Shown in pieces: positions 1 to 64,000 of a stretch of DNA of 64,000 bases. The stretch spans positions 1 through 64,000 of the forward strand of contig JAPOHD010000062.1 in assembly GCA_026671195.1 (NCBI GenBank). Direction: 5' to 3'. This DNA is from Draconibacterium aestuarii (lineage in GTDB: Bacteria; Bacteroidota; Bacteroidia; Bacteroidales; Prolixibacteraceae). Both the position numbers and the translations under genes were made by a program. A model generated the notes under the pieces. It was not told the DNA's origin. It did not search any database and was given only the letters and a program-made list of their open reading frames with translations. The stretch's first letter is position 1. The number at the start of each line of letters is the position of its first letter.

Positions 1-56
1 AATTTACTATTTTCATAACGGTATTGTTTAGCAACACCAATTTAGGTGAACGTACC

Positions 57-98
57 AAAGCTGTAAAGCATTCATTTGAATAGTTTTACAGCTTTTTT
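57..98 (+). terminator. Rho-independent terminator of a gene left of the window
   Basis: A perfect 11-bp inverted repeat (AAAGCTGTAAA at 57-67, TTTACAGCTTT at 85-95) is followed by a T run. It would end a transcript entering from the left. No gene is visible in bases 1-56. Confidence 0.7.
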
Positions 99-128
99 AA
101 ACCAACTCCCGCGGATTTAAGGATAGAG

Positions 129-158
129 AAGGGGATGCAGTTTGTATCCCTTTTTTTA
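129..158 (+). terminator. Second hairpin with T tract
   Basis: GGGAT and ATCCC arms enclose a short loop and are followed by seven T residues. It looks like a backup terminator ahead of the rpsP promoter. Confidence 0.5.
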
Positions 159-206
159 TTCAGTAAGGTTAAGAATCAGTTTATTCTCGAAAATTAGAGT
201 GTAAAA

Positions 207-237
207 GTTTCACGAACAGATTTTTATACTATCTTTG
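207..237 (+). promoter_or_regulatory. rpsP promoter (Bacteroidota -33/-7)
   Basis: TATCTTTG at 230-237 matches the Bacteroidota -7 consensus TAnnTTTG. A TTTC at 208-211, about 18 bases upstream, is an imperfect -33 element. Transcription would start a few bases after 240, giving a short leader before the rpsP ATG at 270. Confidence 0.6.
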
Positions 238-269
238 CGCCACATTTTTCAAAATTAAATTAAGAAAAT

Positions 270-920
270 ATGCCAGTAAAAATGAGACTAGCGCGGCATG
301 GCCGCAAACGCTACGCATACTACCACATTGTAGTAGCAGATAGCAGGGCGCCACGAGATGGCAGGTACATTGAAAGAATTGGTTCATACAATCCTAACAA
401 TAATCCTGCTACTATCGATCTCGATTTTGATAAAGCTTACGACTGGCTTTTGAAAGGCGCACAACCTACTGACACCGTTAGAGCGATTTTATCGTACAAA
501 GGTGTATTGTACAAAAAACACCTTGCAGGTGGAGTTAAAAAAGGAGCATTCGACGAGGCTGAAGCTGAAAAACGCTTAGACAATTGGATGGCGGAGAAAG
601 AAGCTAAAATTCAGGCAAAAATCGACAGATTAGCCGGAGATGCAGCTGCTGAAACGCAAAAACAATTGGATGCTGAGACGAAAATTAATGAAGAAAGACT
701 TGCTGCATTCGCTGCAAAAAATGCAGAATTAGCTGCCGAAGCTGAAGCTGCTGCTGCTGCGAAAAGAGCAGAGGAAGCTGCTGCCGCTGCTGAAGCGGCC
801 GCAGAAGAGGCTGTTGAAGAAGTAAGTGCCGAAGCAGAAGCGCCAGCAACAGAAGAACCTGCTGCTGAAGAACCTGCTGCTGAGAAAGAAGCTCCAAAAG
901 GAGAAGGTGCGGAATCTTAA
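270..920 (+). CDS. rpsP: 30S ribosomal protein S16 with long C-terminal extension
   Basis: Small-subunit ribosomal protein S16. The conserved domain fills about residues 1-85: it opens [20 protein letters not shown] and continues through the [19 protein letters not shown] region. Ordinary S16 has about 80-90 residues; this one has 216. Residues about 95-216 are almost entirely Ala, Glu and Lys with short repeats such as EEPAAEEP, so they should form an acidic helical or disordered tail. Long S16 tails of this type are known in Bacteroidota, so the extension is unusual in general but not in this phylum. A promoter with TATCTTTG lies 33 bases upstream and a terminator follows. rimM is next, which is the usual neighbour. 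Confidence 0.97.
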
Positions 921-944
921 GAAAGACAACACATCTGATTATAG

Positions 945-978
945 AAAACCATCTGTCTGCTGACGGATGGTTTTTTTA
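945..978 (+). terminator. Terminator after rpsP
   Basis: AAAACCATCTGTC at 945-957 pairs with GACGGATGGTTTT at 962-974 (one G-U pair), followed by T residues. It separates rpsP from rimM, so rimM may need its own promoter. A near-consensus TATCTTTA is at 1003-1010. Confidence 0.75.
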
Positions 979-1016
979 TGCATTCAACTTTGTTGAAATA
1001 GTTATCTTTACACAAT

Positions 1017-1544
1017 ATGGAAACAATACCAAAAGCAGACTGCGAAAAAATAGGATTTTTCAGAAAAACACACGGTGTACATGGCGATGTGGTACTTGAA
1101 TATGAAACTCATTTTGAGTATTCGATTGAAGAAACCGATCACTTTTTTGTGGAGTTGGAAGGCTTACTTGTACCCTTCTTTATTGCAGCAGATGGTTTCA
1201 GGTTTACTACGGCAAAATCGGCTATTGTATCGCTTGATTGGGTGGATACCGAAAAATATGCCAAGCGACTGATCGGCAGTTCTGTGTATCTGTATAAAAG
1301 CGCGATAATTGACGAGCCCGATGAAAGTGAATCGATGCTGGAAGGTTTTCTCTTAATTGATGAACAGCTGGGCGAAATCGGTATGATCAACCAGGTGGAT
1401 GACTATTCGGGCAATATTGTTTTAACCGTAAACTACCGCGGTAACGAAATTCTGGTTCCATACAACGACGAAATTGCCGTTGCAATGGATGAAACCTTAA
1501 AAACAATTACACTCAAGCTTCCCGAAGGTATTCTTGAAGATTAA
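1017..1544 (+). CDS. rimM: 16S rRNA processing protein RimM
   Basis: Ribosome maturation factor that binds S19 and the 30S head during assembly. At 175 aa it has the usual family length. The N-terminal half carries the RimM signature (KIGFFRKTHGVHGDVVLEYE, near residues 11-30) and the C-terminal half (about residues 100-170) is a PRC-barrel with the NYRGNEILVPYNDEIAVAMD segment. It follows rpsP directly, as in many bacteria, but with an intrinsic terminator between them. TATCTTTA lies 7-14 bases before the ATG, so the transcript would be nearly leaderless if that element is used. Confidence 0.95.
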   Translation: METIPKADCEKIGFFRKTHGVHGDVVLEYETHFEYSIEETDHFFVELEGLLVPFFIAADGFRFTTAKSAIVSLDWVDTEKYAKRLIGSSVYLYKSAIIDEPDESESMLEGFLLIDEQLGEIGMINQVDDYSGNIVLTVNYRGNEILVPYNDEIAVAMDETLKTITLKLPEGILED

Positions 1545-1681
1545 TTTTCGTCTCCATTCTGTCTTCCCCAGGCTACGTTATTTATGCTAAATATCGTTAA
1601 AAATAGAACTTCCGTGCAACTTTCGGGTATTTTCACCGTCATTAGTAGAAATTAGATAAAAATCGCAAAAATTTATAAATC

Positions 1682-2386
1682 ATGAAGACAAAAATTCTAT
1701 TCTTAAGCCTGTTGCTTGCGGGTGTTTTTACAGTAAACAGTGTTAACGCAAAAGAAGAAAAACGCGAGGTGGCCCCATTTTCAGAAATTGCGTTGAACTT
1801 ATGTGCCAAGGTTTATCTGGAACAAGGCGATGAGCAAAGTATCCGTATAGAGGGCAAAGAATCAACATTAAAAGAGATTATTACAGAGGTGAAAGGAAGA
1901 AAACTTATTATCCGTTATCCGAATAAGCTTATGTTTAAGAAAGATTTTATAGCCGGGAAAGTTGTAATTTACATTACTATTCCTGAAGTTGGCGCATTGA
2001 GTGTTTCCGGATCAGGAGATATAATTGCTGAAGATCTGGAAGCGCGCATTCTTGATCTTTCATTAAGCGGAAGTGGAAATATTAAAATCGATGACCTGGA
2101 TTCGAAGAAAGTAAGTGGTTCTATCTCGGGTTCGGGAAATATGGATATCGGACAAGGAGGGGTAGCCGAAGAACTTTCGGTATCTATCTCAGGTTCAGGA
2201 AATTTTAATGCAAAAGATTTTGAAGCAGATCAGGTTACGGTTCGTACTTCGGGTTCAGGAAGTTGTTCGGTTACTTCCAATGGATCTATAAAAGCGCGTA
2301 TTGCAGGCTCAGGAAACATTTATTACGGAGGTAATCCAAGTATTGATTCTTCTGTTGCCGGCTCGGGCAAAGTAAAGAAAATGTAG
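1682..2386 (+). CDS. DUF2807 (head GIN domain) secreted protein
   Basis: Predicted exported protein of 234 aa. Residues 1-23 form a Sec signal peptide (MKTKILFLSLLLAGVFTVNS, then NAKEE). The rest matches the DUF2807 / putative auto-transporter adhesin head GIN domain. From about residue 105 the chain repeats the tetrad [S/A]GSG at least eight times at roughly 20-residue spacing, as expected for a right-handed parallel beta-helix. Such proteins are common in Bacteroidota and have no settled biochemical role. The gene stands alone and ends in its own terminator. Confidence 0.85.
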   Translation: MKTKILFLSLLLAGVFTVNSVNAKEEKREVAPFSEIALNLCAKVYLEQGDEQSIRIEGKESTLKEIITEVKGRKLIIRYPNKLMFKKDFIAGKVVIYITIPEVGALSVSGSGDIIAEDLEARILDLSLSGSGNIKIDDLDSKKVSGSISGSGNMDIGQGGVAEELSVSISGSGNFNAKDFEADQVTVRTSGSGSCSVTSNGSIKARIAGSGNIYYGGNPSIDSSVAGSGKVKKM

Positions 2387-2410
2387 AGAGAATAAAATCA
2401 TAGTTTCAGA

Positions 2411-2442
2411 AGCCACTTTGTTAATTCAGGGTGGCTTTTTAT
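2411..2442. terminator. Terminator between convergent genes
   Basis: AGCCAC at 2411-2416 pairs with GTGGCT at 2431-2436, followed by TTTT. It sits between the DUF2807 gene and the convergent TsaC gene. Confidence 0.55.
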
Positions 2443-3002
2443 TTTCTGATTATATCAATTTGTCCGCCCGGCCCTAATTTAATAATACTCGATGGCTGCG
2501 CAGGTGTGGTGTCATCCTGGCGGTATTCAACAATGTAATCCACCTGGCTTTTTATTTCTTCTGAGATTTCATCGAAAAAGGCCGGCGATTTTTCACCACT
2601 AATATTTGCTGAGGTAGAGACCAGGGGCTTGCGAAAACGTTGTAACAGCTGGCTTGTAAATTTTTCTTTTGTAAAACGAATTCCAATGCTTCCATCTTCT
2701 GCAATCAAATTCGATGCAAGATTTTTGGCTCCCGGGTAAATAACTGTTAATGGAGTAGTCGATATCTCAACCAAATCCCAGGCTACTTCCGGAACTTCTT
2801 CAATATAGCGGTCGAGAAGGGCCGGATTTTCCATTAAAACCAGCATGCTTTTCGAGTCTTCTCGTTTTTTTATCTCGTAAATACGTTTTACTGCGTTTGA
2901 GTTGGTCGCATCGCAGCCAATTCCCCAAATTGTATCGGTGGGATAAAGAATTATTCCTCCTGACTTTAAAATATCTACTGCCTTTTTTAAATCGTCGTGC
3001 AT
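2439..3002 (-). CDS. L-threonylcarbamoyladenylate synthase (YrdC/Sua5 family)
   Basis: Makes threonylcarbamoyl-AMP from threonine, bicarbonate and ATP for the t6A37 modification of ANN-decoding tRNAs. The 187-aa chain is a single YrdC domain: ILYPTDTIWGIGCDATN near residues 18-34, the KKREDSKSMLVLM segment, TTPLTVIYPGAKNL, SIGIRFTKE, and STSANISGEKSP near the C-terminus. It lacks the extra Sua5 C-terminal domain, so it is the short TsaC-like form. It lies downstream of a glycosyltransferase gene on the same strand, separated by a dispersed repeat element. Confidence 0.92.
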   Translation of the reverse strand: MHDDLKKAVDILKSGGIILYPTDTIWGIGCDATNSNAVKRIYEIKKREDSKSMLVLMENPALLDRYIEEVPEVAWDLVEISTTPLTVIYPGAKNLASNLIAEDGSIGIRFTKEKFTSQLLQRFRKPLVSTSANISGEKSPAFFDEISEEIKSQVDYIVEYRQDDTTPAQPSSIIKLGPGGQIDIIRK

Positions 3003-3029
3003 CTTACCTTTTTTATGGTGTGTTTTATA

Positions 3030-3100
3030 CCCCCTTTCTTCACTCCGTTCCGATTGTCCCCCAATGGGGGACAGGCGCTTTAAAGAAGCGGCAGGAGGTC
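3030..3100. repeat. Dispersed repeat, copy A
   Basis: This intergenic segment closely matches 20400-20467. Shared blocks are CGTTCCGATT, an imperfect TCCCCCAAYGGGGG palindrome, and AAGAAGCGRCAGG. The ends are C-rich and G-rich and roughly inverted, as in small non-autonomous palindromic elements. It fills most of the gap between the TsaC and glycosyltransferase genes. Confidence 0.75.
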
Positions 3101-3109
3101 TTGAGATTT

Positions 3110-4219
3110 CTATTTACTCAGTTCAGAGTACAAAGAAATCAATTTTTCAACATATTTTTCAGGTCTGAATTCTTCAGCCCGCACTTCTCCCTTTTTTATT
3201 AGTTCATCCCGGAAAGCGTGGCCGGTTAAAATCTTCTGAATGTTTTCTCCCAGAAGTTCAATGTTGTCGGGCGAACAAAGTACGGCAGCGGCGCCGGCAG
3301 TTTCAGGTAAACACGAAACGTTTGATGTAATAACAGGGCATTTGCATGCCATCGATTCAATTACGGGCAACCCAAATCCTTCAAAAACCGAAATATAAAT
3401 CGACAAACTTGCCAGCTGGTATATGGCCGCCAAATCTTTTTCAGGAATGTTTTTCAGAAAGATAACCTGTTCTTTTATGTTTTTCGCTGCTGTATATTTA
3501 TGAATATCGTTGCAGTAAGAAGTGGGATTACCCACAAAGATTACGGGGATGGAACTGTTAATGTTTTGAAGAGCTTTTAAAATCGAAAGTTGATTTTTGC
3601 GCTCTTCAACTGTTCCAACCGACAAGATAAATTCATTAGGGAGTTTGTATTTTTCTTTTACCCTGGCAGTTTCGGCTTTCTCGAAAAACAACGGAGAAAT
3701 AGCCTGGTGAATAATCTCAATTTTGTTGGGATCGGTTCCAATAAAACTGACAATGTCATCTTTCGTTTGCTCGCTTATTGCCACTATTTTGGTGGCGGCA
3801 GAACAGGCATATTTTACTTTTTGGAAATAAATAGCCTTGTCGAATGGTTTGTAAAACTCAGGGTAACGAATAAAAATTAAATCGTGCACTGTAACCAACG
3901 ACGGAACATTGGTTTTATGTATTCCTTTGGGTAACTCGTTACTTAGTCCATGGAAAAGGTTGAGTTGACGTTCTTTTAACTCCTCGCTGAGTTTAAAAGT
4001 TCGCCAAAACGATTTTTTAAGTTTTGAGTCCGATTTGGGCGGAGCAACAATTTTAAATTCATCCTGATTTTCGAGTAAACCGATTTTAATCTCGGGAGTA
4101 AATAAAGTATACTCGTTTTCGGAATAATACTTGTGTAAGGCATTTAGTGTTGTGCGGCTGTAGTTTCCCAAACCGGAGGTATTTAAAAATGCCCTTTTTG
4201 CGTCGAATCCTATCTTCAT
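3110..4219 (-). CDS. GT4-family glycosyltransferase
   Basis: Probable cytoplasmic, nucleotide-sugar-dependent retaining glycosyltransferase of 369 aa with two Rossmann-like halves (GT-B). The N-terminus is MKIGFDAKRAFLNTSGLGNY, with the glycine-rich acceptor-side loop. The C-terminal donor domain has FILSVGTVEERKN and the E-x7-E signature EGFGLPVIESMACKCPVITS near residues 280-299. The substrate cannot be told from sequence. There is no glycan cluster around it: the upstream neighbour is lysA and the downstream one is the TsaC gene. Confidence 0.88.
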   Translation of the reverse strand: MKIGFDAKRAFLNTSGLGNYSRTTLNALHKYYSENEYTLFTPEIKIGLLENQDEFKIVAPPKSDSKLKKSFWRTFKLSEELKERQLNLFHGLSNELPKGIHKTNVPSLVTVHDLIFIRYPEFYKPFDKAIYFQKVKYACSAATKIVAISEQTKDDIVSFIGTDPNKIEIIHQAISPLFFEKAETARVKEKYKLPNEFILSVGTVEERKNQLSILKALQNINSSIPVIFVGNPTSYCNDIHKYTAAKNIKEQVIFLKNIPEKDLAAIYQLASLSIYISVFEGFGLPVIESMACKCPVITSNVSCLPETAGAAAVLCSPDNIELLGENIQKILTGHAFRDELIKKGEVRAEEFRPEKYVEKLISLYSELSK

Positions 4220-4301
4220 TTTCTGTTTTGCTTGCGTCTAAAATACAAAAAAGGCCGGGCAAACAACCCGACCTCAATATTATTTTTGTATGTTTTAAAA
4301 C

Positions 4302-5567
4302 TTAGACTTCAAAATCTTTTACCCCATCGAAATCAAGTGTTGCAAAATAATCTTCAAGTGTTTCAGCGCGGCGGATTTCAGTCACATCGCCATTCTCTCT
4401 AAGCAGCAATTCTGCCGAACGAAGTTTGCCGTTATACTGGAATCCCATTGAATGTCCGTGTGCTCCTGTATCGTGGATAACCACAATGTCATCGGGTTCC
4501 AGTTCGGGTAACATCCGATCGATGGCAAATTTATCGTTGTTCTCGCAAAGCGATCCGGTTACGTCGTATTTTACATTTGTATCTGCCTCTTCTTTTCCTG
4601 CTACCGAAATATGATGATAAGCCCCGTAAAGCGCAGGACGCATCAGGTTGGCCATACAGGCATCAAGGCCGGCAAATGTTTTATACGTTTGTTTTATATG
4701 ACGAACTTTTGTTACCAGGTATCCGTACGGGCCTGTAATGGCACGTCCCAGTTCGAAGTATATTTTTAACGGAGCCAAACCTTTGTCAACGATCATTTCG
4801 TTGTACAACTTTTCAATTTCGGCACTTACAAATTCCAGATCAACGGGATGATCTTCCGGTTTGTAAGGAATTCCAACACCACCGCCCAGGTTGGCAAATT
4901 CAATTTTAACTCCTGTTTCCTGATAAACTTCGTTAATTAGTTTGAAGAGTAATTCGGCTGTTTCAACAAAATACGTTTTGTCTAATTCGTTTGAAGCCAC
5001 CATGGTATGAATTCCGAAACGTTTCACTCCTTTCTCTTTTAAAATACGGTAGCCTTCAATTACCTGTTTGTGGGTAAATCCGTATTTGGCTTCTTCGGGA
5101 TGACCGATGATAAGGTTACCCTGTTTTAAATCGCCCGGGTTGTAACGCATACAAATGGTTTCAGGAAGTCCCACATTCTTTTCCACAAAGTCGATGTGCG
5201 AAATATCGTCGAGGTTAATGATGGCCCCCAGATCTTTTGCCAGCTTAAATTCGTAAGCAGGCGTATCGTTCGAGGTTAATATAATTTCATCACCACTCAT
5301 GCCAATACGTTTTGCCAGTTCCAGCTCAGCAACCGAACTGCAGTCAATTCCAAAGCCTTCTTCGCGAAGTACTTTCATCAAATATGGATTTGGGGCCGCT
5401 TTTATTGCATAAAACTCTTTAAACCCTTCGTTCCACGAAAAAGCATTTTTAAAGTAACGTGCATTTTCGCGCATCGCTTTTTCGTCGTAAATATGAAAAG
5501 GTGTCGGGTGATTTTCAATTATCTTTTCTAATTGTTCTTTTGAGAATGGTAATTTTTTAGCTGCCAT
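4302..5567 (-). CDS. lysA: Diaminopimelate decarboxylase
   Basis: PLP-dependent decarboxylation of meso-diaminopimelate to L-lysine. I chose the ATG at 5567 (421 aa, MAAKKLPFSK). The upstream ATG at 5615 would put a likely -7 element (TATTTTTG, minus strand, 5594-5601) inside the gene. Fold III PLP domain: FYAIKAAPNPYLMKVL near residues 53-68 holds the PLP lysine, and NLGGGVGIPYK is the glycine-rich phosphate loop. C-terminal domain: FELGRAI, then DACMANLMRPALYGAYHHI, and GSLCENNDKF with the catalytic Cys. The family also contains carboxynorspermidine decarboxylase; the RPALYGAYH motif and length favour LysA. Confidence 0.88.
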   Translation of the reverse strand: MAAKKLPFSKEQLEKIIENHPTPFHIYDEKAMRENARYFKNAFSWNEGFKEFYAIKAAPNPYLMKVLREEGFGIDCSSVAELELAKRIGMSGDEIILTSNDTPAYEFKLAKDLGAIINLDDISHIDFVEKNVGLPETICMRYNPGDLKQGNLIIGHPEEAKYGFTHKQVIEGYRILKEKGVKRFGIHTMVASNELDKTYFVETAELLFKLINEVYQETGVKIEFANLGGGVGIPYKPEDHPVDLEFVSAEIEKLYNEMIVDKGLAPLKIYFELGRAITGPYGYLVTKVRHIKQTYKTFAGLDACMANLMRPALYGAYHHISVAGKEEADTNVKYDVTGSLCENNDKFAIDRMLPELEPDDIVVIHDTGAHGHSMGFQYNGKLRSAELLLRENGDVTEIRRAETLEDYFATLDFDGVKDFEV

Positions 5568-5593
5568 TTTGTATCGTATTATAAAAGGAAATG

Positions 5594-5601
5594 CAAAAAT
5601 A
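5594..5601 (-). promoter_or_regulatory. lysA -7 element
   Basis: CAAAAATA on the plus strand reads TATTTTTG on the minus strand, matching TAnnTTTG. It lies 27 bases before the chosen lysA start. No clear TTTG is seen at the expected upstream distance. Confidence 0.45.
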
Positions 5602-5734
5602 GAAATTAAGTTCAATCTCGTAGAATTATTCTAAATAAAACAAGAAGTATTAGAGGGGGAATTAACCGGAAGTTTACAAAGTGGCTGGCATGGCTCTAAT
5701 TTGAAATCGTAAACGGGTGCAGGTCAAAGGCACG

Positions 5735-5917
5735 GTTAAAGCATCGTGCGGCGAAGAACACGGAAAGTAATTTGAAGCACCCGGCGGATACTTCAAACAA
5801 GGTGGAAGGTCGTTCGAAGGACTCCGTAAATAGTTTAGAGAACTGTGCGATTAATTCAGAGAACTCCACGATTCGTTCGAAACACAATGCGATGAGCGCA
5901 AAGAATACCTGGTCAGT
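5735..5917. repeat. Degenerate 21-base direct-repeat array 1
   Basis: Units start with a TTnRA core at 5750 (degenerate), 5771, 5792, 5813, 5834, 5855, 5876 and 5897 (degenerate), each exactly 21 bases apart. Good units begin TTCGAAG, TTTAGAGAACTGTGCG, TTCAGAGAACTCCACG and TTCGAAACACAATGCG. A shorter partial unit precedes at about 5735. It lies in the long gap between lysA and iorA. Short open frames cross it on both strands, giving heptad-like translations, but no start or family supports coding. Confidence 0.8.
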
Positions 5918-6282
5918 GTGTTACGGGTTTTTTGTAGAGAGGCTCAAAATACTGTGACATGGATGTGCAAGCCGCCAACCAACCCAACCCCATTTGCGAT
6001 CTTAACATAAGTTGTTTACTTCTAAAGCACAAACAACAAACAAAAACCGTTGAATACTTAAATATAAATCAGATTTAAATTGAAAGTTGGGTTATTCATG
6101 CAGTCGGGAGATATAAACCAATCAGACAGTAATAATATAATCTGACTTTTGTGGATCCAATAATGTTGGCGACAATTAAAATAAAACACCTACATGCACT
6201 TGCTTTTATGCAACATTTATTGCAAAATCACATTATTCTTATCAATTTGTAAGTAAAAGTTTTACAGAAACTATAAATAATA
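5918..6282. other. Gene-free region upstream of iorA
   Basis: This AT-rich stretch follows repeat array 1. I see no supported gene, RNA or further repeat unit in it. It probably serves as the iorA upstream region. Confidence 0.5.
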
Positions 6283-6290
6283 TATTTTTG
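6283..6290 (+). promoter_or_regulatory. iorA -7 element
   Basis: TATTTTTG matches TAnnTTTG and lies 61 bases before the iorA ATG. A T-rich stretch near 6260-6263 (TTTT) is the only candidate for the -33 element. Confidence 0.5.
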
Positions 6291-6351
6291 CCCGCATTTA
6301 CTATAAAACTATAAATAGATCCTTTTTGAGGAGATGAACCACTTTTGAATT

Positions 6352-8154
6352 ATGCAGACAGGAATTGAACTTGCAACAATGCAAATGATGAATGGTAACG
6401 AGGCCGTTGCCAGAGGTGCCTTTGAAGCGGGTGTGAAAATTGCTTCCGGATTTCCGGGCACACCTTCCACAGAGGTAATGGACTATACCCACCATAAATA
6501 CCCGGATATTTATTGTGAATGGTCTACCAATGAGAAAGTAGCTTTAGAAGTAGCCATTGGAGCTTCGTTTGCAGGTTATCGGAGTATGGCGATAATGAAG
6601 ACAGTAGGTTTACATGTGGCTGCAGATGCACTGGGTGGAGCGGCCGGCAGTCAGGTTAACGGCGGCCTGGTTTTAGTGGTTGGCGATGATGTGGGCCGTA
6701 TTGCAGGTGACGATTATAACGATTGCCGTCATTACGGGAACATGTTCAACATCCCGGTATTGGAGCCAGGCGATAGTCAGGAAGCCAGGGATCTTATGGT
6801 GAAGGCATTCGAGATAAGTGAAGAATACAGTACGCCGGTTATACTTAAAATTACATCTGTAATATGCAAAACAACAAGTAAGGTTGTTGTTGATGAAAGC
6901 TTTACGTATGAGGTAAAATGCAGAGAAAAGTATCCCGTTAGCTTTAGCAAGGTTATAATGACCACAATTATGACCAAAGCAAAAGGCTCTGATCATCCGA
7001 AACTTACCAAGTGCTTTTGTGACTTTCCGGCACAGATGAAACGTTTGGCACAAGACAGTAACGACTTTGCAATAAACAAGCTGGAGTTGAACGATAAAAA
7101 AATTGGGATAATTACAGCGGGTACGCCTTATTATTACGTAAAAGAAGTATTACCCGAAGCCTCGGTTCTTAAACTTGGCCTTGTTCATCCGCTTCCGGAA
7201 AAGCAGATAAAAGAACTGGCCGAACATGTTGAGAAGCTCTATGTGATTGAAGATGGCCATGATGTCATGGAAAAGAATATAAAGGATTTAGGCGTTTCGG
7301 TGATTGGAAAAGAATTATGGCCAAAATTCCCGGAAATGATGCGTTTTACTCCGGATGTCATCGAGGAAAAACTGTTGCCCGACGCACCTAAAAGAACACC
7401 TCAGGAAGGCGTTCCTTTCCGTCTTCCGGTAGCTTGTGCAGGCTGTTCGCACACTTTTATCTCACGTGTATTAAAGAAAAACAAAATTAAGGCAGCTGCC
7501 GATGTTACCTGTGGTCTTATCGGCTGCTTCCCGCACATGGAGTCCTACTCACTGCAAAAGTGTATGGGATCAAGCATTGCACTGGCACACGGCTACAACA
7601 AGGCCAAAGATGAAGGGAATAAATTTGTAGCCATGATAGGTGACGGCGGTTTTTGGGCAACCGGAATTAACGGGCTGATGAACCTGGTATTCAACGATAG
7701 TCAATCAACAGTGATTGTTGTGGACAATAGCTGCCTGGCTATGACGGGTGGCCAGAATGTGGCATCCAGTGAGTTTGGATTTAATTACAAACCGGAAAAC
7801 AAACTGGATATTGCAAAAGTATGCGAGGCTATCGGCGTTAAAGATATTGTAACTGTTGATGCATACGATTTTGAAGAATTGGAAAGCTCCATTCTGAACG
7901 CGGTAAATGCAAAAACAAATTCGGTAGTTATTGTAAAGAAACCGTGTGTTACAAAATTCAAGCTGCCAAAAGCCACCCCTTATTACATTGATCAGGATGA
8001 GTGTACGAAATGTAGAAAATGTATAGGTGTTGGATGTTTAGCTATTGAGAGTAAAGGACAGAACGGATCAACCGAAATAGTAATTAACCAGGATATTTGT
8101 ACAGGTTGCGGATTATGCTCTACGGCCTGCAAATTTGACGCTATTAAAAATTAG
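6352..8154 (+). CDS. iorA: Indolepyruvate:ferredoxin oxidoreductase, alpha subunit
   Basis: Catalyses CoA-dependent oxidative decarboxylation of aryl pyruvates to aryl-acetyl-CoA with ferredoxin. The 600-aa chain follows the IorA order. A pyrimidine-binding domain is N-terminal (GNEAVARGAFEAGVKIASGFPG near residues 15-36). A central domain follows, then a TPP domain with GDGGFWATGINGLMNLVFN and the AMTGGQ motif near residues 430-467. The C-terminal ferredoxin domain has two cysteine sets, CTKCRKCIGVGC and CTGCGLCSTAC, for [4Fe-4S] clusters. iorB follows after two bases, so the subunits are co-translated. Role inferred: anaerobic aromatic amino acid fermentation or the reverse, reductive synthesis. 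Confidence 0.95.
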   Translation: MQTGIELATMQMMNGNEAVARGAFEAGVKIASGFPGTPSTEVMDYTHHKYPDIYCEWSTNEKVALEVAIGASFAGYRSMAIMKTVGLHVAADALGGAAGSQVNGGLVLVVGDDVGRIAGDDYNDCRHYGNMFNIPVLEPGDSQEARDLMVKAFEISEEYSTPVILKITSVICKTTSKVVVDESFTYEVKCREKYPVSFSKVIMTTIMTKAKGSDHPKLTKCFCDFPAQMKRLAQDSNDFAINKLELNDKKIGIITAGTPYYYVKEVLPEASVLKLGLVHPLPEKQIKELAEHVEKLYVIEDGHDVMEKNIKDLGVSVIGKELWPKFPEMMRFTPDVIEEKLLPDAPKRTPQEGVPFRLPVACAGCSHTFISRVLKKNKIKAAADVTCGLIGCFPHMESYSLQKCMGSSIALAHGYNKAKDEGNKFVAMIGDGGFWATGINGLMNLVFNDSQSTVIVVDNSCLAMTGGQNVASSEFGFNYKPENKLDIAKVCEAIGVKDIVTVDAYDFEELESSILNAVNAKTNSVVIVKKPCVTKFKLPKATPYYIDQDECTKCRKCIGVGCLAIESKGQNGSTEIVINQDICTGCGLCSTACKFDAIKN

Positions 8155-8156
8155 AA

Positions 8157-8789
8157 ATGCAAGACACAGGAAAAAACATCATTATTGCCGGAGTAGGAGG
8201 ACAAGGAATTCTTCTTTTTAGCAACCTTTTAAGCAAATATTACCTCAAAAAAGGGTATGAACTGAAAATATCAGATGTGATTGGTTTAGGTCAACGCGGT
8301 GGAGGTGTTGAAAGCCATTTCCGTTATTCAACCCAACCCGTGTTATCGCCTTTTATTAAAGCAGGAGATGTAGATTACGTCATCTCTTTTGAGCAAACGG
8401 AAACACTTCGGTATTTGCATTCGCTAAAAGAAGATGGTGTTTTACTTACAAGCACCTATGAGCTGACTCCAACCAGCGTAAACACCAGGTTGCAAAAGGA
8501 TTTGCCTGAGTCGAAGACCGAGATTATAAAAAGATCAGAAAATAAGGTTTTTATTATTGATCCTCATGAGCACACGTGTCTTGATTTTAATATCAACAAA
8601 ATGATGAACGTGGTTATGCTGGGCTACTATGCTGAGTTAAGAGGCTATTCGCATGATGAGATGATTCAGATCGTTAGGGAAAATGTTCCTGCAAAGTTTG
8701 TTGAAGGAAATATAAAAGCCTACGAAATGGGAACGAGGATTGTCGAGGAACAACTCGTAGCTGTGGAGCCGGTAGCCATTCGTTGTTAG
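8157..8789 (+). CDS. iorB: Indolepyruvate:ferredoxin oxidoreductase, beta subunit
   Basis: Gamma-type (pyruvate/ketoisovalerate oxidoreductase, catalytic) domain partner of IorA. The 210-aa chain begins with the family hallmark NIIIAGVGGQGILLFSNLLS near residues 7-26, followed by the VIGLGQRGGGVESHFRYS segment. This length is normal for a single-domain IorB. The start is two bases after the iorA stop, so the two form one operon. The next gene, an unnamed duplicated protein, starts 31 bases further on. Confidence 0.94.
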   Translation: MQDTGKNIIIAGVGGQGILLFSNLLSKYYLKKGYELKISDVIGLGQRGGGVESHFRYSTQPVLSPFIKAGDVDYVISFEQTETLRYLHSLKEDGVLLTSTYELTPTSVNTRLQKDLPESKTEIIKRSENKVFIIDPHEHTCLDFNINKMMNVVMLGYYAELRGYSHDEMIQIVRENVPAKFVEGNIKAYEMGTRIVEEQLVAVEPVAIRC

Positions 8790-8820
8790 GCTTTAGTTTA
8801 AAGACCAAAATTTTAAACCC

Positions 8821-9672
8821 ATGCAAATCCCTGAAGGTGTAGTGTTACTGGATAGTTTAGGCGATTTACAACCCGGAAATACAACTCCAATCCTTGTATG
8901 CGGATCCCATTGCGGAGGCAATAGCGATCTTGCCAGACAAGTAAAAAACTGTGGTGTAAAAGCGGTTTTTCTCAACAATGCAGGTATAGGAAAAAATCAG
9001 GCAGGAATCAGAGGTCTCACGTATTATGCGGCTGAGAATATTCTGGCCTGTGCTGTTGATCACAATAGCGCTGAGATTGGTATTTCCTGCGATACATGGG
9101 AGAGTGGTACTATAAGTCACATAAGCCCCCGGGCGGAAGCAGCCGGAATACAAACTGGTGATTCTGTAAAAGAGGCTGTGTCCAAAATAAGCTATATTGT
9201 CAAGGACTCTTTATTGACTCAAAAAAGTGAGCGTTTTGAATCTCTTAATAGGAGTGAATCGAAGGATAGCAAGAAAGGTCTGAAAAAACAAATCAAAGCA
9301 CAAATTGAAAGCGTGGATATCACCATAGCTGATAGCATAACATCTTTAAGCGAGAACAATTTTGGAGATATTGTTGTGTGTGGATCACATGGCGGTGTAA
9401 GTGCAGGAGAATATGCTCAGAAATATCGGCTAAAAGCGGTGTTTTTTAATGATGCAGGAATTGGTAAAAATAATGCAGGCATAAAAAGTCTGGAGACTTT
9501 AAATGCTGCAGGAATTCTTGCATGCACAGTAGACTGCATGAGTGCAGAGATTTTTAACGGACAGGACGTACTTGATAATGGTATTATCTCGGTTTGTAAT
9601 CAACTGGCAAAGATCAGAAATATCAAAGAAAGGATGACTGTTAAAGAGGCCATTAAATCAATGACACTTTGA
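8821..9672 (+). CDS. Internally duplicated conserved protein downstream of iorAB
   Basis: Unrecognised 283-aa protein, probably cytoplasmic, with no signal peptide or membrane segment. It is a tandem duplication. Repeat 1 (about residues 24-107) has ILVCGSHCGG, then GVKAVFLNNAGIGKNQAGI, ENILACAVDHNSAEIG and GTIS. Repeat 2 (about residues 183-265) has IVVCGSHGGVSAGE, then LKAVFFNDAGIGKNNAGI, AGILACTVDCMSAEI and GIIS. A charged linker (residues about 135-175) joins them. The conserved CGSHGG, N(N/D)AGIGK and SAEI motifs suggest a small-molecule binding or enzymatic site in each half. Its place at the end of the iorAB operon suggests a link to aryl-pyruvate or aryl-acetyl-CoA metabolism, but this is inference. 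Confidence 0.8.
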   Translation: MQIPEGVVLLDSLGDLQPGNTTPILVCGSHCGGNSDLARQVKNCGVKAVFLNNAGIGKNQAGIRGLTYYAAENILACAVDHNSAEIGISCDTWESGTISHISPRAEAAGIQTGDSVKEAVSKISYIVKDSLLTQKSERFESLNRSESKDSKKGLKKQIKAQIESVDITIADSITSLSENNFGDIVVCGSHGGVSAGEYAQKYRLKAVFFNDAGIGKNNAGIKSLETLNAAGILACTVDCMSAEIFNGQDVLDNGIISVCNQLAKIRNIKERMTVKEAIKSMTL

Positions 9673-9728
9673 ATGTTTTTTAGGGAAGCCTACAACTACA
9701 ATTCCTTTTCAGTAACCCCCATAGCGCT

Positions 9729-11918
9729 TTAAGTTACTAACAATTCTTCAAATGCATTTCTATAAAATTCGCTTCTTTTAATAAGTTGATCGTGTGTTCC
9801 GGAGCTTGATATGGTTTGAGATTCTATTACATAAATCCGGTTGGTGTGACGCGCAAGCTGGGGCCGATGGGTGACAAAGATTACCGGAATTTCTTCTTTT
9901 ATTTTGTGGAGAAGTTTAAGCACAAAACTCTCCGTTCGTTTTCCCATTGCTGCAGTTGCTTCATCTAGCAGCAAAAGTTTGGGTTTACTATACAGTGCTC
10001 TCGCCAACGCAATCAATTGCCTCTGTCCGCCCGATAAATTGGTACTGTTTTCGTTAATAATGGTGGCATATCCTTGCTGAAATTCCATAATAAAATCATG
10101 AAATCCGTGTTGTTGACAAAAAGTAACAACCTGTTCCACATTTGGTTTTTCTTCCAATGAAATGTTTTCAAGTACCGTTCCGTTAAAAAGTTGAACATGC
10201 TGTTCTACCGTTGCAACATGCTTTCTCCATTCTTTTGTTGGAAATGCATCCCAACTTTGGTTATTGACATAGATGCTACCTGCTTCTGTTGAATGAAAAC
10301 GCTGAAGAACCGCAAGCAAAGTGCTCTTCCCACATCCTATTTCTCCAAAAAAGGTAATGATTTCGCCTTTGTTGATTGAAAAGTTAATGTCTTTTAGCAA
10401 TAAGCTTTTACCCGGAAACCGAAAATTCAATCCTTTTACCTCTAGGTTATTGAAATGAATCTCTTTTGCCAGAGGCTTTTCATCTTCCTGGTTTCCCTGT
10501 TCGAATTCAGGCGTGGCAGAAGCAAATTCATACATACGGTCGAAGGCAACCCGTGCTTCCTGCAGTTGAATATTGGCCATTGCAATGTTAACTACCGAAG
10601 CGCCTAAACTTCCAATTAATGTGATAATTGCCATCATTTGTCCCAGCATTAATTGTTCTTGCAATACCAGCCAGGCTGTCCACGAAATTGTTCCGGTTAA
10701 CAACAGTGCACTACCGATAGTAATGCGAAAGTTTATTTTGGCACCCAACAGACCCAAGTCGAAAACCTTCTGCATAAACAATCCATAAATTGCATTAATC
10801 ACTTTCGCGAATAAATTTTCACGATTAAACGTTTTAATTGCTTTTATGCCAGTAATTGTATCTATGTATTTGCTTTCGGTGGCAGCATAGCTTTGCATTA
10901 CTTCGCGTTGAGCAACAATTACTTTTTTATTGTAAAACCAGGCAAGTAATCCAAAAAAGGGAATCGATAACAAACTGATCAAGCCGGTAGAAACCGAATA
11001 CGCAAAAATATATCCTGCAGAAACCAACACGATAAGTACATCAATGACTACCTGGCTGCTTAAATAAACCACCACTTTTTGAATGCGGCTGGCGTCATTC
11101 ATTCGAGCTACCATATCTCCGGTTGAAGTACTATCGAAAAACGGTTTGGGCAGAAGTAGTAACTTCCCAAAGAAATTGCTGATGAAGCGGATGTTCATCT
11201 CGCGGCTTTGGCGCACCAGAAAAATGCTGCGAACATACGAGATAAGGGCCCGAGCCAGTAAAATAACGGTGAATAAAATAAGCCCCAAAATCAGGGTACG
11301 CGTATCTTTTTCAGGAAGAATTACATCAATAAGCTTTTGCGAAAAAATGGCTGTTGCCAGTCCAAGTACCGAAATCACAATCCCAAGGAAAGCGGCAATT
11401 CCCAAAATTGGGAAATCGGGTTTTATGAGTTCCAAAAACCAGTTTTGTTTGTTTTTGCTTTCGTTCTGTTTTGATACGAAGTTTTTACCTGGTGTTAGTT
11501 TGAGCAGCATTTTACTTTTCCAAACAGCTTCTAACTCTTCTTCAGAATATTGAGTAACTCCCCACGCCGGATCGCCAATAGTGAATTTTTCGTTTTCGAA
11601 ACCATAACAAATTATAAAATGTTCCAGATTTTGGTCTTTAACCACGTGAAGGATTACAGGTTCGTCTACATCTTTCAAATTGGAGATATCTGCTTCGTAG
11701 CCACCGGCATTAAAACCCAGTGTTTGTGCAGCCTGGTATAAACCCAGTAAACTGGTTCCGTTTAAGGTGGTACCGCTCATCTCGCGCAGTTTTTCCTGGG
11801 TAGTTTCACCTTTGTGGTATTTCACTATCGATGCCAGACAAGCCAATCCACAATAAAACTGACTGTATTGTTTGGTGAATGTGGTACTAATTATTCTTAA
11901 CTTGTCTTTCTTTGTCAT
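9729..11918 (-). CDS. C39-peptidase-domain ABC exporter (bacteriocin processing/export)
   Basis: Bifunctional inner-membrane exporter that would cut double-glycine leaders and export the peptide. I chose the ATG at 11918 (729 aa, MTKKDKLRII). Residues 1-~130 are a C39 peptidase: Q17, C23 in QFYCGLACL, H100 in LEHFIICYG, D116 in IGDPAWG. The usual Asp before the catalytic Cys is Tyr. Residues ~165-460 are the six-helix ABC membrane domain. The ATPase has Walker A GEIGCGKST, signature NLSGGQRQ, Walker B LLLLDEAT and H-loop FVTHRP. The D-loop reads AAMG in place of SALD, which is odd. It is last in the minus-strand run that starts with the GG-leader peptide at 14613, matching its proposed substrate. 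Confidence 0.93.
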   Translation of the reverse strand: MTKKDKLRIISTTFTKQYSQFYCGLACLASIVKYHKGETTQEKLREMSGTTLNGTSLLGLYQAAQTLGFNAGGYEADISNLKDVDEPVILHVVKDQNLEHFIICYGFENEKFTIGDPAWGVTQYSEEELEAVWKSKMLLKLTPGKNFVSKQNESKNKQNWFLELIKPDFPILGIAAFLGIVISVLGLATAIFSQKLIDVILPEKDTRTLILGLILFTVILLARALISYVRSIFLVRQSREMNIRFISNFFGKLLLLPKPFFDSTSTGDMVARMNDASRIQKVVVYLSSQVVIDVLIVLVSAGYIFAYSVSTGLISLLSIPFFGLLAWFYNKKVIVAQREVMQSYAATESKYIDTITGIKAIKTFNRENLFAKVINAIYGLFMQKVFDLGLLGAKINFRITIGSALLLTGTISWTAWLVLQEQLMLGQMMAIITLIGSLGASVVNIAMANIQLQEARVAFDRMYEFASATPEFEQGNQEDEKPLAKEIHFNNLEVKGLNFRFPGKSLLLKDINFSINKGEIITFFGEIGCGKSTLLAVLQRFHSTEAGSIYVNNQSWDAFPTKEWRKHVATVEQHVQLFNGTVLENISLEEKPNVEQVVTFCQQHGFHDFIMEFQQGYATIINENSTNLSGGQRQLIALARALYSKPKLLLLDEATAAMGKRTESFVLKLLHKIKEEIPVIFVTHRPQLARHTNRIYVIESQTISSSGTHDQLIKRSEFYRNAFEELLVT

Positions 11919-12108
11919 AGCTGTTAATTGTATCTGATTCCTGAAGTTTGGTAGTTTCGACAAAGTTTGTGGCGTTGTTTCGATCTTTGTTTTGAGATCG
12001 AAGGTCTTGCAGAGCTTTTACGGGTTCTAATTCGCTAATTGACTTTTGTGGGGGTATTGATATCGTGTTTGCAAGCCATACACCGAGGAAGAAAAATATT
12101 TTTGCCAT
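11887..12108 (-). CDS. Small membrane-anchored or secreted protein in bacteriocin-like locus
   Basis: Unrecognised 73-aa protein. The ATG at 12108 gives MAKIFFFLGVWLANTISIPP, a hydrophobic N-terminus that could be a signal peptide or single membrane anchor. A polar, Asn/Lys/Asp-rich tail with no motif follows. The 3' end overlaps the start of the exporter by 32 bases, typical of translational coupling. It could be an exporter accessory subunit or a chance ORF; the coupling and signal-like start favour a real gene. Confidence 0.5.
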   Translation of the reverse strand: MAKIFFFLGVWLANTISIPPQKSISELEPVKALQDLRSQNKDRNNATNFVETTKLQESDTINSYDKERQVKNN

Positions 12109-12156
12109 ATATAAAAGTTTGGTATTTGGATAATCTGTTCTGCTTGCCAATCCATG

Positions 12157-12183
12157 CCTTCAATGATTCGAAATCCTTGAAGG
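12157..12183 (-). other. Hairpin between thioredoxin-like gene and small ORF
   Basis: A 7-bp inverted repeat (CCTTCAA at 12157-12163, TTGAAGG at 12177-12183) lies just after the thioredoxin-like stop codon. No T tract follows on the minus strand, so it may stabilise or partly terminate the message. Confidence 0.35.
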
Positions 12184-12184
12184 T

Positions 12185-12706
12185 TTAGTTGTTGTTTAGT
12201 GCATTAAGAATTGATTCTATTTTGGTTTCACCTAAAAATTGCTGTGTTAATTTCCGGTTTTCATAGATATAAATGGATGGAATAACTGCTTTGCCAAATG
12301 TTGGTTTAAACTTATTTTCTGTGTCAATCAGCACTTCAATATTATTCACTTCCCAGAGTTGATTTGTGTTACAAAATCTCTTTACCCGTTGTAGCGAATC
12401 GTCAGCTGTTACCATTACCAACTGGCATTCATTAAGGGCATGGGAAGTTTGCGAAATTGCCTGGGCTTCGTATTGGCAGTGTTCGCAATCGGGATGAAAA
12501 TATACAAGAAGTAAGGGCTTTGTTGGATCAAAACTGTGTAAGCTGACCGAATCTCCATAAAAAGAAAGAAAGTCAACTTCAGGTAAAGTCTGTATTCGTG
12601 CTTCGGCTTCTTTTTTGTCAGAATACCCGCCGATAATATTCACCAACAGATAGCCAAAAATAAATCCTATGATTAGTATTATCGCGTATTTTACAATTTT
12701 TCGCAT
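12185..12706 (-). CDS. Membrane-anchored thioredoxin-like (TlpA/redoxin) protein
   Basis: Predicted periplasmic thiol-disulfide protein of 173 aa. Residues 7-27 form an N-terminal membrane anchor. The rest is a thioredoxin fold with the redox motif C74-E-H-C77 in VYFHPDCEHCQYEA, and VIPSIYIYENRKL supplies the cis-proline region. It lies in the bacteriocin-like locus, and the precursor there has exactly two cysteines (C20, C59). A role in forming or proofreading that disulfide is a reasonable inference. Its start abuts the stop of the membrane protein upstream (12707), so the two are probably coupled. Confidence 0.85.
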   Translation of the reverse strand: MRKIVKYAIILIIGFIFGYLLVNIIGGYSDKKEAEARIQTLPEVDFLSFYGDSVSLHSFDPTKPLLLVYFHPDCEHCQYEAQAISQTSHALNECQLVMVTADDSLQRVKRFCNTNQLWEVNNIEVLIDTENKFKPTFGKAVIPSIYIYENRKLTQQFLGETKIESILNALNNN

Positions 12707-13351
12707 TTAACTAAGATTTAGTGTTACAAACATTACTGTCAACACCCATAACAAGAGGCCGCTACCATACGATACCGTTACCAGTTTTAACGAATGGCCA
12801 AACTTTACAGGCCGTTCGTTGTCGCTTTCATTCAAAAGTTTAAACAATAGCCATGCTAATATTGCAAAATAACCAAGTTCGAATACATTAAGCAGGCTCA
12901 GGGGATATACGAAGATTTGATCAATGTTCTTACTGTTTAGTAACTCCATTGCCGATAGCGGTTGAAACTGCAAATCTTCAAGCGTACTCACTTGTCTAAA
13001 GAAGATAAGAATAATAAGTTTAGCTAATCCGGAAAGAACATAGACAAAGTCAGCGATTAAAGCAATTTTGAAAAGTTTTTCGAATTCGATTTTCAACTCA
13101 GTAAAAAATACTCCGATGAAAAGAAAAATGCTGGTGTAAAATACACGAATCAGGATTACGAAAGGCAAAATGGCGTAACCAAGCCATTGCCACTTTTTTG
13201 CAAAACTTAATGTTGTTTCAATTCTCTCTATATCTAAATTATTGCCTAATGACTGATAATAAACTGTTTCGATCGGAATAATAATATTACTGGCTACGTA
13301 TAATAATATTGATAAAGATACAAGTGAAAATAAGATTTTGGTAACGGACAT
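12707..13351 (-). CDS. Yip1-like multi-pass membrane protein
   Basis: Unnamed 214-aa inner-membrane protein with about five hydrophobic segments: residues ~5-28, 55-85, 93-117, 147-170 and 188-212. The arrangement recalls YIP1-domain proteins, but I see no decisive motif. It is co-directional with the thioredoxin-like gene, with no gap. Within the locus it could serve in export, thiol transfer or immunity. Confidence 0.6.
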   Translation of the reverse strand: MSVTKILFSLVSLSILLYVASNIIIPIETVYYQSLGNNLDIERIETTLSFAKKWQWLGYAILPFVILIRVFYTSIFLFIGVFFTELKIEFEKLFKIALIADFVYVLSGLAKLIILIFFRQVSTLEDLQFQPLSAMELLNSKNIDQIFVYPLSLLNVFELGYFAILAWLLFKLLNESDNERPVKFGHSLKLVTVSYGSGLLLWVLTVMFVTLNLS

Positions 13352-13399
13352 ATATGCTGAGAATTATTCTATTATACTGAATAGTTTTTTAGACTGTAT

Positions 13400-13567
13400 T
13401 TAATTTTTTGAATTTTTACTTGATGAATTAACAGTCGCTAATACTATTGAGATCGCCATTAAGATTAGTGCTCCTGCGAGTATAAATTTGCTATTAATTA
13501 TATCTGCCATGTAAAAGAAGACACATAAAAATGCAATTAGACTAGTTCCAATTGTTACTTTTTTCAT
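13400..13567 (-). CDS. Small two-helix membrane protein
   Basis: Unrecognised 55-aa protein. The ATG at 13567 (MKKVTIGTSLIAFLCVFFYM) is preferred over the one at 13597, which falls inside a hairpin. Two hydrophobic helices span about residues 5-22 and 27-45, and the C-terminus is polar and Ser/Asn/Lys-rich. It follows a strong hairpin (13587-13629) and precedes the Yip1-like gene. Its size and position fit an immunity or accessory membrane protein. Confidence 0.5.
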   Translation of the reverse strand: MKKVTIGTSLIAFLCVFFYMADIINSKFILAGALILMAISIVLATVNSSSKNSKN

Positions 13568-13586
13568 AATTAAATATTTATATAAG

Positions 13587-13629
13587 GGCTTTTGCATTCA
13601 ATTGATTATGAAATCAGAATGCAAAAGCC
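13587..13629 (-). terminator. Strong hairpin, possible attenuator inside the bacteriocin-like locus
   Basis: A perfect 13-bp stem (GGCTTTTGCATTC at 13587-13599, GAATGCAAAAGCC at 13617-13629) has a 17-base loop. There is no clear T tract on the minus strand, so termination would be partial. It divides the peptide-proximal genes from the export genes. Confidence 0.5.
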
Positions 13630-13643
13630 TAAAATTGTTGTCT

Positions 13644-13733
13644 CTAACTCAGTACTTTGATTGCGCAAGCTAAATCAGCTACGATTAATCCTCCAGAAAT
13701 CCACACGACAGGGATTTCAAAAAGTTTGTGCAC
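13644..13733 (-). CDS. Possible 29-aa hydrophobic peptide
   Basis: A GTG-initiated frame encodes VHKLFEIPVVWISGGLIVAD and then ACAIKVLS, a single membrane-helix-like peptide with one Cys. It overlaps the end of the preceding small ORF by 17 bases and its stop lies 15 bases before the strong hairpin, as a last cistron would. There is no ATG and no homologue I recognise. It could be a real micropeptide, or the C-terminus of the preceding protein after a frameshift. Confidence 0.25.
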   Translation of the reverse strand: MHKLFEIPVVWISGGLIVADLACAIKVLS

Positions 13734-14004
13734 TAACCTTGTGGGAATAGCCTCTTGCTAATAATTCATCTATCTGAAAACAACACCGATGTATGTAGCA
13801 AGGTCCTTTAATTATTCTTATTTTTCCTTTTAATGATGTAGTCGCCATTGCAATGGTTGTTAACACTGTGGATACTAGTAACAATAATAGGCCTTTAATC
13901 TCATTAATAGGACGGTCAATTACCACTTTAATAATTAGACTAATCGTTGAAATTAATACTGACAAAAAGAATAAAATTAGACTTATGTTTTTTCTTTTAA
14001 ACAT
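13717..14004 (-). CDS. Small membrane protein, possible immunity protein
   Basis: Unrecognised 95-aa protein. The ATG at 14004 (MFKRKNISLILFFLSVLIST) starts within the last codons of the upstream ORF, an 8-base overlap that suggests coupling. Hydrophobic helices cover about residues 7-27 and 36-58, followed by a basic stretch and a cysteine-rich tail with CYIHRCCFQIDELLARGY. Position next to the peptide gene suggests immunity or accessory function. Confidence 0.45.
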   Translation of the reverse strand: MFKRKNISLILFFLSVLISTISLIIKVVIDRPINEIKGLLLLLVSTVLTTIAMATTSLKGKIRIIKGPCYIHRCCFQIDELLARGYSHKVSAQTF

Positions 14005-14347
14005 TCCGCCATATCTTATTCTTGATTGAAAAAACAATTAACGAAATGAGAAAAATTACAGCAATTCCGATCCACTGAATACTATCGGTATTGCTTATAA
14101 TGTACCAAATGCCTGAAAGCACTAGTGCTAACAGAAAAAATACAAGTAGCTCCTTTTGTAATACAGGATCAGTTTTGATATTTTTTTTCTTTCTAATCCA
14201 AACTCCAATTACACCTCCAAGAGCACAGCCCAACCACGCCATTGTCATAGAAATTAATTTACTATTACCATACAGGACTGCAGCTAAAAATAACATCAAA
14301 GAAACTGATATAATAATAATTGAGTTATAAATAAAATTAGTTTTCAT
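13997..14347 (-). CDS. Four-helix membrane protein, possible immunity protein
   Basis: Unrecognised 116-aa protein made almost entirely of four hydrophobic helices (residues about 5-25, 31-50, 66-84 and 91-109) with a Lys-rich loop, KKKNIKTDP, between helices 2 and 3. It is the first gene after the GG-leader peptide gene (83-base gap). Small multi-helix membrane proteins directly downstream of class II bacteriocin genes are commonly immunity proteins, so that role is inferred by position only. Confidence 0.6.
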   Translation of the reverse strand: MKTNFIYNSIIIISVSLMLFLAAVLYGNSKLISMTMAWLGCALGGVIGVWIRKKKNIKTDPVLQKELLVFFLLALVLSGIWYIISNTDSIQWIGIAVIFLISLIVFSIKNKIWRNV

Positions 14348-14430
14348 ACCATAAATAATAATATTTCTTTTTATTGATTTTTTGGGAGTTTGAGATATTT
14401 ATCTCAAACTCCTGATTGAGCAATACGACT

Positions 14431-14613
14431 TTAACCACAGACATAAGTTTGTAAGGCACCCCATCCAACAGCAAAAACAAATGCTCCAACGCCACCTGTT
14501 GCTATTCCCGCCATTCCTGCCCAAAACGCACCTACAACAGTCATTCCCATATTGCAAGACCAATCGGCGCCACCTTGTATATCTTCCATTTTTTCAAAAC
14601 TCAATTCTTTCAT
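14431..14613 (-). CDS. Double-glycine leader bacteriocin-like precursor peptide
   Basis: A 60-aa precursor. Residues 1-15 (MKELSFEKMEDIQGG) match a bacteriocin-type GG leader: the spaced L, M and I before G14-G15 suit C39 peptidases. The predicted mature peptide is residues 16-60. It starts ADWSCNMGMT and ends QTYVCG, with cysteines at 20 and 59 and a Gly/Ala/aromatic hydrophobic core holding several GxxxG-type spacings. This resembles class II pore-forming bacteriocins with one possible disulfide. A C39 ABC exporter, a thioredoxin-like protein and small membrane proteins follow on the same strand. Alternatives are a signalling pheromone or another exported peptide. I see no canonical promoter just upstream. 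Confidence 0.75.
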   Translation of the reverse strand: MKELSFEKMEDIQGGADWSCNMGMTVVGAFWAGMAGIATGGVGAFVFAVGWGALQTYVCG

Positions 14614-14657
14614 AATTTTTAGAATTTAAATGAGACAATTGGCGAATGCCCCTTTTT

Positions 14658-14776
14658 TACAAGTGCCAACTTGCAAAAACGGTTCCCGGATAGTAGTTTT
14701 GTGTGGGCGGTTTTCAAAACTGCCTGCCTCCCCGGGCCGGGAACAAATTAACGCGTGTACTCATCCCCGGGGAGGC
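14658..14776. other. GC-rich structured block upstream of the precursor gene
   Basis: Successive inverted repeats fill this stretch. CAAGT/ACTTG lies near 14660-14673. GTTCCCGG (14682-14689) pairs with CCGGGAAC (14737-14744) and encloses GGCGGTTTT/AAAACTGCC (14706-14724). GCCTCCCCGGG (14726-14736) pairs with CCCGGGGAGGC (14766-14776). The last pair interleaves with the GTTCCCGG pair, so alternative folds are possible. It could be a leader RNA of the minus-strand peptide gene, an independent RNA, or a small palindromic mobile element. The short ORF across it is not convincing. Confidence 0.6.
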
Positions 14777-14788
14777 TTACCCAATAAA

Positions 14789-14821
14789 TTTGTTTTTTCC
14801 TGTGAGAGTTAAATAACTTTG
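14789..14821 (+). promoter_or_regulatory. Candidate rightward promoter
   Basis: TTTG at 14789-14792 and TAACTTTG at 14814-14821 have a 21-base spacer, close to the Bacteroidota consensus. Nothing coding follows on the plus strand before the convergent FAD dehydrogenase gene. If active it would give a non-coding or antisense transcript. Confidence 0.4.
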
Positions 14822-15099
14822 CATTTTTGGTTTTTTCGCGTCCTGCCTGGGTTAAAGACAGGGGGTTTTCTTTATTTTACACTTAAAATTAAGTTAATAA
14901 GTTTAAATATAAAAATTAGTTTACCCCCCATCTCTAATTTGTCTGTTGGTGTTGTGAGTTGTATATCTTGCAGTTAGCGGCGGAGATGTGATTATGTTGT
15001 TATATAACATAAGTAATTTTTCAGGCTCTTAGGGTTACCTTTTAAATTAGGATGGTATCTATTTAGATAAGCTTTTGCTTATAAAGAGAGTGAATTCGA
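14822..15099. other. Gene-free region
   Basis: Apart from the candidate promoter just to its left and a weak CCTG/CAGG hairpin near 14845-14865 followed by T-rich sequence, I see no gene or repeat here. Confidence 0.4.
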
Positions 15100-16632
15100 T
15101 CATACTACCACAAGACTCATGGCTGCTTTAATCCCATCGGCAGCACTCGAAATAATTCCACCGGCATAGCCACTCCCTTCTCCAATCATGTATAAATTTT
15201 CAAAACCTTCCACCAGTCCGTTTTTTTCACGAATTACCTGGATCGGAGAGGAAGTTTTACTTTCAAAACCCAATAGGTTACCGGTTTCAAAACCACGTAT
15301 TTTTCGATTAAAATCGAGCAATCCGGCTTGCATAGCCAGAACTACCGGTTGGGGTAACAATTCCCAAAGCGGAGCAGGTGTAAGCCCAAGTGGATAACTG
15401 CTGTCGAGTTTGGTAACTTTTGATTTTTGTTTCAGAAAATCGGAGATCGAACAGGCCGGGGCAGAGTAACTATTGGAGAAATTGTAAAAAGCCTCTTCCA
15501 GCTTCTGTAAGTTGTTTAGTGCATCGATTGGCGAAACCGTTTTACCGGCCAGTTCGTCGGGATGGATTCCGGCAACGCAGGCAGCATTTGCAAATTTACC
15601 ATTGCGCTGGTAGTAACTCATTCCGTTTACAATGTTGGTATTTTCATAGGCGGCGGCCGGAACAACCGTTCCGCCCGGGCACATACAAAACGAAAAAACC
15701 TGGTGTTTGCCATCGGCAGGGGAGGTCACCCTGTATTCGGCAGCTTTAACGCCCGGGAGTTTACTATGCCCCCATTGTGCGGAATTAATTATTTCCTGGC
15801 GATGCTCCATCCGGCTGCCAATTGCAAAGTTTTTGGTGCGAAAAGGAATGCCATTTTTAATAAGCATTTTATAGGTTTCGTAAGCCGAATGACCAGTTGC
15901 AATAAACAGTGCATCGGCCTGAATGTTACCCGCAGATGTTCGCACCTCTTTTACTTTGTTGTTGACAATCAGTATATCTTCCAACATCGTTTCAAAAAGA
16001 ATTTCTCCGCCAGTGTTTTCAAATTCAATACGCAAATTCTTGACAATTTTCCGCAAATTGTCGGTTCCCAAATGCGGGTGCGCCATGTACATAATTTCTT
16101 CGGGAGCTCCGGCTTCAACGTAGCTTGACAGGATAAACTGTTTTTCTTTCGAAATCCGTTTGGAACGCGATGTTAGTTTCCCATCCGAAAAAGTTCCGGC
16201 TCCACCTTCGCCAAAAGCATAATTGTTTTTCGGATCAAAAACACCACCTCTTTCAAAGCCTGAAATAGCCTGGCTTCGTTTTTTCACCTCCGAACCGCGT
16301 TCAAGTAAAGTGACCTGAAACCCGGCTTTTTGGAGTGTGAATGCAGCAAAGAAACCGGCGGGACCACTGCCAACCACTACGATTTTTTGATAGCGTTTTT
16401 TGTAAGGGATTTCCAGTTCTTCCTTGTCAAGTTGTTCTCCGTTTTTAATTTCAGGCGAACTGACAGCAACTTTTACCAGCCAATAAATATTCGATTTTTT
16501 ACGGGCGTCAAGACTCTTGTTTTCAATCTGGAAATCAAAGTCCTTTACACGAAGCTCTTTCGAAATCTTACTTTTTAGTTGTTCGTTAGAGTAGTCGGTT
16601 GGTAATTTTAAGGTAATTGTTTTGTATCCCAT
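15100..16632 (-). CDS. FAD-dependent dehydrogenase (COG2509 type)
   Basis: Probable cytoplasmic NAD(P)/FAD-dependent oxidoreductase of 510 aa. Residues 1-~80 form a small N-terminal domain found in this family. The FAD-binding Rossmann motif is VVVGSGPAGFFAAFTLQKAG, near residues 85-104, with LLERG at the end of strand 2. A second glycine-rich block, GEGGAGTFSDGKLTSRSK, follows near residues 143-160. The C-terminal NLYMIGEGSGYAGGIISSAA closes the FAD site. The substrate is unknown. A minus-strand -7 element (TACTTTTG) lies at 16652-16659, just before the ATG. Confidence 0.88.
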   Translation of the reverse strand: MGYKTITLKLPTDYSNEQLKSKISKELRVKDFDFQIENKSLDARKKSNIYWLVKVAVSSPEIKNGEQLDKEELEIPYKKRYQKIVVVGSGPAGFFAAFTLQKAGFQVTLLERGSEVKKRSQAISGFERGGVFDPKNNYAFGEGGAGTFSDGKLTSRSKRISKEKQFILSSYVEAGAPEEIMYMAHPHLGTDNLRKIVKNLRIEFENTGGEILFETMLEDILIVNNKVKEVRTSAGNIQADALFIATGHSAYETYKMLIKNGIPFRTKNFAIGSRMEHRQEIINSAQWGHSKLPGVKAAEYRVTSPADGKHQVFSFCMCPGGTVVPAAAYENTNIVNGMSYYQRNGKFANAACVAGIHPDELAGKTVSPIDALNNLQKLEEAFYNFSNSYSAPACSISDFLKQKSKVTKLDSSYPLGLTPAPLWELLPQPVVLAMQAGLLDFNRKIRGFETGNLLGFESKTSSPIQVIREKNGLVEGFENLYMIGEGSGYAGGIISSAADGIKAAMSLVVV

Positions 16633-16945
16633 TTAATAAAGAATTTCGGTTCAAAAGTACTGATTTGAAGCGTCATTTGGAAGGAGCAAATCAAAAACAC
16701 TGAATAAAACTGTAACGAATTCTGTATTACGACGTCCCATGTACAGAAAGCAATGAAGCCTTATTGTCAGGAAAACAAAAAAAAGCAGTAAAACTATTTT
16801 TCACATGTTAAAAGCAGTCGTTTATCGAAAAAATAGGAAAGGTAAACCAGATTTTATACAATTTTAACAAGCCAACCTGATAGAATCGGGTAAAAAACAA
16901 AAACAAAAAACAAAGAAGCCTTTGCTTCAGAAAACAGTTCAAGCC
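16633..16945. other. Divergent intergenic region
   Basis: This region separates the minus-strand FAD dehydrogenase from the plus-strand efflux operon. It holds the minus -7 element at 16652-16659 (plus-strand CAAAAGTA). No plus-strand consensus promoter or repeat is clear. Confidence 0.45.
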
Positions 16946-17671
16946 ATGATTAGTCTAAACAATTTACACAAATCTTATGTAACGGGTAGTAACTCGCTTC
17001 ACGTATTAAAAGGAATCGACCTTGAAATACAAAAAGGCGAATTCGTTTCGATTATGGGGTCGTCGGGTTCCGGCAAATCAACTTTACTTAACATTCTTGG
17101 TATTTTAGATAATTACGACCAGGGTTCGTATTATTTAAATGGAGCGTTGGTAAAAGATATGTCGGAAAAAAAAGCGGCCAAACTCAGAAACGAGTTGGTG
17201 GGTTTTGTTTTTCAGTCGTTCAATCTGATTTCGTTTAAAAACGCCATGGAGAATGTAGCACTTCCGCTATATTACCAGGGAGTACCACGTAAAAAACGAA
17301 ATAAAATTGCCTTGGAATACCTCGAGAAAGTAGGTCTTTTGGAATGGGCAACACATCTTCCGAACGAATTATCGGGCGGGCAGAAACAAAGAGTGGCCAT
17401 TGCACGATCGTTGATTTCGCAGCCAAAAATCATTTTTGCTGACGAACCAACAGGAGCACTCGACACTTCAACATCGTACGAAGTAATGGATATGCTGAAA
17501 GAAATTAACGCCGACGGAATTACAGTTATTCTGGTAACGCACGAGCACGACATTGCTGCCATGACACAGAAAATTGTTCATTTAAAAGACGGCGGTATCG
17601 ACCAGGTAATTGTAAACGGCGACTTAAAACACTTTCAACGCCAATATGCCAAAGAGCTGGAAACGGCTTAA
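16946..17671 (+). CDS. MacB-type ABC transporter ATP-binding protein
   Basis: ATPase of a tripartite efflux system, 241 aa from the ATG at 16946 (MISLNNLHKSYV). The upstream ATG at 16922 adds eight poorly conserved residues. Walker A is GSSGSGKSTLL, the Q-loop FVFQSFNLIS, the signature LSGGQKQR, Walker B IIFADEPTGALD and the H-loop VTHEHD. This is the LolD/MacB-type subclass. It is the first gene of an operon with two separate permeases, an HlyD-type adaptor and a TolC-type channel. Confidence 0.93.
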   Translation: MISLNNLHKSYVTGSNSLHVLKGIDLEIQKGEFVSIMGSSGSGKSTLLNILGILDNYDQGSYYLNGALVKDMSEKKAAKLRNELVGFVFQSFNLISFKNAMENVALPLYYQGVPRKKRNKIALEYLEKVGLLEWATHLPNELSGGQKQRVAIARSLISQPKIIFADEPTGALDTSTSYEVMDMLKEINADGITVILVTHEHDIAAMTQKIVHLKDGGIDQVIVNGDLKHFQRQYAKELETA

Positions 17672-17749
17672 GAAAGTATTCAATAAAAGTCTCAGTGTTC
17701 AGTATTTTCTACTTTGAACATTAAACTCTAAACTTAAAACTAAAGTGTC

Positions 17750-19012
17750 ATGTTCGATATCGATAAATGGCAGGAGATCCTTGCCACCATCAAAAAAAAT
17801 AAAATGCGGACTTTCCTTACCGGATTCAGCGTTGCCTGGGGGATTTTTATGCTAATGATTCTGTTGGGAGCCGGCAACGGACTTAGTAATGGCGTTTCTG
17901 AAAACTTTATGCGCAACGCCATTAATGCCATGTGGTTGTGGAGTGGCCGCACAAGTATTCCTTACCAGGGAATGACAGAAAACCGCGAAATCCGATTTAC
18001 CAATGCTGACTATGACCTTTTAAAAGATCTGGAAGGGATCGAACACACTTCGGGGCGCTATTACATTGGAGGAAACGTTTTTTCTTACGGTAGCGAATAC
18101 GGAGAGTATACTGCGGTAACTTGTCACCCCGATTTAAAAGAAGTGGAATCGATTGAAATTGTAGAAGGACGTTTTGTTAACCAGGTTGATATTAAAGAAA
18201 CCCGAAAAACAGTGGTTCTGGGAAAAGACATCTACGATGCTCTTTTTAACGGGAAAGATGCCATTGGGGAATACATCCGTGTAAATAATATTCCATTTAA
18301 AGTTGTTGGCATTTGCCGCGAAGGTGGAGGTACGCGTCACCGAAATGCCTATATTCCTGTAACTACCGGACAGAAGGTTTTTAACGGCTCTAACCGCTTG
18401 CACAATTTTGCATTAACCATTAATGCCGAAACCCTGGAAGAAAGTCAGGCAATTGAAAAACGCGTTCGCGAAACATTGGCCCGGAAGCATAAATTCGATT
18501 CAACCGACGAATCGGCAATGGGATCGTACAATAAACTGGAGGATGTGATTCAAACCATGAAAATCTTTCAGGCAATCGAGATATTTATCTGGATTATTGG
18601 TATTGGAACTTTAATTGCCGGGATTGTTGGAGTGAGCAATATTATGCTGATTGTAGTGAAAGAACGCACCAAAGAAATTGGAATCAGAAAAGCAATAGGA
18701 GCCAGCCCCGGTTCGGTTATTGGTTTAGTTCTGTTAGAATCGGTATTAATTACAACCATTGCCGGATACATTGGGCTGGTGCTGGGGACCGGGTTAATGG
18801 AAGGCCTTAATTTTATTGTTGAAAAACAGTTTGAAGCTTCGGCTGCAACCAATGGAGGAAATGGGGAAACCATATTCAGAAATCCTACAGTGGATTTAAA
18901 TGTAGCAATGATGGCAACTGCATTACTAATTTTTGCCGGTGCAGTGGCAGGTTATATTCCAGCCAAAAGGGCGGCACGTATTAAACCTATTGAGGCTTTG
19001 CGCGATGAATAG
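17750..19012 (+). CDS. MacB/FtsX-type ABC permease, copy 1
   Basis: Permease of 420 aa in the MacB topology. Helix 1 is near residues 20-45 (TFLTGFSVAWGIFMLMILLG). A large periplasmic MacB_PCD domain covers about residues 50-270, and three C-terminal helices lie at about 280-305, 325-355 and 385-405. The FtsX signature IVGVSNIMLIVVKERTKEIG is near residues 293-312 and the end is PAKRAARIKPIEALRDE. It is paralogous to the next gene. The two probably form a heterodimer with one ATPase, because the operon has only one ATP-binding gene. Confidence 0.92.
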   Translation: MFDIDKWQEILATIKKNKMRTFLTGFSVAWGIFMLMILLGAGNGLSNGVSENFMRNAINAMWLWSGRTSIPYQGMTENREIRFTNADYDLLKDLEGIEHTSGRYYIGGNVFSYGSEYGEYTAVTCHPDLKEVESIEIVEGRFVNQVDIKETRKTVVLGKDIYDALFNGKDAIGEYIRVNNIPFKVVGICREGGGTRHRNAYIPVTTGQKVFNGSNRLHNFALTINAETLEESQAIEKRVRETLARKHKFDSTDESAMGSYNKLEDVIQTMKIFQAIEIFIWIIGIGTLIAGIVGVSNIMLIVVKERTKEIGIRKAIGASPGSVIGLVLLESVLITTIAGYIGLVLGTGLMEGLNFIVEKQFEASAATNGGNGETIFRNPTVDLNVAMMATALLIFAGAVAGYIPAKRAARIKPIEALRDE

Positions 19013-19092
19013 TGCTATTGCACAGAGACAAGGTATATTTTGAGTGAAGAACAAGAACACTCTGAACTTTAAACATTAAACTCGAAACGATC

Positions 19093-20364
19093 ATGTTCGA
19101 TTTAGATCTTTGGAAAGAAATATTAAGTGCCTTAAAGAAAAACCGCATGCGGAGTTTTATGACTGCCTTTGGGGTTTTCTGGGGGATTTTTATGTTGATA
19201 ATTATGTCGGGAGCTGGCCGGGCACTTGAAAATGGTGTTATGGACGGTATCAGGGCTTTTGCGTCAAATTCTGCCTTTTTCTGGACAGAAAGAACCAGCA
19301 AACCCTACAAAGGTTTTCAGCGCGGAAGACGCTGGAATTATAAAAATACAGATATAGAATACATAAAAGCCAATATTAGTGATATTGAATACCTTTCGCC
19401 CCGTTTGTTCGGCCCACGTAACTATTCAGGCGATAACACCGTGCGGGGCAAAAAAACAGGAGCTTTTAACATCTATGGCGATTATCCTGAATTTTTCAAA
19501 ATTGATCCGTGGACACCACTTCAGGGCAGGTTAATTAATCAGATCGACATTCTCCACAGCCGTAAAGTACTCAACATTGGCGAGCGAGTGGTTGAAGTAA
19601 TGTTTGACAAAGGTGAGGATCCAATAGGTCAGTACCTGAAAATAAATGGAGTTTACTTTCAGGTGGTTGGAGTTGTAAAGGGCGAAACCCGCGTTAACAT
19701 TGGGGGTGGACGAAAGAACGAAACCATTATTATGCCTTTTACAACCATGCAAAAAACCTTTAATATGGGCGACGATGTACATTTCTTTTCGGTTACCTCG
19801 CAGCCCGGAATTCCGGTAAGTAAGGTTGAGGCCCGATTAAAAGAGCTGTTAAAAGAAAGGCACAGTATTTCTCCTGACGACCAGCAGGCAGTTGGCTCAT
19901 TTAATATCGAGGTGGAATGGAAAAAATACATGGGATTATTTATCGGGATACAGGTTTTAACCTGGATTGTGGGAATCGGAACATTACTGGCAGGTGTAAT
20001 TGGAGTTAGCAACATCATGTTGGTGATTATTAAAGAACGTACCCAGGAAATAGGAATTCAACGGGCACTTGGAGCAACACCTGGTAAAGTTATTCTGCAC
20101 ATTGTAGCGGAAAGCGTATTTCTAACTGTTATGGCTGGTTATATTGGTCTTGCGCTGGGAGTGGGATTGCTTGAATTATTGAATATGATTTTAGAAATGA
20201 ATGCCGGAAGCGGTGATGATATTTTCTTCCGTCATCCTGAAGTAAGCTTTCGAATGGCAGTGGGGGCATTAACGGTGTTGGTGGTATCCGGAATATTTGC
20301 CGGACTTATTCCTGCCAAACGGGCAGTGAGTATTAAACCTATTGATGCGCTCCGCGATGAATGA
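19093..20364 (+). CDS. MacB/FtsX-type ABC permease, copy 2
   Basis: Permease of 423 aa, paralogous to the preceding one along its length. The start MFDLDLWKEILSALKKNRMR mirrors MFDIDKWQEILATIKKNKMR, and the FtsX block reads VIGVSNIMLVIIKERTQEIG. The C-terminus, PAKRAVSIKPIDALRDE, is nearly the same. The periplasmic domain has diverged more than the membrane parts, which suggests specialisation after duplication. Even the short AT-rich leaders before the two genes look alike (17690-17749 and 19020-19092). Confidence 0.92.
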   Translation: MFDLDLWKEILSALKKNRMRSFMTAFGVFWGIFMLIIMSGAGRALENGVMDGIRAFASNSAFFWTERTSKPYKGFQRGRRWNYKNTDIEYIKANISDIEYLSPRLFGPRNYSGDNTVRGKKTGAFNIYGDYPEFFKIDPWTPLQGRLINQIDILHSRKVLNIGERVVEVMFDKGEDPIGQYLKINGVYFQVVGVVKGETRVNIGGGRKNETIIMPFTTMQKTFNMGDDVHFFSVTSQPGIPVSKVEARLKELLKERHSISPDDQQAVGSFNIEVEWKKYMGLFIGIQVLTWIVGIGTLLAGVIGVSNIMLVIIKERTQEIGIQRALGATPGKVILHIVAESVFLTVMAGYIGLALGVGLLELLNMILEMNAGSGDDIFFRHPEVSFRMAVGALTVLVVSGIFAGLIPAKRAVSIKPIDALRDE

Positions 20365-20399
20365 ACTTAATCAGTTTAAGAATTAGGGAGTAACAATCG

Positions 20400-20467
20400 C
20401 CCTCTATCTTCACAGCGTTCCGATTATCCTCCAACGGGGGCAGGAGCCAGAAGAAGCGACAGGGGGC
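20400..20467. repeat. Dispersed repeat, copy B
   Basis: Second copy of the element at 3030-3100. It shares CTTCAC, CGTTCCGATT, the CCAACGGGGG palindrome half and AAGAAGCGACAGG in the same order and spacing, with a small deletion in the middle. It sits inside the efflux operon between permease copy 2 and the adaptor gene. Confidence 0.75.
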
Positions 20468-20511
20468 AGAAATGAGAAAGTATAAACAAAAAACAATAAA
20501 GTACTTAAGTC

Positions 20512-21642
20512 ATGAAAAAAGTAGTTCGAATTTTAGGAGTAATAATTTTAGTTGGAGCATTCGGAGGAACCTTGTTCTTTCTGTACAACAAATCGAAAAA
20601 GAAGGAAGACGTATTTGAAAACAAAAATCCGTTTTATAGCGATGTGGTAATGAAAACCGTGGCTACCGGATCGGTTGTGCCACGTTTCGAAATCGAAATT
20701 AAACCTCAGGTATCAGGAATCATCGATGAATTATATTTGCAGCCGGGCGACCGTGTTACCAAAGGGCAGATTGTTGCAAAAATCAAGATCATACCTGATA
20801 TGGTGACTTTAAATTCAGCCGAAACGCGTATGAACCGGGCAAAAATTAATTTTGAAGATGCTCAGATTGATTACGACCGTCAGCAAAAGTTATTCGATAA
20901 AAATGTAGTTTCGTACGAAGAGTTTAAAGCATCTAAAGTTGCCTACGACTCGGCCAAGGAAGAATTAACTGCTGCGGAGAATAACCTTGAATTAATTAAA
21001 AACGGTGTAACAAAAAAGGCAGAAAGTGCTACTAATACATTGGTTCGTTCTACAATTGATGGAATGGTACTTGATGTGCCCGTTGAAGAAGGAAATTCGG
21101 TAATTCAGGCAAATACGTTTAACGACGGGACAACTATTGCTTCGGTTGCCAATATGCAGGACATGATTTTTCAGGGAAATGTAGATGAAACCGAAGTTGG
21201 AAAAATTAAGGAAGGAATGCCTATTGAGTTGGAAATTGGGGCAATCGACAAACAAAAATTTGCTGCAGTTTTGGAATATATTTCACCAAAAGGTGTGGAA
21301 GATAACGGTGCAATCCAGTTTGAAATAAAAGCCAATGTACAGCTTACTGAGGACCAGTTTATCAGGGCAGGTTACAGTGCCAATGCAAATATTGTGCTGG
21401 AGAAAAAAGACAGTGTATTGGTAATTCCTGAGGGTTTACTGAAGTTTGAGAACGATTCGTCGTTTGTGGAAGTGAATACAGGAAACGATCTTGAACCAAA
21501 TTACGAAAAACGTTTTGTTCAAACCGGTTTGTCGGATGGAATTAATATTGAGATTACTGAAGGATTAAAATTGGATGACAAAGTAAAAGGTGAAAAAATT
21601 GATCCCAAGAAATTAAAAGAGGGCGAAGGAAATAAAGGATAG
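20512..21642 (+). CDS. HlyD/MacA-type periplasmic adaptor
   Basis: Membrane-fusion protein of 376 aa linking the ABC permeases to the outer-membrane channel. Residues 5-24 form an N-terminal membrane anchor. A biotinyl-lipoyl-like half follows (SGIIDELYLQPGDRVTKGQI near residues 65-84), then an alpha-helical hairpin at about residues 98-165. The second lipoyl half has STIDGMVLDVPVEEGNSVI, and a beta-barrel domain follows. The order ATPase, permease, permease, adaptor, TolC is that of a MacAB-TolC-type exporter. The exported compound is unknown. Confidence 0.92.
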   Translation: MKKVVRILGVIILVGAFGGTLFFLYNKSKKKEDVFENKNPFYSDVVMKTVATGSVVPRFEIEIKPQVSGIIDELYLQPGDRVTKGQIVAKIKIIPDMVTLNSAETRMNRAKINFEDAQIDYDRQQKLFDKNVVSYEEFKASKVAYDSAKEELTAAENNLELIKNGVTKKAESATNTLVRSTIDGMVLDVPVEEGNSVIQANTFNDGTTIASVANMQDMIFQGNVDETEVGKIKEGMPIELEIGAIDKQKFAAVLEYISPKGVEDNGAIQFEIKANVQLTEDQFIRAGYSANANIVLEKKDSVLVIPEGLLKFENDSSFVEVNTGNDLEPNYEKRFVQTGLSDGINIEITEGLKLDDKVKGEKIDPKKLKEGEGNKG

Positions 21643-21827
21643 AGTCAGATCGATCAGCAGGAACTTGATCTTTATTTATAGACTTTAATGAGGTATTTTT
21701 AATTAGACAAAGCAAGATTAATGCGAAATAGCCAAAACTGTTTAAGGCAATTTTACCAAAGTATAAATAAAGTTTAGAGAGTTTCTACGCTTTATGTAAA
21801 TTAGTAGCAACAAAAAACAATAGAAAA

Positions 21828-23165
21828 ATGAAGAATCTTTCAGCCTTATTTTTAGGGATATTATTACTGCTTGGTACAACAAGTTTAAAATCTCAGAATG
21901 TTTGGGATCTGCAAAAATGTTTCGATTATGCCATCGAAAATAATATCAGAATAAAACAGCAGGCTTTAAATACAGCGTATAACCAGAATCTGGTAAAGCA
22001 GGCAAAAGACGATAAGCTTCCCAACTTAAATGCCCAGGTTAGCAACGATTATAGTTTCGGACGATCGTTAACGTATGATAATACTTACGACAACATTAAC
22101 TCAACAAGTCTTGCGGGATATTTGGGTACCAATGTGACATTGTTTAACGGGAATACCTTGAATAATACAGTAAAGCAACGGCAACTTGACCTGGAAGCAA
22201 CTTTACACGATTTGCAGAAAACAAAGGACGATATAATGCTGGCCATTGCTGCTGAATACCTTCAGATCCTTTTTGCAGAAGAAGTAATTCTTGTCTCGGA
22301 AGCCAACATCGAGGTTACAAAACAGCAAATTAATCGTACGCAACAGTTGGTGGAAGCCGGAAGTCTGGCAAAAGGAGCTTTGCTTGAGATTGAAGCTCAA
22401 CTCGCTCGCGAAGAACTGCAATTGGTTAACAACCAAAACAGTATTCAGTTGGCCTATTTAAATTTATACCAGTTTTTGGAATTACCGATTGCCGAAAGTT
22501 TTAAGGTTGAAAAACCAAAATTGCCCGACCTAAAGGCAAATTTAACCATGATGAATGCTTTCGATGTCTTTCAAAATGCCATCCATATCCGGCCTGAAAT
22601 AAAGGCCGCGCAACTTCGGGTGCAAAGTGCCATGAAACAATTGGAAATTGCAAAAGGTAGTCGCTATCCGAGTCTGGAGTTTGGAGCCAATTATTATAAT
22701 CAGTACAACAATCAGTATAAAGATATAAACGGCGACCGGATTGATTTTGGTGATCAGTTAAAAAACAACAGGCGCTCAAGTTTAGGACTTACGTTAAACA
22801 TCCCAATATTTAACCGTTTCCAGATTAAAAACAGCATGTCGAATTCTGAGCTGCAAATTACTGATTACAAATACCAGTTGCAAGCAGCACGAAATGTATT
22901 ACGTAAAGATATTGAGTTGGTTTATACCAACGCTTTGGCTGCTTTAAACCGATATATTTCAACCGAAAAAGCTGTCAATTCGATGAAAGAGGCTTTTCGT
23001 TACACCGAAGAAAAATTTAATGTTGGCATGGTGAATTCGGTGGAATACAACCAGAGTAAAAATAATTTAACTGTGGCTCAGTCCGATCTGCTACAGGCTA
23101 AATATGAATACATTTTCCGTGCTAAAATACTTGATTTCTATAATGGTGTTCCTATCACCTTGTAG
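21828..23165 (+). CDS. TolC-family outer-membrane efflux protein
   Basis: Outer-membrane channel of 445 aa. Residues 1-22 are a Sec signal peptide (MKNLSALFLGILLLLGTTSL, ending near SQN). Two OEP repeats follow, at about residues 30-215 and 250-435, each rich in long heptad-patterned helices such as DLQKTKDDIMLAIAAEYLQI. The second repeat has the usual NLPI-type turn as LGLTLNIPIFNRFQIKNS. It ends the efflux operon and is followed by a strong terminator. Confidence 0.92.
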   Translation: MKNLSALFLGILLLLGTTSLKSQNVWDLQKCFDYAIENNIRIKQQALNTAYNQNLVKQAKDDKLPNLNAQVSNDYSFGRSLTYDNTYDNINSTSLAGYLGTNVTLFNGNTLNNTVKQRQLDLEATLHDLQKTKDDIMLAIAAEYLQILFAEEVILVSEANIEVTKQQINRTQQLVEAGSLAKGALLEIEAQLAREELQLVNNQNSIQLAYLNLYQFLELPIAESFKVEKPKLPDLKANLTMMNAFDVFQNAIHIRPEIKAAQLRVQSAMKQLEIAKGSRYPSLEFGANYYNQYNNQYKDINGDRIDFGDQLKNNRRSSLGLTLNIPIFNRFQIKNSMSNSELQITDYKYQLQAARNVLRKDIELVYTNALAALNRYISTEKAVNSMKEAFRYTEEKFNVGMVNSVEYNQSKNNLTVAQSDLLQAKYEYIFRAKILDFYNGVPITL

Positions 23166-23195
23166 TTAAATCAATGCTTGAACATTGTTTTTTGT

Positions 23196-23225
23196 GCCCG
23201 CACAGTTGCTCTGTGCGGGCTTTTT
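23196..23225 (+). terminator. Terminator of the efflux operon
   Basis: A perfect 10-bp stem (GCCCGCACAG, CTGTGCGGGC) with a 5-base loop is followed by TTTTT. Confidence 0.9.
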
Positions 23226-23297
23226 ATTGGAAATTAAGGCATTTGTAAATAAAGGGCTAATTAATTTGAATTGGATTTCACCCTAATTTGAACGAAA

Positions 23298-23332
23298 TTT
23301 GGCTTCTCAGCTTCTTCGAATTTGTACATTTG
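23298..23332 (+). promoter_or_regulatory. Sulfatase promoter
   Basis: TTTG at 23298-23301 and TACATTTG at 23325-23332, with a 23-base spacer. The upstream ATG at 23322 lies inside the -7 element, which supports the start at 23394. Confidence 0.55.
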
Positions 23333-23393
23333 CGATACATTTTTGCATTTTATAACGTGTTTTCAATACGAAAAGAACCTGACATTTAATCCA

Positions 23394-24779
23394 ATGAAAA
23401 ATAAACTAACTATTCTCTTGTGTCTCTTCTGTTTGGCAGGCAATGTGCTGGTGGCCCAAAATTCAAAACCCAATTTTATCATTATTCTTGCAGACGATCT
23501 GGGATTTGCTGATTTAAGTTTGAACGGCAGTAAACAAATTGCGACGCCACACATCGACAAATTGGCCGAAGGCGGTATTAACTTTACTAATGGCTACGTT
23601 TCCGGACCAGTTTGCAGCCCGTCGCGTGCCGGATTGTTAACCGGCAGAAATCAGGTGACTTTTGGGCACGACAATAATCTGAGTGGAGTGCAACCCGGAT
23701 TTGATATCAGATACAACGGTCTTCCGTTAACCGAAACTACTATTGCAACCTGTTTAAAAAAGCTGGGGTATGTTACCGGTTTAATCGGGAAATGGCACCT
23801 TGGAGAAGCGCATAAATTTCATCCCTTACAACGTGGCTTCGACGAAATGTGGGGCTACACAGGCGGCGGCCACGATTATTTTACTTCAGAACCGGATGGG
23901 AAGGGATATAAATGTCCGATTGAATGTAATTATAAAACACCACAATCCATAACTTATATTACCGATGATAAAGGCGACGAATGTGTCGATTTTATCAAAC
24001 GTCATAAAAACGAACCGTTTTTCTTGTTTGCTTCGTTTAATGCGCCACATGCCCCAATGCAGGCCACAGAAGCCGATTTACAGCTTTTCAAACATGTAAA
24101 AGATGAAAAGCGTCGGAAATATTGTGCGATGGTTCATCGTCTGGATGTTAATGTTGGCAGAATAATGGATGCATTGGGCAGGGAAGGACTTGCGGAAAAT
24201 ACCCTGGTGGTTTTCCTTAGTGATAATGGAGGACCATGCGACAGCAATGCCTCAATAAATGCACCGTTTAACGGACAAAAGGGAATTTTACTGGAAGGTG
24301 GTATTCATGTTCCTTTCATTATGGCGTGGAAAGGGAAACTGAAGGCCGGTACAACCTATGAAAATCCGGTTATTTCTCTTGATTTTGCTGCTACATTTTT
24401 TGAGTTGGCCGGCGGAGAAGTTACCGGAGAAGTTAAATTCGACGGAGTTAATCTGATGCCTTATTTATTGGGTGCAAGTTCAGGCCACCCGCACGAATCA
24501 TTTAATTGGAGATTTACAATCAGTGCTGCAATCCGCGAAGGAAACTGGAAACTGGTGCGTTTACCTGATCGTTTGCCTTTGCTTTTCGACCTTTCGAAAG
24601 ATATTTCGGAGCAAAACAACGTGGCACTACAAAATCTGGAAGTAACGGAGTCGTTGCTCAAAAAGTTGGGAGAATGGGATGTAATGCAACCACACCCTGT
24701 ATTTTTGGAAGGTGCGGTTTGGAAAGCACGTCAATTAAAACTGTACGATAATAAGTATACTTTAATCCAGCCCGATTAG
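23394..24779 (+). CDS. Secreted type I sulfatase
   Basis: Probable periplasmic sulfatase of 461 aa from the ATG at 23394. Residues 1-22 (MKNKLTILLCLFCLAGNVLV, then AQ) form a signal peptide. NFIIILADDLGFADLS provides the metal-binding aspartates. CSPSRAGLLTGRN carries the formylglycine Cys and the C-x-P-S-R motif. GLIGKWHLGE and a C-terminal FLSDNGGP block complete the active site. The Cys-type motif needs an anaerobic or FGE-type maturase, and none is in the window. The substrate may be a sulfated polysaccharide, but no glycoside hydrolase or SusCD pair is nearby. Confidence 0.92.
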   Translation: MKNKLTILLCLFCLAGNVLVAQNSKPNFIIILADDLGFADLSLNGSKQIATPHIDKLAEGGINFTNGYVSGPVCSPSRAGLLTGRNQVTFGHDNNLSGVQPGFDIRYNGLPLTETTIATCLKKLGYVTGLIGKWHLGEAHKFHPLQRGFDEMWGYTGGGHDYFTSEPDGKGYKCPIECNYKTPQSITYITDDKGDECVDFIKRHKNEPFFLFASFNAPHAPMQATEADLQLFKHVKDEKRRKYCAMVHRLDVNVGRIMDALGREGLAENTLVVFLSDNGGPCDSNASINAPFNGQKGILLEGGIHVPFIMAWKGKLKAGTTYENPVISLDFAATFFELAGGEVTGEVKFDGVNLMPYLLGASSGHPHESFNWRFTISAAIREGNWKLVRLPDRLPLLFDLSKDISEQNNVALQNLEVTESLLKKLGEWDVMQPHPVFLEGAVWKARQLKLYDNKYTLIQPD

Positions 24780-24828
24780 ATAAAATTTAAATCGAACTCA
24801 GGTTATTACTTAAAACCTTAACTTCACA

Positions 24829-24857
24829 TTGTGGTTTTCACAATTTAAATATCTTTG
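24829..24857 (+). promoter_or_regulatory. Promoter of the DUF5916 gene
   Basis: TTG at 24829-24831 and TATCTTTG at 24850-24857, with an 18-base spacer, match the Bacteroidota consensus well. The ATG follows 43 bases later. Confidence 0.65.
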
Positions 24858-24900
24858 TTGTTAACGTACTGTAACCTAATTCAACTAAAACGTTTTCTTT

Positions 24901-27072
24901 ATGAAGATATTTGTATTCTTTTTATCTGCTTGTTTTAGCTTCACTGCAGGTGCTTCCGATCTGTTAAAATCAAAATCGGACTCTACCATAAATACATACA
25001 ATAAAGATTTTATATACAATGTGAAAAAGGCAAAATCAGTCATCAATGTTGACGGTATTGTTGACGAGGCTGATTGGATGGCTGCACAAAAAGCAGATAA
25101 GTTTTACAGGGTTCTGCCCATTGATACCGGTTATGCCTATCAACAATCAACGGTATTAATAACATACGACGAAAAAGCATTTTACCTTGCGTTTATTTTT
25201 AACGATACGGTGGAAGGAAAACGCATTATGGAATCGTTTCGGCGCGATTTTCTGTTTAATAATAACGATAATTTTTTGAGTTTTTTCGATACTTTTCGTG
25301 ATCAAACCAACGGTTTTACTTTTGGTCTGTCGGCTTCGGGTGCCAAGTGGGATGGTGTAATGCATAGTGGTGCAGGCAGTAATCTGAACTGGGATTGCAA
25401 ATGGGAATCGAAAGTGAAACACTACGACGATAAGTGGACTGCAGAAATGCGCATCCCGTTCAAATCGATTCGTTATCCGTCAGACAGCCAGATTTGGAAT
25501 GTAAACTTTAGTCGGCTTGATTTAAAAACTAACGAAAAATCGGCATGGGCACCTGTTCCACGTCAGTTTCCAACCTCGTCGCTGGCTTATGCCGGTGTGA
25601 TGAAATTTGAAGAACCGCTGCCTAAATCCAAAATGATGTACTCGCTTATTCCGTATGTTTTTGGAAGTTATGCAAACGACTACGAGGCGGGCACCGGGGC
25701 TATTTACAAAAAGGACTTTGGGTTTGATGCAAAAATAGGCATTTCATCATCGATGAACCTGGACTTAACTTACAACCCTGATTTTGCGCAGGTTGAAGTA
25801 GATCAGCAGGTTGCCAATATCGATCGGTTCGAATTGTTTTACCCCGAAAAACGTCAGTTCTTCCTGGAGAACAGTGATTTGTTTGCCGATTTTGGAGCTC
25901 ATTCTGCTACTCCTTTTTTCTCGAGGCGAATAGGGTTGGACGCACCTGTTTTGGCGGGTGCCCGGTTAAGTGGAAAAATTGGCAACGACTGGCGAATTGG
26001 TTTTATGAACATGACAACAGAGAAAACCAGCGATCATCTGTCTCGCAATTTTACAGTGGCTTCTGTTCAGAAAAAGGTTTTTGCACGCTCTAATTTCGGG
26101 TTCATATTTGTAAATAAAGAATACATAAATGAACCTTCCGATACCAGCATGTTTAACCGTGTTTTTGGTTTTGATTATAACCTGGCCTGTAAAAATAATT
26201 TTTGGAGTGGGAAATTTTATTACCATCGATCATTTCAACCCGATAGCCCCGATAAACAGTATTCGCAGGGGGCTTCTATCAATTACAGCTCGAAACATTT
26301 CCAGGCAAAACTTTATCAGCGCTCGGTTGGCGAAAACTACAATGCCGAAACGGGGTATGTAACGCGAACCGGATACAACCATTTTAGTCCTGAAGTTACC
26401 TACCTTTTTGTTCCAAATAAAAAGATTGTCAGTCACGGCATAAAAATAGAAAGCGACAGATACTATGACATGGATTACCATGAAATCGATCATGAGAATT
26501 CATTCTCTTACCAGTTCGAATTTGAAAACAGATCCACATTATCTCTTGGGTATATCGATTATTTTGTTGAACTACAGAACGATTTTGACCCAACACATAA
26601 GGGAGAACATTATTTGCCAGCCGGAACCGGGTACAATTACGGAGGTAGCGTTATTAAATACAATTCAACACGAAAGACCATGTTTAACTGGCAGGCCGAA
26701 GCTGCAAAAGGAACGTTTTATAGTGGCGATATTCAGTATGTTCAGGGCGAAATAGGTTATCGTTTTCAGCCCTACGTCAATCTTTCGATGAATTTTAATT
26801 ATACCGACATGGATTTGGGCGATCCGTATGAACGTACACAGTTTTTGCTGGTTGGGCCAAAAGTAGATATTACTTTTACCGATAAAATTTTCTGGTCGAC
26901 TTTTGTACAATACAACGAGCAAATCGAAAATCTGAATATTAACTCCCGTTTTCAGTGGCGTTACCAGCCCGTTTCTGATATTTATCTGGTGTACACCGAT
27001 AATTATTTCACCGGAAATTGGAATGGACGCAACCGTGCAATTGTTTTAAAAATGACCTACTGGTTAAACTGA
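24901..27072 (+). CDS. DUF5916 protein with CBM9-like domain, probable outer-membrane barrel
   Basis: A 723-aa exported protein. Residues 1-19 form a signal peptide (MKIFVFFLSACFSFTAGAS). Residues ~40-235 form a carbohydrate-binding family 9-like domain (INVDGIVDEADW, FTFGLSASGAKWDGVM, WTAEMRIPFKSIRY). The remainder matches DUF5916: SSMNLDLTYNPDFAQVEVDQ, then YPEKRQFFLENSD and FFSRRIG. Many alternating aromatic strands run to a terminal aromatic/Asn, as in outer-membrane beta-barrels. The function of the family is unknown. It follows the sulfatase but has its own promoter. Confidence 0.88.
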   Translation: MKIFVFFLSACFSFTAGASDLLKSKSDSTINTYNKDFIYNVKKAKSVINVDGIVDEADWMAAQKADKFYRVLPIDTGYAYQQSTVLITYDEKAFYLAFIFNDTVEGKRIMESFRRDFLFNNNDNFLSFFDTFRDQTNGFTFGLSASGAKWDGVMHSGAGSNLNWDCKWESKVKHYDDKWTAEMRIPFKSIRYPSDSQIWNVNFSRLDLKTNEKSAWAPVPRQFPTSSLAYAGVMKFEEPLPKSKMMYSLIPYVFGSYANDYEAGTGAIYKKDFGFDAKIGISSSMNLDLTYNPDFAQVEVDQQVANIDRFELFYPEKRQFFLENSDLFADFGAHSATPFFSRRIGLDAPVLAGARLSGKIGNDWRIGFMNMTTEKTSDHLSRNFTVASVQKKVFARSNFGFIFVNKEYINEPSDTSMFNRVFGFDYNLACKNNFWSGKFYYHRSFQPDSPDKQYSQGASINYSSKHFQAKLYQRSVGENYNAETGYVTRTGYNHFSPEVTYLFVPNKKIVSHGIKIESDRYYDMDYHEIDHENSFSYQFEFENRSTLSLGYIDYFVELQNDFDPTHKGEHYLPAGTGYNYGGSVIKYNSTRKTMFNWQAEAAKGTFYSGDIQYVQGEIGYRFQPYVNLSMNFNYTDMDLGDPYERTQFLLVGPKVDITFTDKIFWSTFVQYNEQIENLNINSRFQWRYQPVSDIYLVYTDNYFTGNWNGRNRAIVLKMTYWLN

Positions 27073-27189
27073 TTGGGGTGGTTTTATGAGTAAAATCATG
27101 TTGTTTTTACAACCCTTAACAGATTTCTTACCTAATTGTTAAACCGTATTTGGGACTCTTGTTTTATTTTCGGCATCAGGAAATTAAAT

Positions 27190-27197
27190 TATCTTTG
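27190..27197 (+). promoter_or_regulatory. mdh -7 element
   Basis: TATCTTTG matches TAnnTTTG, 73 bases before the mdh ATG. The expected -33 TTTG is not clear. Confidence 0.5.
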
Positions 27198-27270
27198 CAT
27201 GCCTTAAAACAATTTGACTATTAATTGTTTAAGTAAATAGATTTTGTAACAATATAAACTCATTAGTAAG

Positions 27271-28191
27271 ATGAAAGTAACAGTAGTTGGAGCTGGTGCT
27301 GTAGGTGCAAGTTGCGCTGAGTACATTGCAATTAAAAATTTTGCAGAAGAAATTGTTTTGGTTGATATTAAAGAAGGTTTTGCCGAAGGTAAAGCAATGG
27401 ACCTGATGCAAACTGCTTCGTTAAACGGTTTCGATTCAACAATTGTTGGTGCTACCAACGATTATTCGAAAACAGCCAACAGCGATGTAGCGGTTATTAC
27501 AAGTGGTATTCCTCGGAAACCGGGTATGACTCGCGAAGAACTTATCGGAATTAATGCAGGCATTGTTAAAGATGTTGCAACTAAATTAATTGCAGAGTCG
27601 CCAAACGTAATTATCATTGTGGTTAGTAATCCAATGGATACTATGGCTTACCTGGCTCACAAAGCTACCGGTCTTCCTAAAAACCGTATTATCGGTATGG
27701 GTGGTGCTTTAGATAGTGCACGTTTCAAATACCGTTTGGCTGAAGCATTAGAATGTCCTCAGTCTGACGTTGATGCAATGGTTATTGGTGGTCACAGCGA
27801 TACCGGTATGGTTCCATTGATCGAAAAAGCAGTTCGCAACAGTGTGCCTGTTACTGCATTCCTGAGCGAAGAAGTACAAGCCGAAGTTGTTGAAGCAACT
27901 AAAGTTGGTGGTGCTACATTAACAAAACTTCTGGGAACAAGTGCCTGGTATGCACCGGGTGCAGCTGTATCAGAATTGGTTCGTGCCATTGCCCTGGATT
28001 CTAAAAAAATGTTCCCATGTTCAGCATTGCTCGAAGGTGAGTACGGTTTAAACGACATTTCATTGGGTGTACCATGTGTAATTGGTAAAAACGGTATCGA
28101 GAAAATTGTTGAAATTGAACTTTCAGAAACTGAAAAAGCAAAATTAGCAGATAGTGCCGAAGGTGTTGCTGCAGTAAACGCTTTACTATAA
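27271..28191 (+). CDS. mdh: Malate dehydrogenase
   Basis: NAD-dependent interconversion of malate and oxaloacetate. The 306-aa chain is of the LDH-like MDH type. It begins MKVTVVGAGAVGASCAEYIA (dinucleotide-binding GxGxxG) and has an acidic end to strand 2 (VLVDI). The substrate loop is SGIPRKPGMTREELIGINAG, with arginines for the dicarboxylate. VSNPMDTMAYL follows, and the catalytic His is in GGHSDTGMVPL. It is monocistronic: it has its own -7 element and a good terminator directly after it. Confidence 0.96.
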   Translation: MKVTVVGAGAVGASCAEYIAIKNFAEEIVLVDIKEGFAEGKAMDLMQTASLNGFDSTIVGATNDYSKTANSDVAVITSGIPRKPGMTREELIGINAGIVKDVATKLIAESPNVIIIVVSNPMDTMAYLAHKATGLPKNRIIGMGGALDSARFKYRLAEALECPQSDVDAMVIGGHSDTGMVPLIEKAVRNSVPVTAFLSEEVQAEVVEATKVGGATLTKLLGTSAWYAPGAAVSELVRAIALDSKKMFPCSALLEGEYGLNDISLGVPCVIGKNGIEKIVEIELSETEKAKLADSAEGVAAVNALL

Positions 28192-28214
28192 GATTTTCTA
28201 TTTCAAAGAATATA

Positions 28215-28247
28215 AGGGTTCGTAGCTTTGGCTGCGAACCTTTTTGT
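28215..28247 (+). terminator. mdh terminator
   Basis: GGTTCGTAGC and GCTGCGAACC form a hairpin with one mismatch and a TTTG loop, followed by TTTTT. Confidence 0.85.
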
Positions 28248-28413
28248 TTTTATAGCGATTGGTTTATTGTTTAACGCCTGTCATTTCTGAATCGTTGACT
28301 GGCGGAGAGGAATCTTTATAAGTTAGAGGGAGACTACTTCTACTAAAATAAAACCATCCAATAGCTTCTCAGGGAGTTTCAAAAATCCATCAGAAAAACT
28401 ATTTTTACAGCCC

Positions 28414-28854
28414 ATGCGATATAAAATACCTATTAAAATTATTGAGCTTGAATCGGACAATTATCACCTCCTTGTATTTTCCGAATTTCAGGATGGAACA
28501 AAAGTAAACTGGGTGATCGACACCGGGGCATCGAAAACGGTTTTTGATAAAAACCTGGAAGGATATTTTGTGACGAGTGAAGATGAATTGGAAGAATTGC
28601 ATTCGGCCGGAATAAACGATGAAATCATAAAAACATCGGTCGGATATGTAAATCCGTTTTTTATCGGCAACCTGAAAGTGGAGCAAATGAAAGTTGCTTT
28701 GTTGGATATGGCGCACATTAACGAACTGTATTCGAAAGCTGTCGACCTACAGATTTGCGGATTAATTGGCAGCGATTTCCTGTTGAAATACAAGGCCGTA
28801 ATCGATTACAAACGAAAAAGGTTGTTACTCTCGGCCAACGCCTTAACAATTTAA
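28414..28854 (+). CDS. Retropepsin-like aspartic protease domain protein
   Basis: A 146-aa single-domain protein of the retropepsin-like/clan AA family. WVIDTGASKTVFDKN near residues 34-48 has the catalytic D-T-G. ICGLIGSDFLLKYKAVIDY near residues 115-133 matches the second conserved block of the half-pepsin fold. There is no signal peptide, so it should act in the cytoplasm as a homodimer. Related bacterial proteins are common and mostly uncharacterised. It lies just upstream of repeat array 2; no link is evident. Confidence 0.8.
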   Translation: MRYKIPIKIIELESDNYHLLVFSEFQDGTKVNWVIDTGASKTVFDKNLEGYFVTSEDELEELHSAGINDEIIKTSVGYVNPFFIGNLKVEQMKVALLDMAHINELYSKAVDLQICGLIGSDFLLKYKAVIDYKRKRLLLSANALTI

Positions 28855-28872
28855 TCGTTTTTATACGTGAGC

Positions 28873-29227
28873 TTAAGCAGTTGGAGCGCGTTGCTTTATG
28901 CTTGGCATTCATTACTTGAAAAATACTTTGCTTTACTTGAGTAATACGTTACTTTGGTTGACGTGTTAGATGCTCTACTTTAAGAAATAGATGTTTTACT
29001 TTAAGATATTAAAGTATTACTTTAAGATGTGTATGCTTTACTTTAAGAGAAATATACTTTACTTGAGGAGATCGATATTATACTTTAAGAAATAGATGGT
29101 TAACTTGATGAGATAGTTGTTCCACTTGAATAAATAATTGAATAACTTGAAGTGACTGCTACTTTACTTGAGGAAGTAGTTGCTTTTTTGAAGAATAAGT
29201 GGCTGTTCTTGAGGAAATTGTTTTCAG
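28873..29227. repeat. Degenerate 21-base direct-repeat array 2
   Basis: About 17 units follow one another. The TTKA core recurs at 28895, 28916, 28937, 28958, 28979, 29000, 29021, 29042, 29063, 29084, 29105, 29126, 29147 and 29168, each exactly 21 bases apart. It then recurs at 29188 (20) and 29209 (21), with a first degenerate unit at 28873. Typical units begin TTTAAGAAATAGATG or TTGAGGAGAT and end TTTAC. The core is conserved and the middle drifts. All six frames are broken by stops, so it is not coding. It fills the gap between the retropepsin gene and the convergent GGCT gene. Confidence 0.9.
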
Positions 29228-29246
29228 AATTCGTATGTTTTAAGGT

Positions 29247-29690
29247 TTAGCCTAATGATGCTCGAAAATCGATTCTCCGGAATTCTTCCACCGTTTCCGG
29301 AACAACTTCTGTCAGGTAGTAGGGCAACGATTCCTGCTCAAATCGTTTTGCATCCCAATCCTGTGTCTCCAAATCATCTTGCTCCAAATTCCACACAAAC
29401 ACAAACGTTTCAATCACATCATTTTCAAAAACAATTTTCAGGGGAACAATGTCGTACTGATCGCCTTCGTAATAAGTAATGGTTTGCATCGATTTTTCGT
29501 CAACACCGCTTACAATTTTCCCTTTCACTTTTGAGGAAGTATTTTCTACAATCGCCGGATAGTCGGCTCCCTTTACTGCATATCGCTTAAATCCGTGCAA
29601 AATGGCATCACTTGTTTTAAATAATTTCCCGGTTAGTCCTTCCAGAATTTCAGGAAACAGCAACGATCCGTACACAAATAGATTTTTCAT
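29247..29690 (-). CDS. Gamma-glutamylcyclotransferase-like (AIG2) protein
   Basis: A 147-aa cytoplasmic protein with the GGCT/AIG2 fold. LFVYGSLLFPEILEGLTGK near residues 4-22 carries the YGSL substrate-binding loop. GFKRYAVKGADYPAIV follows. The acidic residue in YYEGDQYDIVPLKI sits where the family has its catalytic Glu. It could act on gamma-glutamyl amines or peptides; the substrate is not predictable. A minus-strand -7 element (TAAATTTG) is at 29817-29824. The stop lies 20 bases from repeat array 2. Confidence 0.85.
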   Translation of the reverse strand: MKNLFVYGSLLFPEILEGLTGKLFKTSDAILHGFKRYAVKGADYPAIVENTSSKVKGKIVSGVDEKSMQTITYYEGDQYDIVPLKIVFENDVIETFVFVWNLEQDDLETQDWDAKRFEQESLPYYLTEVVPETVEEFRRIDFRASLG

Positions 29691-29835
29691 GTATCCAGTT
29701 TTTTAGAGTCGCCCGTTTGTCGGGGTCTGGTGTTGTTTTGTTGTGCTCTCGCATATCGTATTTAATCTCTCAGCCATAGGTTGTTGCATAAAACCTTGAA
29801 TTTAAATAGAATGCCACAAATTTAACACCTTCGTT

Positions 29836-29866
29836 TTTGGAAACCTGAATTGTTTGGGTATATTTG
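29836..29866 (+). promoter_or_regulatory. Consensus promoter for the 29884 gene
   Basis: TTTG at 29836-29839 and TATATTTG at 29859-29866, with a 19-base spacer, are a full match to the Bacteroidota -33/-7 consensus. The ATG at 29854 lies inside it, so translation should start at 29884. Confidence 0.7.
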
Positions 29867-29883
29867 CTCCGCTTAAAAGGAAA

Positions 29884-30291
29884 ATGTTAAAATTCAGAAT
29901 AAATATCACCCGGGAATTGATCATCAGAATGGCTATGCTGGTAGCTGTTGTGGGAATGGCAATTCTGCTCGATAATTATTTTGATAACAATCCTGAAGAA
30001 TTTGATTCTATTACCGCCGAGTCGAAAAAATCTGCTTCAGAATCGGAACATGTTTATTTAATCAGCCAAACTACAACGGTTAGTTTGAAAACGCAGGTTC
30101 AGAAGAACACAAACCGCAAACTGCAGGTTCAAATGCACGATAAATTTCTACAGAAATATCACCAGGTAAGAAATTATCAGGTTTTACAGGCCGAGGAGCA
30201 AACTCAAACGGCTCCCATCATTCAATCGTACCATTACCTGGTATTTCAAAACTACTTTTATACTCAGCCCGACGAAGATTCGCTGGCTTAA
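29884..30291 (+). CDS. Single-pass membrane protein of unknown function
   Basis: Unrecognised 135-aa protein with start MLKFRINITRELIIRM. One membrane helix lies at about residues 13-32 (IIRMAMLVAVVGMAILLDNY). A periplasmic, Ser/Gln/Lys-rich region of about 100 residues with no cysteines follows. The C-terminal YHYLVFQNYFYTQPDEDS is aromatic-rich. It sits 135 bases before secDF on the same strand and might be co-transcribed with it; no function can be assigned. Confidence 0.65.
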   Translation: MLKFRINITRELIIRMAMLVAVVGMAILLDNYFDNNPEEFDSITAESKKSASESEHVYLISQTTTVSLKTQVQKNTNRKLQVQMHDKFLQKYHQVRNYQVLQAEEQTQTAPIIQSYHYLVFQNYFYTQPDEDSLA

Positions 30292-30426
30292 GTGCTTCTC
30301 CTTTATTATCCCTGATTTTAAAGGTGTGGATGGGGTGTCTCAATCCTCCTAATTCAGCACGAATTCAATTGGTTACAGAAGAAATATTCGTTCAAAAAAA
30401 TAAATAAACATTTAAATTAAAATCAA

Positions 30427-33400
30427 ATGCAAAACAAAGGTGCAATTTTAACATTTGCAATTCTGTTGGCAGCTGTTTGTCTTTTCCAGTTATCGTTTAC
30501 CTGGAAATCGCAAAAAATTCAAAAAGATGCCATTGAATATGCACAAGGTGATCCGGAAAAGGAGTTTAATTACCTTGATTCGATGAAAAGTGAAGTTGTT
30601 TACAATTTCCTTGGATTGAAGAAATATACGTTTAAAGATGTTCGCGAACTGGAAATGAACCTGGGTCTCGACCTTAAAGGTGGTATGAACGTTACGCTTC
30701 AGGTTGAAGTGAAAGACATTATCAAGGCAATGTCGAATTACAGCGATGATGAAACGTTTAACAAGGCCATTAACCAGGCATCGGAATTACAAAAGAACAG
30801 CCAGGCTGATTTTGTAACGCTGTTCGGACAAGCTTTCGAAGATATCGATCCGAATGCAAAACTGGCATCGGTGTTCAATACGCTTGAGCTTCGCGATAAA
30901 ATTAACTTTAATACCACTAATGCACAGGTTTTAGACATTATTCGTGCTGAAACAGATGCTGCTATCAATAACGCATTTAATATTTTGCGTACCCGTATCG
31001 ACCGCTTTGGTGTTGCTCAGCCTAATATTCAGCAATTACAAACACGCGGCCGTATTCTTGTCGAACTTCCGGGTGTGAAAGATCAAAACAGGGTGCGTAA
31101 CCTCTTGCAGGGAACTGCCATGCTTGAGTTCTGGGAAACCTACGAAAACCAGGAAGTGTATCAGTACATGCTTCAGGCAAACGATAAAATCAAACAAATT
31201 GAGGATGCAGCTGTAAAAACAGATGCAACACCGGAAGCGAAAGAGGAAATAACTACAGAAGAAAGTACTGAAAGCGAAGAAAATTCGTTGCTTTCGGAAT
31301 TGGAAGCCGGTGCCGAAAGCGATTCAACCGCAGGTTTGGATAATTTATCTGATTTTAAAGCACAGTATCCTTTATTTAGCGTATTAAATCCAAGTACCGA
31401 TCAAACCGGACAACTCTATCCCGGGCCGGTTATTGGTATGGCACATGCAAAAGATACAGCAAAAGTTAATTCGTATCTGAATAATCCGTTGGTGAAAAGC
31501 ATTTTCCCAAGGGATATGATGTTTAGATGGACTGCAAAGTCGGCTGATAAGGCCGGAACATATTACCGTTTAATTGCTTTAAAAGTAACCTCGCGCGACG
31601 GACGTGCACCGCTTGATGGAGAAGTAATTACCGATGCCCGTCAGGACTTCGACCAGTTTGGTTCAAACCCTGAAGTTTCGATGCAAATGAACAGCGAAGG
31701 TGCAAAGGTTTGGCAACGTATGACAAAAGAAAACGTTGGTAAATCAATTGCCATTGTTTTAGATGGTTATGTTCGTTCGTTCCCAACCGTAAACGGCGAA
31801 ATCCCTGGTGGACGCTCAAGTATTACCGGTTTGGAAAGTATTGAAGAGGCAAAAGACCTTGCAAACGTATTGAAATCGGGTAAAATGCCTGCTCCTGCAC
31901 GTATCATTCAGGAAGATATTGTTGGTCCTTCATTAGGACAGGAAGCCATCAACAGTGGATTACTTTCGTTTTTGATTGCATTTGCCCTGGTACTGGTTTA
32001 CATGTTATTCTTCTACAGTAAAAATGCAGGTTTGGCCGCCAACATTGCACTTGTTGCCAACATGTTCTTCATTTTTGGAATTCTGGCTTCGTTAGGTGCA
32101 GTGCTTACATTGCCTGGTATTGCCGGTATTGTACTAACAATTGGTATGTCGGTTGATGCCAACGTGCTGATTTACGAACGTGTTCAGGAGGAATTACGTG
32201 CCGGGAAAGGAATTAAACTGGCCATTACCGATGGGTACAAAAATGCCTATTCGGCCATTATCGATGGTCAGGTAACTACATTGTTAACAGGTATTGTTTT
32301 GTACTTGTTTGGTTCTGGTCCAATCAAAGGTTTTGCAACAACACTTATTGTGGGTATTCTAACTTCTCTTTTCTCAGCAATTTTCTTAACCCGCTTAATA
32401 TTTGAGTGGCAGTTGCGAAAAGGTGGCAGAATTTTGTTTACATCGACCAAAACCGAAAACTGGTTGCGACAAACTAAAATCAAATTCTTAGAGAAAAGAA
32501 AGATCTTTTACGTTATCTCGGGTATATTCATTTTACTGTCGGTTGGATCACTATTTGTTCGCGGATTAAACTATGGTATCGACTTTAAAGGTGGTCGTAC
32601 TTATGTTGTCCGTTTCGATCAGGATGTAAAAGTTGCCGAGGTACAGGATGCATTGGCCGTAGTATTCGAATCGGCTCCTGAAGTAAAAACTTTTGGAGAA
32701 AGTAACCAGGTTCGTATTACCACTGATTTTAAAATTGAAGATGACAGTGAAAACGTTGATAACGAAGTTGAAGCTTTATTGATGCAAGGTTTGCAGGAAG
32801 GTGGCTTTATTGATAAAAGTGTTTCGCTTGAAAAATTCACCGACGATTATCAGTTAAGTTCGCAAAAAGTTGGACCAACCATTTCGGATGATATCCGGAA
32901 AGATTCGGCCATTGCAATTGGTTTCTCGCTGATCATTATTTTCCTTTACATCCTGCTGCGTTTCCGCAACTGGCAATATGGTTTGGGAGCAGTGGCCGCA
33001 CTGGCGCACGACTCGTTAATTGTGTTGGGTATCTTCTCCATGTTGTATGGTGTTCTTCCATTCTCACTTGAAATTGACCAGGCATTTATTGCGGCAATTC
33101 TTACGGTGGTGGGTTATTCTATCAACGATACAGTGGTTGTGTTCGACCGTATCAGAGAATTCCTAGGCTTGCATCCAAAACGCGACAGAGATCAGAATGT
33201 TGACGAAGCATTAAACAGCACATTGCGTCGTACATTTAGTACTTCATTGTCAACCTTTGTTGTATTGTTGGCAATCTTCCTGTTTGGTGGTGCAACAATT
33301 CGAGGATTTACGTTTGCATTGTTGATTGGTGTATTGGTGGGTACTTATTCTTCACTGTTCATCGCAACACCTATTGCATTCGATACTCAAAAAAGAGTTG

Positions 33401-33432
33401 CAAAAGTAGTTAGTAAGATTAAGAAGAAGTAA
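30427..33432 (+). CDS. secDF: Protein translocase SecDF (fused SecD-SecF)
   Basis: Proton-driven accessory of Sec protein export. The 1001-aa chain is a natural SecD-SecF fusion, as usual in Bacteroidota. The SecD half has DLGLDLKGGMNVTLQVEV near residues 77-94, a large periplasmic P1 domain and helices from about residue 510, with TIGMSVDANVLIYERVQEEL. The SecF half starts near residue 690 and has YGIDFKGGRTYVVRFD and VGYSINDTVVVFDRIRE. Residues about 255-305 form an acidic Glu/Ser/Thr-rich insert within P1 that I would not expect in short SecD proteins. Confidence 0.96.
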   Translation: MQNKGAILTFAILLAAVCLFQLSFTWKSQKIQKDAIEYAQGDPEKEFNYLDSMKSEVVYNFLGLKKYTFKDVRELEMNLGLDLKGGMNVTLQVEVKDIIKAMSNYSDDETFNKAINQASELQKNSQADFVTLFGQAFEDIDPNAKLASVFNTLELRDKINFNTTNAQVLDIIRAETDAAINNAFNILRTRIDRFGVAQPNIQQLQTRGRILVELPGVKDQNRVRNLLQGTAMLEFWETYENQEVYQYMLQANDKIKQIEDAAVKTDATPEAKEEITTEESTESEENSLLSELEAGAESDSTAGLDNLSDFKAQYPLFSVLNPSTDQTGQLYPGPVIGMAHAKDTAKVNSYLNNPLVKSIFPRDMMFRWTAKSADKAGTYYRLIALKVTSRDGRAPLDGEVITDARQDFDQFGSNPEVSMQMNSEGAKVWQRMTKENVGKSIAIVLDGYVRSFPTVNGEIPGGRSSITGLESIEEAKDLANVLKSGKMPAPARIIQEDIVGPSLGQEAINSGLLSFLIAFALVLVYMLFFYSKNAGLAANIALVANMFFIFGILASLGAVLTLPGIAGIVLTIGMSVDANVLIYERVQEELRAGKGIKLAITDGYKNAYSAIIDGQVTTLLTGIVLYLFGSGPIKGFATTLIVGILTSLFSAIFLTRLIFEWQLRKGGRILFTSTKTENWLRQTKIKFLEKRKIFYVISGIFILLSVGSLFVRGLNYGIDFKGGRTYVVRFDQDVKVAEVQDALAVVFESAPEVKTFGESNQVRITTDFKIEDDSENVDNEVEALLMQGLQEGGFIDKSVSLEKFTDDYQLSSQKVGPTISDDIRKDSAIAIGFSLIIIFLYILLRFRNWQYGLGAVAALAHDSLIVLGIFSMLYGVLPFSLEIDQAFIAAILTVVGYSINDTVVVFDRIREFLGLHPKRDRDQNVDEALNSTLRRTFSTSLSTFVVLLAIFLFGGATIRGFTFALLIGVLVGTYSSLFIATPIAFDTQKRVAKVVSKIKKK

Positions 33433-33440
33433 GCTAATAT

Positions 33441-33510
33441 AAGTTGGAAGTCGGAAGCTGGAAGTCGGAAGTAAAATATCTTCGGTCTTCGGTCTTCCGA
33501 CTTCTGTCTT
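33441..33510 (+). terminator. Inverted-repeat element after secDF
   Basis: GAAGTCGGAAG (33461-33471) pairs with CTTCCGACTTC (33494-33504), followed by a T-rich run. The left arm is itself repeated in tandem (GGAAGTCGGAAGCTGGAAGT), a simple repeat style I associate with Bacteroidota intergenic regions. Confidence 0.55.
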
Positions 33511-33514
33511 TTTA

Positions 33515-33522
33515 TATATTTG
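33515..33522 (+). promoter_or_regulatory. tatA -7 element
   Basis: TATATTTG matches TAnnTTTG and lies 19 bases before the ATG. It directly follows the inverted repeat after secDF. Confidence 0.45.
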
Positions 33523-33540
33523 TGTTCTAAAATTTGAACA

Positions 33541-33807
33541 ATGCAGTATTTATTATTTATAAGTGGCGGCGAAATTGTTTTGGTAATGCTTTTAGCTTTA
33601 CTTTTTTTTGGTTCGAAGGCTATTCCGGATATTGCTAAAACACTGGGTAAAGGCATGCGCGAGTTTAAAAAGGCCACTAACGAAATTAAACGCGAATTGA
33701 ACGAGCATACCTCTGATATTAAGAAGGACATCGACGAAGTAACAACCACGGTAACCAAAGAAACCAACGATATAAAAAAAGGGATTACCGAACGTTTTGA
33801 CGATTAA
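33541..33807 (+). CDS. tatA: Twin-arginine translocase TatA/E-type subunit
   Basis: An 88-aa pore-forming Tat component. A short N-terminal membrane helix (about residues 4-22) leads into the hinge and amphipathic helix FGSKAIPDIAKTLGKGMREF, near residues 23-42. A charged tail follows. TatC lies 12 kb away on the other strand and no separate TatB is seen, so this is probably a TatA-TatC system. At least one twin-arginine substrate (the aldo/keto reductase at 60943) is in the window. Confidence 0.92.
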   Translation: MQYLLFISGGEIVLVMLLALLFFGSKAIPDIAKTLGKGMREFKKATNEIKRELNEHTSDIKKDIDEVTTTVTKETNDIKKGITERFDD

Positions 33808-33831
33808 CGCAAATCTGCAAATACATTTCTA

Positions 33832-34887
33832 TTGATGATAATTCTGTACATATTGGCATTACTGGCTTGTTTTATTTTACTGGCCCGTGTTGTCGATTTG
33901 TTTTTTATCTCTTCGCTCGATAAAATATCTAAAGACCTCCGTTTGTCAAGCGATGCAGCTGGTGCTACTTTAATGGCAGTTGGTTCAAGTGCTCCCGAAT
34001 TGTTTGTGGCACTTTTTGCAGTAATAAAACCCGGAGACCATCAGGTAATTGGTATTGGAAGTATTGTAGGAAGCGCCATTTTTAATTTACTGGCCATTGT
34101 GGGGGCAGCTGCCTGGGTAAAACAGGCAAAACTTACGTGGCAACCCATGATTCGCGATCTGGTTTTTTATGCAATCGCAGTTGGTTTACTGGTGCATGTT
34201 ATCTGGGATGGTTACTTTTCATTTCATGAAGCAATTTTGTTTCTGATTGTTTACGTTTTATATGTTATTGCCGTTGTGTATTGGCGTAAAATTCTTCCAT
34301 ACTCCGATATGGATTTTGATGATAGAATTGAAGATTCACACGGCGAACACAATAAACTCACAAAGCCAGTTGACGATTTGCTGCGTTTTATTTTTCCTTT
34401 GGCCGAGCGCTACTACCTGGTGTTTCTGCTTTCCATTATTATTATTGCAGCTTTAAGTTATGTTTTAGTTGAAGTGGCAGTACATGCTGCGCACACGTTA
34501 AATATTCCGGAAGCTATTATTGCGCTTACTGTGCTTGCTGTTGGAACGTCAATTCCCGATTTGTTTTCGTCGGTTATTGTGGCCAAACAGGGCCGGGGTG
34601 ATATGGCTGTGAGCAATGCAATTGGTTCTAATATTTTTGATATACTTGTGGGATTGGGATTACCGTTTCTGATCGTTATGGTAATGTCTGGCGAAGCTAT
34701 TCCTACAGGTGGAGATCTGGTAAGTTCATCGCTAATCCTCGCGGCATCGGTTTTATTATTGGCTGTACTGCTTTTGGTAATGAAATGGAAGGTGGGTAAA
34801 ATTACGGGTGTTATTTTATTGGCTACATATATATTTTATGTACTCAACGAAATACTAAAACTATACGGAACAGGTTTATTATTTTAA
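33832..34887 (+). CDS. Calcium/sodium antiporter (CaCA family)
   Basis: Inner-membrane cation exchanger of 351 aa with about ten helices in two inverted halves. The alpha repeats are visible as AVGSSAPELFVALFAVIKPG near residues 43-62 and AVGTSIPDLFSSVIVAKQG near residues 236-254, each followed by a GSxxFN/GSNIFD block. A cytoplasmic acidic loop (residues about 160-185) separates the halves. The family is the K+-dependent Na+/Ca2+ exchanger type (YrbG-like). The lolD start is 4 bases after its stop. Confidence 0.92.
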   Translation: MMIILYILALLACFILLARVVDLFFISSLDKISKDLRLSSDAAGATLMAVGSSAPELFVALFAVIKPGDHQVIGIGSIVGSAIFNLLAIVGAAAWVKQAKLTWQPMIRDLVFYAIAVGLLVHVIWDGYFSFHEAILFLIVYVLYVIAVVYWRKILPYSDMDFDDRIEDSHGEHNKLTKPVDDLLRFIFPLAERYYLVFLLSIIIIAALSYVLVEVAVHAAHTLNIPEAIIALTVLAVGTSIPDLFSSVIVAKQGRGDMAVSNAIGSNIFDILVGLGLPFLIVMVMSGEAIPTGGDLVSSSLILAASVLLLAVLLLVMKWKVGKITGVILLATYIFYVLNEILKLYGTGLLF

Positions 34888-34891
34888 ATAA

Positions 34892-35548
34892 TTGCACTTG
34901 ATAAAAGCAGAAAACATAAAAAAGTCATTTGGGAAATTGGAGGTTTTGAAAGGAATTAACCTCAATATCCCTGCAGGCAAGTTGTATTCAATTGTTGGTG
35001 CAAGTGGTGCCGGAAAAACAACACTTTTGCAAATTCTGGGTACCTTAAGCAAACCCGATAGCGGCGAAATATTTTTCAACGACAAAAAAATCTCCGCTTT
35101 TTCAGAAAAAGAACTGGCTGCTTTCCGCAACAAGGAAATTGGTTTTGTTTTTCAGTTTCATCATCTTCTGCCTGAGTTTACGGCACTTGAGAATGTTTGT
35201 ATACCTGCATTTATTGCCAAAACTTCAAAGCTTGAAGCCGAGAAAAGGGCAAAAGAGCTAATCGATTATCTTGGATTAGCCGACAGAATGGAACACAAAC
35301 CGGCAGAGCTTTCGGGAGGCGAAAAACAACGAATTGCAATGGCACGTGCTTTGGTTAACAGTCCGTCGGTTGTAATGGCCGACGAACCATCGGGAAACCT
35401 CGATTCTGCGAACCGCGACGAGCTTCACGAATTACTTTTTAAACTGCGCGACGACTTTGGACAGACTTTTATAATTGTTACCCACGACGATCATTTTGCC
35501 GAACGTTCAGATCAGATTATCCATATTAAAGATGGCATTATTGAGTAG
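34892..35548 (+). CDS. lolD: LolD-type ABC transporter ATP-binding protein
   Basis: ATPase of 218 aa in the LolD/MacB subclass. It probably drives lipoprotein release from the inner membrane (LolCDE), but no LolC/E gene is adjacent. The start is TTG at 34892, giving [14 protein letters not shown]. No closer ATG keeps the conserved first strand. Walker A is [11 protein letters not shown], the Q-loop [12 protein letters not shown], the signature LSGGEKQR, Walker [13 protein letters not shown] and the H-loop VTHDDH. It is tightly linked to the antiporter gene upstream. Confidence 0.88.
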
Positions 35549-35614
35549 CTTCTTCTGTTCGGAATAACCAGTTCAAACTCGGCCTATAGTTGGTTCATAA
35601 AAATTGGAAACGAG

Positions 35615-36382
35615 ATGCAAGAGATTGAAGATTTAAAGAATTTTCTGGACGAAAAGGTGGAAGAATTCAATCGACCAAATTTTATTGAAACCGATCCCAT
35701 TCAGGTTCCCAGGCAGTTCTCAGAAAAAGAGGATATTGAAATTGCCGGGTTTTTAACTGCAACAATTTCTTGGGGAAACCGGGCGGCGATAATTAAAAAT
35801 GCTTTGCGTTTATTAAGTATGCTCGGTAATCAGCCGCACGATTTTGTTTTAAATGCTTCCGAAATTGAAATACAGAAACTGAACCGTTTTGTGCATCGTA
35901 CCTTTAATGGCGACGATTGCATTTATTTTATTCACTCGCTTCGGAATATTTATAAAAACCACAATGGATTGCAGGCCGTTTTCGAAAAGGGTTTTCAACA
36001 GGACAATACAATGAAGGATGCATTGGCCAGTTTTTATTCTGTATTTTTTGAACTGGCAGGAGAACGCACCCGGAAACATATTTCGAATGTACAAAAGGGA
36101 GCCTCAGCAAAAAGGCTGAACATGTACCTGCGATGGATGGTGCGAAAGGATCAAGGTGGAGTTGATTTTGGGCTGTGGAATAGAATTCCGGCTTCGGCAC
36201 TCATGCTTCCACTGGATATACATACCGGGAATGTTGGCCGTAAACTTGGGCTTTTACAACGAAAATCAGATGATTGGAAAGCCGTGGAAGAAATCACTTC
36301 GTCGCTACGGGAATTCGACAAGAATGATCCTGTGAAATATGACTTTGCCTTGTTTGGTTTGGGAGTTTTTGAAAAGTTCTAA
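35615..36382 (+). CDS. TIGR02757 family protein
   Basis: A 255-aa conserved protein typical of Bacteroidota. Recognisable blocks are ETDPIQVPRQFSEKEDIEIA near residues 24-43, FLTATISWGNRAAIIKNA, KRLNMYLRWMVRKDQGGVDF near residues 169-188, and PASALMLPLDIHTGNVGRKL. The conserved charged and glycine residues recall helix-hairpin-helix DNA glycosylase folds, but the activity is unknown to me. There is no signal peptide. It sits between lolD and trmN6 on the same strand with short gaps. Confidence 0.85.
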   Translation: MQEIEDLKNFLDEKVEEFNRPNFIETDPIQVPRQFSEKEDIEIAGFLTATISWGNRAAIIKNALRLLSMLGNQPHDFVLNASEIEIQKLNRFVHRTFNGDDCIYFIHSLRNIYKNHNGLQAVFEKGFQQDNTMKDALASFYSVFFELAGERTRKHISNVQKGASAKRLNMYLRWMVRKDQGGVDFGLWNRIPASALMLPLDIHTGNVGRKLGLLQRKSDDWKAVEEITSSLREFDKNDPVKYDFALFGLGVFEKF

Positions 36383-36414
36383 ACTTTATAACAAGTATTA
36401 TCGCATGAATAGTT

Positions 36415-37131
36415 ATGGGTAAAAACAACTATTTTCAATTTAAACAATTTACAGTCCGTCAAGAAAAGGCGGCTATGAAAGTAGGTACCGACGGAGTTTT
36501 ACTCGGAGCATGGGCCGATGTAGAGAAATGTGATAAAATACTGGATGTTGGTACAGGCACGGGGTTAATTGCTTTGATGCTCGCACAACGTTCAACGGCT
36601 CAGATTACAGCCATAGAAATAGAAGAAAATGCGGCTGCTGAAGCAAAATCAAATGTTGCAGATTCAGATTGGTCGAACAGAATAGATGTGCAAAATGCTT
36701 CATTTCAGGAGTTTGCAAAAAACTCTGTGCTCAAATACGATTTGATTGTTTCTAATCCACCTTTTTTTAGCAATAATTTAAAGGCAAGTAACGCACCTCG
36801 AAATCTTGCCCGTCATAATGATTCTCTTTCATTTTTGGAATTGATTACAAATGCCCTAAATCTTTTTGATACTAACGGAAGACTTGCCGTTATTTTACCT
36901 GTTGAACCGGCAGAAGAGTTTAATAAACTGGCGTGTAAAAACGGGCTGTATTTATTACGAAGAACAGAGGTGAGCCCCAGTGTTGCAAAGGCTGTTAACC
37001 GTGTTTTAATGGAATTTACAAAAAAGAAAACTGCCTGTAAAGCCGCCTGCTTACCTGTCTATTCAAAAGACGGATCTGATTATTCAGTTGAATTTAAAAC
37101 ACTTACAAAAGACTTTTATCTGCGTTTTTAA
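36415..37131 (+). CDS. trmN6: tRNA1(Val) adenine-37 N6-methyltransferase family
   Basis: SAM-dependent methyltransferase of 238 aa. Motif I is ILDVGTGTGLIALMLAQRS near residues 43-61. The acidic motif II follows as AIEIEENA. The N6-adenine catalytic motif is DLIVSNPPFFSNNLKAS near residues 109-125. The N-terminal FKQFTVRQEKAAMKVGTDGVLLGAWA matches YfiC/TrmN6 in order (longer here than in short forms). Its stop overlaps the convergent flavodoxin gene by 4 bases. Confidence 0.9.
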   Translation: MGKNNYFQFKQFTVRQEKAAMKVGTDGVLLGAWADVEKCDKILDVGTGTGLIALMLAQRSTAQITAIEIEENAAAEAKSNVADSDWSNRIDVQNASFQEFAKNSVLKYDLIVSNPPFFSNNLKASNAPRNLARHNDSLSFLELITNALNLFDTNGRLAVILPVEPAEEFNKLACKNGLYLLRRTEVSPSVAKAVNRVLMEFTKKKTACKAACLPVYSKDGSDYSVEFKTLTKDFYLRF

Positions 37132-37631
37132 ACCAAAAACAGAAACGGATTAAAAATCTTGTTCATCTTTTTTGAGAAGTGTTGAATGGATTCATGGTCT
37201 ATTCGCGAGGTGTTGTGGTTAACGTGTGCCACCTTTTTAACAATCATTTTTTGAATGAAATTCATTTTTTCAAAAGTAAATTCACCCCCGAAATAAGCCG
37301 TAGTTTTGGCTGTTTTGTGTAAAGCCTCCGGAAAAGCGTTAAGCAACTGGTTTTGCGCTTTTTCTCCATCTTCCATACAACAAATAAATAATCCCAATTC
37401 TTTCTCCTGAAGCTCGGTGATGTTTTTTGAACAAAATTCTTTTACTTTTTTCTGAATTTGGCCGGCGTGAATCGAACCACCTATGATTATTTTATCGAAA
37501 TCGGTAATATCCGGATTTTGATTATTTTTTAAATTTACAAGGTGTACTTTACCTTCCAAAAAATCTTTTAACTCACTGGCCGTCTTTTCGGTGCATCCAT
37601 GAGTTGTGCTGTAGACGATTAATGTTTTCAT
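37128..37631 (-). CDS. Flavodoxin-domain protein (HemG-like)
   Basis: A 167-aa flavodoxin fold from the ATG at 37631 (MKTLIVYSTTHGCTEKTASE). The longer frame to 37715 adds a hydrophobic stretch with no support. The FMN phosphate loop is STTHGCTEKTA near residues 8-18. The second loop, KIIIGGSIHAGQIQKKVKEF, near residues 51-70, and the FICCMEDGEKAQN segment match menaquinone-dependent protoporphyrinogen oxidase HemG-type flavodoxins. That role is plausible but unproven. An FNR-type reductase is the divergent neighbour, a possible redox partner. Confidence 0.82.
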   Translation of the reverse strand: MKTLIVYSTTHGCTEKTASELKDFLEGKVHLVNLKNNQNPDITDFDKIIIGGSIHAGQIQKKVKEFCSKNITELQEKELGLFICCMEDGEKAQNQLLNAFPEALHKTAKTTAYFGGEFTFEKMNFIQKMIVKKVAHVNHNTSRIDHESIQHFSKKMNKIFNPFLFLV

Positions 37632-37802
37632 TTTTGAATAGTTGTTTTTTTGGGTTTTGCGATAAAATTTAATAATCAGTATTAAAAAAATTCTATTTAA
37701 AACTACGATTGTCATATGAACAATAGTGTTAATAATCGGTTAATTCTCTAAAATTACCGGTCAAAATAAAATACTAAAAAGTATTTAAAATAAAAAAGCA
37801 AC

Positions 37803-37810
37803 TATTTTTG
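37803..37810 (+). promoter_or_regulatory. -7 element of the FNR-type reductase gene
   Basis: TATTTTTG matches TAnnTTTG, 24 bases before the ATG at 37834. Confidence 0.5.
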
Positions 37811-37833
37811 CAAAAGATTAAAAGGAATACACC

Positions 37834-38514
37834 ATGACAATTAATATGAATCCAGAAATTCAACTCGATACAAATTATTACAAGGTTATAGGAATCAGAA
37901 ATTTATCAGAACACACTTTTGTTCTTAGTCTGCCCAAAAGTCGTTTTAAATTTGAGGCAGGGCAACATGTGTCGTTATCTATTTCGGGCGATTACCAGAG
38001 CCGAGAATATTCTATTTACAGTGCCGAAGAAGATGAAAACCTTGAGGTATTAGTGAAAGAGGTTGATGGCGGCTATTTTTCTCCGAAATTGAAACACCTT
38101 AAAATAGGTGATATGGTGGAAGTTCACGGACCATTTGGCAAGTTTGGTTTAGATCAAAAAAATAAAGAAAGTAACAAACATGTTTTTATTGCCAGCGGTA
38201 CAGGGATAGCACCTTTTCACAGTATTATAAAGAGTACGCCCAACCTCGATTACCATTTAATACATGGGGTGCGTACGATTGAAGAAGGCTATGAAAGAGA
38301 AGAATATGATGCCGACAGACTTACGCTTTGTACATCGCGTGATAAAAGAGGCGATTTTCACGGACGTTTAACCGAATACCTGAAAAAAACGAACTTTGAT
38401 AAAAATACTTGTTTTTATTTGTGTGGCAACAGCGATATGATTTTTGATTCGATGGAAATATTAAGCGACAAAGGTTTTGGTCGCGAAAATATTACGGTAG
38501 AGGTTTATTTCTAA
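37834..38514 (+). CDS. FNR-family FAD/NAD(P)-binding oxidoreductase
   Basis: A 226-aa ferredoxin-NADP+ reductase-type protein. The FAD domain has GQHVSLSISGDYQSREYSIY near residues 43-62, with the R-x-Y-S flavin motif, and VHGPFGKFGL. The NAD(P) domain has FIASGTGIAPFHSIIKS near residues 117-133, then YLCGNSDMIFDSMEIL and a C-terminal EVYF. There is no 2Fe-2S domain, so electrons pass to a separate ferredoxin or flavodoxin. A flavodoxin gene lies divergently next to it. A perfect bidirectional terminator follows. Confidence 0.9.
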   Translation: MTINMNPEIQLDTNYYKVIGIRNLSEHTFVLSLPKSRFKFEAGQHVSLSISGDYQSREYSIYSAEEDENLEVLVKEVDGGYFSPKLKHLKIGDMVEVHGPFGKFGLDQKNKESNKHVFIASGTGIAPFHSIIKSTPNLDYHLIHGVRTIEEGYEREEYDADRLTLCTSRDKRGDFHGRLTEYLKKTNFDKNTCFYLCGNSDMIFDSMEILSDKGFGRENITVEVYF

Positions 38515-38531
38515 AAAAATACTTAAAAAAC

Positions 38532-38574
38532 AAAAAGAGTGTCATTCTTCAACAGTAGGAATGACACTCTTTTT
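38532..38574. terminator. Bidirectional terminator
   Basis: A perfect 16-bp stem (AAAAAGAGTGTCATTC at 38532-38547, GAATGACACTCTTTTT at 38559-38574) has T runs on both strands. It lies between the FNR-type gene and the convergent upp. Confidence 0.92.
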
Positions 38575-38621
38575 GTTCTCAAAATCCTCGTTCTTCCGGG
38601 AATCCTTGTTTCTTCAGTTAA

Positions 38622-39284
38622 TTACTTTGAATCTATCTTTTCACCAAAAGCTAAATCGCCGGCGTCGCCTAGTCCCGGAACGATATAAGATTTTGGAGTC
38701 ATCTCCGGGTCAATTGCTCCAAGCCACAATGTTACATTATCAGCTTTTATTTTATCAAGAATGTAATCCACACCTTCCTGGCTGGCAATAATCGCAATTA
38801 GATGAACATGTGCAGGCGTTCCTTTGCTAAATAAAGCTTCGTAGCCAATTTCCATCGATTTACCCGATGCCAGCATGGGATCTGATAAGATAATAATTTT
38901 ATCGTCGAGCGAAGGAGAGGCCATGTATTCAAATTCAATTTCAAACTCGCCTGCATCGATATATTTTCGGTATGCTGAAATAAAACAGTTTTCGGCACGG
39001 TCGAAAATGCGCAACAAACCATTATGCATAGCTAGTCCGGCACGCAAAATTGTTGCCAAAACCGGCTGCTGCTCCAATTTCGGAACTTTGGCAACTCCCA
39101 GCGGAGTTTGTACATCGTTTACCTCAAAGGGCATTTCTTTACTTATCTCGTAGGCAAATAGCTCACCAATACGGTTTAAATTATCGCGAAACCGGAGTGG
39201 GTCGGTTTGAATTGAAATATCGCGGATTTCTGCCAGGTACTGGTCTAAAATTGAGTGGTTGTTTCCTAAAACTTTTACTTCCAT
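38622..39284 (-). CDS. upp: Uracil phosphoribosyltransferase
   Basis: Converts uracil and PRPP to UMP (pyrimidine salvage), 220 aa. The PRPP loop appears as IILSDPMLASGKSMEIGYEA near residues 131-150, and LATILRAGLAMHNGLLRIFD is the PPi-binding segment. The C-terminal uracil site, GLGDAGDLAFGEKIDSK, is present (usual GDAGDR/FG). It is the last gene of the minus-strand run that starts at radC, 11 bases after the GNAT-like gene, which seems unrelated in function. Confidence 0.95.
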   Translation of the reverse strand: MEVKVLGNNHSILDQYLAEIRDISIQTDPLRFRDNLNRIGELFAYEISKEMPFEVNDVQTPLGVAKVPKLEQQPVLATILRAGLAMHNGLLRIFDRAENCFISAYRKYIDAGEFEIEFEYMASPSLDDKIIILSDPMLASGKSMEIGYEALFSKGTPAHVHLIAIIASQEGVDYILDKIKADNVTLWLGAIDPEMTPKSYIVPGLGDAGDLAFGEKIDSK

Positions 39285-39295
39285 AATTCAACTAA

Positions 39296-40378
39296 TTAGG
39301 TGAAAAATACATCGCCCTCGCCATCCTGAAAGTGTAAATCCGTATTGCTGATTATTTCGAATGTGCCGTATATTTTTTGGCCGTATTTTTTCACATGCAA
39401 AAATGGGAATTTTCTTTTAAACAACTCTGCTGCCAAGGCTTTTTTATAGATTGTAATAAATTCAATTTTGTTCTCTTTGCTGAAGTTTTTTAAGAAAGTT
39501 GCTGTTTTGTCCAGCAATTCATCAGGCAAATGGAAGTAAAGTGTTTTTAAATGTCCTTCACGAACAGAAAAAATAAAAAATCCGGACAATTTGTTTTCGG
39601 AGTAGAGCTTTACCGTTTTATAATAAAAGTATTTTGTGTAAGATGAAAATGGATAATTACTGGTGTATTCCGATTTATCTGTCGAAAGCCAGGGGTGGTT
39701 GAAAATCCATTTGAGTTCATTTTCTCCCCGGTTGAAACCACTTGTATTTTTGCCAATGAGTTGATAACATTCTTTATCCGGGAATTCACCGGTTTCAAAT
39801 CTTACTGATGTTTGTTTTTGCCCCGGGTAGATCCACAAACAGAAGTTAGAATAACCCGAAACAATTAAATCGATGATTAAAAAGACGAACCGGAAAAGAA
39901 GATTTGAATCTGCTTTTGCAATCAATTTTCTTGTTTTCGGGAATAAATAGGCACGAGCACCTTCAAACTGATAAATTGTTTTAAACCAACCAGTTTTTTT
40001 TATCAGTTTTTCAGATGAAGTAGTGTAATTGGTAAACATCAGTTTTTTGTTCCAGTCGGAGTAGGCCTCTTTTAAAAGTTGTTCGGAAAATCCTTTTCTT
40101 CTGAAGTTTGGATGAACCCAGGCACCGCTGCACCAGCCAAATCTTATTTTCTCTTTCCCATTTTTACAAACATCTGCAAATAAACTTCTGAAAGCGACCA
40201 GTTGTTCGTCGATAAAACCAAGGTACAAAACAACATCATCGGGATTGGAGCGAGGATTAGACAGGTAGGATTTTGCCCTCAGATGAGAGATCGGAACATA
40301 TTCAAAGTGGCGAAATGTTCTGCTGTTGATGAACGCTTCCAACTCTTTTAACCGTATTTTATGTATAGTTAAATTCAA
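39296..40378 (-). CDS. GNAT-fold acyltransferase-like protein
   Basis: A 360-aa cytoplasmic protein. The first half contains a GNAT-type core: VVLYLGFIDEQLVAFRSLFA, then WCSGAWVHPNFRRKGFSEQL near residues 82-101, with the R/Q-x-x-G-x-G/A-type acetyl-CoA loop modified to RRKGFS. The second half is unrecognised, possibly a second degenerate GNAT domain. It overlaps the deacetylase gene upstream by 4 bases. The operon of deacetylases and acyltransferases suggests modification of a surface glycan or lipid, but the substrate is unknown. Confidence 0.75.
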   Translation of the reverse strand: MNLTIHKIRLKELEAFINSRTFRHFEYVPISHLRAKSYLSNPRSNPDDVVLYLGFIDEQLVAFRSLFADVCKNGKEKIRFGWCSGAWVHPNFRRKGFSEQLLKEAYSDWNKKLMFTNYTTSSEKLIKKTGWFKTIYQFEGARAYLFPKTRKLIAKADSNLLFRFVFLIIDLIVSGYSNFCLWIYPGQKQTSVRFETGEFPDKECYQLIGKNTSGFNRGENELKWIFNHPWLSTDKSEYTSNYPFSSYTKYFYYKTVKLYSENKLSGFFIFSVREGHLKTLYFHLPDELLDKTATFLKNFSKENKIEFITIYKKALAAELFKRKFPFLHVKKYGQKIYGTFEIISNTDLHFQDGEGDVFFT

Positions 40379-41349
40379 TGTTTTACCGTTGCTTTTCCAG
40401 TTATCTTGCGCAGTTTAAAATACATAAATTCTGCTTTTAGGTTTTCTCTGAAGTCGCCTTTTTGTTCCGCTGGATACCGCTGAAAATGCGAATCTATGTT
40501 GTCGTATTTTACTCCGGCAGTGCCAAATGTGATATCACAAATATTATCTTTTTTTAGTCTCTTTACTAGTTCCGATGGCACTCCGTCGTCGGTAAATGGG
40601 AATGCAAAGGCTTTAATCTCTGGATTTATTTTTTCATTCACCCACTCCATACTTTTTCGTATTTGTTTGAGCTGCTTTTTCTCCGAAATCTTCCAAAATT
40701 CAGGGTGTTTGTGGCTGTGTCCTCCAATCGAGAAACCTTTACGATGCAGATCTTCTATTTGTTGGGTAGTTAAATAGGGTTTTTTTTCTTTAAGAAAAGC
40801 ATTGAAATCGAGTTCCAACAGTTCGGCCGCCTCGTTCAACAGTTCGCGTTGCGAAAAACCTGCCTGGAGAATGTTGCTACAATTCAGGTTGTTTTTATTC
40901 AGAAAATGTTGTGCTTCCGAATCGGGATTATTTTGCATTTCTGTTAAAATTAAACTGGCTTTGTAACGGTGAAAAAGTTCTTTGTTGTCAACAAATCCGC
41001 TGTTTACGAAAAATGTTGCGGGTATTCCCTTTTTTAATAGAATTGGAGCAATTATATCAGCACATTCACGTAATCCGTCATCAAAACTCAAATGAAATGT
41101 CTTTTGGGCGGAGTGGATATTTGAATATAAATCGGAAAGTGAAACGGGTACGAAATACTTTAAAAAATAATCGAGTTCCTGTTCAAATTGTTTTTCGTTT
41201 AAGTATGGATAATTTAAAATATGGGGGAGTGGCTTGTTGCTTACCACATGATAAAACGGATGAAACACCGGAGTTTTTGCTGAGAACAGACGTTCTTCCG
41301 ATAAAAACCGACCAATTTGTTTGCTAAAAAAACGTGGGAAGTTTGCCAT
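40375..41349 (-). CDS. Polysaccharide deacetylase (NodB/CE4-type) family protein
   Basis: A 324-aa protein with the NodB fold. Motif 1 is FHLSFDDGLRECADIIAPIL near residues 89-108, with the D-D pair (catalytic base and metal ligand). Motif 2 is GGHSHKHPEFWK near residues 216-227, with metal-binding histidines H-S-x-K-H. FPFTDDGVP and a conserved Phe/Arg block follow. No signal peptide is evident, so it would act on a cytoplasmic or membrane-linked precursor. It sits 3 bases after the FemAB-like gene and overlaps the next by 4. Confidence 0.85.
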   Translation of the reverse strand: MANFPRFFSKQIGRFLSEERLFSAKTPVFHPFYHVVSNKPLPHILNYPYLNEKQFEQELDYFLKYFVPVSLSDLYSNIHSAQKTFHLSFDDGLRECADIIAPILLKKGIPATFFVNSGFVDNKELFHRYKASLILTEMQNNPDSEAQHFLNKNNLNCSNILQAGFSQRELLNEAAELLELDFNAFLKEKKPYLTTQQIEDLHRKGFSIGGHSHKHPEFWKISEKKQLKQIRKSMEWVNEKINPEIKAFAFPFTDDGVPSELVKRLKKDNICDITFGTAGVKYDNIDSHFQRYPAEQKGDFRENLKAEFMYFKLRKITGKATVKH

Positions 41350-41352
41350 GCT

Positions 41353-42276
41353 CTACTTTCGTTTAAACCACTTGAAAGGCAAAGGTAAACGATTAAATTT
41401 AAGTTGAAAATAGGTTTCAGCTTTTGCTCCAAAACCGTTATAAAAGCGTGCTACTCCCGGAATCATTGAACCTTCAAAATCGAGGATGAGGTTTTTGCCT
41501 GCATTTTCTTCGATAAATTTATTCAGCAAAAAATACATGGCCCCCAGCTCTTTTCCTGTCTGGCTTGAGGCAGCATTAAAATATATAACACGTTCTTTCC
41601 AGCGGCAAAAGTACACAGCGGCACACAATTGATTGTTCGCAGTATAAACACCATATATTTGTCCAAAACCTTTGTACAGTCCATATGAAATCAGACTTTT
41701 TAAGCTTGCCAGTTCCTTCTTCCCTATTTTTGCCTGAAGGTTTTCTGCTTTAAAATTCATGTACGTTTGAAGGCGGATCCCTTTTACTAAATTTAGTTCC
41801 TGTTGCCTTGCTTTTGCAATGTTTCGTTTTGTGTTTTTCGAAAACGATGCAGAAAGAATTTCATATTCGTGTACCAAAGGTAACAGCAAATTTTTTCGGG
41901 GAAGAAATTGGAGTTCTCCAATTTCACCTGGCTGCAGATTCTCTGCATTTAAATGAAAATCAGAATAACTGAAGTTCTCGGTGAGGTATTTGTAGAAGGC
42001 TTTTTCAATTTTTGGAGTTGGCGAAGGAAAGATCCCCAGTTGCTGCGAATAAAGCGGCTGGTATAAATATTTAACTCCTAGTTTTTTTCGGTACGGAAGT
42101 GGCATTACAAACTCATAATCGCCCCAAACCAACGCATCCCAAACCTCGGCAGTACGATCAAGATGCCAGTCGTAAGCATAAATACGACAATTTTGCGCGT
42201 TGTCAATGCACCGGTTCCATCTTTCAGAATTGATTTCTGAGTGTTTTATGTAGCGGAAATTTAATGTTTTTGCCAT
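41353..42276 (-). CDS. FemAB/GNAT-like acyltransferase
   Basis: A 307-aa cytoplasmic protein with the architecture of FemAB-like tandem-GNAT proteins. The N-terminal half contains WDALVWGDYEFVMPLPYRKK and KYLYQPLYSQQLGIF (near residues 70-85). The C-terminal half has QLCAAVYFCRWKERVIYFNA and GAMYFLLNKFIEENAGKN near residues 241-258, then LDFEGSMIPGVARFYNGFGA, as in FemAB and PEP-CTERM-system FemAB-type proteins. It may transfer an aminoacyl or acyl group to a glycan or lipid carrier. Its place between two deacetylase genes supports a shared substrate. Confidence 0.78.
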   Translation of the reverse strand: MAKTLNFRYIKHSEINSERWNRCIDNAQNCRIYAYDWHLDRTAEVWDALVWGDYEFVMPLPYRKKLGVKYLYQPLYSQQLGIFPSPTPKIEKAFYKYLTENFSYSDFHLNAENLQPGEIGELQFLPRKNLLLPLVHEYEILSASFSKNTKRNIAKARQQELNLVKGIRLQTYMNFKAENLQAKIGKKELASLKSLISYGLYKGFGQIYGVYTANNQLCAAVYFCRWKERVIYFNAASSQTGKELGAMYFLLNKFIEENAGKNLILDFEGSMIPGVARFYNGFGAKAETYFQLKFNRLPLPFKWFKRK

Positions 42277-42305
42277 TCAGTATTTTTTGTTCTTCCGGCT
42301 CAACA

Positions 42306-43631
42306 TCAGGCTTTATTTGCCCATTCGAAACCCAGTTTGTTCATTTTCTCGAAAACCTCCCGGTAACCTTCCCACTGCCCTATGTTATTTACTGTTTCGT
42401 TGTGCCAAACGCTTACAAATGTACCACCAACATTTTTAACTTCCTGCATAAGCGTCTTTATTTCTTCAAAAGCCTGGTCAGGATTCAATTGCATGTAATG
42501 GAGCAATGTTCCATCCATTACCTGGAAGGGTACAATTAGAAGGTTGGTTGTAGTTTCATGTTTTAAATCGTAATAATAGTACGGTGTGCAGATTCCTCCC
42601 CGAAACCCGGTTTTGGGAGAATAACCCAATGTGTAATCTTCCTGAATGCCTGCTTTGATTAAGCGTGTGTAAGTTCTCGGAAATCTAAGCATTAAATAGT
42701 GTTGACGACTCTTTGTGATTTCTTTTCCCGCGATTTCTTCAAGACGTTTTTTCTCTATCCTCACTTTTTTCTTGCCTCCTTTTTGGCTGGTTGCAAACGA
42801 AGGATGAAGCCCAACGTCGTATTTATTCGCTGTCCTTTTTATTAATTTTTGGTAGGCTTCATTCGTGTGAGATACATTCTTGTCTTTTTGGCCATAATTC
42901 CCCATCAGGAAAAAGAATTTTACTTTGTCTTCATTTCCTTGAAAAACTGTGTCGAGATAATCGTAGGTGTCGTAAGGGTCGCGCTCTTTACCCGAAAATA
43001 CTCTTTTACGTTTTTTGTGCTCTTCCATTTCACCTTTCAACAGTGCTCTTGCCCATGCTGCTGATGTTCTCCAGAATCCTTTGTTCTGGTAGGCGTATGC
43101 ATTGTCAACGTCGATAGTTGAAATGAATTCAAATTTTTGGGAACGAAATTTTAGATCAGGATAAATTTCTTTCAATTTATCGGCAACAAGATTGGCCCAG
43201 ATATTTACAATTGGTTTATGTAGTAAGTTATATTTACTGAGAATACTTTTTTGCACCGGGTAACGATCCAGTTTGTCGAGGTTTTCTTCCGTGTATTCTT
43301 CGTGGCGCGTAACTACATAAAACGATGCAGCAAACGGATCGAAAGGAAGGGTAGAATCTTCAGAACTTTCGCAAAAGTATTTCTTCCCCTCGTACCAAAC
43401 TGAATTTATTGAAGGCGTTAATAAGGCCTTGCATTGAGTGATGCGGTGCGGTTTAATGTAAAATTCGTCTCCAAATTTTTCGACAGAGTAATTGATTTTT
43501 GGCAATTCCGATTTCTGAAATTTTGAAGAATTAGTAGTAAATACAACATCAAAACTTAAAATCTGGTTAAAAACTAACTTAAAGATATACTCGATGCGGG
43601 GGGTAATTTCTTCTGCGTAGATTAGTATCAT
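42306..43631 (-). CDS. Polysaccharide deacetylase-family protein with extra N-terminal domain
   Basis: A 441-aa protein. The N-terminal ~130 residues form the domain found before divergent deacetylases in Bacteroidota (DUF7033-type): MILIYAEEITPRIEYIFKLV, then SLPFDPFAASFYVVTRHEEY in altered form. The NodB-like part has EFISTIDVDNAYAYQNKG near residues 168-185 (D-V-D in place of D-D) and VGLHPSFATSQKGG near residues 275-288 with the metal His. The C-terminal VSVWHNETVNN carries another conserved His. Metal ligands seem retained in altered form, so activity is likely. It is 12 bases downstream of radC. Confidence 0.8.
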   Translation of the reverse strand: MILIYAEEITPRIEYIFKLVFNQILSFDVVFTTNSSKFQKSELPKINYSVEKFGDEFYIKPHRITQCKALLTPSINSVWYEGKKYFCESSEDSTLPFDPFAASFYVVTRHEEYTEENLDKLDRYPVQKSILSKYNLLHKPIVNIWANLVADKLKEIYPDLKFRSQKFEFISTIDVDNAYAYQNKGFWRTSAAWARALLKGEMEEHKKRKRVFSGKERDPYDTYDYLDTVFQGNEDKVKFFFLMGNYGQKDKNVSHTNEAYQKLIKRTANKYDVGLHPSFATSQKGGKKKVRIEKKRLEEIAGKEITKSRQHYLMLRFPRTYTRLIKAGIQEDYTLGYSPKTGFRGGICTPYYYYDLKHETTTNLLIVPFQVMDGTLLHYMQLNPDQAFEEIKTLMQEVKNVGGTFVSVWHNETVNNIGQWEGYREVFEKMNKLGFEWANKA

Positions 43632-43643
43632 TTTGGTTCAATT

Positions 43644-44342
43644 TTAGTTTAACATTCCTTCATCAGCAAAACTAATGTATTGGTTCTGACCAATAATTAT
43701 ATGGTCGAGCACTGTAATATCCATTATTGTGGCGGCTTCTTTTATTTTCTTTGTGATTTTGAGATCAGCGTCGGATGCCTGCATGGTTCCTGATGGATGA
43801 TTGTGACAAAGAATTACAGAACTGGCCATTTTTTCCAGAGCATTTTTCAGGATAAGACGAACATCAATCACTGTACCTGATATCCCTCCTTTGCTGATCA
43901 TAAAAGTATCAATTATTATGTTGCCACGGTTAAGCAACATGATCCAAAATTCTTCGTGATTCAAATCGCCAAGCATGGGCTGAAAAAAGTCGGCTGCATC
44001 TTTGCTTCCTGTAATTTTGTTTTTGCTGAATACTTCGGCTTCTTTGCGGCGTTTCCCCAATTCCAGTGCGGCCACAATGGAAACAGCTTTGGCTTCTCCG
44101 ATTCCATTGAATGCTTGTAAAAAATCAGTGGTTTTCCGGCCCAGTTCGTTTAAATTATTGTCTACGGTGGTGAGTATGCGACGCGAAAGTTCAACTGCTG
44201 TTTCTTCTAAGTTTCCCGAACCAATTAATATGGCAATTAATTCGGCATCGGTTAGCGCACGGGCCCCTTTCGAAAGTAATTTTTCACGTGGCCGGTCTTC
44301 AACAGCCCAGTCTTTAATGTTTAGTTTTTTGTATTCACCCAT
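43644..44342 (-). CDS. radC: RadC/JAB-domain protein
   Basis: A 232-aa protein long annotated as DNA repair protein RadC, although its role is unsettled. The N-terminal UPF0758 domain has EDRPREKLLSKGARALTDAE near residues 15-34 and a helix-hairpin-helix (FNGIGEAKAVSIVAALELG). The C-terminal JAB/MPN metalloprotease-like domain has VILCHNHPSGTMQASDAD near residues 184-201, i.e. H-x-H-x(7)-x-D zinc ligands. It is first in a minus-strand operon with deacetylases and acyltransferases. Confidence 0.92.
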   Translation of the reverse strand: MGEYKKLNIKDWAVEDRPREKLLSKGARALTDAELIAILIGSGNLEETAVELSRRILTTVDNNLNELGRKTTDFLQAFNGIGEAKAVSIVAALELGKRRKEAEVFSKNKITGSKDAADFFQPMLGDLNHEEFWIMLLNRGNIIIDTFMISKGGISGTVIDVRLILKNALEKMASSVILCHNHPSGTMQASDADLKITKKIKEAATIMDITVLDHIIIGQNQYISFADEGMLN

Positions 44343-44472
44343 TAGCTTCGGAGTTTAATAAATCTTCCAATAAATTTATGGAAGAGAGCCAATGGTAATT
44401 TAACTATAATAAATGGTTTTCGAAAGGGGTAAATTATAGTTTCAGAACATATGATGGATTGCTGAAGAGCAT

Positions 44473-44504
44473 AAAAAAACCCCTTCGGAGACCGAAGAGG
44501 TTTT
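44473..44504 (-). terminator. rpsT terminator
   Basis: On the minus strand AAAACC, a mismatch and CTTCGG pair with CCGAAG and GGTTTT, followed by more T residues. It ends rpsT transcription. Confidence 0.85.
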
Positions 44505-44527
44505 AATATCTTGATTGAATATTTTCC

Positions 44528-44779
44528 TTACAACGTGTCAACCTTTACGGCTAACTTCGATTTTAAGTTCGAAGCTTTGTTTTTATGAATGATATTGCGT
44601 TTTGCTAATTTATCAATCATTGCAACAACTTCAGGGAACAATTTTTCTGCCTCTGCTTTGTCAGATGCGTTACGCAAAGCTTTGATCGCATTACGAGTAG
44701 TTTTTGCGTAGTACTTGTTGTGTACCCTTTTCTTTTCGTCTTGACGAATTCTTTTTAAAGCTGACTTATGATGTGCCAT
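44528..44779 (-). CDS. rpsT: 30S ribosomal protein S20
   Basis: An 83-aa basic, helical ribosomal protein. The family hallmark [20 protein letters not shown] is at the N-terminus, and [20 protein letters not shown] near the C-terminus. This is the normal length. tRNA-Glu lies 27 bases upstream on the same strand under a strong promoter, so the two are probably co-transcribed. A terminator follows. Confidence 0.96.
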
Positions 44780-44806
44780 TTCTTTTTTTCTTCTCTTTTA
44801 AATTTG

Positions 44807-44878
44807 TAGCCCGTAGGGGATTCGAACCCCTGCTACCAGGATGAAAACCTGGCGTCCTAACCCCTAGACGAACGGGCC
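44807..44878 (-). tRNA. tRNA-Glu (UUC)
   Basis: The minus strand folds as a complete cloverleaf. The acceptor arms are GGCCCGT and ACGGGCT. The anticodon stem CCAGG/CCTGG holds the loop TTTTCAT, anticodon TTC. The T arm is CAGGGGTTCGAATCCCCT-like. CCA is not fully encoded. It is 72 bases long and sits upstream of rpsT. Confidence 0.95.
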
Positions 44879-44908
44879 TTCCTAATTGTTCCCTTAATTT
44901 TGGGACTG

Positions 44909-44939
44909 CAAAAATACATCATTTTTGTTATCCACCAAA
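44909..44939 (-). promoter_or_regulatory. Promoter of tRNA-Glu and rpsT
   Basis: On the minus strand TTTG (plus 44936-44939) and TATTTTTG (plus 44909-44916) have a 19-base spacer: a full match to the Bacteroidota consensus, 31 bases from the tRNA 5' end. Confidence 0.75.
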
Positions 44940-45074
44940 TTTTCAGGAAATATTTCTTCTAAAATTTTTACATCCTTCGTTTAGAATGCCGTTTTTTATT
45001 TTAGCGCTGCAAAGAAAAGCAAGTTTTTTTAAACCGCAAATAAAAATTTGAAAAAAAATGCAAAAAATGGATTT

Positions 45075-45797
45075 TTATCGCAACTCGAAGTTTTCGCCAA
45101 GGTAAACACGGCGTACATCTTTGTCTTCAGCAAGATCTTTTGCTGTCCCTGCTTTTAATATGTTCCCTTCAAAAAGGAGGTACGACCTATCTGTTATTCG
45201 CAATGTTTCGTGTACATTGTGGTCGGTAATCAACACTCCAATATTTTTTTCTTTTAGTTTCATTACAATTTGCTGGATATCTTCCACAGCAATGGGATCG
45301 ACACCGGCAAATGGTTCGTCTAAAAGAATAAATTTTGGATCGATGGCCAAGGCCCGGGCAATTTCGGTGCGCCGACGTTCTCCCCCCGAAAGTTGAATCC
45401 CTTTGCTCTTTCGAATGTGACCTAAACCAAACTCTTCAATTAATGTTTCCAGTTTATCGCGTTGGTATTCTTTTGAATAGTCTGTCATTTCCAGAACCGC
45501 TCTGATATTGTCCTCAATGCTTAGTTTCCTGAAAACCGATGCTTCCTGTGCCAGGTATCCAATCCCTAGTTGTGCGCGTTTGTAAACAGGCAGCTTTGTT
45601 ATATTCTGATTGTCAAGGTAGATATTTCCTGAAAAGGGTTGAATAAGTCCTACGATCATGTAAAACGAGGTGGTTTTTCCTGCCCCGTTAGGACCAAGTA
45701 ATCCCACAATTTCGCCTTGTTCAACCTGGAAGCTAACACCTTTTACAACAGTTCTTTTGCGGTATTTTTTTACTATGTTATCGGCTCGAAGAATCAT
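45075..45797 (-). CDS. lptB: LPS export ABC transporter ATP-binding protein
   Basis: ATPase that powers lipopolysaccharide extraction from the inner membrane (LptB2FGC), 240 aa. Walker A is [11 protein letters not shown], the Q-loop LAQEASVF, the signature LSGGERRR, Walker [16 protein letters not shown] and the H-loop ITDHNV. The [16 protein letters not shown] and [10 protein letters not shown] strings are typical of LptB. It is co-directional with tatC (32-base gap). The permeases LptF/G are not in the window. Confidence 0.94.
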
Positions 45798-45829
45798 AAT
45801 TGTTTAAATAACGGATTTTTTCGGGTGAA

Positions 45830-46693
45830 TTACAGCTCCTCCATCTGTTTTTCACGTTTTTTAACAACGCGGCGCGAAATCATAATCCCGATTTCATATA
45901 AAAACACCAGAGGGAAACACACCATTATCTGGCTGAAAATATCGGGAGGAGTAATTATCGCTGAAAGTAAAAGCATTACAACATACGAATGCCTGCGATA
46001 AGTTTTCATTATTTGAGGTGTAATTATTCCAACCTTACTTAAAAAGTAGGAGAATATGGGGAGCAGAAATACAACTCCGGCGGCTAAAGAAATAGAGGTA
46101 ACCGAACCAATGTATGATCGCAGGTTAATTGTATTTTCAACCTCACTGCTCACCTGGTAAGTTCCCAAAAAGTGAATGGAAAGCGGTACAATTAAATAAT
46201 AGCCAAACAAAACTCCCAGCAGAAACAAAACGGAGGTAAAAAACACTGCTCCACCGGCGTGTCTTTTTTCTTTTTCGTACAGTGCGGGTTTAATAAAACT
46301 CCAGAACTCGTAAAAAACAACCGGAGAAGCAACAATGAGCCCGGCAATGATGGATACCATAATATGAGTAGAAAATTGTCCGGCAATTTTAATACTCTGC
46401 ATTTTTAATGGAACCTGGTTTATTTTAACAGCTTCAGAACCCACTAAATCTCCAAGCTTGGCAAACATTTGGTTGGTCCAAAACTCAGGCGTTCGGGGTG
46501 CTAATATTACTACGTCGAAAATGAACCGTTTCATTACAAATGCCACAATGGCAAAAACCATAATTGCTGCTGCCGAACGCACAATGTGCCAGCGCAACTC
46601 TTCCAGGTGCTCGAGAAACGACATCTCATTTTCCTTTTTTTTCTCGCCTCTTTTTTTAGTCGATTGCTCTTCTTGTGTATATTCTTCGCTCAT
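45830..46693 (-). CDS. tatC: Sec-independent translocase TatC
   Basis: Receptor subunit of the twin-arginine system, 287 aa with six helices. The N-terminal cytoplasmic signature MSFLEHLEELRWHIVRSAAA is near residues 24-43. YEFWSFIKPALYEKEKRHAG near residues 126-145 follows helix 2, and the last helices contain YVVMLLLSAIITPPDIFSQI. The 20-residue Lys/Glu-rich N-terminal extension is unremarkable. It is co-transcribed with lptB. A minus-strand -7 element (TACATTTG) is at 46723-46730. Confidence 0.96.
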   Translation of the reverse strand: MSEEYTQEEQSTKKRGEKKKENEMSFLEHLEELRWHIVRSAAAIMVFAIVAFVMKRFIFDVVILAPRTPEFWTNQMFAKLGDLVGSEAVKINQVPLKMQSIKIAGQFSTHIMVSIIAGLIVASPVVFYEFWSFIKPALYEKEKRHAGGAVFFTSVLFLLGVLFGYYLIVPLSIHFLGTYQVSSEVENTINLRSYIGSVTSISLAAGVVFLLPIFSYFLSKVGIITPQIMKTYRRHSYVVMLLLSAIITPPDIFSQIMVCFPLVFLYEIGIMISRRVVKKREKQMEEL

Positions 46694-47008
46694 GAATTAC
46701 TTAACTTTTCAAAAAAACTTCACAAATGTACACGAAATTTTTGCAATTGAAATGACATGGGCTTAAATGAGAAGAATATTATATGTGTAGATAATTGCTT
46801 CAGGTTTAACAATGCTGCAATAAATATTTATTTACAAAGTTTGATTCTAAAGTTTAACGATAATTCTGTACTTTTAAGTTTGGGATGTTTTTTTGTCGAT
46901 GCGCAGAAAATCATAAAAAACATTAAAAAACATTGGTGTTTTATTTACTTTTAATAATTTAGAATTTGCATAAAAAAATATGGGACAGAATTGAGAGCTA
47001 GAAGGATC
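46694..47008. other. Divergent intergenic region between tatC and recQ
   Basis: It holds the tatC -7 element at 46723-46730 (plus-strand CAAATGTA). For recQ only a near match (TAGAATTTG, near 46959-46967) is seen. A short open frame here has no family resemblance and I do not call it. Confidence 0.45.
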
Positions 47009-49192
47009 ATGGAAAATAATATTGTATTAACAGATAAATTACAGGAGTATTTTGGTTTCGATAGGTTTAAAGGGAAACAAGAAGAAGCCATAAAAAGTGT
47101 GTTGGAGGGGAATAATACGTTTGTTTTAATGCCTACTGGTGGCGGTAAATCGTTAATTTATCAGTTGCCTGCCTTAATTCTTGAAGGAACGGCAATTGTA
47201 ATTTCGCCTTTAATTGCATTAATGAAGAATCAAGTTGATTCAATCAGGGGAACGCACTCTGAAGACAACATCGCTCATTTCTTAAATTCATCACTTTCGA
47301 AGTCGGCAATTGCCGAAGTGAAAGAAGATGTTTTGTCGGGAAAGACAAAGTTGCTGTATGTAGCACCCGAATCATTGACAAAAGAAGACAACATTGAGTT
47401 TCTGAAAAAGATAAAAATTTCGTTTTATGCCATTGATGAGGCGCACTGTATATCGGAATGGGGCCACGATTTCAGACCTGAATACCGAAGGATTAAGCCA
47501 ATCGTTGAGGAAATTGGAAAGTCGCCAATTGTAGCCTTAACGGCAACGGCAACCGCAAAAGTGCAGCACGACATTCAAAAAAACCTTGGGATTTTAGATG
47601 CTAAAGTTTTTATGGCCTCTTTTAACCGGGAAAATTTATATTATGAGGTACGTCCAAAGGTGAAACCCGAAACTCAGATTATAAAGTTTATCAAGCAGAA
47701 TGAAGGTAAATCGGGAATTATTTATTGTTTAAGCCGTAAGAAAGTAGAGGAGTTGGCCGAAACGCTTCTGATTAATGGAGTAAAGGCGTTGGCTTATCAC
47801 GCGGGAATGGATGCTGCAACCCGATCGGGGAATCAGGATAAATTTTTGATGGAAGAGGTGGATGTGATTGTTGCAACCATCGCATTTGGAATGGGTATTG
47901 ATAAACCCGATGTACGATTTGTTATTCATTATGATATTCCTAAAAGTTTGGAGGGATATTACCAGGAAACCGGTCGTGCCGGTCGCGATGGTGGTGAAGG
48001 ACAGTGCGTTACCTTTTATAGCTATAAAGATATTCAGAAGCTGGAGAAGTTTATGCATGGCAAACCCGTTGCCGAACAGGAAATTGGCAAACAACTTCTT
48101 TTAGATACCGTTTCGTATGCCGAATCTGCAATATGCAGACGTATTATTCTGTTGCACTATTTTGGCGAGAAATACGAGCCGGAGAATTGTGGTAACTGTG
48201 ATAATTGTTTAAATCCGAAAGAGCAGATTGAAGCGAAAGATGAAATTGTAACTGCACTAAAAGCCATACTTGAGGTAAACGAGAAATACAAAGGCGACCA
48301 TATCGCGAATATTCTGATTGGAAATAAAACTGCAGCAGTGAAGTCGTTTAAGCATGATACCTTAAAGGCATTTGGAACAGGTAAAAAACACGAAGAAAGG
48401 TACTGGAATGCAGTTTTTCGTCAATCAATGGTGGCCGGAATAATTAATAAAGACATTGAAAATTACGGACTTTTAAAAGTTACTCCGGTTGGGCATGAGT
48501 TTTTAGCTAAACCACATAGTTTTATGTTGGTTAAAAACCATGAATATGAAGAGGAAGATGGCTCGAATTCAGGAGGCGCACCTTCAGGAGGTTCAAGTGG
48601 TGATCCGCAACTTTTTGCCATGTTGAAAGACCTTCGGAAAAAAATTGCAAAGCGTAATAATTTACCTCCTTTTGTAATCTTTCAGGATCCGTCGTTGGCA
48701 GATATGTCTATTCAATATCCAATTTCCATTGATGAACTCCAGCAAATTCAGGGAGTTGGAATGGGTAAAGCCAAAAGATACGGCCGGGAATTTGCGGCCC
48801 TCATTAAATCGTATGTTGAAGAGAATGAAATAGACAGGCCCGAAGATCTTGTGGTACGCAGTGTGGCCAACAAATCAAAAATGAAAGTCTTTATCATTCA
48901 AAGTATCGACCGGAAACTGTCTTTTGAGGATATTGCTGATTCTAAAGGAGTTGATGTAAAAGATATTATTACGGAGGTGGAAGCGATTGTAAATTCCGGA
49001 ACCAAGTTAAATATCGATTACTATATCGATGATGTATTGGATGAAGATCATCAGGAAGAAATTTTTGATTATTTCAGGGAGGCAGAAACCGATTCGATTG
49101 AAGAAGCACTCGCCGAACTTGGTGAAGATGAATATAGCGAAGAAGATATTCGTTTGATGAGAGTGAAGTTTTTCTCCGATCTTGGCAATTAA
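47009..49192 (+). CDS. recQ: ATP-dependent DNA helicase RecQ
   Basis: 3'-5' DNA helicase for recombination and repair, 727 aa from the ATG at 47009 (MENNIVLTDKLQEYFG). Superfamily 2 motifs: FVLMPTGGGKSLIYQLPAL (Walker A), YAIDEAHCISEWGHDFRPEY (DEAH), ALTATAT, GIIYCLSRKKVEELA, VDVIVATIAFGMGIDKPDVR and YYQETGRAGRDG. The RQC zinc site has cysteines in YAESAICRR and NCGNCDNC. An HRDC-like domain lies near residues 535-615, and a further C-terminal region of about 110 acidic residues follows. This long form is common in Bacteroidota. Confidence 0.96.
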   Translation: MENNIVLTDKLQEYFGFDRFKGKQEEAIKSVLEGNNTFVLMPTGGGKSLIYQLPALILEGTAIVISPLIALMKNQVDSIRGTHSEDNIAHFLNSSLSKSAIAEVKEDVLSGKTKLLYVAPESLTKEDNIEFLKKIKISFYAIDEAHCISEWGHDFRPEYRRIKPIVEEIGKSPIVALTATATAKVQHDIQKNLGILDAKVFMASFNRENLYYEVRPKVKPETQIIKFIKQNEGKSGIIYCLSRKKVEELAETLLINGVKALAYHAGMDAATRSGNQDKFLMEEVDVIVATIAFGMGIDKPDVRFVIHYDIPKSLEGYYQETGRAGRDGGEGQCVTFYSYKDIQKLEKFMHGKPVAEQEIGKQLLLDTVSYAESAICRRIILLHYFGEKYEPENCGNCDNCLNPKEQIEAKDEIVTALKAILEVNEKYKGDHIANILIGNKTAAVKSFKHDTLKAFGTGKKHEERYWNAVFRQSMVAGIINKDIENYGLLKVTPVGHEFLAKPHSFMLVKNHEYEEEDGSNSGGAPSGGSSGDPQLFAMLKDLRKKIAKRNNLPPFVIFQDPSLADMSIQYPISIDELQQIQGVGMGKAKRYGREFAALIKSYVEENEIDRPEDLVVRSVANKSKMKVFIIQSIDRKLSFEDIADSKGVDVKDIITEVEAIVNSGTKLNIDYYIDDVLDEDHQEEIFDYFREAETDSIEEALAELGEDEYSEEDIRLMRVKFFSDLGN

Positions 49193-49246
49193 AATTCATA
49201 AGTGCTTTTTTTGCTGACACACAACCTTTTTGCTGTTAAAATTGTT

Positions 49247-49254
49247 TACTTTTG
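49247..49254 (+). promoter_or_regulatory. ahcY -7 element
   Basis: TACTTTTG matches TAnnTTTG and gives a leader of about 90 bases before the ahcY ATG. I could not fold that leader into a known SAM or SAH riboswitch. Confidence 0.5.
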
Positions 49255-49351
49255 CACCGTTTTTTAGCAGAGGTAAGTAGGTTTAATCTGTTACCTGTAT
49301 GTAAAAATAGAAGTTGTTGATTGAAGTAAAAGAATTTATTGAAAATAAGAT

Positions 49352-50770
49352 ATGACAGTAGCAGTTAAAGAACAATTGGATTATAAAGTTGCCGATATTG
49401 CGTTGGCTGATTTCGGGCGAAAAGAGATTGAAATAGCAGAGAAAGAAATGCCGGGTTTGATGTCGATCCGTAAAAAGTTTGGCCAGGAAAAACCCTTGCA
49501 GGGTGCCCGTGTTATGGGAAGTCTGCACATGACCATTCAAACAGCTGTTTTAATTGAAACACTGGTTGAATTAGGTGCCGATGTTCGTTGGTGTAGTTGT
49601 AATATTTTTTCTACGCAGGATCATGCAGCTGCTGCCATTGCCGCAGCAGGAGTGCCGGTGTTTGCCTGGAAAGGTGAAACGCTTGAGGAATATTGGTGGT
49701 GTACAAGAGAGGCACTGAGTTTTCCGGGTGGAAAAGGGCCACAGTTGATTGTTGATGATGGTGGCGATGCAACACTCTTAATCCACAAAGGTTATGCTGC
49801 AGAAAAAGATGCAAGTGTTTTGGATGTTGAACCAGCCAGTGAAGAAGAAGGCGAAGTTTTAAGCCTTTTGAAGCTTACGCTTGCTGAAGACAACCAGAAA
49901 TGGCATCGCACCGTTGAGGAGTGGAAAGGCGTTTCTGAAGAGACAACTACAGGGGTTCACAGGCTGTATCAAATGTTTGATAAAGGTGAATTGTTGGTTC
50001 CTGCCATTAATGTAAACGACTCAGTTACAAAATCAAAATTCGATAATTTGTACGGTTGCCGCGAATCGCTGGCCGATGGAATTAAGCGTGCCACTGACGT
50101 TATGATTGCCGGGAAAGTGGTGGTTGTTGCAGGTTATGGCGATGTTGGTAAAGGTTGTGCTCACTCGATGCGTAGTTATGGCGCTCGTGTAATTGTTACC
50201 GAAATTGATCCGATTTGTGCATTGCAGGCCGCCATGGAAGGTTTTGAAGTGAAACCAATGGAAGATGCAGTGGCCGAAGGAAATATTTACGTAACCACCA
50301 CCGGAAACAAAGATGTAATCACTGCCGAAAACATGGCCAATATGAAAGATCAGGCAATTGTTTGTAATATTGGCCACTTCGATAACGAAATTCAGGTAGC
50401 TCAACTCGAAAAATGGGAGGGGATTGTTAAAACAAATATTAAACCACAGGTTGATAAATATACCTATCCTGATGGTCACAGTATATTCCTGTTGGCTGAA
50501 GGTCGTTTGGTGAATTTGGGATGTGCAACCGGTCACCCGTCGTTTGTTATGAGTAATTCGTTTACCAACCAATCGTTGGCACAAATCGATTTGTGGAAAA
50601 ATAATTACGAAGTGGGTGTATTTACACTTTCAAAAAAGCTGGACGAAGAAGTTGCACGTTTGCATCTGGAGCAAATTGGTGTGAAATTAACCACACTAAC
50701 TGATGAGCAGGCAGCATATCTTGGCATTCCGAAAGAAGGTCCGTTTAAACCGGAACATTACAGGTATTAA
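49352..50770 (+). CDS. ahcY: Adenosylhomocysteinase
   Basis: NAD-dependent hydrolysis of S-adenosylhomocysteine to homocysteine and adenosine, completing the methyl cycle. The 472-aa chain is the longer bacterial type. It has [20 protein letters not shown] near residues 51-70, [20 protein letters not shown] (substrate site), and [20 protein letters not shown] with the catalytic Lys/Asp. The NAD loop is [20 protein letters not shown] near residues 252-271. [14 protein letters not shown] follows, and the C-terminus is [10 protein letters not shown] terminator follows directly. Confidence 0.97.
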
Positions 50771-50793
50771 AGAATAGTAAAATATATTCTAAG

Positions 50794-50825
50794 AAAACGG
50801 GCTTCAGTTTGGGGCCCGTTTTTAA
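50794..50825. terminator. Terminator between ahcY and the convergent Rieske-like gene
   Basis: AAAACGGGC (50794-50802) pairs with GCCCGTTTT (50814-50822), with A and T runs on the flanks, so it can act in both directions. Confidence 0.85.
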
Positions 50826-51253
50826 TTGAATACTCTGAGTGTTGAATTCCCTAACACCGAAACATTATATTGTTTTAGTGGAGCCGATGCCGGACCTGAA
50901 ATGGGATTTGCAGAGTAAAAAAGTGAATATTGAGATTCGCAACAAGGACAAGCTGCCAGCAATCCGTCAGGTTCAAGATGGCATGATTGACTGATTTCGT
51001 GTGTACAGGTTGCATCGTATGCGTAATATTCTCCAACCACATGGCACGATACAATAACGCCTCCAAAACCAACGTATTCAAAATAAACGGAACTTCCCGG
51101 ATTTTGGAGTTCATTGTAAATATTCAGATTGATGGTAAAATTAACAGGTACTTCCGGTACTTGCGAATCAATCTCATCGCACGATAAGTTTGTTACCATT
51201 AATAGTATGAAAAAGAATAAATACTTCCCGTTTTTTACAAACAACTTCCCCAT
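50822..51253 (-). CDS. Rieske-like 2Fe-2S lipoprotein with an altered ligand
   Basis: A 143-aa protein from the ATG at 51253 (MGKLFVKNGKYLFFFILLMV). The longer frame reaches into the divergent gene and is not credible. A signal peptide ends at C25 (TNLSCDE), a likely lipobox. The C-terminal half matches the Rieske fold: C83-T-H85 and C102-P-C104-C105 in ACPCCESQYSLF. C91 and C104 sit where bc1-type Rieske proteins have their disulfide. The second His ligand of C-P-C-H is Cys105 here, so the cluster would be 3Cys-1His or absent. There is no cytochrome b neighbour; the partner is unknown. Confidence 0.8.
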   Translation of the reverse strand: MGKLFVKNGKYLFFFILLMVTNLSCDEIDSQVPEVPVNFTINLNIYNELQNPGSSVYFEYVGFGGVIVSCHVVGEYYAYDATCTHEISQSCHLEPDGLLAACPCCESQYSLFYSANPISGPASAPLKQYNVSVLGNSTLRVFN

Positions 51254-51317
51254 TTTTCGTACTTTTATAAACTGTAACAACAAAAGTAGAGTTTTTATTG
51301 AATTCTGAACATAAGAG

Positions 51318-51707
51318 ATGGACGATCTGATAGTAATCATATTAACCTTGGCAGTGGCGGTAATTGGCGTAATTAACCAACAGAAAAAGAAAAAGGCCGC
51401 ACAAAATCCTGCTGGAAAAGTTACAAAACAACCAACGGATTTTTGGGATATGATTATGGATGCACAAAACGAACAGGCAGAAAATGTGCCTGAATATGTT
51501 GAGCCGCAAACTGAATTTGAAGAATACAAAGAGCCTGAAGATAAAATAGAATATCAGTTTGTTCCAAGCAGTGAAGGAATTACTGAAATTGAAAACGAAA
51601 CAAAAGTAATTTCGAAAAAGAAACTGCAGGCGACGGTTGATGGTGAAGAATTTTCGCTGAGAAAAGCCGTAATTTACAACGAAATATTACAACGGAAGTA
51701 TACGTAA
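51318..51707 (+). CDS. Conserved single-pass membrane protein of unknown function
   Basis: A 129-aa protein with an N-terminal helix (residues 3-20, DDLIVIILTLAVAVIGVINQ) followed by a basic stop-transfer QQKKKKAAQ, so the rest lies in the cytoplasm. An acidic middle (about residues 45-90) precedes a conserved-looking end with EEFSLRKAVIYNEILQRKYT, a type of C-terminus I associate with Bacteroidota hypothetical proteins. It is divergent from the Rieske-like gene and upstream of greA. Confidence 0.7.
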   Translation: MDDLIVIILTLAVAVIGVINQQKKKKAAQNPAGKVTKQPTDFWDMIMDAQNEQAENVPEYVEPQTEFEEYKEPEDKIEYQFVPSSEGITEIENETKVISKKKLQATVDGEEFSLRKAVIYNEILQRKYT

Positions 51708-51752
51708 TTAGGTATAAATCACGCAATTCGATTATTTTTTCTGTCGTATTGT

Positions 51753-51782
51753 TTTGAATTAGGCAGAAAATATATAGTTTTG
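51753..51782 (+). promoter_or_regulatory. greA promoter
   Basis: TTTG at 51753-51756 and TAGTTTTG at 51775-51782, with an 18-base spacer. The greA ATG lies about 90 bases downstream, preceded by AAGGAGG at 51860-51866. That is a strong Shine-Dalgarno-like sequence, unusual for this genome. Confidence 0.6.
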
Positions 51783-51873
51783 CACGAGGAAGAGTTCCGA
51801 ATCGTTCGGGATTCTTTCTATTTTTTTTATATAGTATCAAACAACGATAACAGATTAATAAGGAGGATAAAAA

Positions 51874-52347
51874 ATGTCCGAAGTAACATATTTAACACAA
51901 GCAGGATTAGAGAAGCTCAAAAAAGAGTTGGAACATTTAAAAAATGTTGAGCGTCCTGCCATTTCGAAACAAATTGGTGAGGCAATTGAAAAAGGCGATA
52001 TCTCAGAGAATGCCGAGTATGATGCTGCTAAAGATGCACAAGGAATGCTTGAAGCAAAAATTGCTCTGTTGCAAGGGAAAGTAGCCAATGCGCGAATTCT
52101 GGACGAGTCAAAAATAGATACGTCTAAAGTTCAGATATTGAACAAGGTAACGATCAAGAACAAAAAGAATAATGCTACCATGCAGTACACTTTGGTTCCT
52201 GAAAGTGAAGCTGATTTAAAAGCGGGTAAACTGTCGATAAAAACCCCGATTGCCAAAGGTTTGCTTGGGAAAAAAGTTGGCGATGAGGTGGAAATAAAGG
52301 TACCTTCGGGTATTATTCCTTTTGAGATTGTTGAAATTTCAATCTAA
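51874..52347 (+). CDS. greA: Transcription elongation factor GreA
   Basis: Rescues stalled RNA polymerase by stimulating transcript cleavage, 157 aa. The N-terminal coiled-coil begins YLTQAGLEKLKKELEHLKNV. The tip acidic residues are in GDISENAEYDAAKDAQGMLE near residues 42-61 (the D-x-x-E-N-x-E-Y signature). The C-terminal FKBP-like domain has TPIAKGLLGKKVGDEVEIKV. The gene has its own promoter and an SD-like AAGGAGG 7 bases before the ATG. A HIT-family gene follows after 6 bases. Confidence 0.96.
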   Translation: MSEVTYLTQAGLEKLKKELEHLKNVERPAISKQIGEAIEKGDISENAEYDAAKDAQGMLEAKIALLQGKVANARILDESKIDTSKVQILNKVTIKNKKNNATMQYTLVPESEADLKAGKLSIKTPIAKGLLGKKVGDEVEIKVPSGIIPFEIVEISI

Positions 52348-52353
52348 ATCAAA

Positions 52354-52749
52354 ATGGCCAGTCTCTTTACGAAAATAGTAAATGGCGAAATTCCGGCTTA
52401 CAAAGTAGCCGAGGATGAAAATTATTTTGCCTTTCTCGACATTTTTCCGGTAGCCAAAGGTCATACCCTGGTTATTCCGAAAAAAGAAGTAGACTACCTT
52501 TTCGATTTAGATGATGAAACATATGCCGGATTGCAGTTGTTTGCTAAAAAAATTGCAAAAGGATTGAAAAAGGCGATTCCATGCGAGAAAGTTGGTGTTC
52601 TGGTTTTAGGACTTGAAGTACCACACGCACACATCCATCTGGTGCCCATGCAAAACGAAGGCGACTTGCTTAACTTTTCGGAGAAGAAGAAATTCACTCC
52701 CGAAGAATTTCAGGAAATAACAAAATTGATTTCAGATAATATTGAATAA
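52354..52749 (+). CDS. HIT-family nucleotide-binding protein
   Basis: A 131-aa HINT-type nucleotide hydrolase. SLFTKIVNGEIPAYKVAEDE is the N-terminal signature. DIFPVAKGHTLVIPKKEVDY forms the nucleotide pocket, and the histidine triad is in LEVPHAHIHLVPMQ near residues 88-101 (H-x-H-x-H). It likely hydrolyses AMP-conjugates such as aminoacyl-AMP. It shares the greA transcript and is followed by a hairpin terminator. Confidence 0.93.
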   Translation: MASLFTKIVNGEIPAYKVAEDENYFAFLDIFPVAKGHTLVIPKKEVDYLFDLDDETYAGLQLFAKKIAKGLKKAIPCEKVGVLVLGLEVPHAHIHLVPMQNEGDLLNFSEKKKFTPEEFQEITKLISDNIE

Positions 52750-52750
52750 G

Positions 52751-52776
52751 AGCTCGGTATAATCCGGGCTTTTTTT
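52751..52776 (+). terminator. Terminator of the greA operon
   Basis: AGCTCGG and CCGGGCT form a 7-bp stem (one G-U pair) with a 6-base loop, followed by seven T residues. Confidence 0.8.
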
Positions 52777-52865
52777 CGTCCTTTATTCTACCATTTTTTA
52801 TCAACATATCCCTGTATTAGAGCCCAAAATCAGTACCTTTAAGAACTTTTTTTAGCAAGTTTTTT

Positions 52866-55800
52866 ATGGTTCCTTTTACTCATTTACACGTACATTCACA
52901 ATATTCGATTCTCGATGGTGCCGCAAGTATTGGCGCTCTGGTTAATAAGGCCAAGTCGGACAATATGAGCACTTTGGCACTAACCGATCACGGTGCCATG
53001 TTTGGTATTAAAGAGTTTCATGCGGCCTGCAAAAAGGCAGAAATTAAACCCATTCTCGGCTGCGAAACTTATGTGGCAGCTCGTTCAATTAACGACAAAA
53101 GGGACAAAATCGACCGCTCGGGACATCACCTTATTCTTTTGGCAAAAAATAAGGTTGGGTACCGAAACCTGATAAAGCTGATTTCGGTGGCATCAACCGA
53201 CGGATTTTATTACAAACCACGTATCGATAAAGCGCTGCTTGAAAAATATCATGAAGGGTTGGTGGCGTCATCGGCTTGTTTGGGGGGAGAAATTCCGCAG
53301 CATATCATGAACAACGACATGAAAGCTGCTGAAGAAGCAATTTTGTGGTACAAAAAACTGTTCGGCGACGATTATTATTTGGAATTAATGCGTCATCCGG
53401 CCGAAGCTCAACAACAGAGAGAGGATGTTTACGATTGGCAGGTAAAAGTAAATAAGGTGCTTGTTCCTTTGGCGAAAAAAATGGGTGTAAAATTAATTGC
53501 AACCAATGATATTCATTTTACCAATGCCGAAGATGCCGATGCACACGACTTGCTTATATGTTTAAATACCGGGAAAGATTTTGATGATCCAAACCGGATG
53601 CGTTACACCAAACAAGAGTGGTTTAAAACGCAGGCCGAAATGAATGAGCTGTTTTCCGATCTTCCGGAAGCACTGCAGAATACAACTGAAATAGCCAGCA
53701 AGATTGAGTCTTTTGAACTTGATTCGGCACCTATTATGCCGGTTTTTCCAATCCCAAAAGAGATAGGAACCGAAGATGAATTTCGGAAAAAATATTCGGA
53801 GGAAGATTTGAGGGAAGAGTTTGGCAGCGATGCTTTTGATCGTTTGGGAGGATATGAAAAAGTGGTAAGGGTAAAACTCGAATCTGCTTTTTTGGAACAC
53901 CTTACGTTTGAAGGAGCCATAGAACGCTACGGTGAACCGCTCGAAAAACATGTGGTTGAGCGTTTGGAATTTGAGCTCAATACGATTAAGGTAATGGGAT
54001 ATCCCGGGTACTTTCTTATCACCCAGGATTTTATCAACTGGGCCAAAGAAAATGGTGTTATTGTTGGCCCAGGCCGTGGATCGGCAGCAGGAGCTGCAGT
54101 TGCCTATTGTTCCGGAATTACCAATATCGATCCCATTAAATACGATTTGCTGTTCGAGCGTTTTTTAAATCCCGATCGTATTTCACTTCCCGATGTGGAT
54201 ATTGATTTTGATGATGACGGTCGCCAGGCGGTTTTGGATTACGTAACCGATAAATACGGGCAGGACAAAGTAGCTCATATTTGTACCTTCGGTACCATGG
54301 CCACCAAATCGTCGATTCGGGATGTGGCGCGGGTTTTAAAATTACCGCTTCCCGAAGCTGACCGTCTTGCCAAACTGGTTCCCGATGCCCCCAAAATGAG
54401 CTTCAAAAAAGCATTTGCAGAAAGTCCGGAATTGAAACAGGAGAAAGAATCTCCGGTTGAATTGGTGGCGCAAACCATGAAATTTGCCGAATCTCTGGAA
54501 GGTTCAGTGCGGCAAACAGGTGTACATGCTTGTGGTGTTATTATCGGTCGCGACCCACTTTCTGATCATATTCCTTTAATGCCAACAAAGGAGGAGAAAC
54601 TTTACACGACTCAATATGATGGTCGTTTTGTGGAGGACATTGGTCTGTTAAAAATGGACTTCCTGGGGTTAAAAACGCTTTCGATTATAAAAGAATGTCT
54701 TGAAAATATAAGGCTTTCGAAAGGAATAAGAATCGACATCAACAAAATCCCACTTGAGGATGAGAAAACCTTCGAACTTTTCAGTCATGGCGAAACTACA
54801 GCAATCTTCCAGTTTGAATCGGATGGAATGAAAAAGCATCTTCGCGATCTGAAACCTAACCGTTTTGAGGATTTGGTTGCGATGAACGCCTTGTATCGTC
54901 CGGGGCCTATGGAATACATTCCCGATTACATTGCCCGTAAACATGGCCGTCAAAAAGTAGATTACGATGTACCTATGATGGAAAAGTATCTGAATGACAC
55001 TTACGGTATTACGGTGTTTCAGGAGCAAGTGATGTTACTTTCGCGGCTGCTTGCAGGCTTTACACGGGGTGACTCCGACACACTTCGTAAGGCAATGGGT
55101 AAAAAAATTATGGCGGTAATGAATAAATTGAAAGTTAAGTTTGTGGATGGTTGTAAAGCCAACTTTCAATTTGTTGATGAATGTAAAAATAAAGGGAAAC
55201 AACCCGAAGAGGTAATAGAGAAAATCTGGAAAGACTGGGAGGCATTTGCTTCGTACGCATTTAATAAATCACATTCGGTTTGTTATGCTTACATTGCTTA
55301 TCAAACGGGGTATTTGAAGGCGCACTTCCCGGCAGAGTTTATGGCTGCCAACCTTAGCCGAAACCTTAGTAATATTGTTGATATCACCAAATTGATGACC
55401 GAGTGTAAGCGCATGAAGTTAAATGTCTTAGGGCCAGATATTAACGAAAGTTTTATCAAGTTTACGGCCAATAAAATTGGAGATATTCGTTTCGGAATGG
55501 GTGCAATTAAAGGCGTTGGTTCAGCCGCCGTTCAGAATATTATTGATGTTCGCGAGGAACACGGGGAATATAAAACGGTTTACGATTTGGTAGAAAATGT
55601 GAACCTGCAATCGGTAAATAAAAAGAACCTTGAAGCGCTGGCAATGGCGGGTGCTTTTGATAACCTCGAAGGAACCAATCGTAGTTGTTTTTTTGCCGGC
55701 GACGATGAAAATGATAGTACTACTTTTATCGAGAAATTAATACGCTATGGCAACCGTCTTCAGATGGAAGCCCAAAGTGCGCAGCAAAGTTTATTTGGTG

Positions 55801-56510
55801 GAATGGGTAGTGCACAGGATATTCAAAAACCACCTATCCCGAAAGTGGAAGAATGGGCAAAACTGGTTCTTCTCGAAAAAGAAAAGAACCTGATTGGAAT
55901 TTATCTGACAGCCCATCCACTCGATGACTACGCCCTTGAAATCAATAACTTCTGTTCGAGAGATGTGGCATTAAAAGATTTGAATAATGACATAGAACAG
56001 TACAAAGACAAAGATTTTACCTTTGGCGGAATGGTTACGGCAGCCCGGGAGGGAACTTCAAAAAATGGAAATCCGTATGCTACATTAACACTTTCTGATT
56101 ACACCGATTCGAAAGAATTTTTCTTTTTTGGGAAAGACTATGTAAACTTTAGCAAATACTGTAAACCCAATCTTTTTCTTATGGTTAGAGGGGCTGTAAA
56201 ATCGAGATTTAACAGCGATTTTTACGAATTTAAAGTGTCGGGTATTGAGTTGCTTTCCGAAGTGCGTGAAAGTTATGTGAAGAGCATAACTATTAATCTG
56301 CCTTTGCTTACAATTACCGAAAGTATGGTAAAAACCATTGAAAATCTGGTGGCTGAGCACAAAGGGAAAACTCTCTTGAATTTTAATGTTTACGACCCCG
56401 AGAACAATATGTTTATTAAAATGTTTTCAAGAACAGCAAGGGTAAATCCCTCAGACAAGTTTCTTCGCTTTTTTGATGGACGAGCCGATATTAGTTATAG
56501 AATTAATTAG
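52866..56510 (+). CDS. dnaE: DNA polymerase III alpha subunit
   Basis: Replicative DNA polymerase, 1214 aa. The PHP domain opens the chain (THLHVHSQYSILDGAASI, residues ~5-22). The palm has GPGRGSAAGAAVAYCSGITN near residues 399-418 and the catalytic aspartates in SLPDVDIDFDDDGRQAV near residues 441-457. RQTGVHACGVIIGRDPL and NALYRPGPMEYIPDYIARKH follow. The C-terminal region has a helix-hairpin-helix (GMGAIKGVGSAAVQNII) and an OB-fold near residues 1040-1130. Length and order are those of DnaE1. trxA follows after 49 bases. Confidence 0.97.
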   Translation: MVPFTHLHVHSQYSILDGAASIGALVNKAKSDNMSTLALTDHGAMFGIKEFHAACKKAEIKPILGCETYVAARSINDKRDKIDRSGHHLILLAKNKVGYRNLIKLISVASTDGFYYKPRIDKALLEKYHEGLVASSACLGGEIPQHIMNNDMKAAEEAILWYKKLFGDDYYLELMRHPAEAQQQREDVYDWQVKVNKVLVPLAKKMGVKLIATNDIHFTNAEDADAHDLLICLNTGKDFDDPNRMRYTKQEWFKTQAEMNELFSDLPEALQNTTEIASKIESFELDSAPIMPVFPIPKEIGTEDEFRKKYSEEDLREEFGSDAFDRLGGYEKVVRVKLESAFLEHLTFEGAIERYGEPLEKHVVERLEFELNTIKVMGYPGYFLITQDFINWAKENGVIVGPGRGSAAGAAVAYCSGITNIDPIKYDLLFERFLNPDRISLPDVDIDFDDDGRQAVLDYVTDKYGQDKVAHICTFGTMATKSSIRDVARVLKLPLPEADRLAKLVPDAPKMSFKKAFAESPELKQEKESPVELVAQTMKFAESLEGSVRQTGVHACGVIIGRDPLSDHIPLMPTKEEKLYTTQYDGRFVEDIGLLKMDFLGLKTLSIIKECLENIRLSKGIRIDINKIPLEDEKTFELFSHGETTAIFQFESDGMKKHLRDLKPNRFEDLVAMNALYRPGPMEYIPDYIARKHGRQKVDYDVPMMEKYLNDTYGITVFQEQVMLLSRLLAGFTRGDSDTLRKAMGKKIMAVMNKLKVKFVDGCKANFQFVDECKNKGKQPEEVIEKIWKDWEAFASYAFNKSHSVCYAYIAYQTGYLKAHFPAEFMAANLSRNLSNIVDITKLMTECKRMKLNVLGPDINESFIKFTANKIGDIRFGMGAIKGVGSAAVQNIIDVREEHGEYKTVYDLVENVNLQSVNKKNLEALAMAGAFDNLEGTNRSCFFAGDDENDSTTFIEKLIRYGNRLQMEAQSAQQSLFGGMGSAQDIQKPPIPKVEEWAKLVLLEKEKNLIGIYLTAHPLDDYALEINNFCSRDVALKDLNNDIEQYKDKDFTFGGMVTAAREGTSKNGNPYATLTLSDYTDSKEFFFFGKDYVNFSKYCKPNLFLMVRGAVKSRFNSDFYEFKVSGIELLSEVRESYVKSITINLPLLTITESMVKTIENLVAEHKGKTLLNFNVYDPENNMFIKMFSRTARVNPSDKFLRFFDGRADISYRIN

Positions 56511-56559
56511 CTAGTTTTGTAAACCAGATAAGAACAACAATTTTAAAAAATTATAAGTT

Positions 56560-56877
56560 ATGGCTTTAGAAATTACAGATGCCAATTTCGAAGAATTGGT
56601 GATGAACTCAGACAAACCCGTTATGTTGGACTTTTGGGCAGTTTGGTGTGGCCCATGTCGTATGATTGCTCCTATTGTTGAGGAAATGTCGACTGAATAC
56701 GAAGGCAAAGCAGTTATTGGTAAAGTTGATGTTGACAACAACCAGGAAATTGCGATGAAGTACGGAATCAGAAATATTCCTACCGTATTATTTGTTAAAG
56801 GTGGCGAAATAGTAGATAAACAAGTTGGAGCAGCTCCAAAACAAGCATTTACTGCCAAATTAGACGCTCTTCTTTAA
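56560..56877 (+). CDS. trxA: Thioredoxin
   Basis: A 105-aa cytoplasmic thioredoxin. The active site is WAVWCGPCRM near residues 28-37, with Asp in VMLDFWA and the cis-Pro in RNIPTVLFVKGGEIVDKQVG. It is full length with no signal peptide. A palindromic element that may act as a terminator follows immediately. Confidence 0.96.
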   Translation: MALEITDANFEELVMNSDKPVMLDFWAVWCGPCRMIAPIVEEMSTEYEGKAVIGKVDVDNNQEIAMKYGIRNIPTVLFVKGGEIVDKQVGAAPKQAFTAKLDALL

Positions 56878-56888
56878 TACATCAATAG

Positions 56889-56965
56889 CTGTCATTTCGA
56901 TGAGGAAGGGGAGAAAGCTCCTGTTTATAACTGGTTTTCCGGTTATTCTTCTCGCGAAATGACAG
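56889..56965. repeat. REP-like palindromic element
   Basis: CTGTCATTTCG (56889-56899) and CGAAATGACAG (56955-56965) form a perfect 11-bp outer stem. GAGGAAGGGGAGAAAGCTCC lies inside, with the pairing TTCTTCTCG before the right arm. The TGTCATTTCGA outer arm with an internal GAGAAA block resembles a palindromic repeat I associate with Flavobacteriia and other Bacteroidota. It separates trxA from the DUF58 gene. Confidence 0.6.
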
Positions 56966-56982
56966 TTCTTTTTTACTGCATT

Positions 56983-57912
56983 TTGAAGAATATTTTCGAC
57001 ATAGAAGAATTTCATCAGTTTGATAATCTCGGGCTTGTGGCACACGAGGTGGTTGAAGGTTTTATTACTGGCTTGCATCGTAGCCCGTTTCATGGGTTTT
57101 CGGTAGAATTTGCAGAGCATCGTTTGTATAACCAGGGTGAATCGACGAAACACATCGACTGGAAATTGTTTGCCCGCACCGACAAACTGTTTGTGAAACA
57201 GTACGAAGAAGAAACCAATCTTCGTTGTCAGCTGGTAATCGATACTTCTTCATCTATGCTTTTCCCGTATTCAAAAGGGAAAAAACACCTTCAAAATAAA
57301 CTTGCTTTTTCGGTTTACACTGCGGCTGCTTTAATTTATTTAATGCGGAAACAGCGCGATGCTGTTGGTTTAACGCTTTTTTCCGATGAAATAGAATTTC
57401 ACACCGATCCACGCATCTCATCAGTGAATGCAGAGATTATGTACGGCGAACTTTCAAAATTAATTCAGCCCGAAAATGCCAGCTTGCGCAAAACCACAAA
57501 CACAACCCAGGTACTTCATCAAATTGCTGAGAATATTCACAAACGCTCGTTGGTGATTATTTTTAGCGATATGTTAGATGGCTCTAAAACCGATGAGCTT
57601 TTTTCCGCTCTTCAACACCTCCGATACAATAAACACGAGGTTATTCTTTTTCATGTTACCGACCATGCCTTAGAGCGTGAATTCGATTTTAATAATCAGC
57701 CGCATAAATTTGTTGATTTAGAAAGTGGGCAGGTGGTAAAGTTTAATCCCTGGGAAGTGAAAAAGCACTACGTTTCAACAGTTAAAAATTATTTTGAAGA
57801 CCTGAAAGTGAAATGCGGTCAGTATCAGATTGATTTAGCTGAAGCCGACATCAACAAAGATTTCAAACAAGTTTTATTCTCCTATCTGGTAAAGCGCAGA
57901 AAGTTATACTAA
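56983..57912 (+). CDS. DUF58 domain protein
   Basis: A 309-aa cytoplasmic protein from TTG at 56983 (MKNIFDIEEFHQFDNLGLVA). The ATG at 56959 lies inside the right arm of a palindromic element and adds only MTVLFYCI, so I reject it. The DUF58 core is present: GESTKHIDWKLFARTDKLFV near residues 55-74, followed by a von Willebrand factor A-like domain with the MIDAS motif DTSSSM and a later FSDMLDG. Such proteins usually partner MoxR-type ATPases; none is adjacent here. Its stop overlaps the convergent exporter gene by 4 bases. Confidence 0.85.
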   Translation: MKNIFDIEEFHQFDNLGLVAHEVVEGFITGLHRSPFHGFSVEFAEHRLYNQGESTKHIDWKLFARTDKLFVKQYEEETNLRCQLVIDTSSSMLFPYSKGKKHLQNKLAFSVYTAAALIYLMRKQRDAVGLTLFSDEIEFHTDPRISSVNAEIMYGELSKLIQPENASLRKTTNTTQVLHQIAENIHKRSLVIIFSDMLDGSKTDELFSALQHLRYNKHEVILFHVTDHALEREFDFNNQPHKFVDLESGQVVKFNPWEVKKHYVSTVKNYFEDLKVKCGQYQIDLAEADINKDFKQVLFSYLVKRRKLY

Positions 57913-58397
57913 TTGCCGCTTTTCACTGATTTTTTAATGGATTCTTTCCGTGTAATCAGCATGGGCATTGATACTCCAATGGCAAGTGAAATGAGTACGA
58001 AAATCATTTTTGCCCCGTTGTTTACTGTGTCGATCAATGTTTGTATGTAAATGTCAGTATCCTCAAGATCAATCAGTGCAATCAACCCCAGCATCATTCG
58101 GTAAGCAAATGCTCCGGGAACCATTGGAATTACTCCAGGAATAGAAAAAACAAGCGGAGGACTTTTCTTCATATGAGCCATTTGTATGCTAATTATCCCG
58201 ATGATTGTAGCCCCAATAAATGATGCAAAAACAATTTCAACACCCAAAAACATAGAACCAAATTTTATTAATCCACCAATTGCTCCCAAAGCACCAATGG
58301 GGAAAAGTGTGCGTATGGGGACATTAAAAAGAATGGCAAATCCTACGGCTGCAATTCCCGACCAAAAGGCTTTTATAAGTATTCCGAGTAAAATCAT
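57909..58397 (-). CDS. Threonine/serine exporter, small subunit (ThrE_2 type)
   Basis: A 162-aa inner-membrane protein with about five helices. FSIPGVIPMVPGAFAYRMML near residues 82-101 is the conserved P-G-A-x-x-Y block of the ThrE C-terminal (DUF3815) half. The N-terminal half of the transporter is the separate gene just upstream (one base between stop and start). Together they make a two-gene ThrE-like exporter, as in many bacteria. The substrate could be threonine, serine or other small metabolites. Confidence 0.88.
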   Translation of the reverse strand: MILLGILIKAFWSGIAAVGFAILFNVPIRTLFPIGALGAIGGLIKFGSMFLGVEIVFASFIGATIIGIISIQMAHMKKSPPLVFSIPGVIPMVPGAFAYRMMLGLIALIDLEDTDIYIQTLIDTVNNGAKMIFVLISLAIGVSMPMLITRKESIKKSVKSGN

Positions 58398-58398
58398 G

Positions 58399-59172
58399 TC
58401 AGAAATTTAAAATCATTTTAGATGTAAAAAGGCCTAATGCTATGGCAAATGCTATTATCAATCCGTTAATGGCACGAACAATTCCATTCTGAATATTTCC
58501 GTCAAACATGTCTGTTACAGAATTAATAAGCGGTATTCCGGGCACAAGAAAAAGAACGGATGTGGCCACCGCCTTGTCTGGTTCGGCGCCAATTGCAAAT
58601 TTTTCGGATAAGCCTGCAATAAACGATGCTACCAGAGCCGCAAAAAACACACTTAAATAAGGATTGAATTTTCTACGTACGGCTTCTTGTCTGGTAAAAA
58701 GTCCAATGACAGTGGCAATAAAAGCCACTCCCATATTTATTACATCTCCTCCAAAAAGATTGCAAAATCCTGCTCCGGCTGCACCTACCATTACCAGAAG
58801 TATCCATCGCGGATAATGTGGTAATGATTTTAACCGTTGTAGTTCAGTATTGATTTTTTCAACAGGCCAGTTTTGTTCTTTAACATTCCAGCTTAAATGG
58901 CTGATTCCGCTTACCATTTTAAAATTGGGGTGAAGCGGTGAAATTCGTTTCATCCGGCTAAAAAAATACTCCTGGTCCGTTTCGATGATGGTAAGCATTA
59001 AAGCTCTTTGGGTTATGAGCAATTCAATTCTATATCCCAGACTATTCGCAATTCGTTTCATAGTTATACGGGTGCGGTGCGTGCTTGCCCCCGAACTCAT
59101 TAATAATGCCCCAATTTCCAGAAGTGTATTTCCAACCGATTGTGCATTTGTAATTGAATCTTTCATTTTCAA
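58399..59172 (-). CDS. Threonine/serine exporter, large subunit (ThrE_1 type)
   Basis: A 257-aa protein matching the ThrE N-terminal half (DUF1212). Cytoplasmic residues 1-~110 contain GALLMSSGASTHRTRITMKR near residues 21-40. About five membrane helices follow, with VMVGAAGAGFCNLFGGDVIN near residues 126-145 and FLVPGIPLINSVTDMFDGNI near residues 207-226. It pairs with the small-subunit gene directly downstream. A minus-strand -7 element (TACTTTTG) is at 59201-59208. Confidence 0.9.
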   Translation of the reverse strand: MKMKDSITNAQSVGNTLLEIGALLMSSGASTHRTRITMKRIANSLGYRIELLITQRALMLTIIETDQEYFFSRMKRISPLHPNFKMVSGISHLSWNVKEQNWPVEKINTELQRLKSLPHYPRWILLVMVGAAGAGFCNLFGGDVINMGVAFIATVIGLFTRQEAVRRKFNPYLSVFFAALVASFIAGLSEKFAIGAEPDKAVATSVLFLVPGIPLINSVTDMFDGNIQNGIVRAINGLIIAFAIALGLFTSKMILNF

Positions 59173-59200
59173 TAATTCAAATATTTATTGAATACGCGTG

Positions 59201-59208
59201 CAAAAGTA
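59201..59208 (-). promoter_or_regulatory. -7 element of the ThrE operon
   Basis: CAAAAGTA on the plus strand reads TACTTTTG on the minus strand, 29 bases before the large-subunit ATG. Confidence 0.45.
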
Positions 59209-59337
59209 GTGTATTCGATACTCTTTTCCTTGAATTATACCGAAGCAGGACAGTAATGTAATGTTCTGTAAACAAATGTGTTTTTAATCTCATTCAAATT
59301 CCTTAAATTTAAATGATTATCAATTAAATCCCCGTTT

Positions 59338-60876
59338 ATGTTAGTTAAAACCTTCGGAAGTGCTGTTTTTGGAATCGATGCAACTACCATTACCATTGAA
59401 GTTGATGTTACCACCGGAATTAAATTCTTATTGGTTGGTTTGCCCGACAGCGCGGTTAAAGAGAGTCAGCAACGAATTGAGTCGGCCCTGCGTTTAAACG
59501 GATACAAATGGCCAAAGAAAAAGATTATCATAAACATGGCTCCTGCCGATATCCGAAAAGAAGGATCGGCGTATGATTTGCCATTGGCAGCAGCGGTTTT
59601 GGCAGCTTCAAATCAAATTGATTCATCAGTACTTTCAAAATATATATTAATGGGCGAACTTTCGCTTGATGGTACCTTGCAACCGATTAAAGGTGTTTTG
59701 CCCATTGCCATAAATGCCCGAAAAGAGGGCTTCGAAGGTTTTATTCTTCCGAAACAAAATGCACGCGAAGCAGCAGTGGTAGATACATTAAAGGTTTATG
59801 GCGCAGAAAACATAAGCGAGGTGATTCATTTCCTGAATGGAGAAGAAAACCTGACTCCAACTATTATAGATACCCGAGCCGAGTTTTATGCACAGGTAAA
59901 CAATAATCCACTCGATTTTTCGGATGTAAAAGGACAGGAAAATGTGAAACGCGCCCTGGAAATTGCCGCTGCCGGAAGTCATAATATCATTTTGGTTGGT
60001 CCACCCGGTTCCGGGAAAACCATGTTGGCGAAACGAATTCCAACGGTGCTTCCACCCTTTTCGTTAAAGGAAGCTCTGGAAACCACCAAAATTCATTCGG
60101 TAGTTGGAAAAATTGACAAAGAAACTTCGTTGATGACACGCCGCCCCTTTCGTAGTCCGCACCATACTATTTCCGATGTGGCTTTGGTCGGCGGCGGAAA
60201 TTATCCGCAACCGGGAGAAATTTCGCTCGCGCACAATGGCGTACTTTTTCTAGATGAATTACCGGAATTTAAAAGAACGGTTTTGGAAGTGATGCGGCAA
60301 CCCCTGGAAGATCGGAATATTACCATATCGAGGGCAAAATTTTCGGTGGAATACCCGGCCAGTTTTATGTTGGTGGCATCAATGAATCCATGTCCTTGCG
60401 GCTATTACAACCATCCTACAAAAGAGTGTGTCTGTGCTCCGGGTGTAGTGCAAAAATACCTCAATAAAATCTCAGGGCCTCTGCTCGATCGTATTGATAT
60501 TCACCTCGAGGTCGTTCCTGTTCCATTCAAAAAACTTTCAGAAATGGAGTCGTCTGAAAATAGTGAAGCTGTTCGTTTAAGGGTTTTGCAGGCACGTAAA
60601 ATTCAGGAAGAACGATTTGAGGAGAACAAAGGAGTGTATGCCAACGCACAAATGAGTTCGAAGTTAATTCGCGAGCATGTTATTTTAGATGACGAAAGCC
60701 ACGAATTAATTAAGAATGCAATGGATCGACTGGGACTTTCAGCCCGGGCCTACGATCGTATTTTAAAAGTAGCCCGAACAATTGCCGATTTGGAAGGAGT
60801 GGAGAGTGTGCAAGCCGATCATTTATCCGAAGCAATCCATTACCGAAGTTTGGATCGCGAGAATTGGGGAGGGTGA
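59338..60876 (+). CDS. comM: YifB/ComM-family Mg-chelatase-like AAA+ ATPase
   Basis: A 512-aa protein of the YifB/ComM family; ComM is a branch-migration helicase used in natural transformation. The N-terminal Lon-like domain has GLPDSAVKESQQRIESALRL near residues 34-53. AAA+ core: NIILVGPPGSGKTMLAKRIP (Walker A) near residues 216-235, RPFRSPHHTISDVALVGGG, and GEISLAHNGVLFLDELPEF (Walker B) near residues 296-314. PCPCGYYNHPTKECVC supplies the family cysteines. The C-terminal Mg-chelatase lid follows. This is full length. No competence genes are nearby. Confidence 0.93.
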   Translation: MLVKTFGSAVFGIDATTITIEVDVTTGIKFLLVGLPDSAVKESQQRIESALRLNGYKWPKKKIIINMAPADIRKEGSAYDLPLAAAVLAASNQIDSSVLSKYILMGELSLDGTLQPIKGVLPIAINARKEGFEGFILPKQNAREAAVVDTLKVYGAENISEVIHFLNGEENLTPTIIDTRAEFYAQVNNNPLDFSDVKGQENVKRALEIAAAGSHNIILVGPPGSGKTMLAKRIPTVLPPFSLKEALETTKIHSVVGKIDKETSLMTRRPFRSPHHTISDVALVGGGNYPQPGEISLAHNGVLFLDELPEFKRTVLEVMRQPLEDRNITISRAKFSVEYPASFMLVASMNPCPCGYYNHPTKECVCAPGVVQKYLNKISGPLLDRIDIHLEVVPVPFKKLSEMESSENSEAVRLRVLQARKIQEERFEENKGVYANAQMSSKLIREHVILDDESHELIKNAMDRLGLSARAYDRILKVARTIADLEGVESVQADHLSEAIHYRSLDRENWGG

Positions 60877-60942
60877 AGAAAGTGATCAGTCTCAGTTTCA
60901 GTTAGCAGTTTTACGAAAAAATCATAACTAAATTAACTAACT

Positions 60943-62412
60943 ATGAATCAAAAGAAGTATCCGGTATCGAGAAGGGACTTTATCAAAGTTTCAGCAGCTA
61001 CTACAGCTGCAGTTTCAACCATGAGTTTGGGAGCTTGTAATACAGAAGAGGTTCCGGCCCCCATGAAACGCCCATTTGGGAAGTTGGGCTTTAATGTAAC
61101 AACACTTGGTTTGGGCGGGCAGGCTTCCATACAGTGGACACCCGAGGATGTTGATCCCGTTCCTATTATTCTAAAAGCATTTGAGTTGGGGGTAAACTAT
61201 TTCGACACCTCAAATTTATATGCAAAAAGCCAGTTGCATTTTCATGCGGCTTTCGAAAAGCTGAACTTAATTCCTGGAAAAGAAAACTATAACAAAACAC
61301 TGCGTGAATCAATTTGGTTAACCAGTAAAACCGGAATGCGCTGGGGAAAACCCGGTTGGCCCGAGCACGAAAACGTAAACAACTGGTCGAACGGGGAAAA
61401 TGTAAAATGTGCTGTTGATGATGTGAAACGCTCGTTGACCCAAATTTTTGGAGATGGTGAAGGAAATTATCCGGAAGGCGCCTATTTAGATATGGTACTT
61501 TGCCACACACTGCATAATACCGATGAAGTAGATGTGCTTTACGAAGGACTGGAAACACCTCTAAATCCGGATGGTAATTTTGGAGCATTAGTTGCCCTGC
61601 GCGATTTGAGAGACGGAACAAATCATACCGGGATGAATCCGAAAGAGGAAAAGCTTATAAAACACATAGGATTTTCAGGTCATGCCAATCCGCCGGCCAT
61701 GATGGACATGATTCAGCGCGACGAATACGGAATTTTGGATGGAATTTTGATTGCGATTAATGCCAACGACAAAACAAAAATGAACATGCAGCACAATGTA
61801 ATTCCGATTGCCGAGGCAAAAGGAATGGGGGTAATCGGCATGAAAGTTTTTGCCGATGCTGCCATGTATCATAAAGAACCGCGTTGGTCGCAAACACCCG
61901 AAGATGTTTTTCGAGAAATTGGCACAGCTGAATTACCAAGCAAGCCGCTAATTGAATACTCGCTATCAACACCGGGTGTTCATACATTAATTATTGGTAT
62001 TGGTCATATTGATGAGGATCCGATGAAATGCCAGCTGGTTCAGAATTTTTATGCAGCCCAAATTACTCCGGATGGAATGAGTGCCGACGAGCGTAAACGG
62101 ATTGAGGAACAGGCCAAAGCAGTAAAACCAAAGAGTAACTATTTTCAGGCTATAGATAAGGAAAAGCTTTCAACTCCAAGAGATCTAAAACTCGAAGCGA
62201 ACAAACTAACATGGCAGTCAGCCCTTGCTGATGAAGAGCCCATTTCTCATTACGAAATAATGGTGAATGGGCAACTGGTGGGAAAAGTGGAACACAAACC
62301 GCAGCTTCTTAAAAGTAAACCGTTCGGATTTGATTTAAAGGAGCATGGCAAAGAAATAATTGTGGTGGCGGTTGACAAAGCCGGTAACCGGTCAGAAAAA
62401 TTGGTGGTTTAA
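60943..62412 (+). CDS. Tat-exported aldo/keto reductase lipoprotein with C-terminal Ig-like domain
   Basis: A 489-aa exported AKR-fold protein. Residues 1-31 form a twin-arginine signal (SRRDFIKVSAATTAAVSTMS) ending at a lipobox (LGAC31). The AKR barrel has FELGVNYFDTSNLYAKSQ with the catalytic D/Y, SIWLTSKTGMRWG with Lys, and MVLCHTLHN with His, so the tetrad is apparently intact. Residues ~410-489 form a fibronectin III/Ig-like strand domain (LTWQSALADEEPISHYEIMV), which ordinary AKRs lack. Tat export implies folding with a cofactor in the cytoplasm. The substrate is unknown. Confidence 0.88.
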   Translation: MNQKKYPVSRRDFIKVSAATTAAVSTMSLGACNTEEVPAPMKRPFGKLGFNVTTLGLGGQASIQWTPEDVDPVPIILKAFELGVNYFDTSNLYAKSQLHFHAAFEKLNLIPGKENYNKTLRESIWLTSKTGMRWGKPGWPEHENVNNWSNGENVKCAVDDVKRSLTQIFGDGEGNYPEGAYLDMVLCHTLHNTDEVDVLYEGLETPLNPDGNFGALVALRDLRDGTNHTGMNPKEEKLIKHIGFSGHANPPAMMDMIQRDEYGILDGILIAINANDKTKMNMQHNVIPIAEAKGMGVIGMKVFADAAMYHKEPRWSQTPEDVFREIGTAELPSKPLIEYSLSTPGVHTLIIGIGHIDEDPMKCQLVQNFYAAQITPDGMSADERKRIEEQAKAVKPKSNYFQAIDKEKLSTPRDLKLEANKLTWQSALADEEPISHYEIMVNGQLVGKVEHKPQLLKSKPFGFDLKEHGKEIIVVAVDKAGNRSEKLVV

Positions 62413-62495
62413 TGAAATATTAATCCGATGGTTGCCGAATTTTGAACATATTTGCATACTATTGGTTTCAGTAAGAAAAACAAAAAATAAACTAT

Positions 62496-63161
62496 ATGGT
62501 AGATAGAATCTCGGATCCCATCGGACGATTAATGGGACTTCGTTATAAATCGCATCCTTGGCATGGTGTCTTTATTGGAGAAAAGGCGCCGGAAGAATTA
62601 ACTGCTTTTATCGAGGTGGTTTCAACAGATACTGTAAAATACGAAATTGACAAAGACAGTGGTTATTTACGCATCGACCGGCCACAAAAATATTCGAATG
62701 TAGTACCGGCACTCTATGGTTTTATTCCGCAAACATTTTGCGGGAATAAAGTTGGAGAATATTGCAGTGAAAAAACCGGGAAAAAGGGAATTATCGGGGA
62801 TGGTGATCCCATCGATATTTGTGTTTTAACGGAGAAGAATATTGCACATGGAGATCTTTTGGTAAACGCAATTCCAATTGGAGGTTTTCGAATGATAGAT
62901 GGAAACGAAGCCGATGATAAAATTATTGCAGTACTTCGGAATGATACGGTTTATGGTCACTTTAAGGATATTTCGGAGGTGCCTGCAATTGTAATTCAAC
63001 GTTTGGAACATTACTTTTTAACTTACAAAGATATGCCCGGCGAAGAAAAAGATACTGAAATTGCCGGTTCTTATAATGCTGAAGAAGCACACGAAGTAAT
63101 TAAACGTTCGGTGGCAGATTATAACGACAAGTTTGCAAATCTTGGAAAGTTACTTTCTTAG
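62496..63161 (+). CDS. ppa: Inorganic pyrophosphatase, family I
   Basis: Hydrolyses pyrophosphate in the cytoplasm, 221 aa. The family signature is GDGDPIDICVLTEKNI near residues 106-121 (metal-binding aspartates), followed by GGFRMIDGNEADDKIIAV near residues 129-146 and YKDMPGEE. The N-terminal DRPQKYSNVVPALYGFIPQT holds the usual KYExDxxGxL-like region in divergent form, close to eukaryote-like bacterial enzymes. A perfect terminator follows. Confidence 0.93.
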   Translation: MVDRISDPIGRLMGLRYKSHPWHGVFIGEKAPEELTAFIEVVSTDTVKYEIDKDSGYLRIDRPQKYSNVVPALYGFIPQTFCGNKVGEYCSEKTGKKGIIGDGDPIDICVLTEKNIAHGDLLVNAIPIGGFRMIDGNEADDKIIAVLRNDTVYGHFKDISEVPAIVIQRLEHYFLTYKDMPGEEKDTEIAGSYNAEEAHEVIKRSVADYNDKFANLGKLLS

Positions 63162-63175
63162 GTACTTAATGCATA

Positions 63176-63211
63176 AAAAATGCCGGATTGTAATTTCAGT
63201 CCGGCATTTTT
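63176..63211. terminator. Bidirectional terminator after ppa
   Basis: AAAAATGCCGGA (63176-63187) pairs perfectly with TCCGGCATTTTT (63200-63211). It lies between convergent ppa and the partial peptidase gene. Confidence 0.92.
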
Positions 63212-63242
63212 GTATTCCACATTGTGATTAAAATTTTTACTC

Positions 63243-64000
63243 TTAATATATTCTCCCAACCGGATATCGCTCAAACGATTTTTCAGCCCATTCGGTGTTA
63301 TTGTAAATGTAAGCCAGTTGTGCCCTGTGGTTTTTTGCAAATTCCGGATCTGACTTTTGTTTGGCTTCAAATTCTTTTTTGAATTCTGGGTGTTCATCCA
63401 GGTATTTTAACGCATTTTCTTCAAAACCATACGACGAAAAATATTCGCGTGCATCCAGAATATTATCAAAGAAATTCCATCTGAAAAACGAGTCGCGTGC
63501 TTTGGGTTCAAGTGTTTCAATCAGGTATCTTATCTTTTTCTGCCGAACAGGGATTACCAAATCTCCTGCATTATAATTTATTCTCTGAATCTCTGATCTT
63601 GTAAGAACCTTATCGTGAAAATAATGCCCGTTATATGGGATTTTAGCATTGGAATATTCTTCAATGTAATCTATTTCAACCTCAATTGTGGTGTCATTCT
63701 GTAAGGTGCTAAATTCAATTCCATTCCGGATTAATTGGTCCACTACCGATTTCCAGGCTTGTGGTAATATATAATATTCCGGAATTATTATCTCTTCAGT
63801 TGGCGAGTAAACGTCAAAAAATTTAATCTCTTCGGTGTAAGGTTTCGTTTTGTTGTAACCAAAACGAGGCAAGCCACTTACAGGGCTAATTTGTTTTTCA
63901 TCAACTTCATAACCTTTAAATTCAATCATTCTGAATTGGGTTGTATCCAGCTCAAAATTTATAGAATAGTTTTTGGCTGTCATCGATTCCTGGATCCCTT
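63243..64000 (-). CDS. C-terminal part of a probable M14 zinc carboxypeptidase (runs off the window)
   Basis: The frame stays open from the internal ATG at 63983 to the window edge (codons for GIQES precede it), so the gene is cut at its 5' end. The visible ~250 residues lack the catalytic HxxE. The C-terminal pattern EHPEFKKEFEAKQKSDPEFA, followed by NHRAQLAYIYNNTEWAEKSF and RYPVGRIY, is one I know from the tail of Bacteroidota M14-family metallopeptidases. The identification rests on that tail and should be treated as tentative. Confidence 0.6.
   Translation of the reverse strand, partial: GIQESMTAKNYSINFELDTTQFRMIEFKGYEVDEKQISPVSGLPRFGYNKTKPYTEEIKFFDVYSPTEEIIIPEYYILPQAWKSVVDQLIRNGIEFSTLQNDTTIEVEIDYIEEYSNAKIPYNGHYFHDKVLTRSEIQRINYNAGDLVIPVRQKKIRYLIETLEPKARDSFFRWNFFDNILDAREYFSSYGFEENALKYLDEHPEFKKEFEAKQKSDPEFAKNHRAQLAYIYNNTEWAEKSFERYPVGRIY

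Follow-up and report, generated by a model that had tools for sequence, protein, structure and literature searches.

The window, the stretch of 64,000 nucleotides from Draconibacterium aestuarii that was analysed, contains a degenerate tandem array of about sixteen 21-bp units at positions 28881 to 29227, with no strand assigned. The array is non-coding and one of many with this period in the genus. It is tentatively interpreted as a row of docking sites for a putative protein along one face of the DNA helix. This interpretation is the favoured one, at somewhat less than an even chance.

The array was read directly from the sequence, and it was recovered by autocorrelation and by a sequence-blind period scan, which outlined a segment of period 21 from 28881 to 29195. 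Each unit carries a TTTA or TTGA core (TTKA). Fourteen cores lie exactly 21 bases apart, at 28895, 28916, 28937, 28958, 28979, 29000, 29021, 29042, 29063, 29084, 29105, 29126, 29147 and 29168. They are followed by a core at 29188, after a step of 20 bases, and by a last one at 29209, after 21. The initial annotation had placed the cores at these steps, and re-reading gave the same positions; the array that it described stands, with slightly fewer units (16 cores, 28895 to 29209) than the 17 or so that it had counted. The family profile described below matches 13 strictly phased units from 28914 to 29186, all 12 steps being 21 bp. The final two units (29186 to 29227) come after the single 20-base step.

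Autocorrelation of positions 28873 to 29227 gives a value of 0.584 at lag 21, and the next lags are 42, 84 and 63. In 2000 dinucleotide shuffles of the array, the lag-21 background has a mean of 0.294, a standard deviation of 0.025 and a maximum of 0.392, so the peak that had been proposed stands well clear of it. The highest shuffle value at any lag from 3 to 89 is 0.412. Lags 7, 10 and 11 are at background level only. Heptamer (7-bp) arrays are common in the genus; a heptamer origin of the window array was considered and rejected, as it has no lag-7 signal.

The array separates two convergent genes, as had been noted. On the left is an aspartyl-protease-like open reading frame (ORF) on the plus strand (28414 to 28854; PF13650, 1.4e-7), and on the right a GGACT/AIG2-like ORF on the minus strand (29247 to 29690; PF06094, 1.9e-17); both are given as context only. 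The earlier suggestion of an iteron-like site was not upheld: both neighbours have Pfam names and neither is Rep-like, and no Rep-like protein occurs among the 10 flanking proteins scanned over all loci. Elsewhere in the window, positions 28173 to 28251 have an Rfam match to the trpB motif that is far under the cut-off (27.2 versus 59 bits), and this is probably a terminator region. Inverted-order heptamer-like repeats (AAGTCGG...TCTTCGG), terminator-like in form, lie at 33441 to 33510, with a SecDF-like gene on one side and a short ORF on the other.

The genome-wide scan for the periodic core that had been proposed led to a second array. A search for four cores spaced 21 bases apart, at most three mismatches being allowed, gives 20 matches in 6.37 Mb, and these fall in two places only: the window, and a site at about 99.2 kb on contig C12. 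The C12 array consists of 14 units with the consensus ACTTTAAGCAATAGGTACTTT and is flanked by genes for a TrkA-type channel and a Cro/C1-type regulator. The likeness between its unit profile and that of the window array is 0.539, against at most 0.524 in 2000 column-permuted controls. A third array, which is short, was found on contig C54 with model R1.

A model built without the arrays of this genome ranks the window array as by far the top place in the 64 kb. The array scores 5.6 bits per unit on the minus strand and 1.3 on the plus strand, and its minus-strand score is beaten by only 3 of 4000 column permutations. The score used for comparison, 18.5 bits per unit, comes from locus L198, whose array was in the training set of the model. 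The window array is called a divergent member of the family, because it fits the model on the minus strand, yet the pattern of variable positions in its unit departs from that of the family (Spearman 0.18, p 0.45). Period and degeneracy are the clearest features that it has in common with the family.

This family, family A, was traced across the genus with a sequence-only model three units long. Its seeds were five arrays, two from this genome and one each from G017, G013 and G008. At E<=0.01 the model matches 20 of the 37 genus genomes, and 17 have no match. The best E is below 1e-5 in 14 genomes, ten of them outside the seed set; the remaining six are weak (0.0016 to 0.0097) and may be chance matches. 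Forty loci were retrieved among the matches listed, several weak places being omitted. Together with the window and C12 arrays, these make 42 arrays and 418 units. Many of the 42 are orthologous copies, and by the authors' own grouping they represent roughly two dozen loci.

Family A units share the consensus A A S T Y A A R M A A Y R A S Y R C T T N, in which T4, A10, A11, T19 and T20 are the strongest positions. The consensus repeats in 14 genomes at loci that are neither orthologous nor linked. Units are on average 0.55 identical within genomes and 0.54 between them, and when arrays of one genome are compared, no offset of the units stands out as best. Arrays of the same genome are therefore not recent copies of one another.

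Most of the arrays (40 of 42) overlap no ORF, and the other two overlap a short one. Their neighbours, taken as mechanically called ORFs of at least 80 amino acids, are convergent in 20 cases, tandem in 15 and divergent in 7, and no gene type or orientation is common to the 42 arrays. A protein of 215 amino acids without a Pfam match (L173 4445-5092, for instance; also L189, L191, L192, L209 and L215) adjoins an array in all six of its close homologs, which are 64-100% identical (G008, G004, three in G024, and G012), and in none of 13 distant ones. It is not taken as a partner gene, because joint duplication of gene and array fits equally well.

Within the 42 arrays, the step from one unit to the next is 21 bases in 375 of 385 cases, under a penalty of only 2 bits for any other step. 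Several positions vary between adjacent units of the seed arrays. In alignments of orthologous arrays, whole units are gained or lost. Six of 23 orthologous pairs have a gap-free array alignment, and in the pair L199-L203 the three array gaps are all of 21. Over all 23 pairs, gaps in multiples of 21 account for 14 of 69 in the arrays and 2 of 111 in the flanks. The other 55 array gaps come mainly from diverged pairs, and part of them is misalignment between units.

In most pairs the array is more diverged than its flanks, which include coding DNA. Divergence also varies within the unit: in the 23 pairs, which are not independent, it is 1-3% at positions 10, 11 and 19 and about 30% at positions 3, 13 and 21. 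Conserved sites were then assessed out of sample, the sites being picked from 17 arrays at other loci and one pair being used per locus at seven loci. The conserved sites had changed in 16 of 339 comparisons (4.7%), versus 102 of 842 elsewhere (12.1%), with p 6e-5.

An example of gain or loss is the locus beside a gene that is presumably ilvC. Among 30 loci, the array has 12-14 units in G007, G012, G030 and G002, and only 2-3 weak units in G006 and G029. At the array-free sites of G005, G009, G024 and G034, a terminator-like T-run leads directly to the leader of the next gene. No inverted ends or duplicated target were seen by eye when filled and empty ilvC sites were compared.

A different kind of change is found at the locus beside a gene taken to be nqrF. 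Family A arrays are carried there by G009, G024, G007, G012 and G029 among 30 loci. In G034, G013 and G005, the array at the same locus keeps the 21-bp step but consists of a wholly different unit, about TGGACAAGTCCGGCATTATCA, with a lag-21 identity of 0.56-0.62. The family-A score of these arrays is -9.5 to -11.3 bits per unit, versus +16.7 in G029. By lag-21 and family-A scores, no such array is present at the other 22 of the 30 loci.

Periods were also surveyed by a scan that takes no account of unit sequence. It covered periods of 4-80 in 1.664 Mb (0.864 Mb of this genome, 0.4 Mb of G034 and 0.2 Mb each of G006 and G003) and yielded 29 arrays, 19 of them non-coding by a crude open-frame rule. 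The periods of these 19 are 21 (five arrays), 22 (two), 41 (three), 42 (five), and 7, 8, 16 and 57 (one each). Thus 15 of the 19 have a period of 21, 22, 41 or 42, a count that falls to 12 of 16 without the three arrays in stretches picked for known arrays (the window, C12 and the nqrF locus of G034). Some arrays are dispersed copies, since the 42-bp arrays at G000:C12:57720-57975 and G000:C67:51439-51665 have nearly identical units on different contigs; one of these two related copies is counted among the 15. Three more arrays of period 42 are among the ten set aside as coding.

Periods of 22 and 41 are not multiples of three but come close to two and four helical turns at 10.5 bp each. Five arrays have such a period, and codons are therefore no explanation of the period. 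No three-turn periods (31-32) occurred in the scan, 0.2 Mb of G003 contained no arrays, and neither did a shuffled control of 220 kb. The proposal that selection acts on spacing, made from the window alone, is borne out by the uniform steps of family A, by the exchange of units at nqrF under a constant period and by the periods of the scan.

Several other candidates for the nature of the arrays were tried and rejected. Intrinsic curvature, which the initial annotation had listed, finds no backing: AA/TT phasing at 10.5 bp exceeds column-permuted controls at p<0.05 in none of 37 arrays, and p is 0.95 for the window array. A general palindrome was rejected as well, the dyad of the family consensus being equalled by 297 of 4000 permutations and reaching p<0.05 in 4 of 15 arrays. 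The arrays are not of the CRISPR type, since their units are contiguous, conservation extends across most of the unit and there are no unrelated spacers.

The docking row is favoured because of the 21-base steps (375 of 385), the site constraint (16/339 versus 102/842) and the orthologous pairs that are gap-free or have gaps of 21. The unit swap at nqrF, the scan periods (15 of 19) and the recurrence of the consensus at non-orthologous loci also argue for it. Several observations count against it. Unit sequences differ widely between arrays, so that no single specificity explains them all. In some genomes arrays are missing at loci where close relatives carry them, G003 has none in 0.2 Mb and 17 of 37 genomes are without a match. 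Finally, the variable positions of the window array are off the family profile (0.18), a dyad is found in only 4 of 15 arrays and, of 69 array gaps, 55 have a length that is not divisible by 21.

In the proposed mechanism, a sequence-specific DNA-binding protein, or several proteins of differing specificity, would bind successive units. The bound subunits would touch along one face of the helix, and altered spacing would break the protein row. The length of the array may change through slippage or unequal recombination. The data are compatible with the array for a cooperative DNA-binding protein that had been suggested for the window, the binder itself being putative and not found. Local chromosome architecture is a first guess at the role of the row, because no gene type or gene orientation is common to the arrays. 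A broader and rather doubtful proposal is that there is a class of chromosomal architectural arrays set by helical pitch rather than by sequence. Their units would span two or four turns, and a locus could switch to another unit, read by another protein, at an unchanged period.

Bacterial minisatellites are usually regarded as slippage products or typing markers, and the main rival to the docking row is that the arrays are minisatellites without function. Duplication on wound or protein-bound DNA, through slippage or end joining, would favour whole turns and yield units of 21 and 42 bp, which point mutation would then blur; a dedicated protein would not be needed. This is a real possibility. 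It explains the diversity of units well, as one period occurs in many unrelated unit sequences, and it accommodates the gain and loss of whole units, loci that are filled in some close relatives and empty in others, and the lack of a common gene context. The out-of-sample site constraint is left unexplained, however, and further points against it are the recurrence of one consensus at unlinked loci of 14 genomes and the scarcity of non-21 steps despite strong divergence of the units. A mobile origin would also yield dispersed, intergenic arrays that are present or absent at one locus, as in a miniature inverted-repeat element (MITE) that carries a minisatellite, such as BrickBuilt in Porphyromonas gingivalis. 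This is very improbable here, and MITE-type ends were rejected: no terminal inverted repeats were found, nor was a target duplication at ilvC by eye. Within 120 bases of non-orthologous arrays, in a comparison that omitted pairs with a neighbour gene in common, the flanks have nothing in common except matches of 16-18 nt between one locus and two orthologous ones.

Coding sequence, either a remnant or an unusual gene of 7-residue repeats, would account for a period of 21 bases as seven codons, and both 21 and 42 are divisible by three. Among 37 arrays of at least five units, 11 have one stop-free frame. The six frames contain 114, 125, 273, 235, 110 and 199 stops, where column shuffles give means of 125, 122, 274, 233, 128 and 183; the largest depletions, in two frames, are mild (z -2.0 and -2.8). 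The other 26 arrays have no open frame, however, and the 315-base periodic segment of the window has 11, 9 and 8 stops in its forward frames and 7, 4 and 10 in its reverse frames, in line with the initial annotation, which had reported stops in all frames. A search of the protein database with a 100-amino-acid open reading of one related array gave no relative at E<=0.001, and periods of 22 and 41 are not codon multiples. The decayed heptad gene that had been named as a competing account was looked for in this way and rejected, and coding of any kind is improbable. Equally hard to credit is an RNA element that would be transcribed and carry repeated binding motifs. The sole favourable result concerns the plus strand of the window array, which beats 99 of 100 shuffles in folding (z -2.15). 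The minus strand has no excess of folding (z 0.23), no Rfam match overlaps the window array and there is no pairing covariation of note inside the unit. The arrays also lie in every orientation to their neighbours, and an exact step of 21 bases would be needless for RNA binding. The RNA element was rejected on the folding, Rfam and covariation results.

The choice between the docking row and its main rival matters in either case. If there is a class of arrays whose period follows the helix and is kept when the unit at a locus is replaced, helix position would be selected, which would point to a new DNA-binding system. If mutation sets the period, the arrays would expose a duplication process that is sensitive to the helix.

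Outside the genus, such arrays are found in few genomes. Model R2 matches 9 of 247 genomes of the order at E<=1e-4, this genome included. Single cases of 21-bp arrays that score together with the family occur in G254, G046 and G165. The array of G254, in another family of the order (L236 1391-2042, G254:C4), is about 650 bases long and has 29 units, in which the middle is GCAATGA-like. Genome G207 is classified in another family, but at L231 (G207:C27) its array and both neighbours resemble those seen in the genus. The contig is likely a contaminant and was set aside, because the proteins next to the array look almost the same as their counterparts in the genus. A pattern search of the whole order gave matches in 43 of 393 genomes and is not specific: its reversed control also matches many genomes, in some more often, and many of the matches are 7-bp arrays or lie inside open frames.

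Such 21-bp arrays are not reported in the literature titles and abstracts searched, a coverage outside which most subscription journals fall. Plasmid iterons are head-to-tail repeats of about the same length as the units described here. In contrast to iterons, the arrays are chromosomal, number several per genome and are far more degenerate, and the neighbours of the window array are not Rep proteins.

A model for the docking row is BldC, which binds head-to-tail along direct repeats of about AATTXXXX(C), as given in the available part of the source (PMC5859096); these repeats are shorter than the units here. Intergenic heptamer repeats such as TAACTGA have been reported, Bacteroidetes included, according to the accessible text of another paper (PMC4679880). 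They too are intergenic direct repeats, but of period 7, for which the window array has no signal.

The initial annotation knew no named element of this form, a statement that needs qualification, since intergenic minisatellites of 22, 23 and 41 nt have been published for P. gingivalis (available part of PMC4596501). The 41-, 23- and 22-nt tandem repeats of strain W83, including 464/PgRS, are there parts of MITE-like elements or have no stated location, unlike the arrays here; the periods of 22 and 41 fit the 21/22 and 41/42 classes of the scan, and the likeness is one of period (PMC4596501, same portion). As far as that portion describes it, BrickBuilt is a minisatellite-MITE with a 23-nt unit, about 19 copies per genome, and a leader and tail with terminal inverted repeats (PMC4596501). 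The period here is 21 rather than 23 nt, and ends of the BrickBuilt type were not found. Both are degenerate intergenic tandem repeats that occur several times per genome, with conserved and variable sites in the unit and a unit number that, at a given locus, varies from strain to strain, and on the published features available BrickBuilt is the nearest known kind (PMC4596501).
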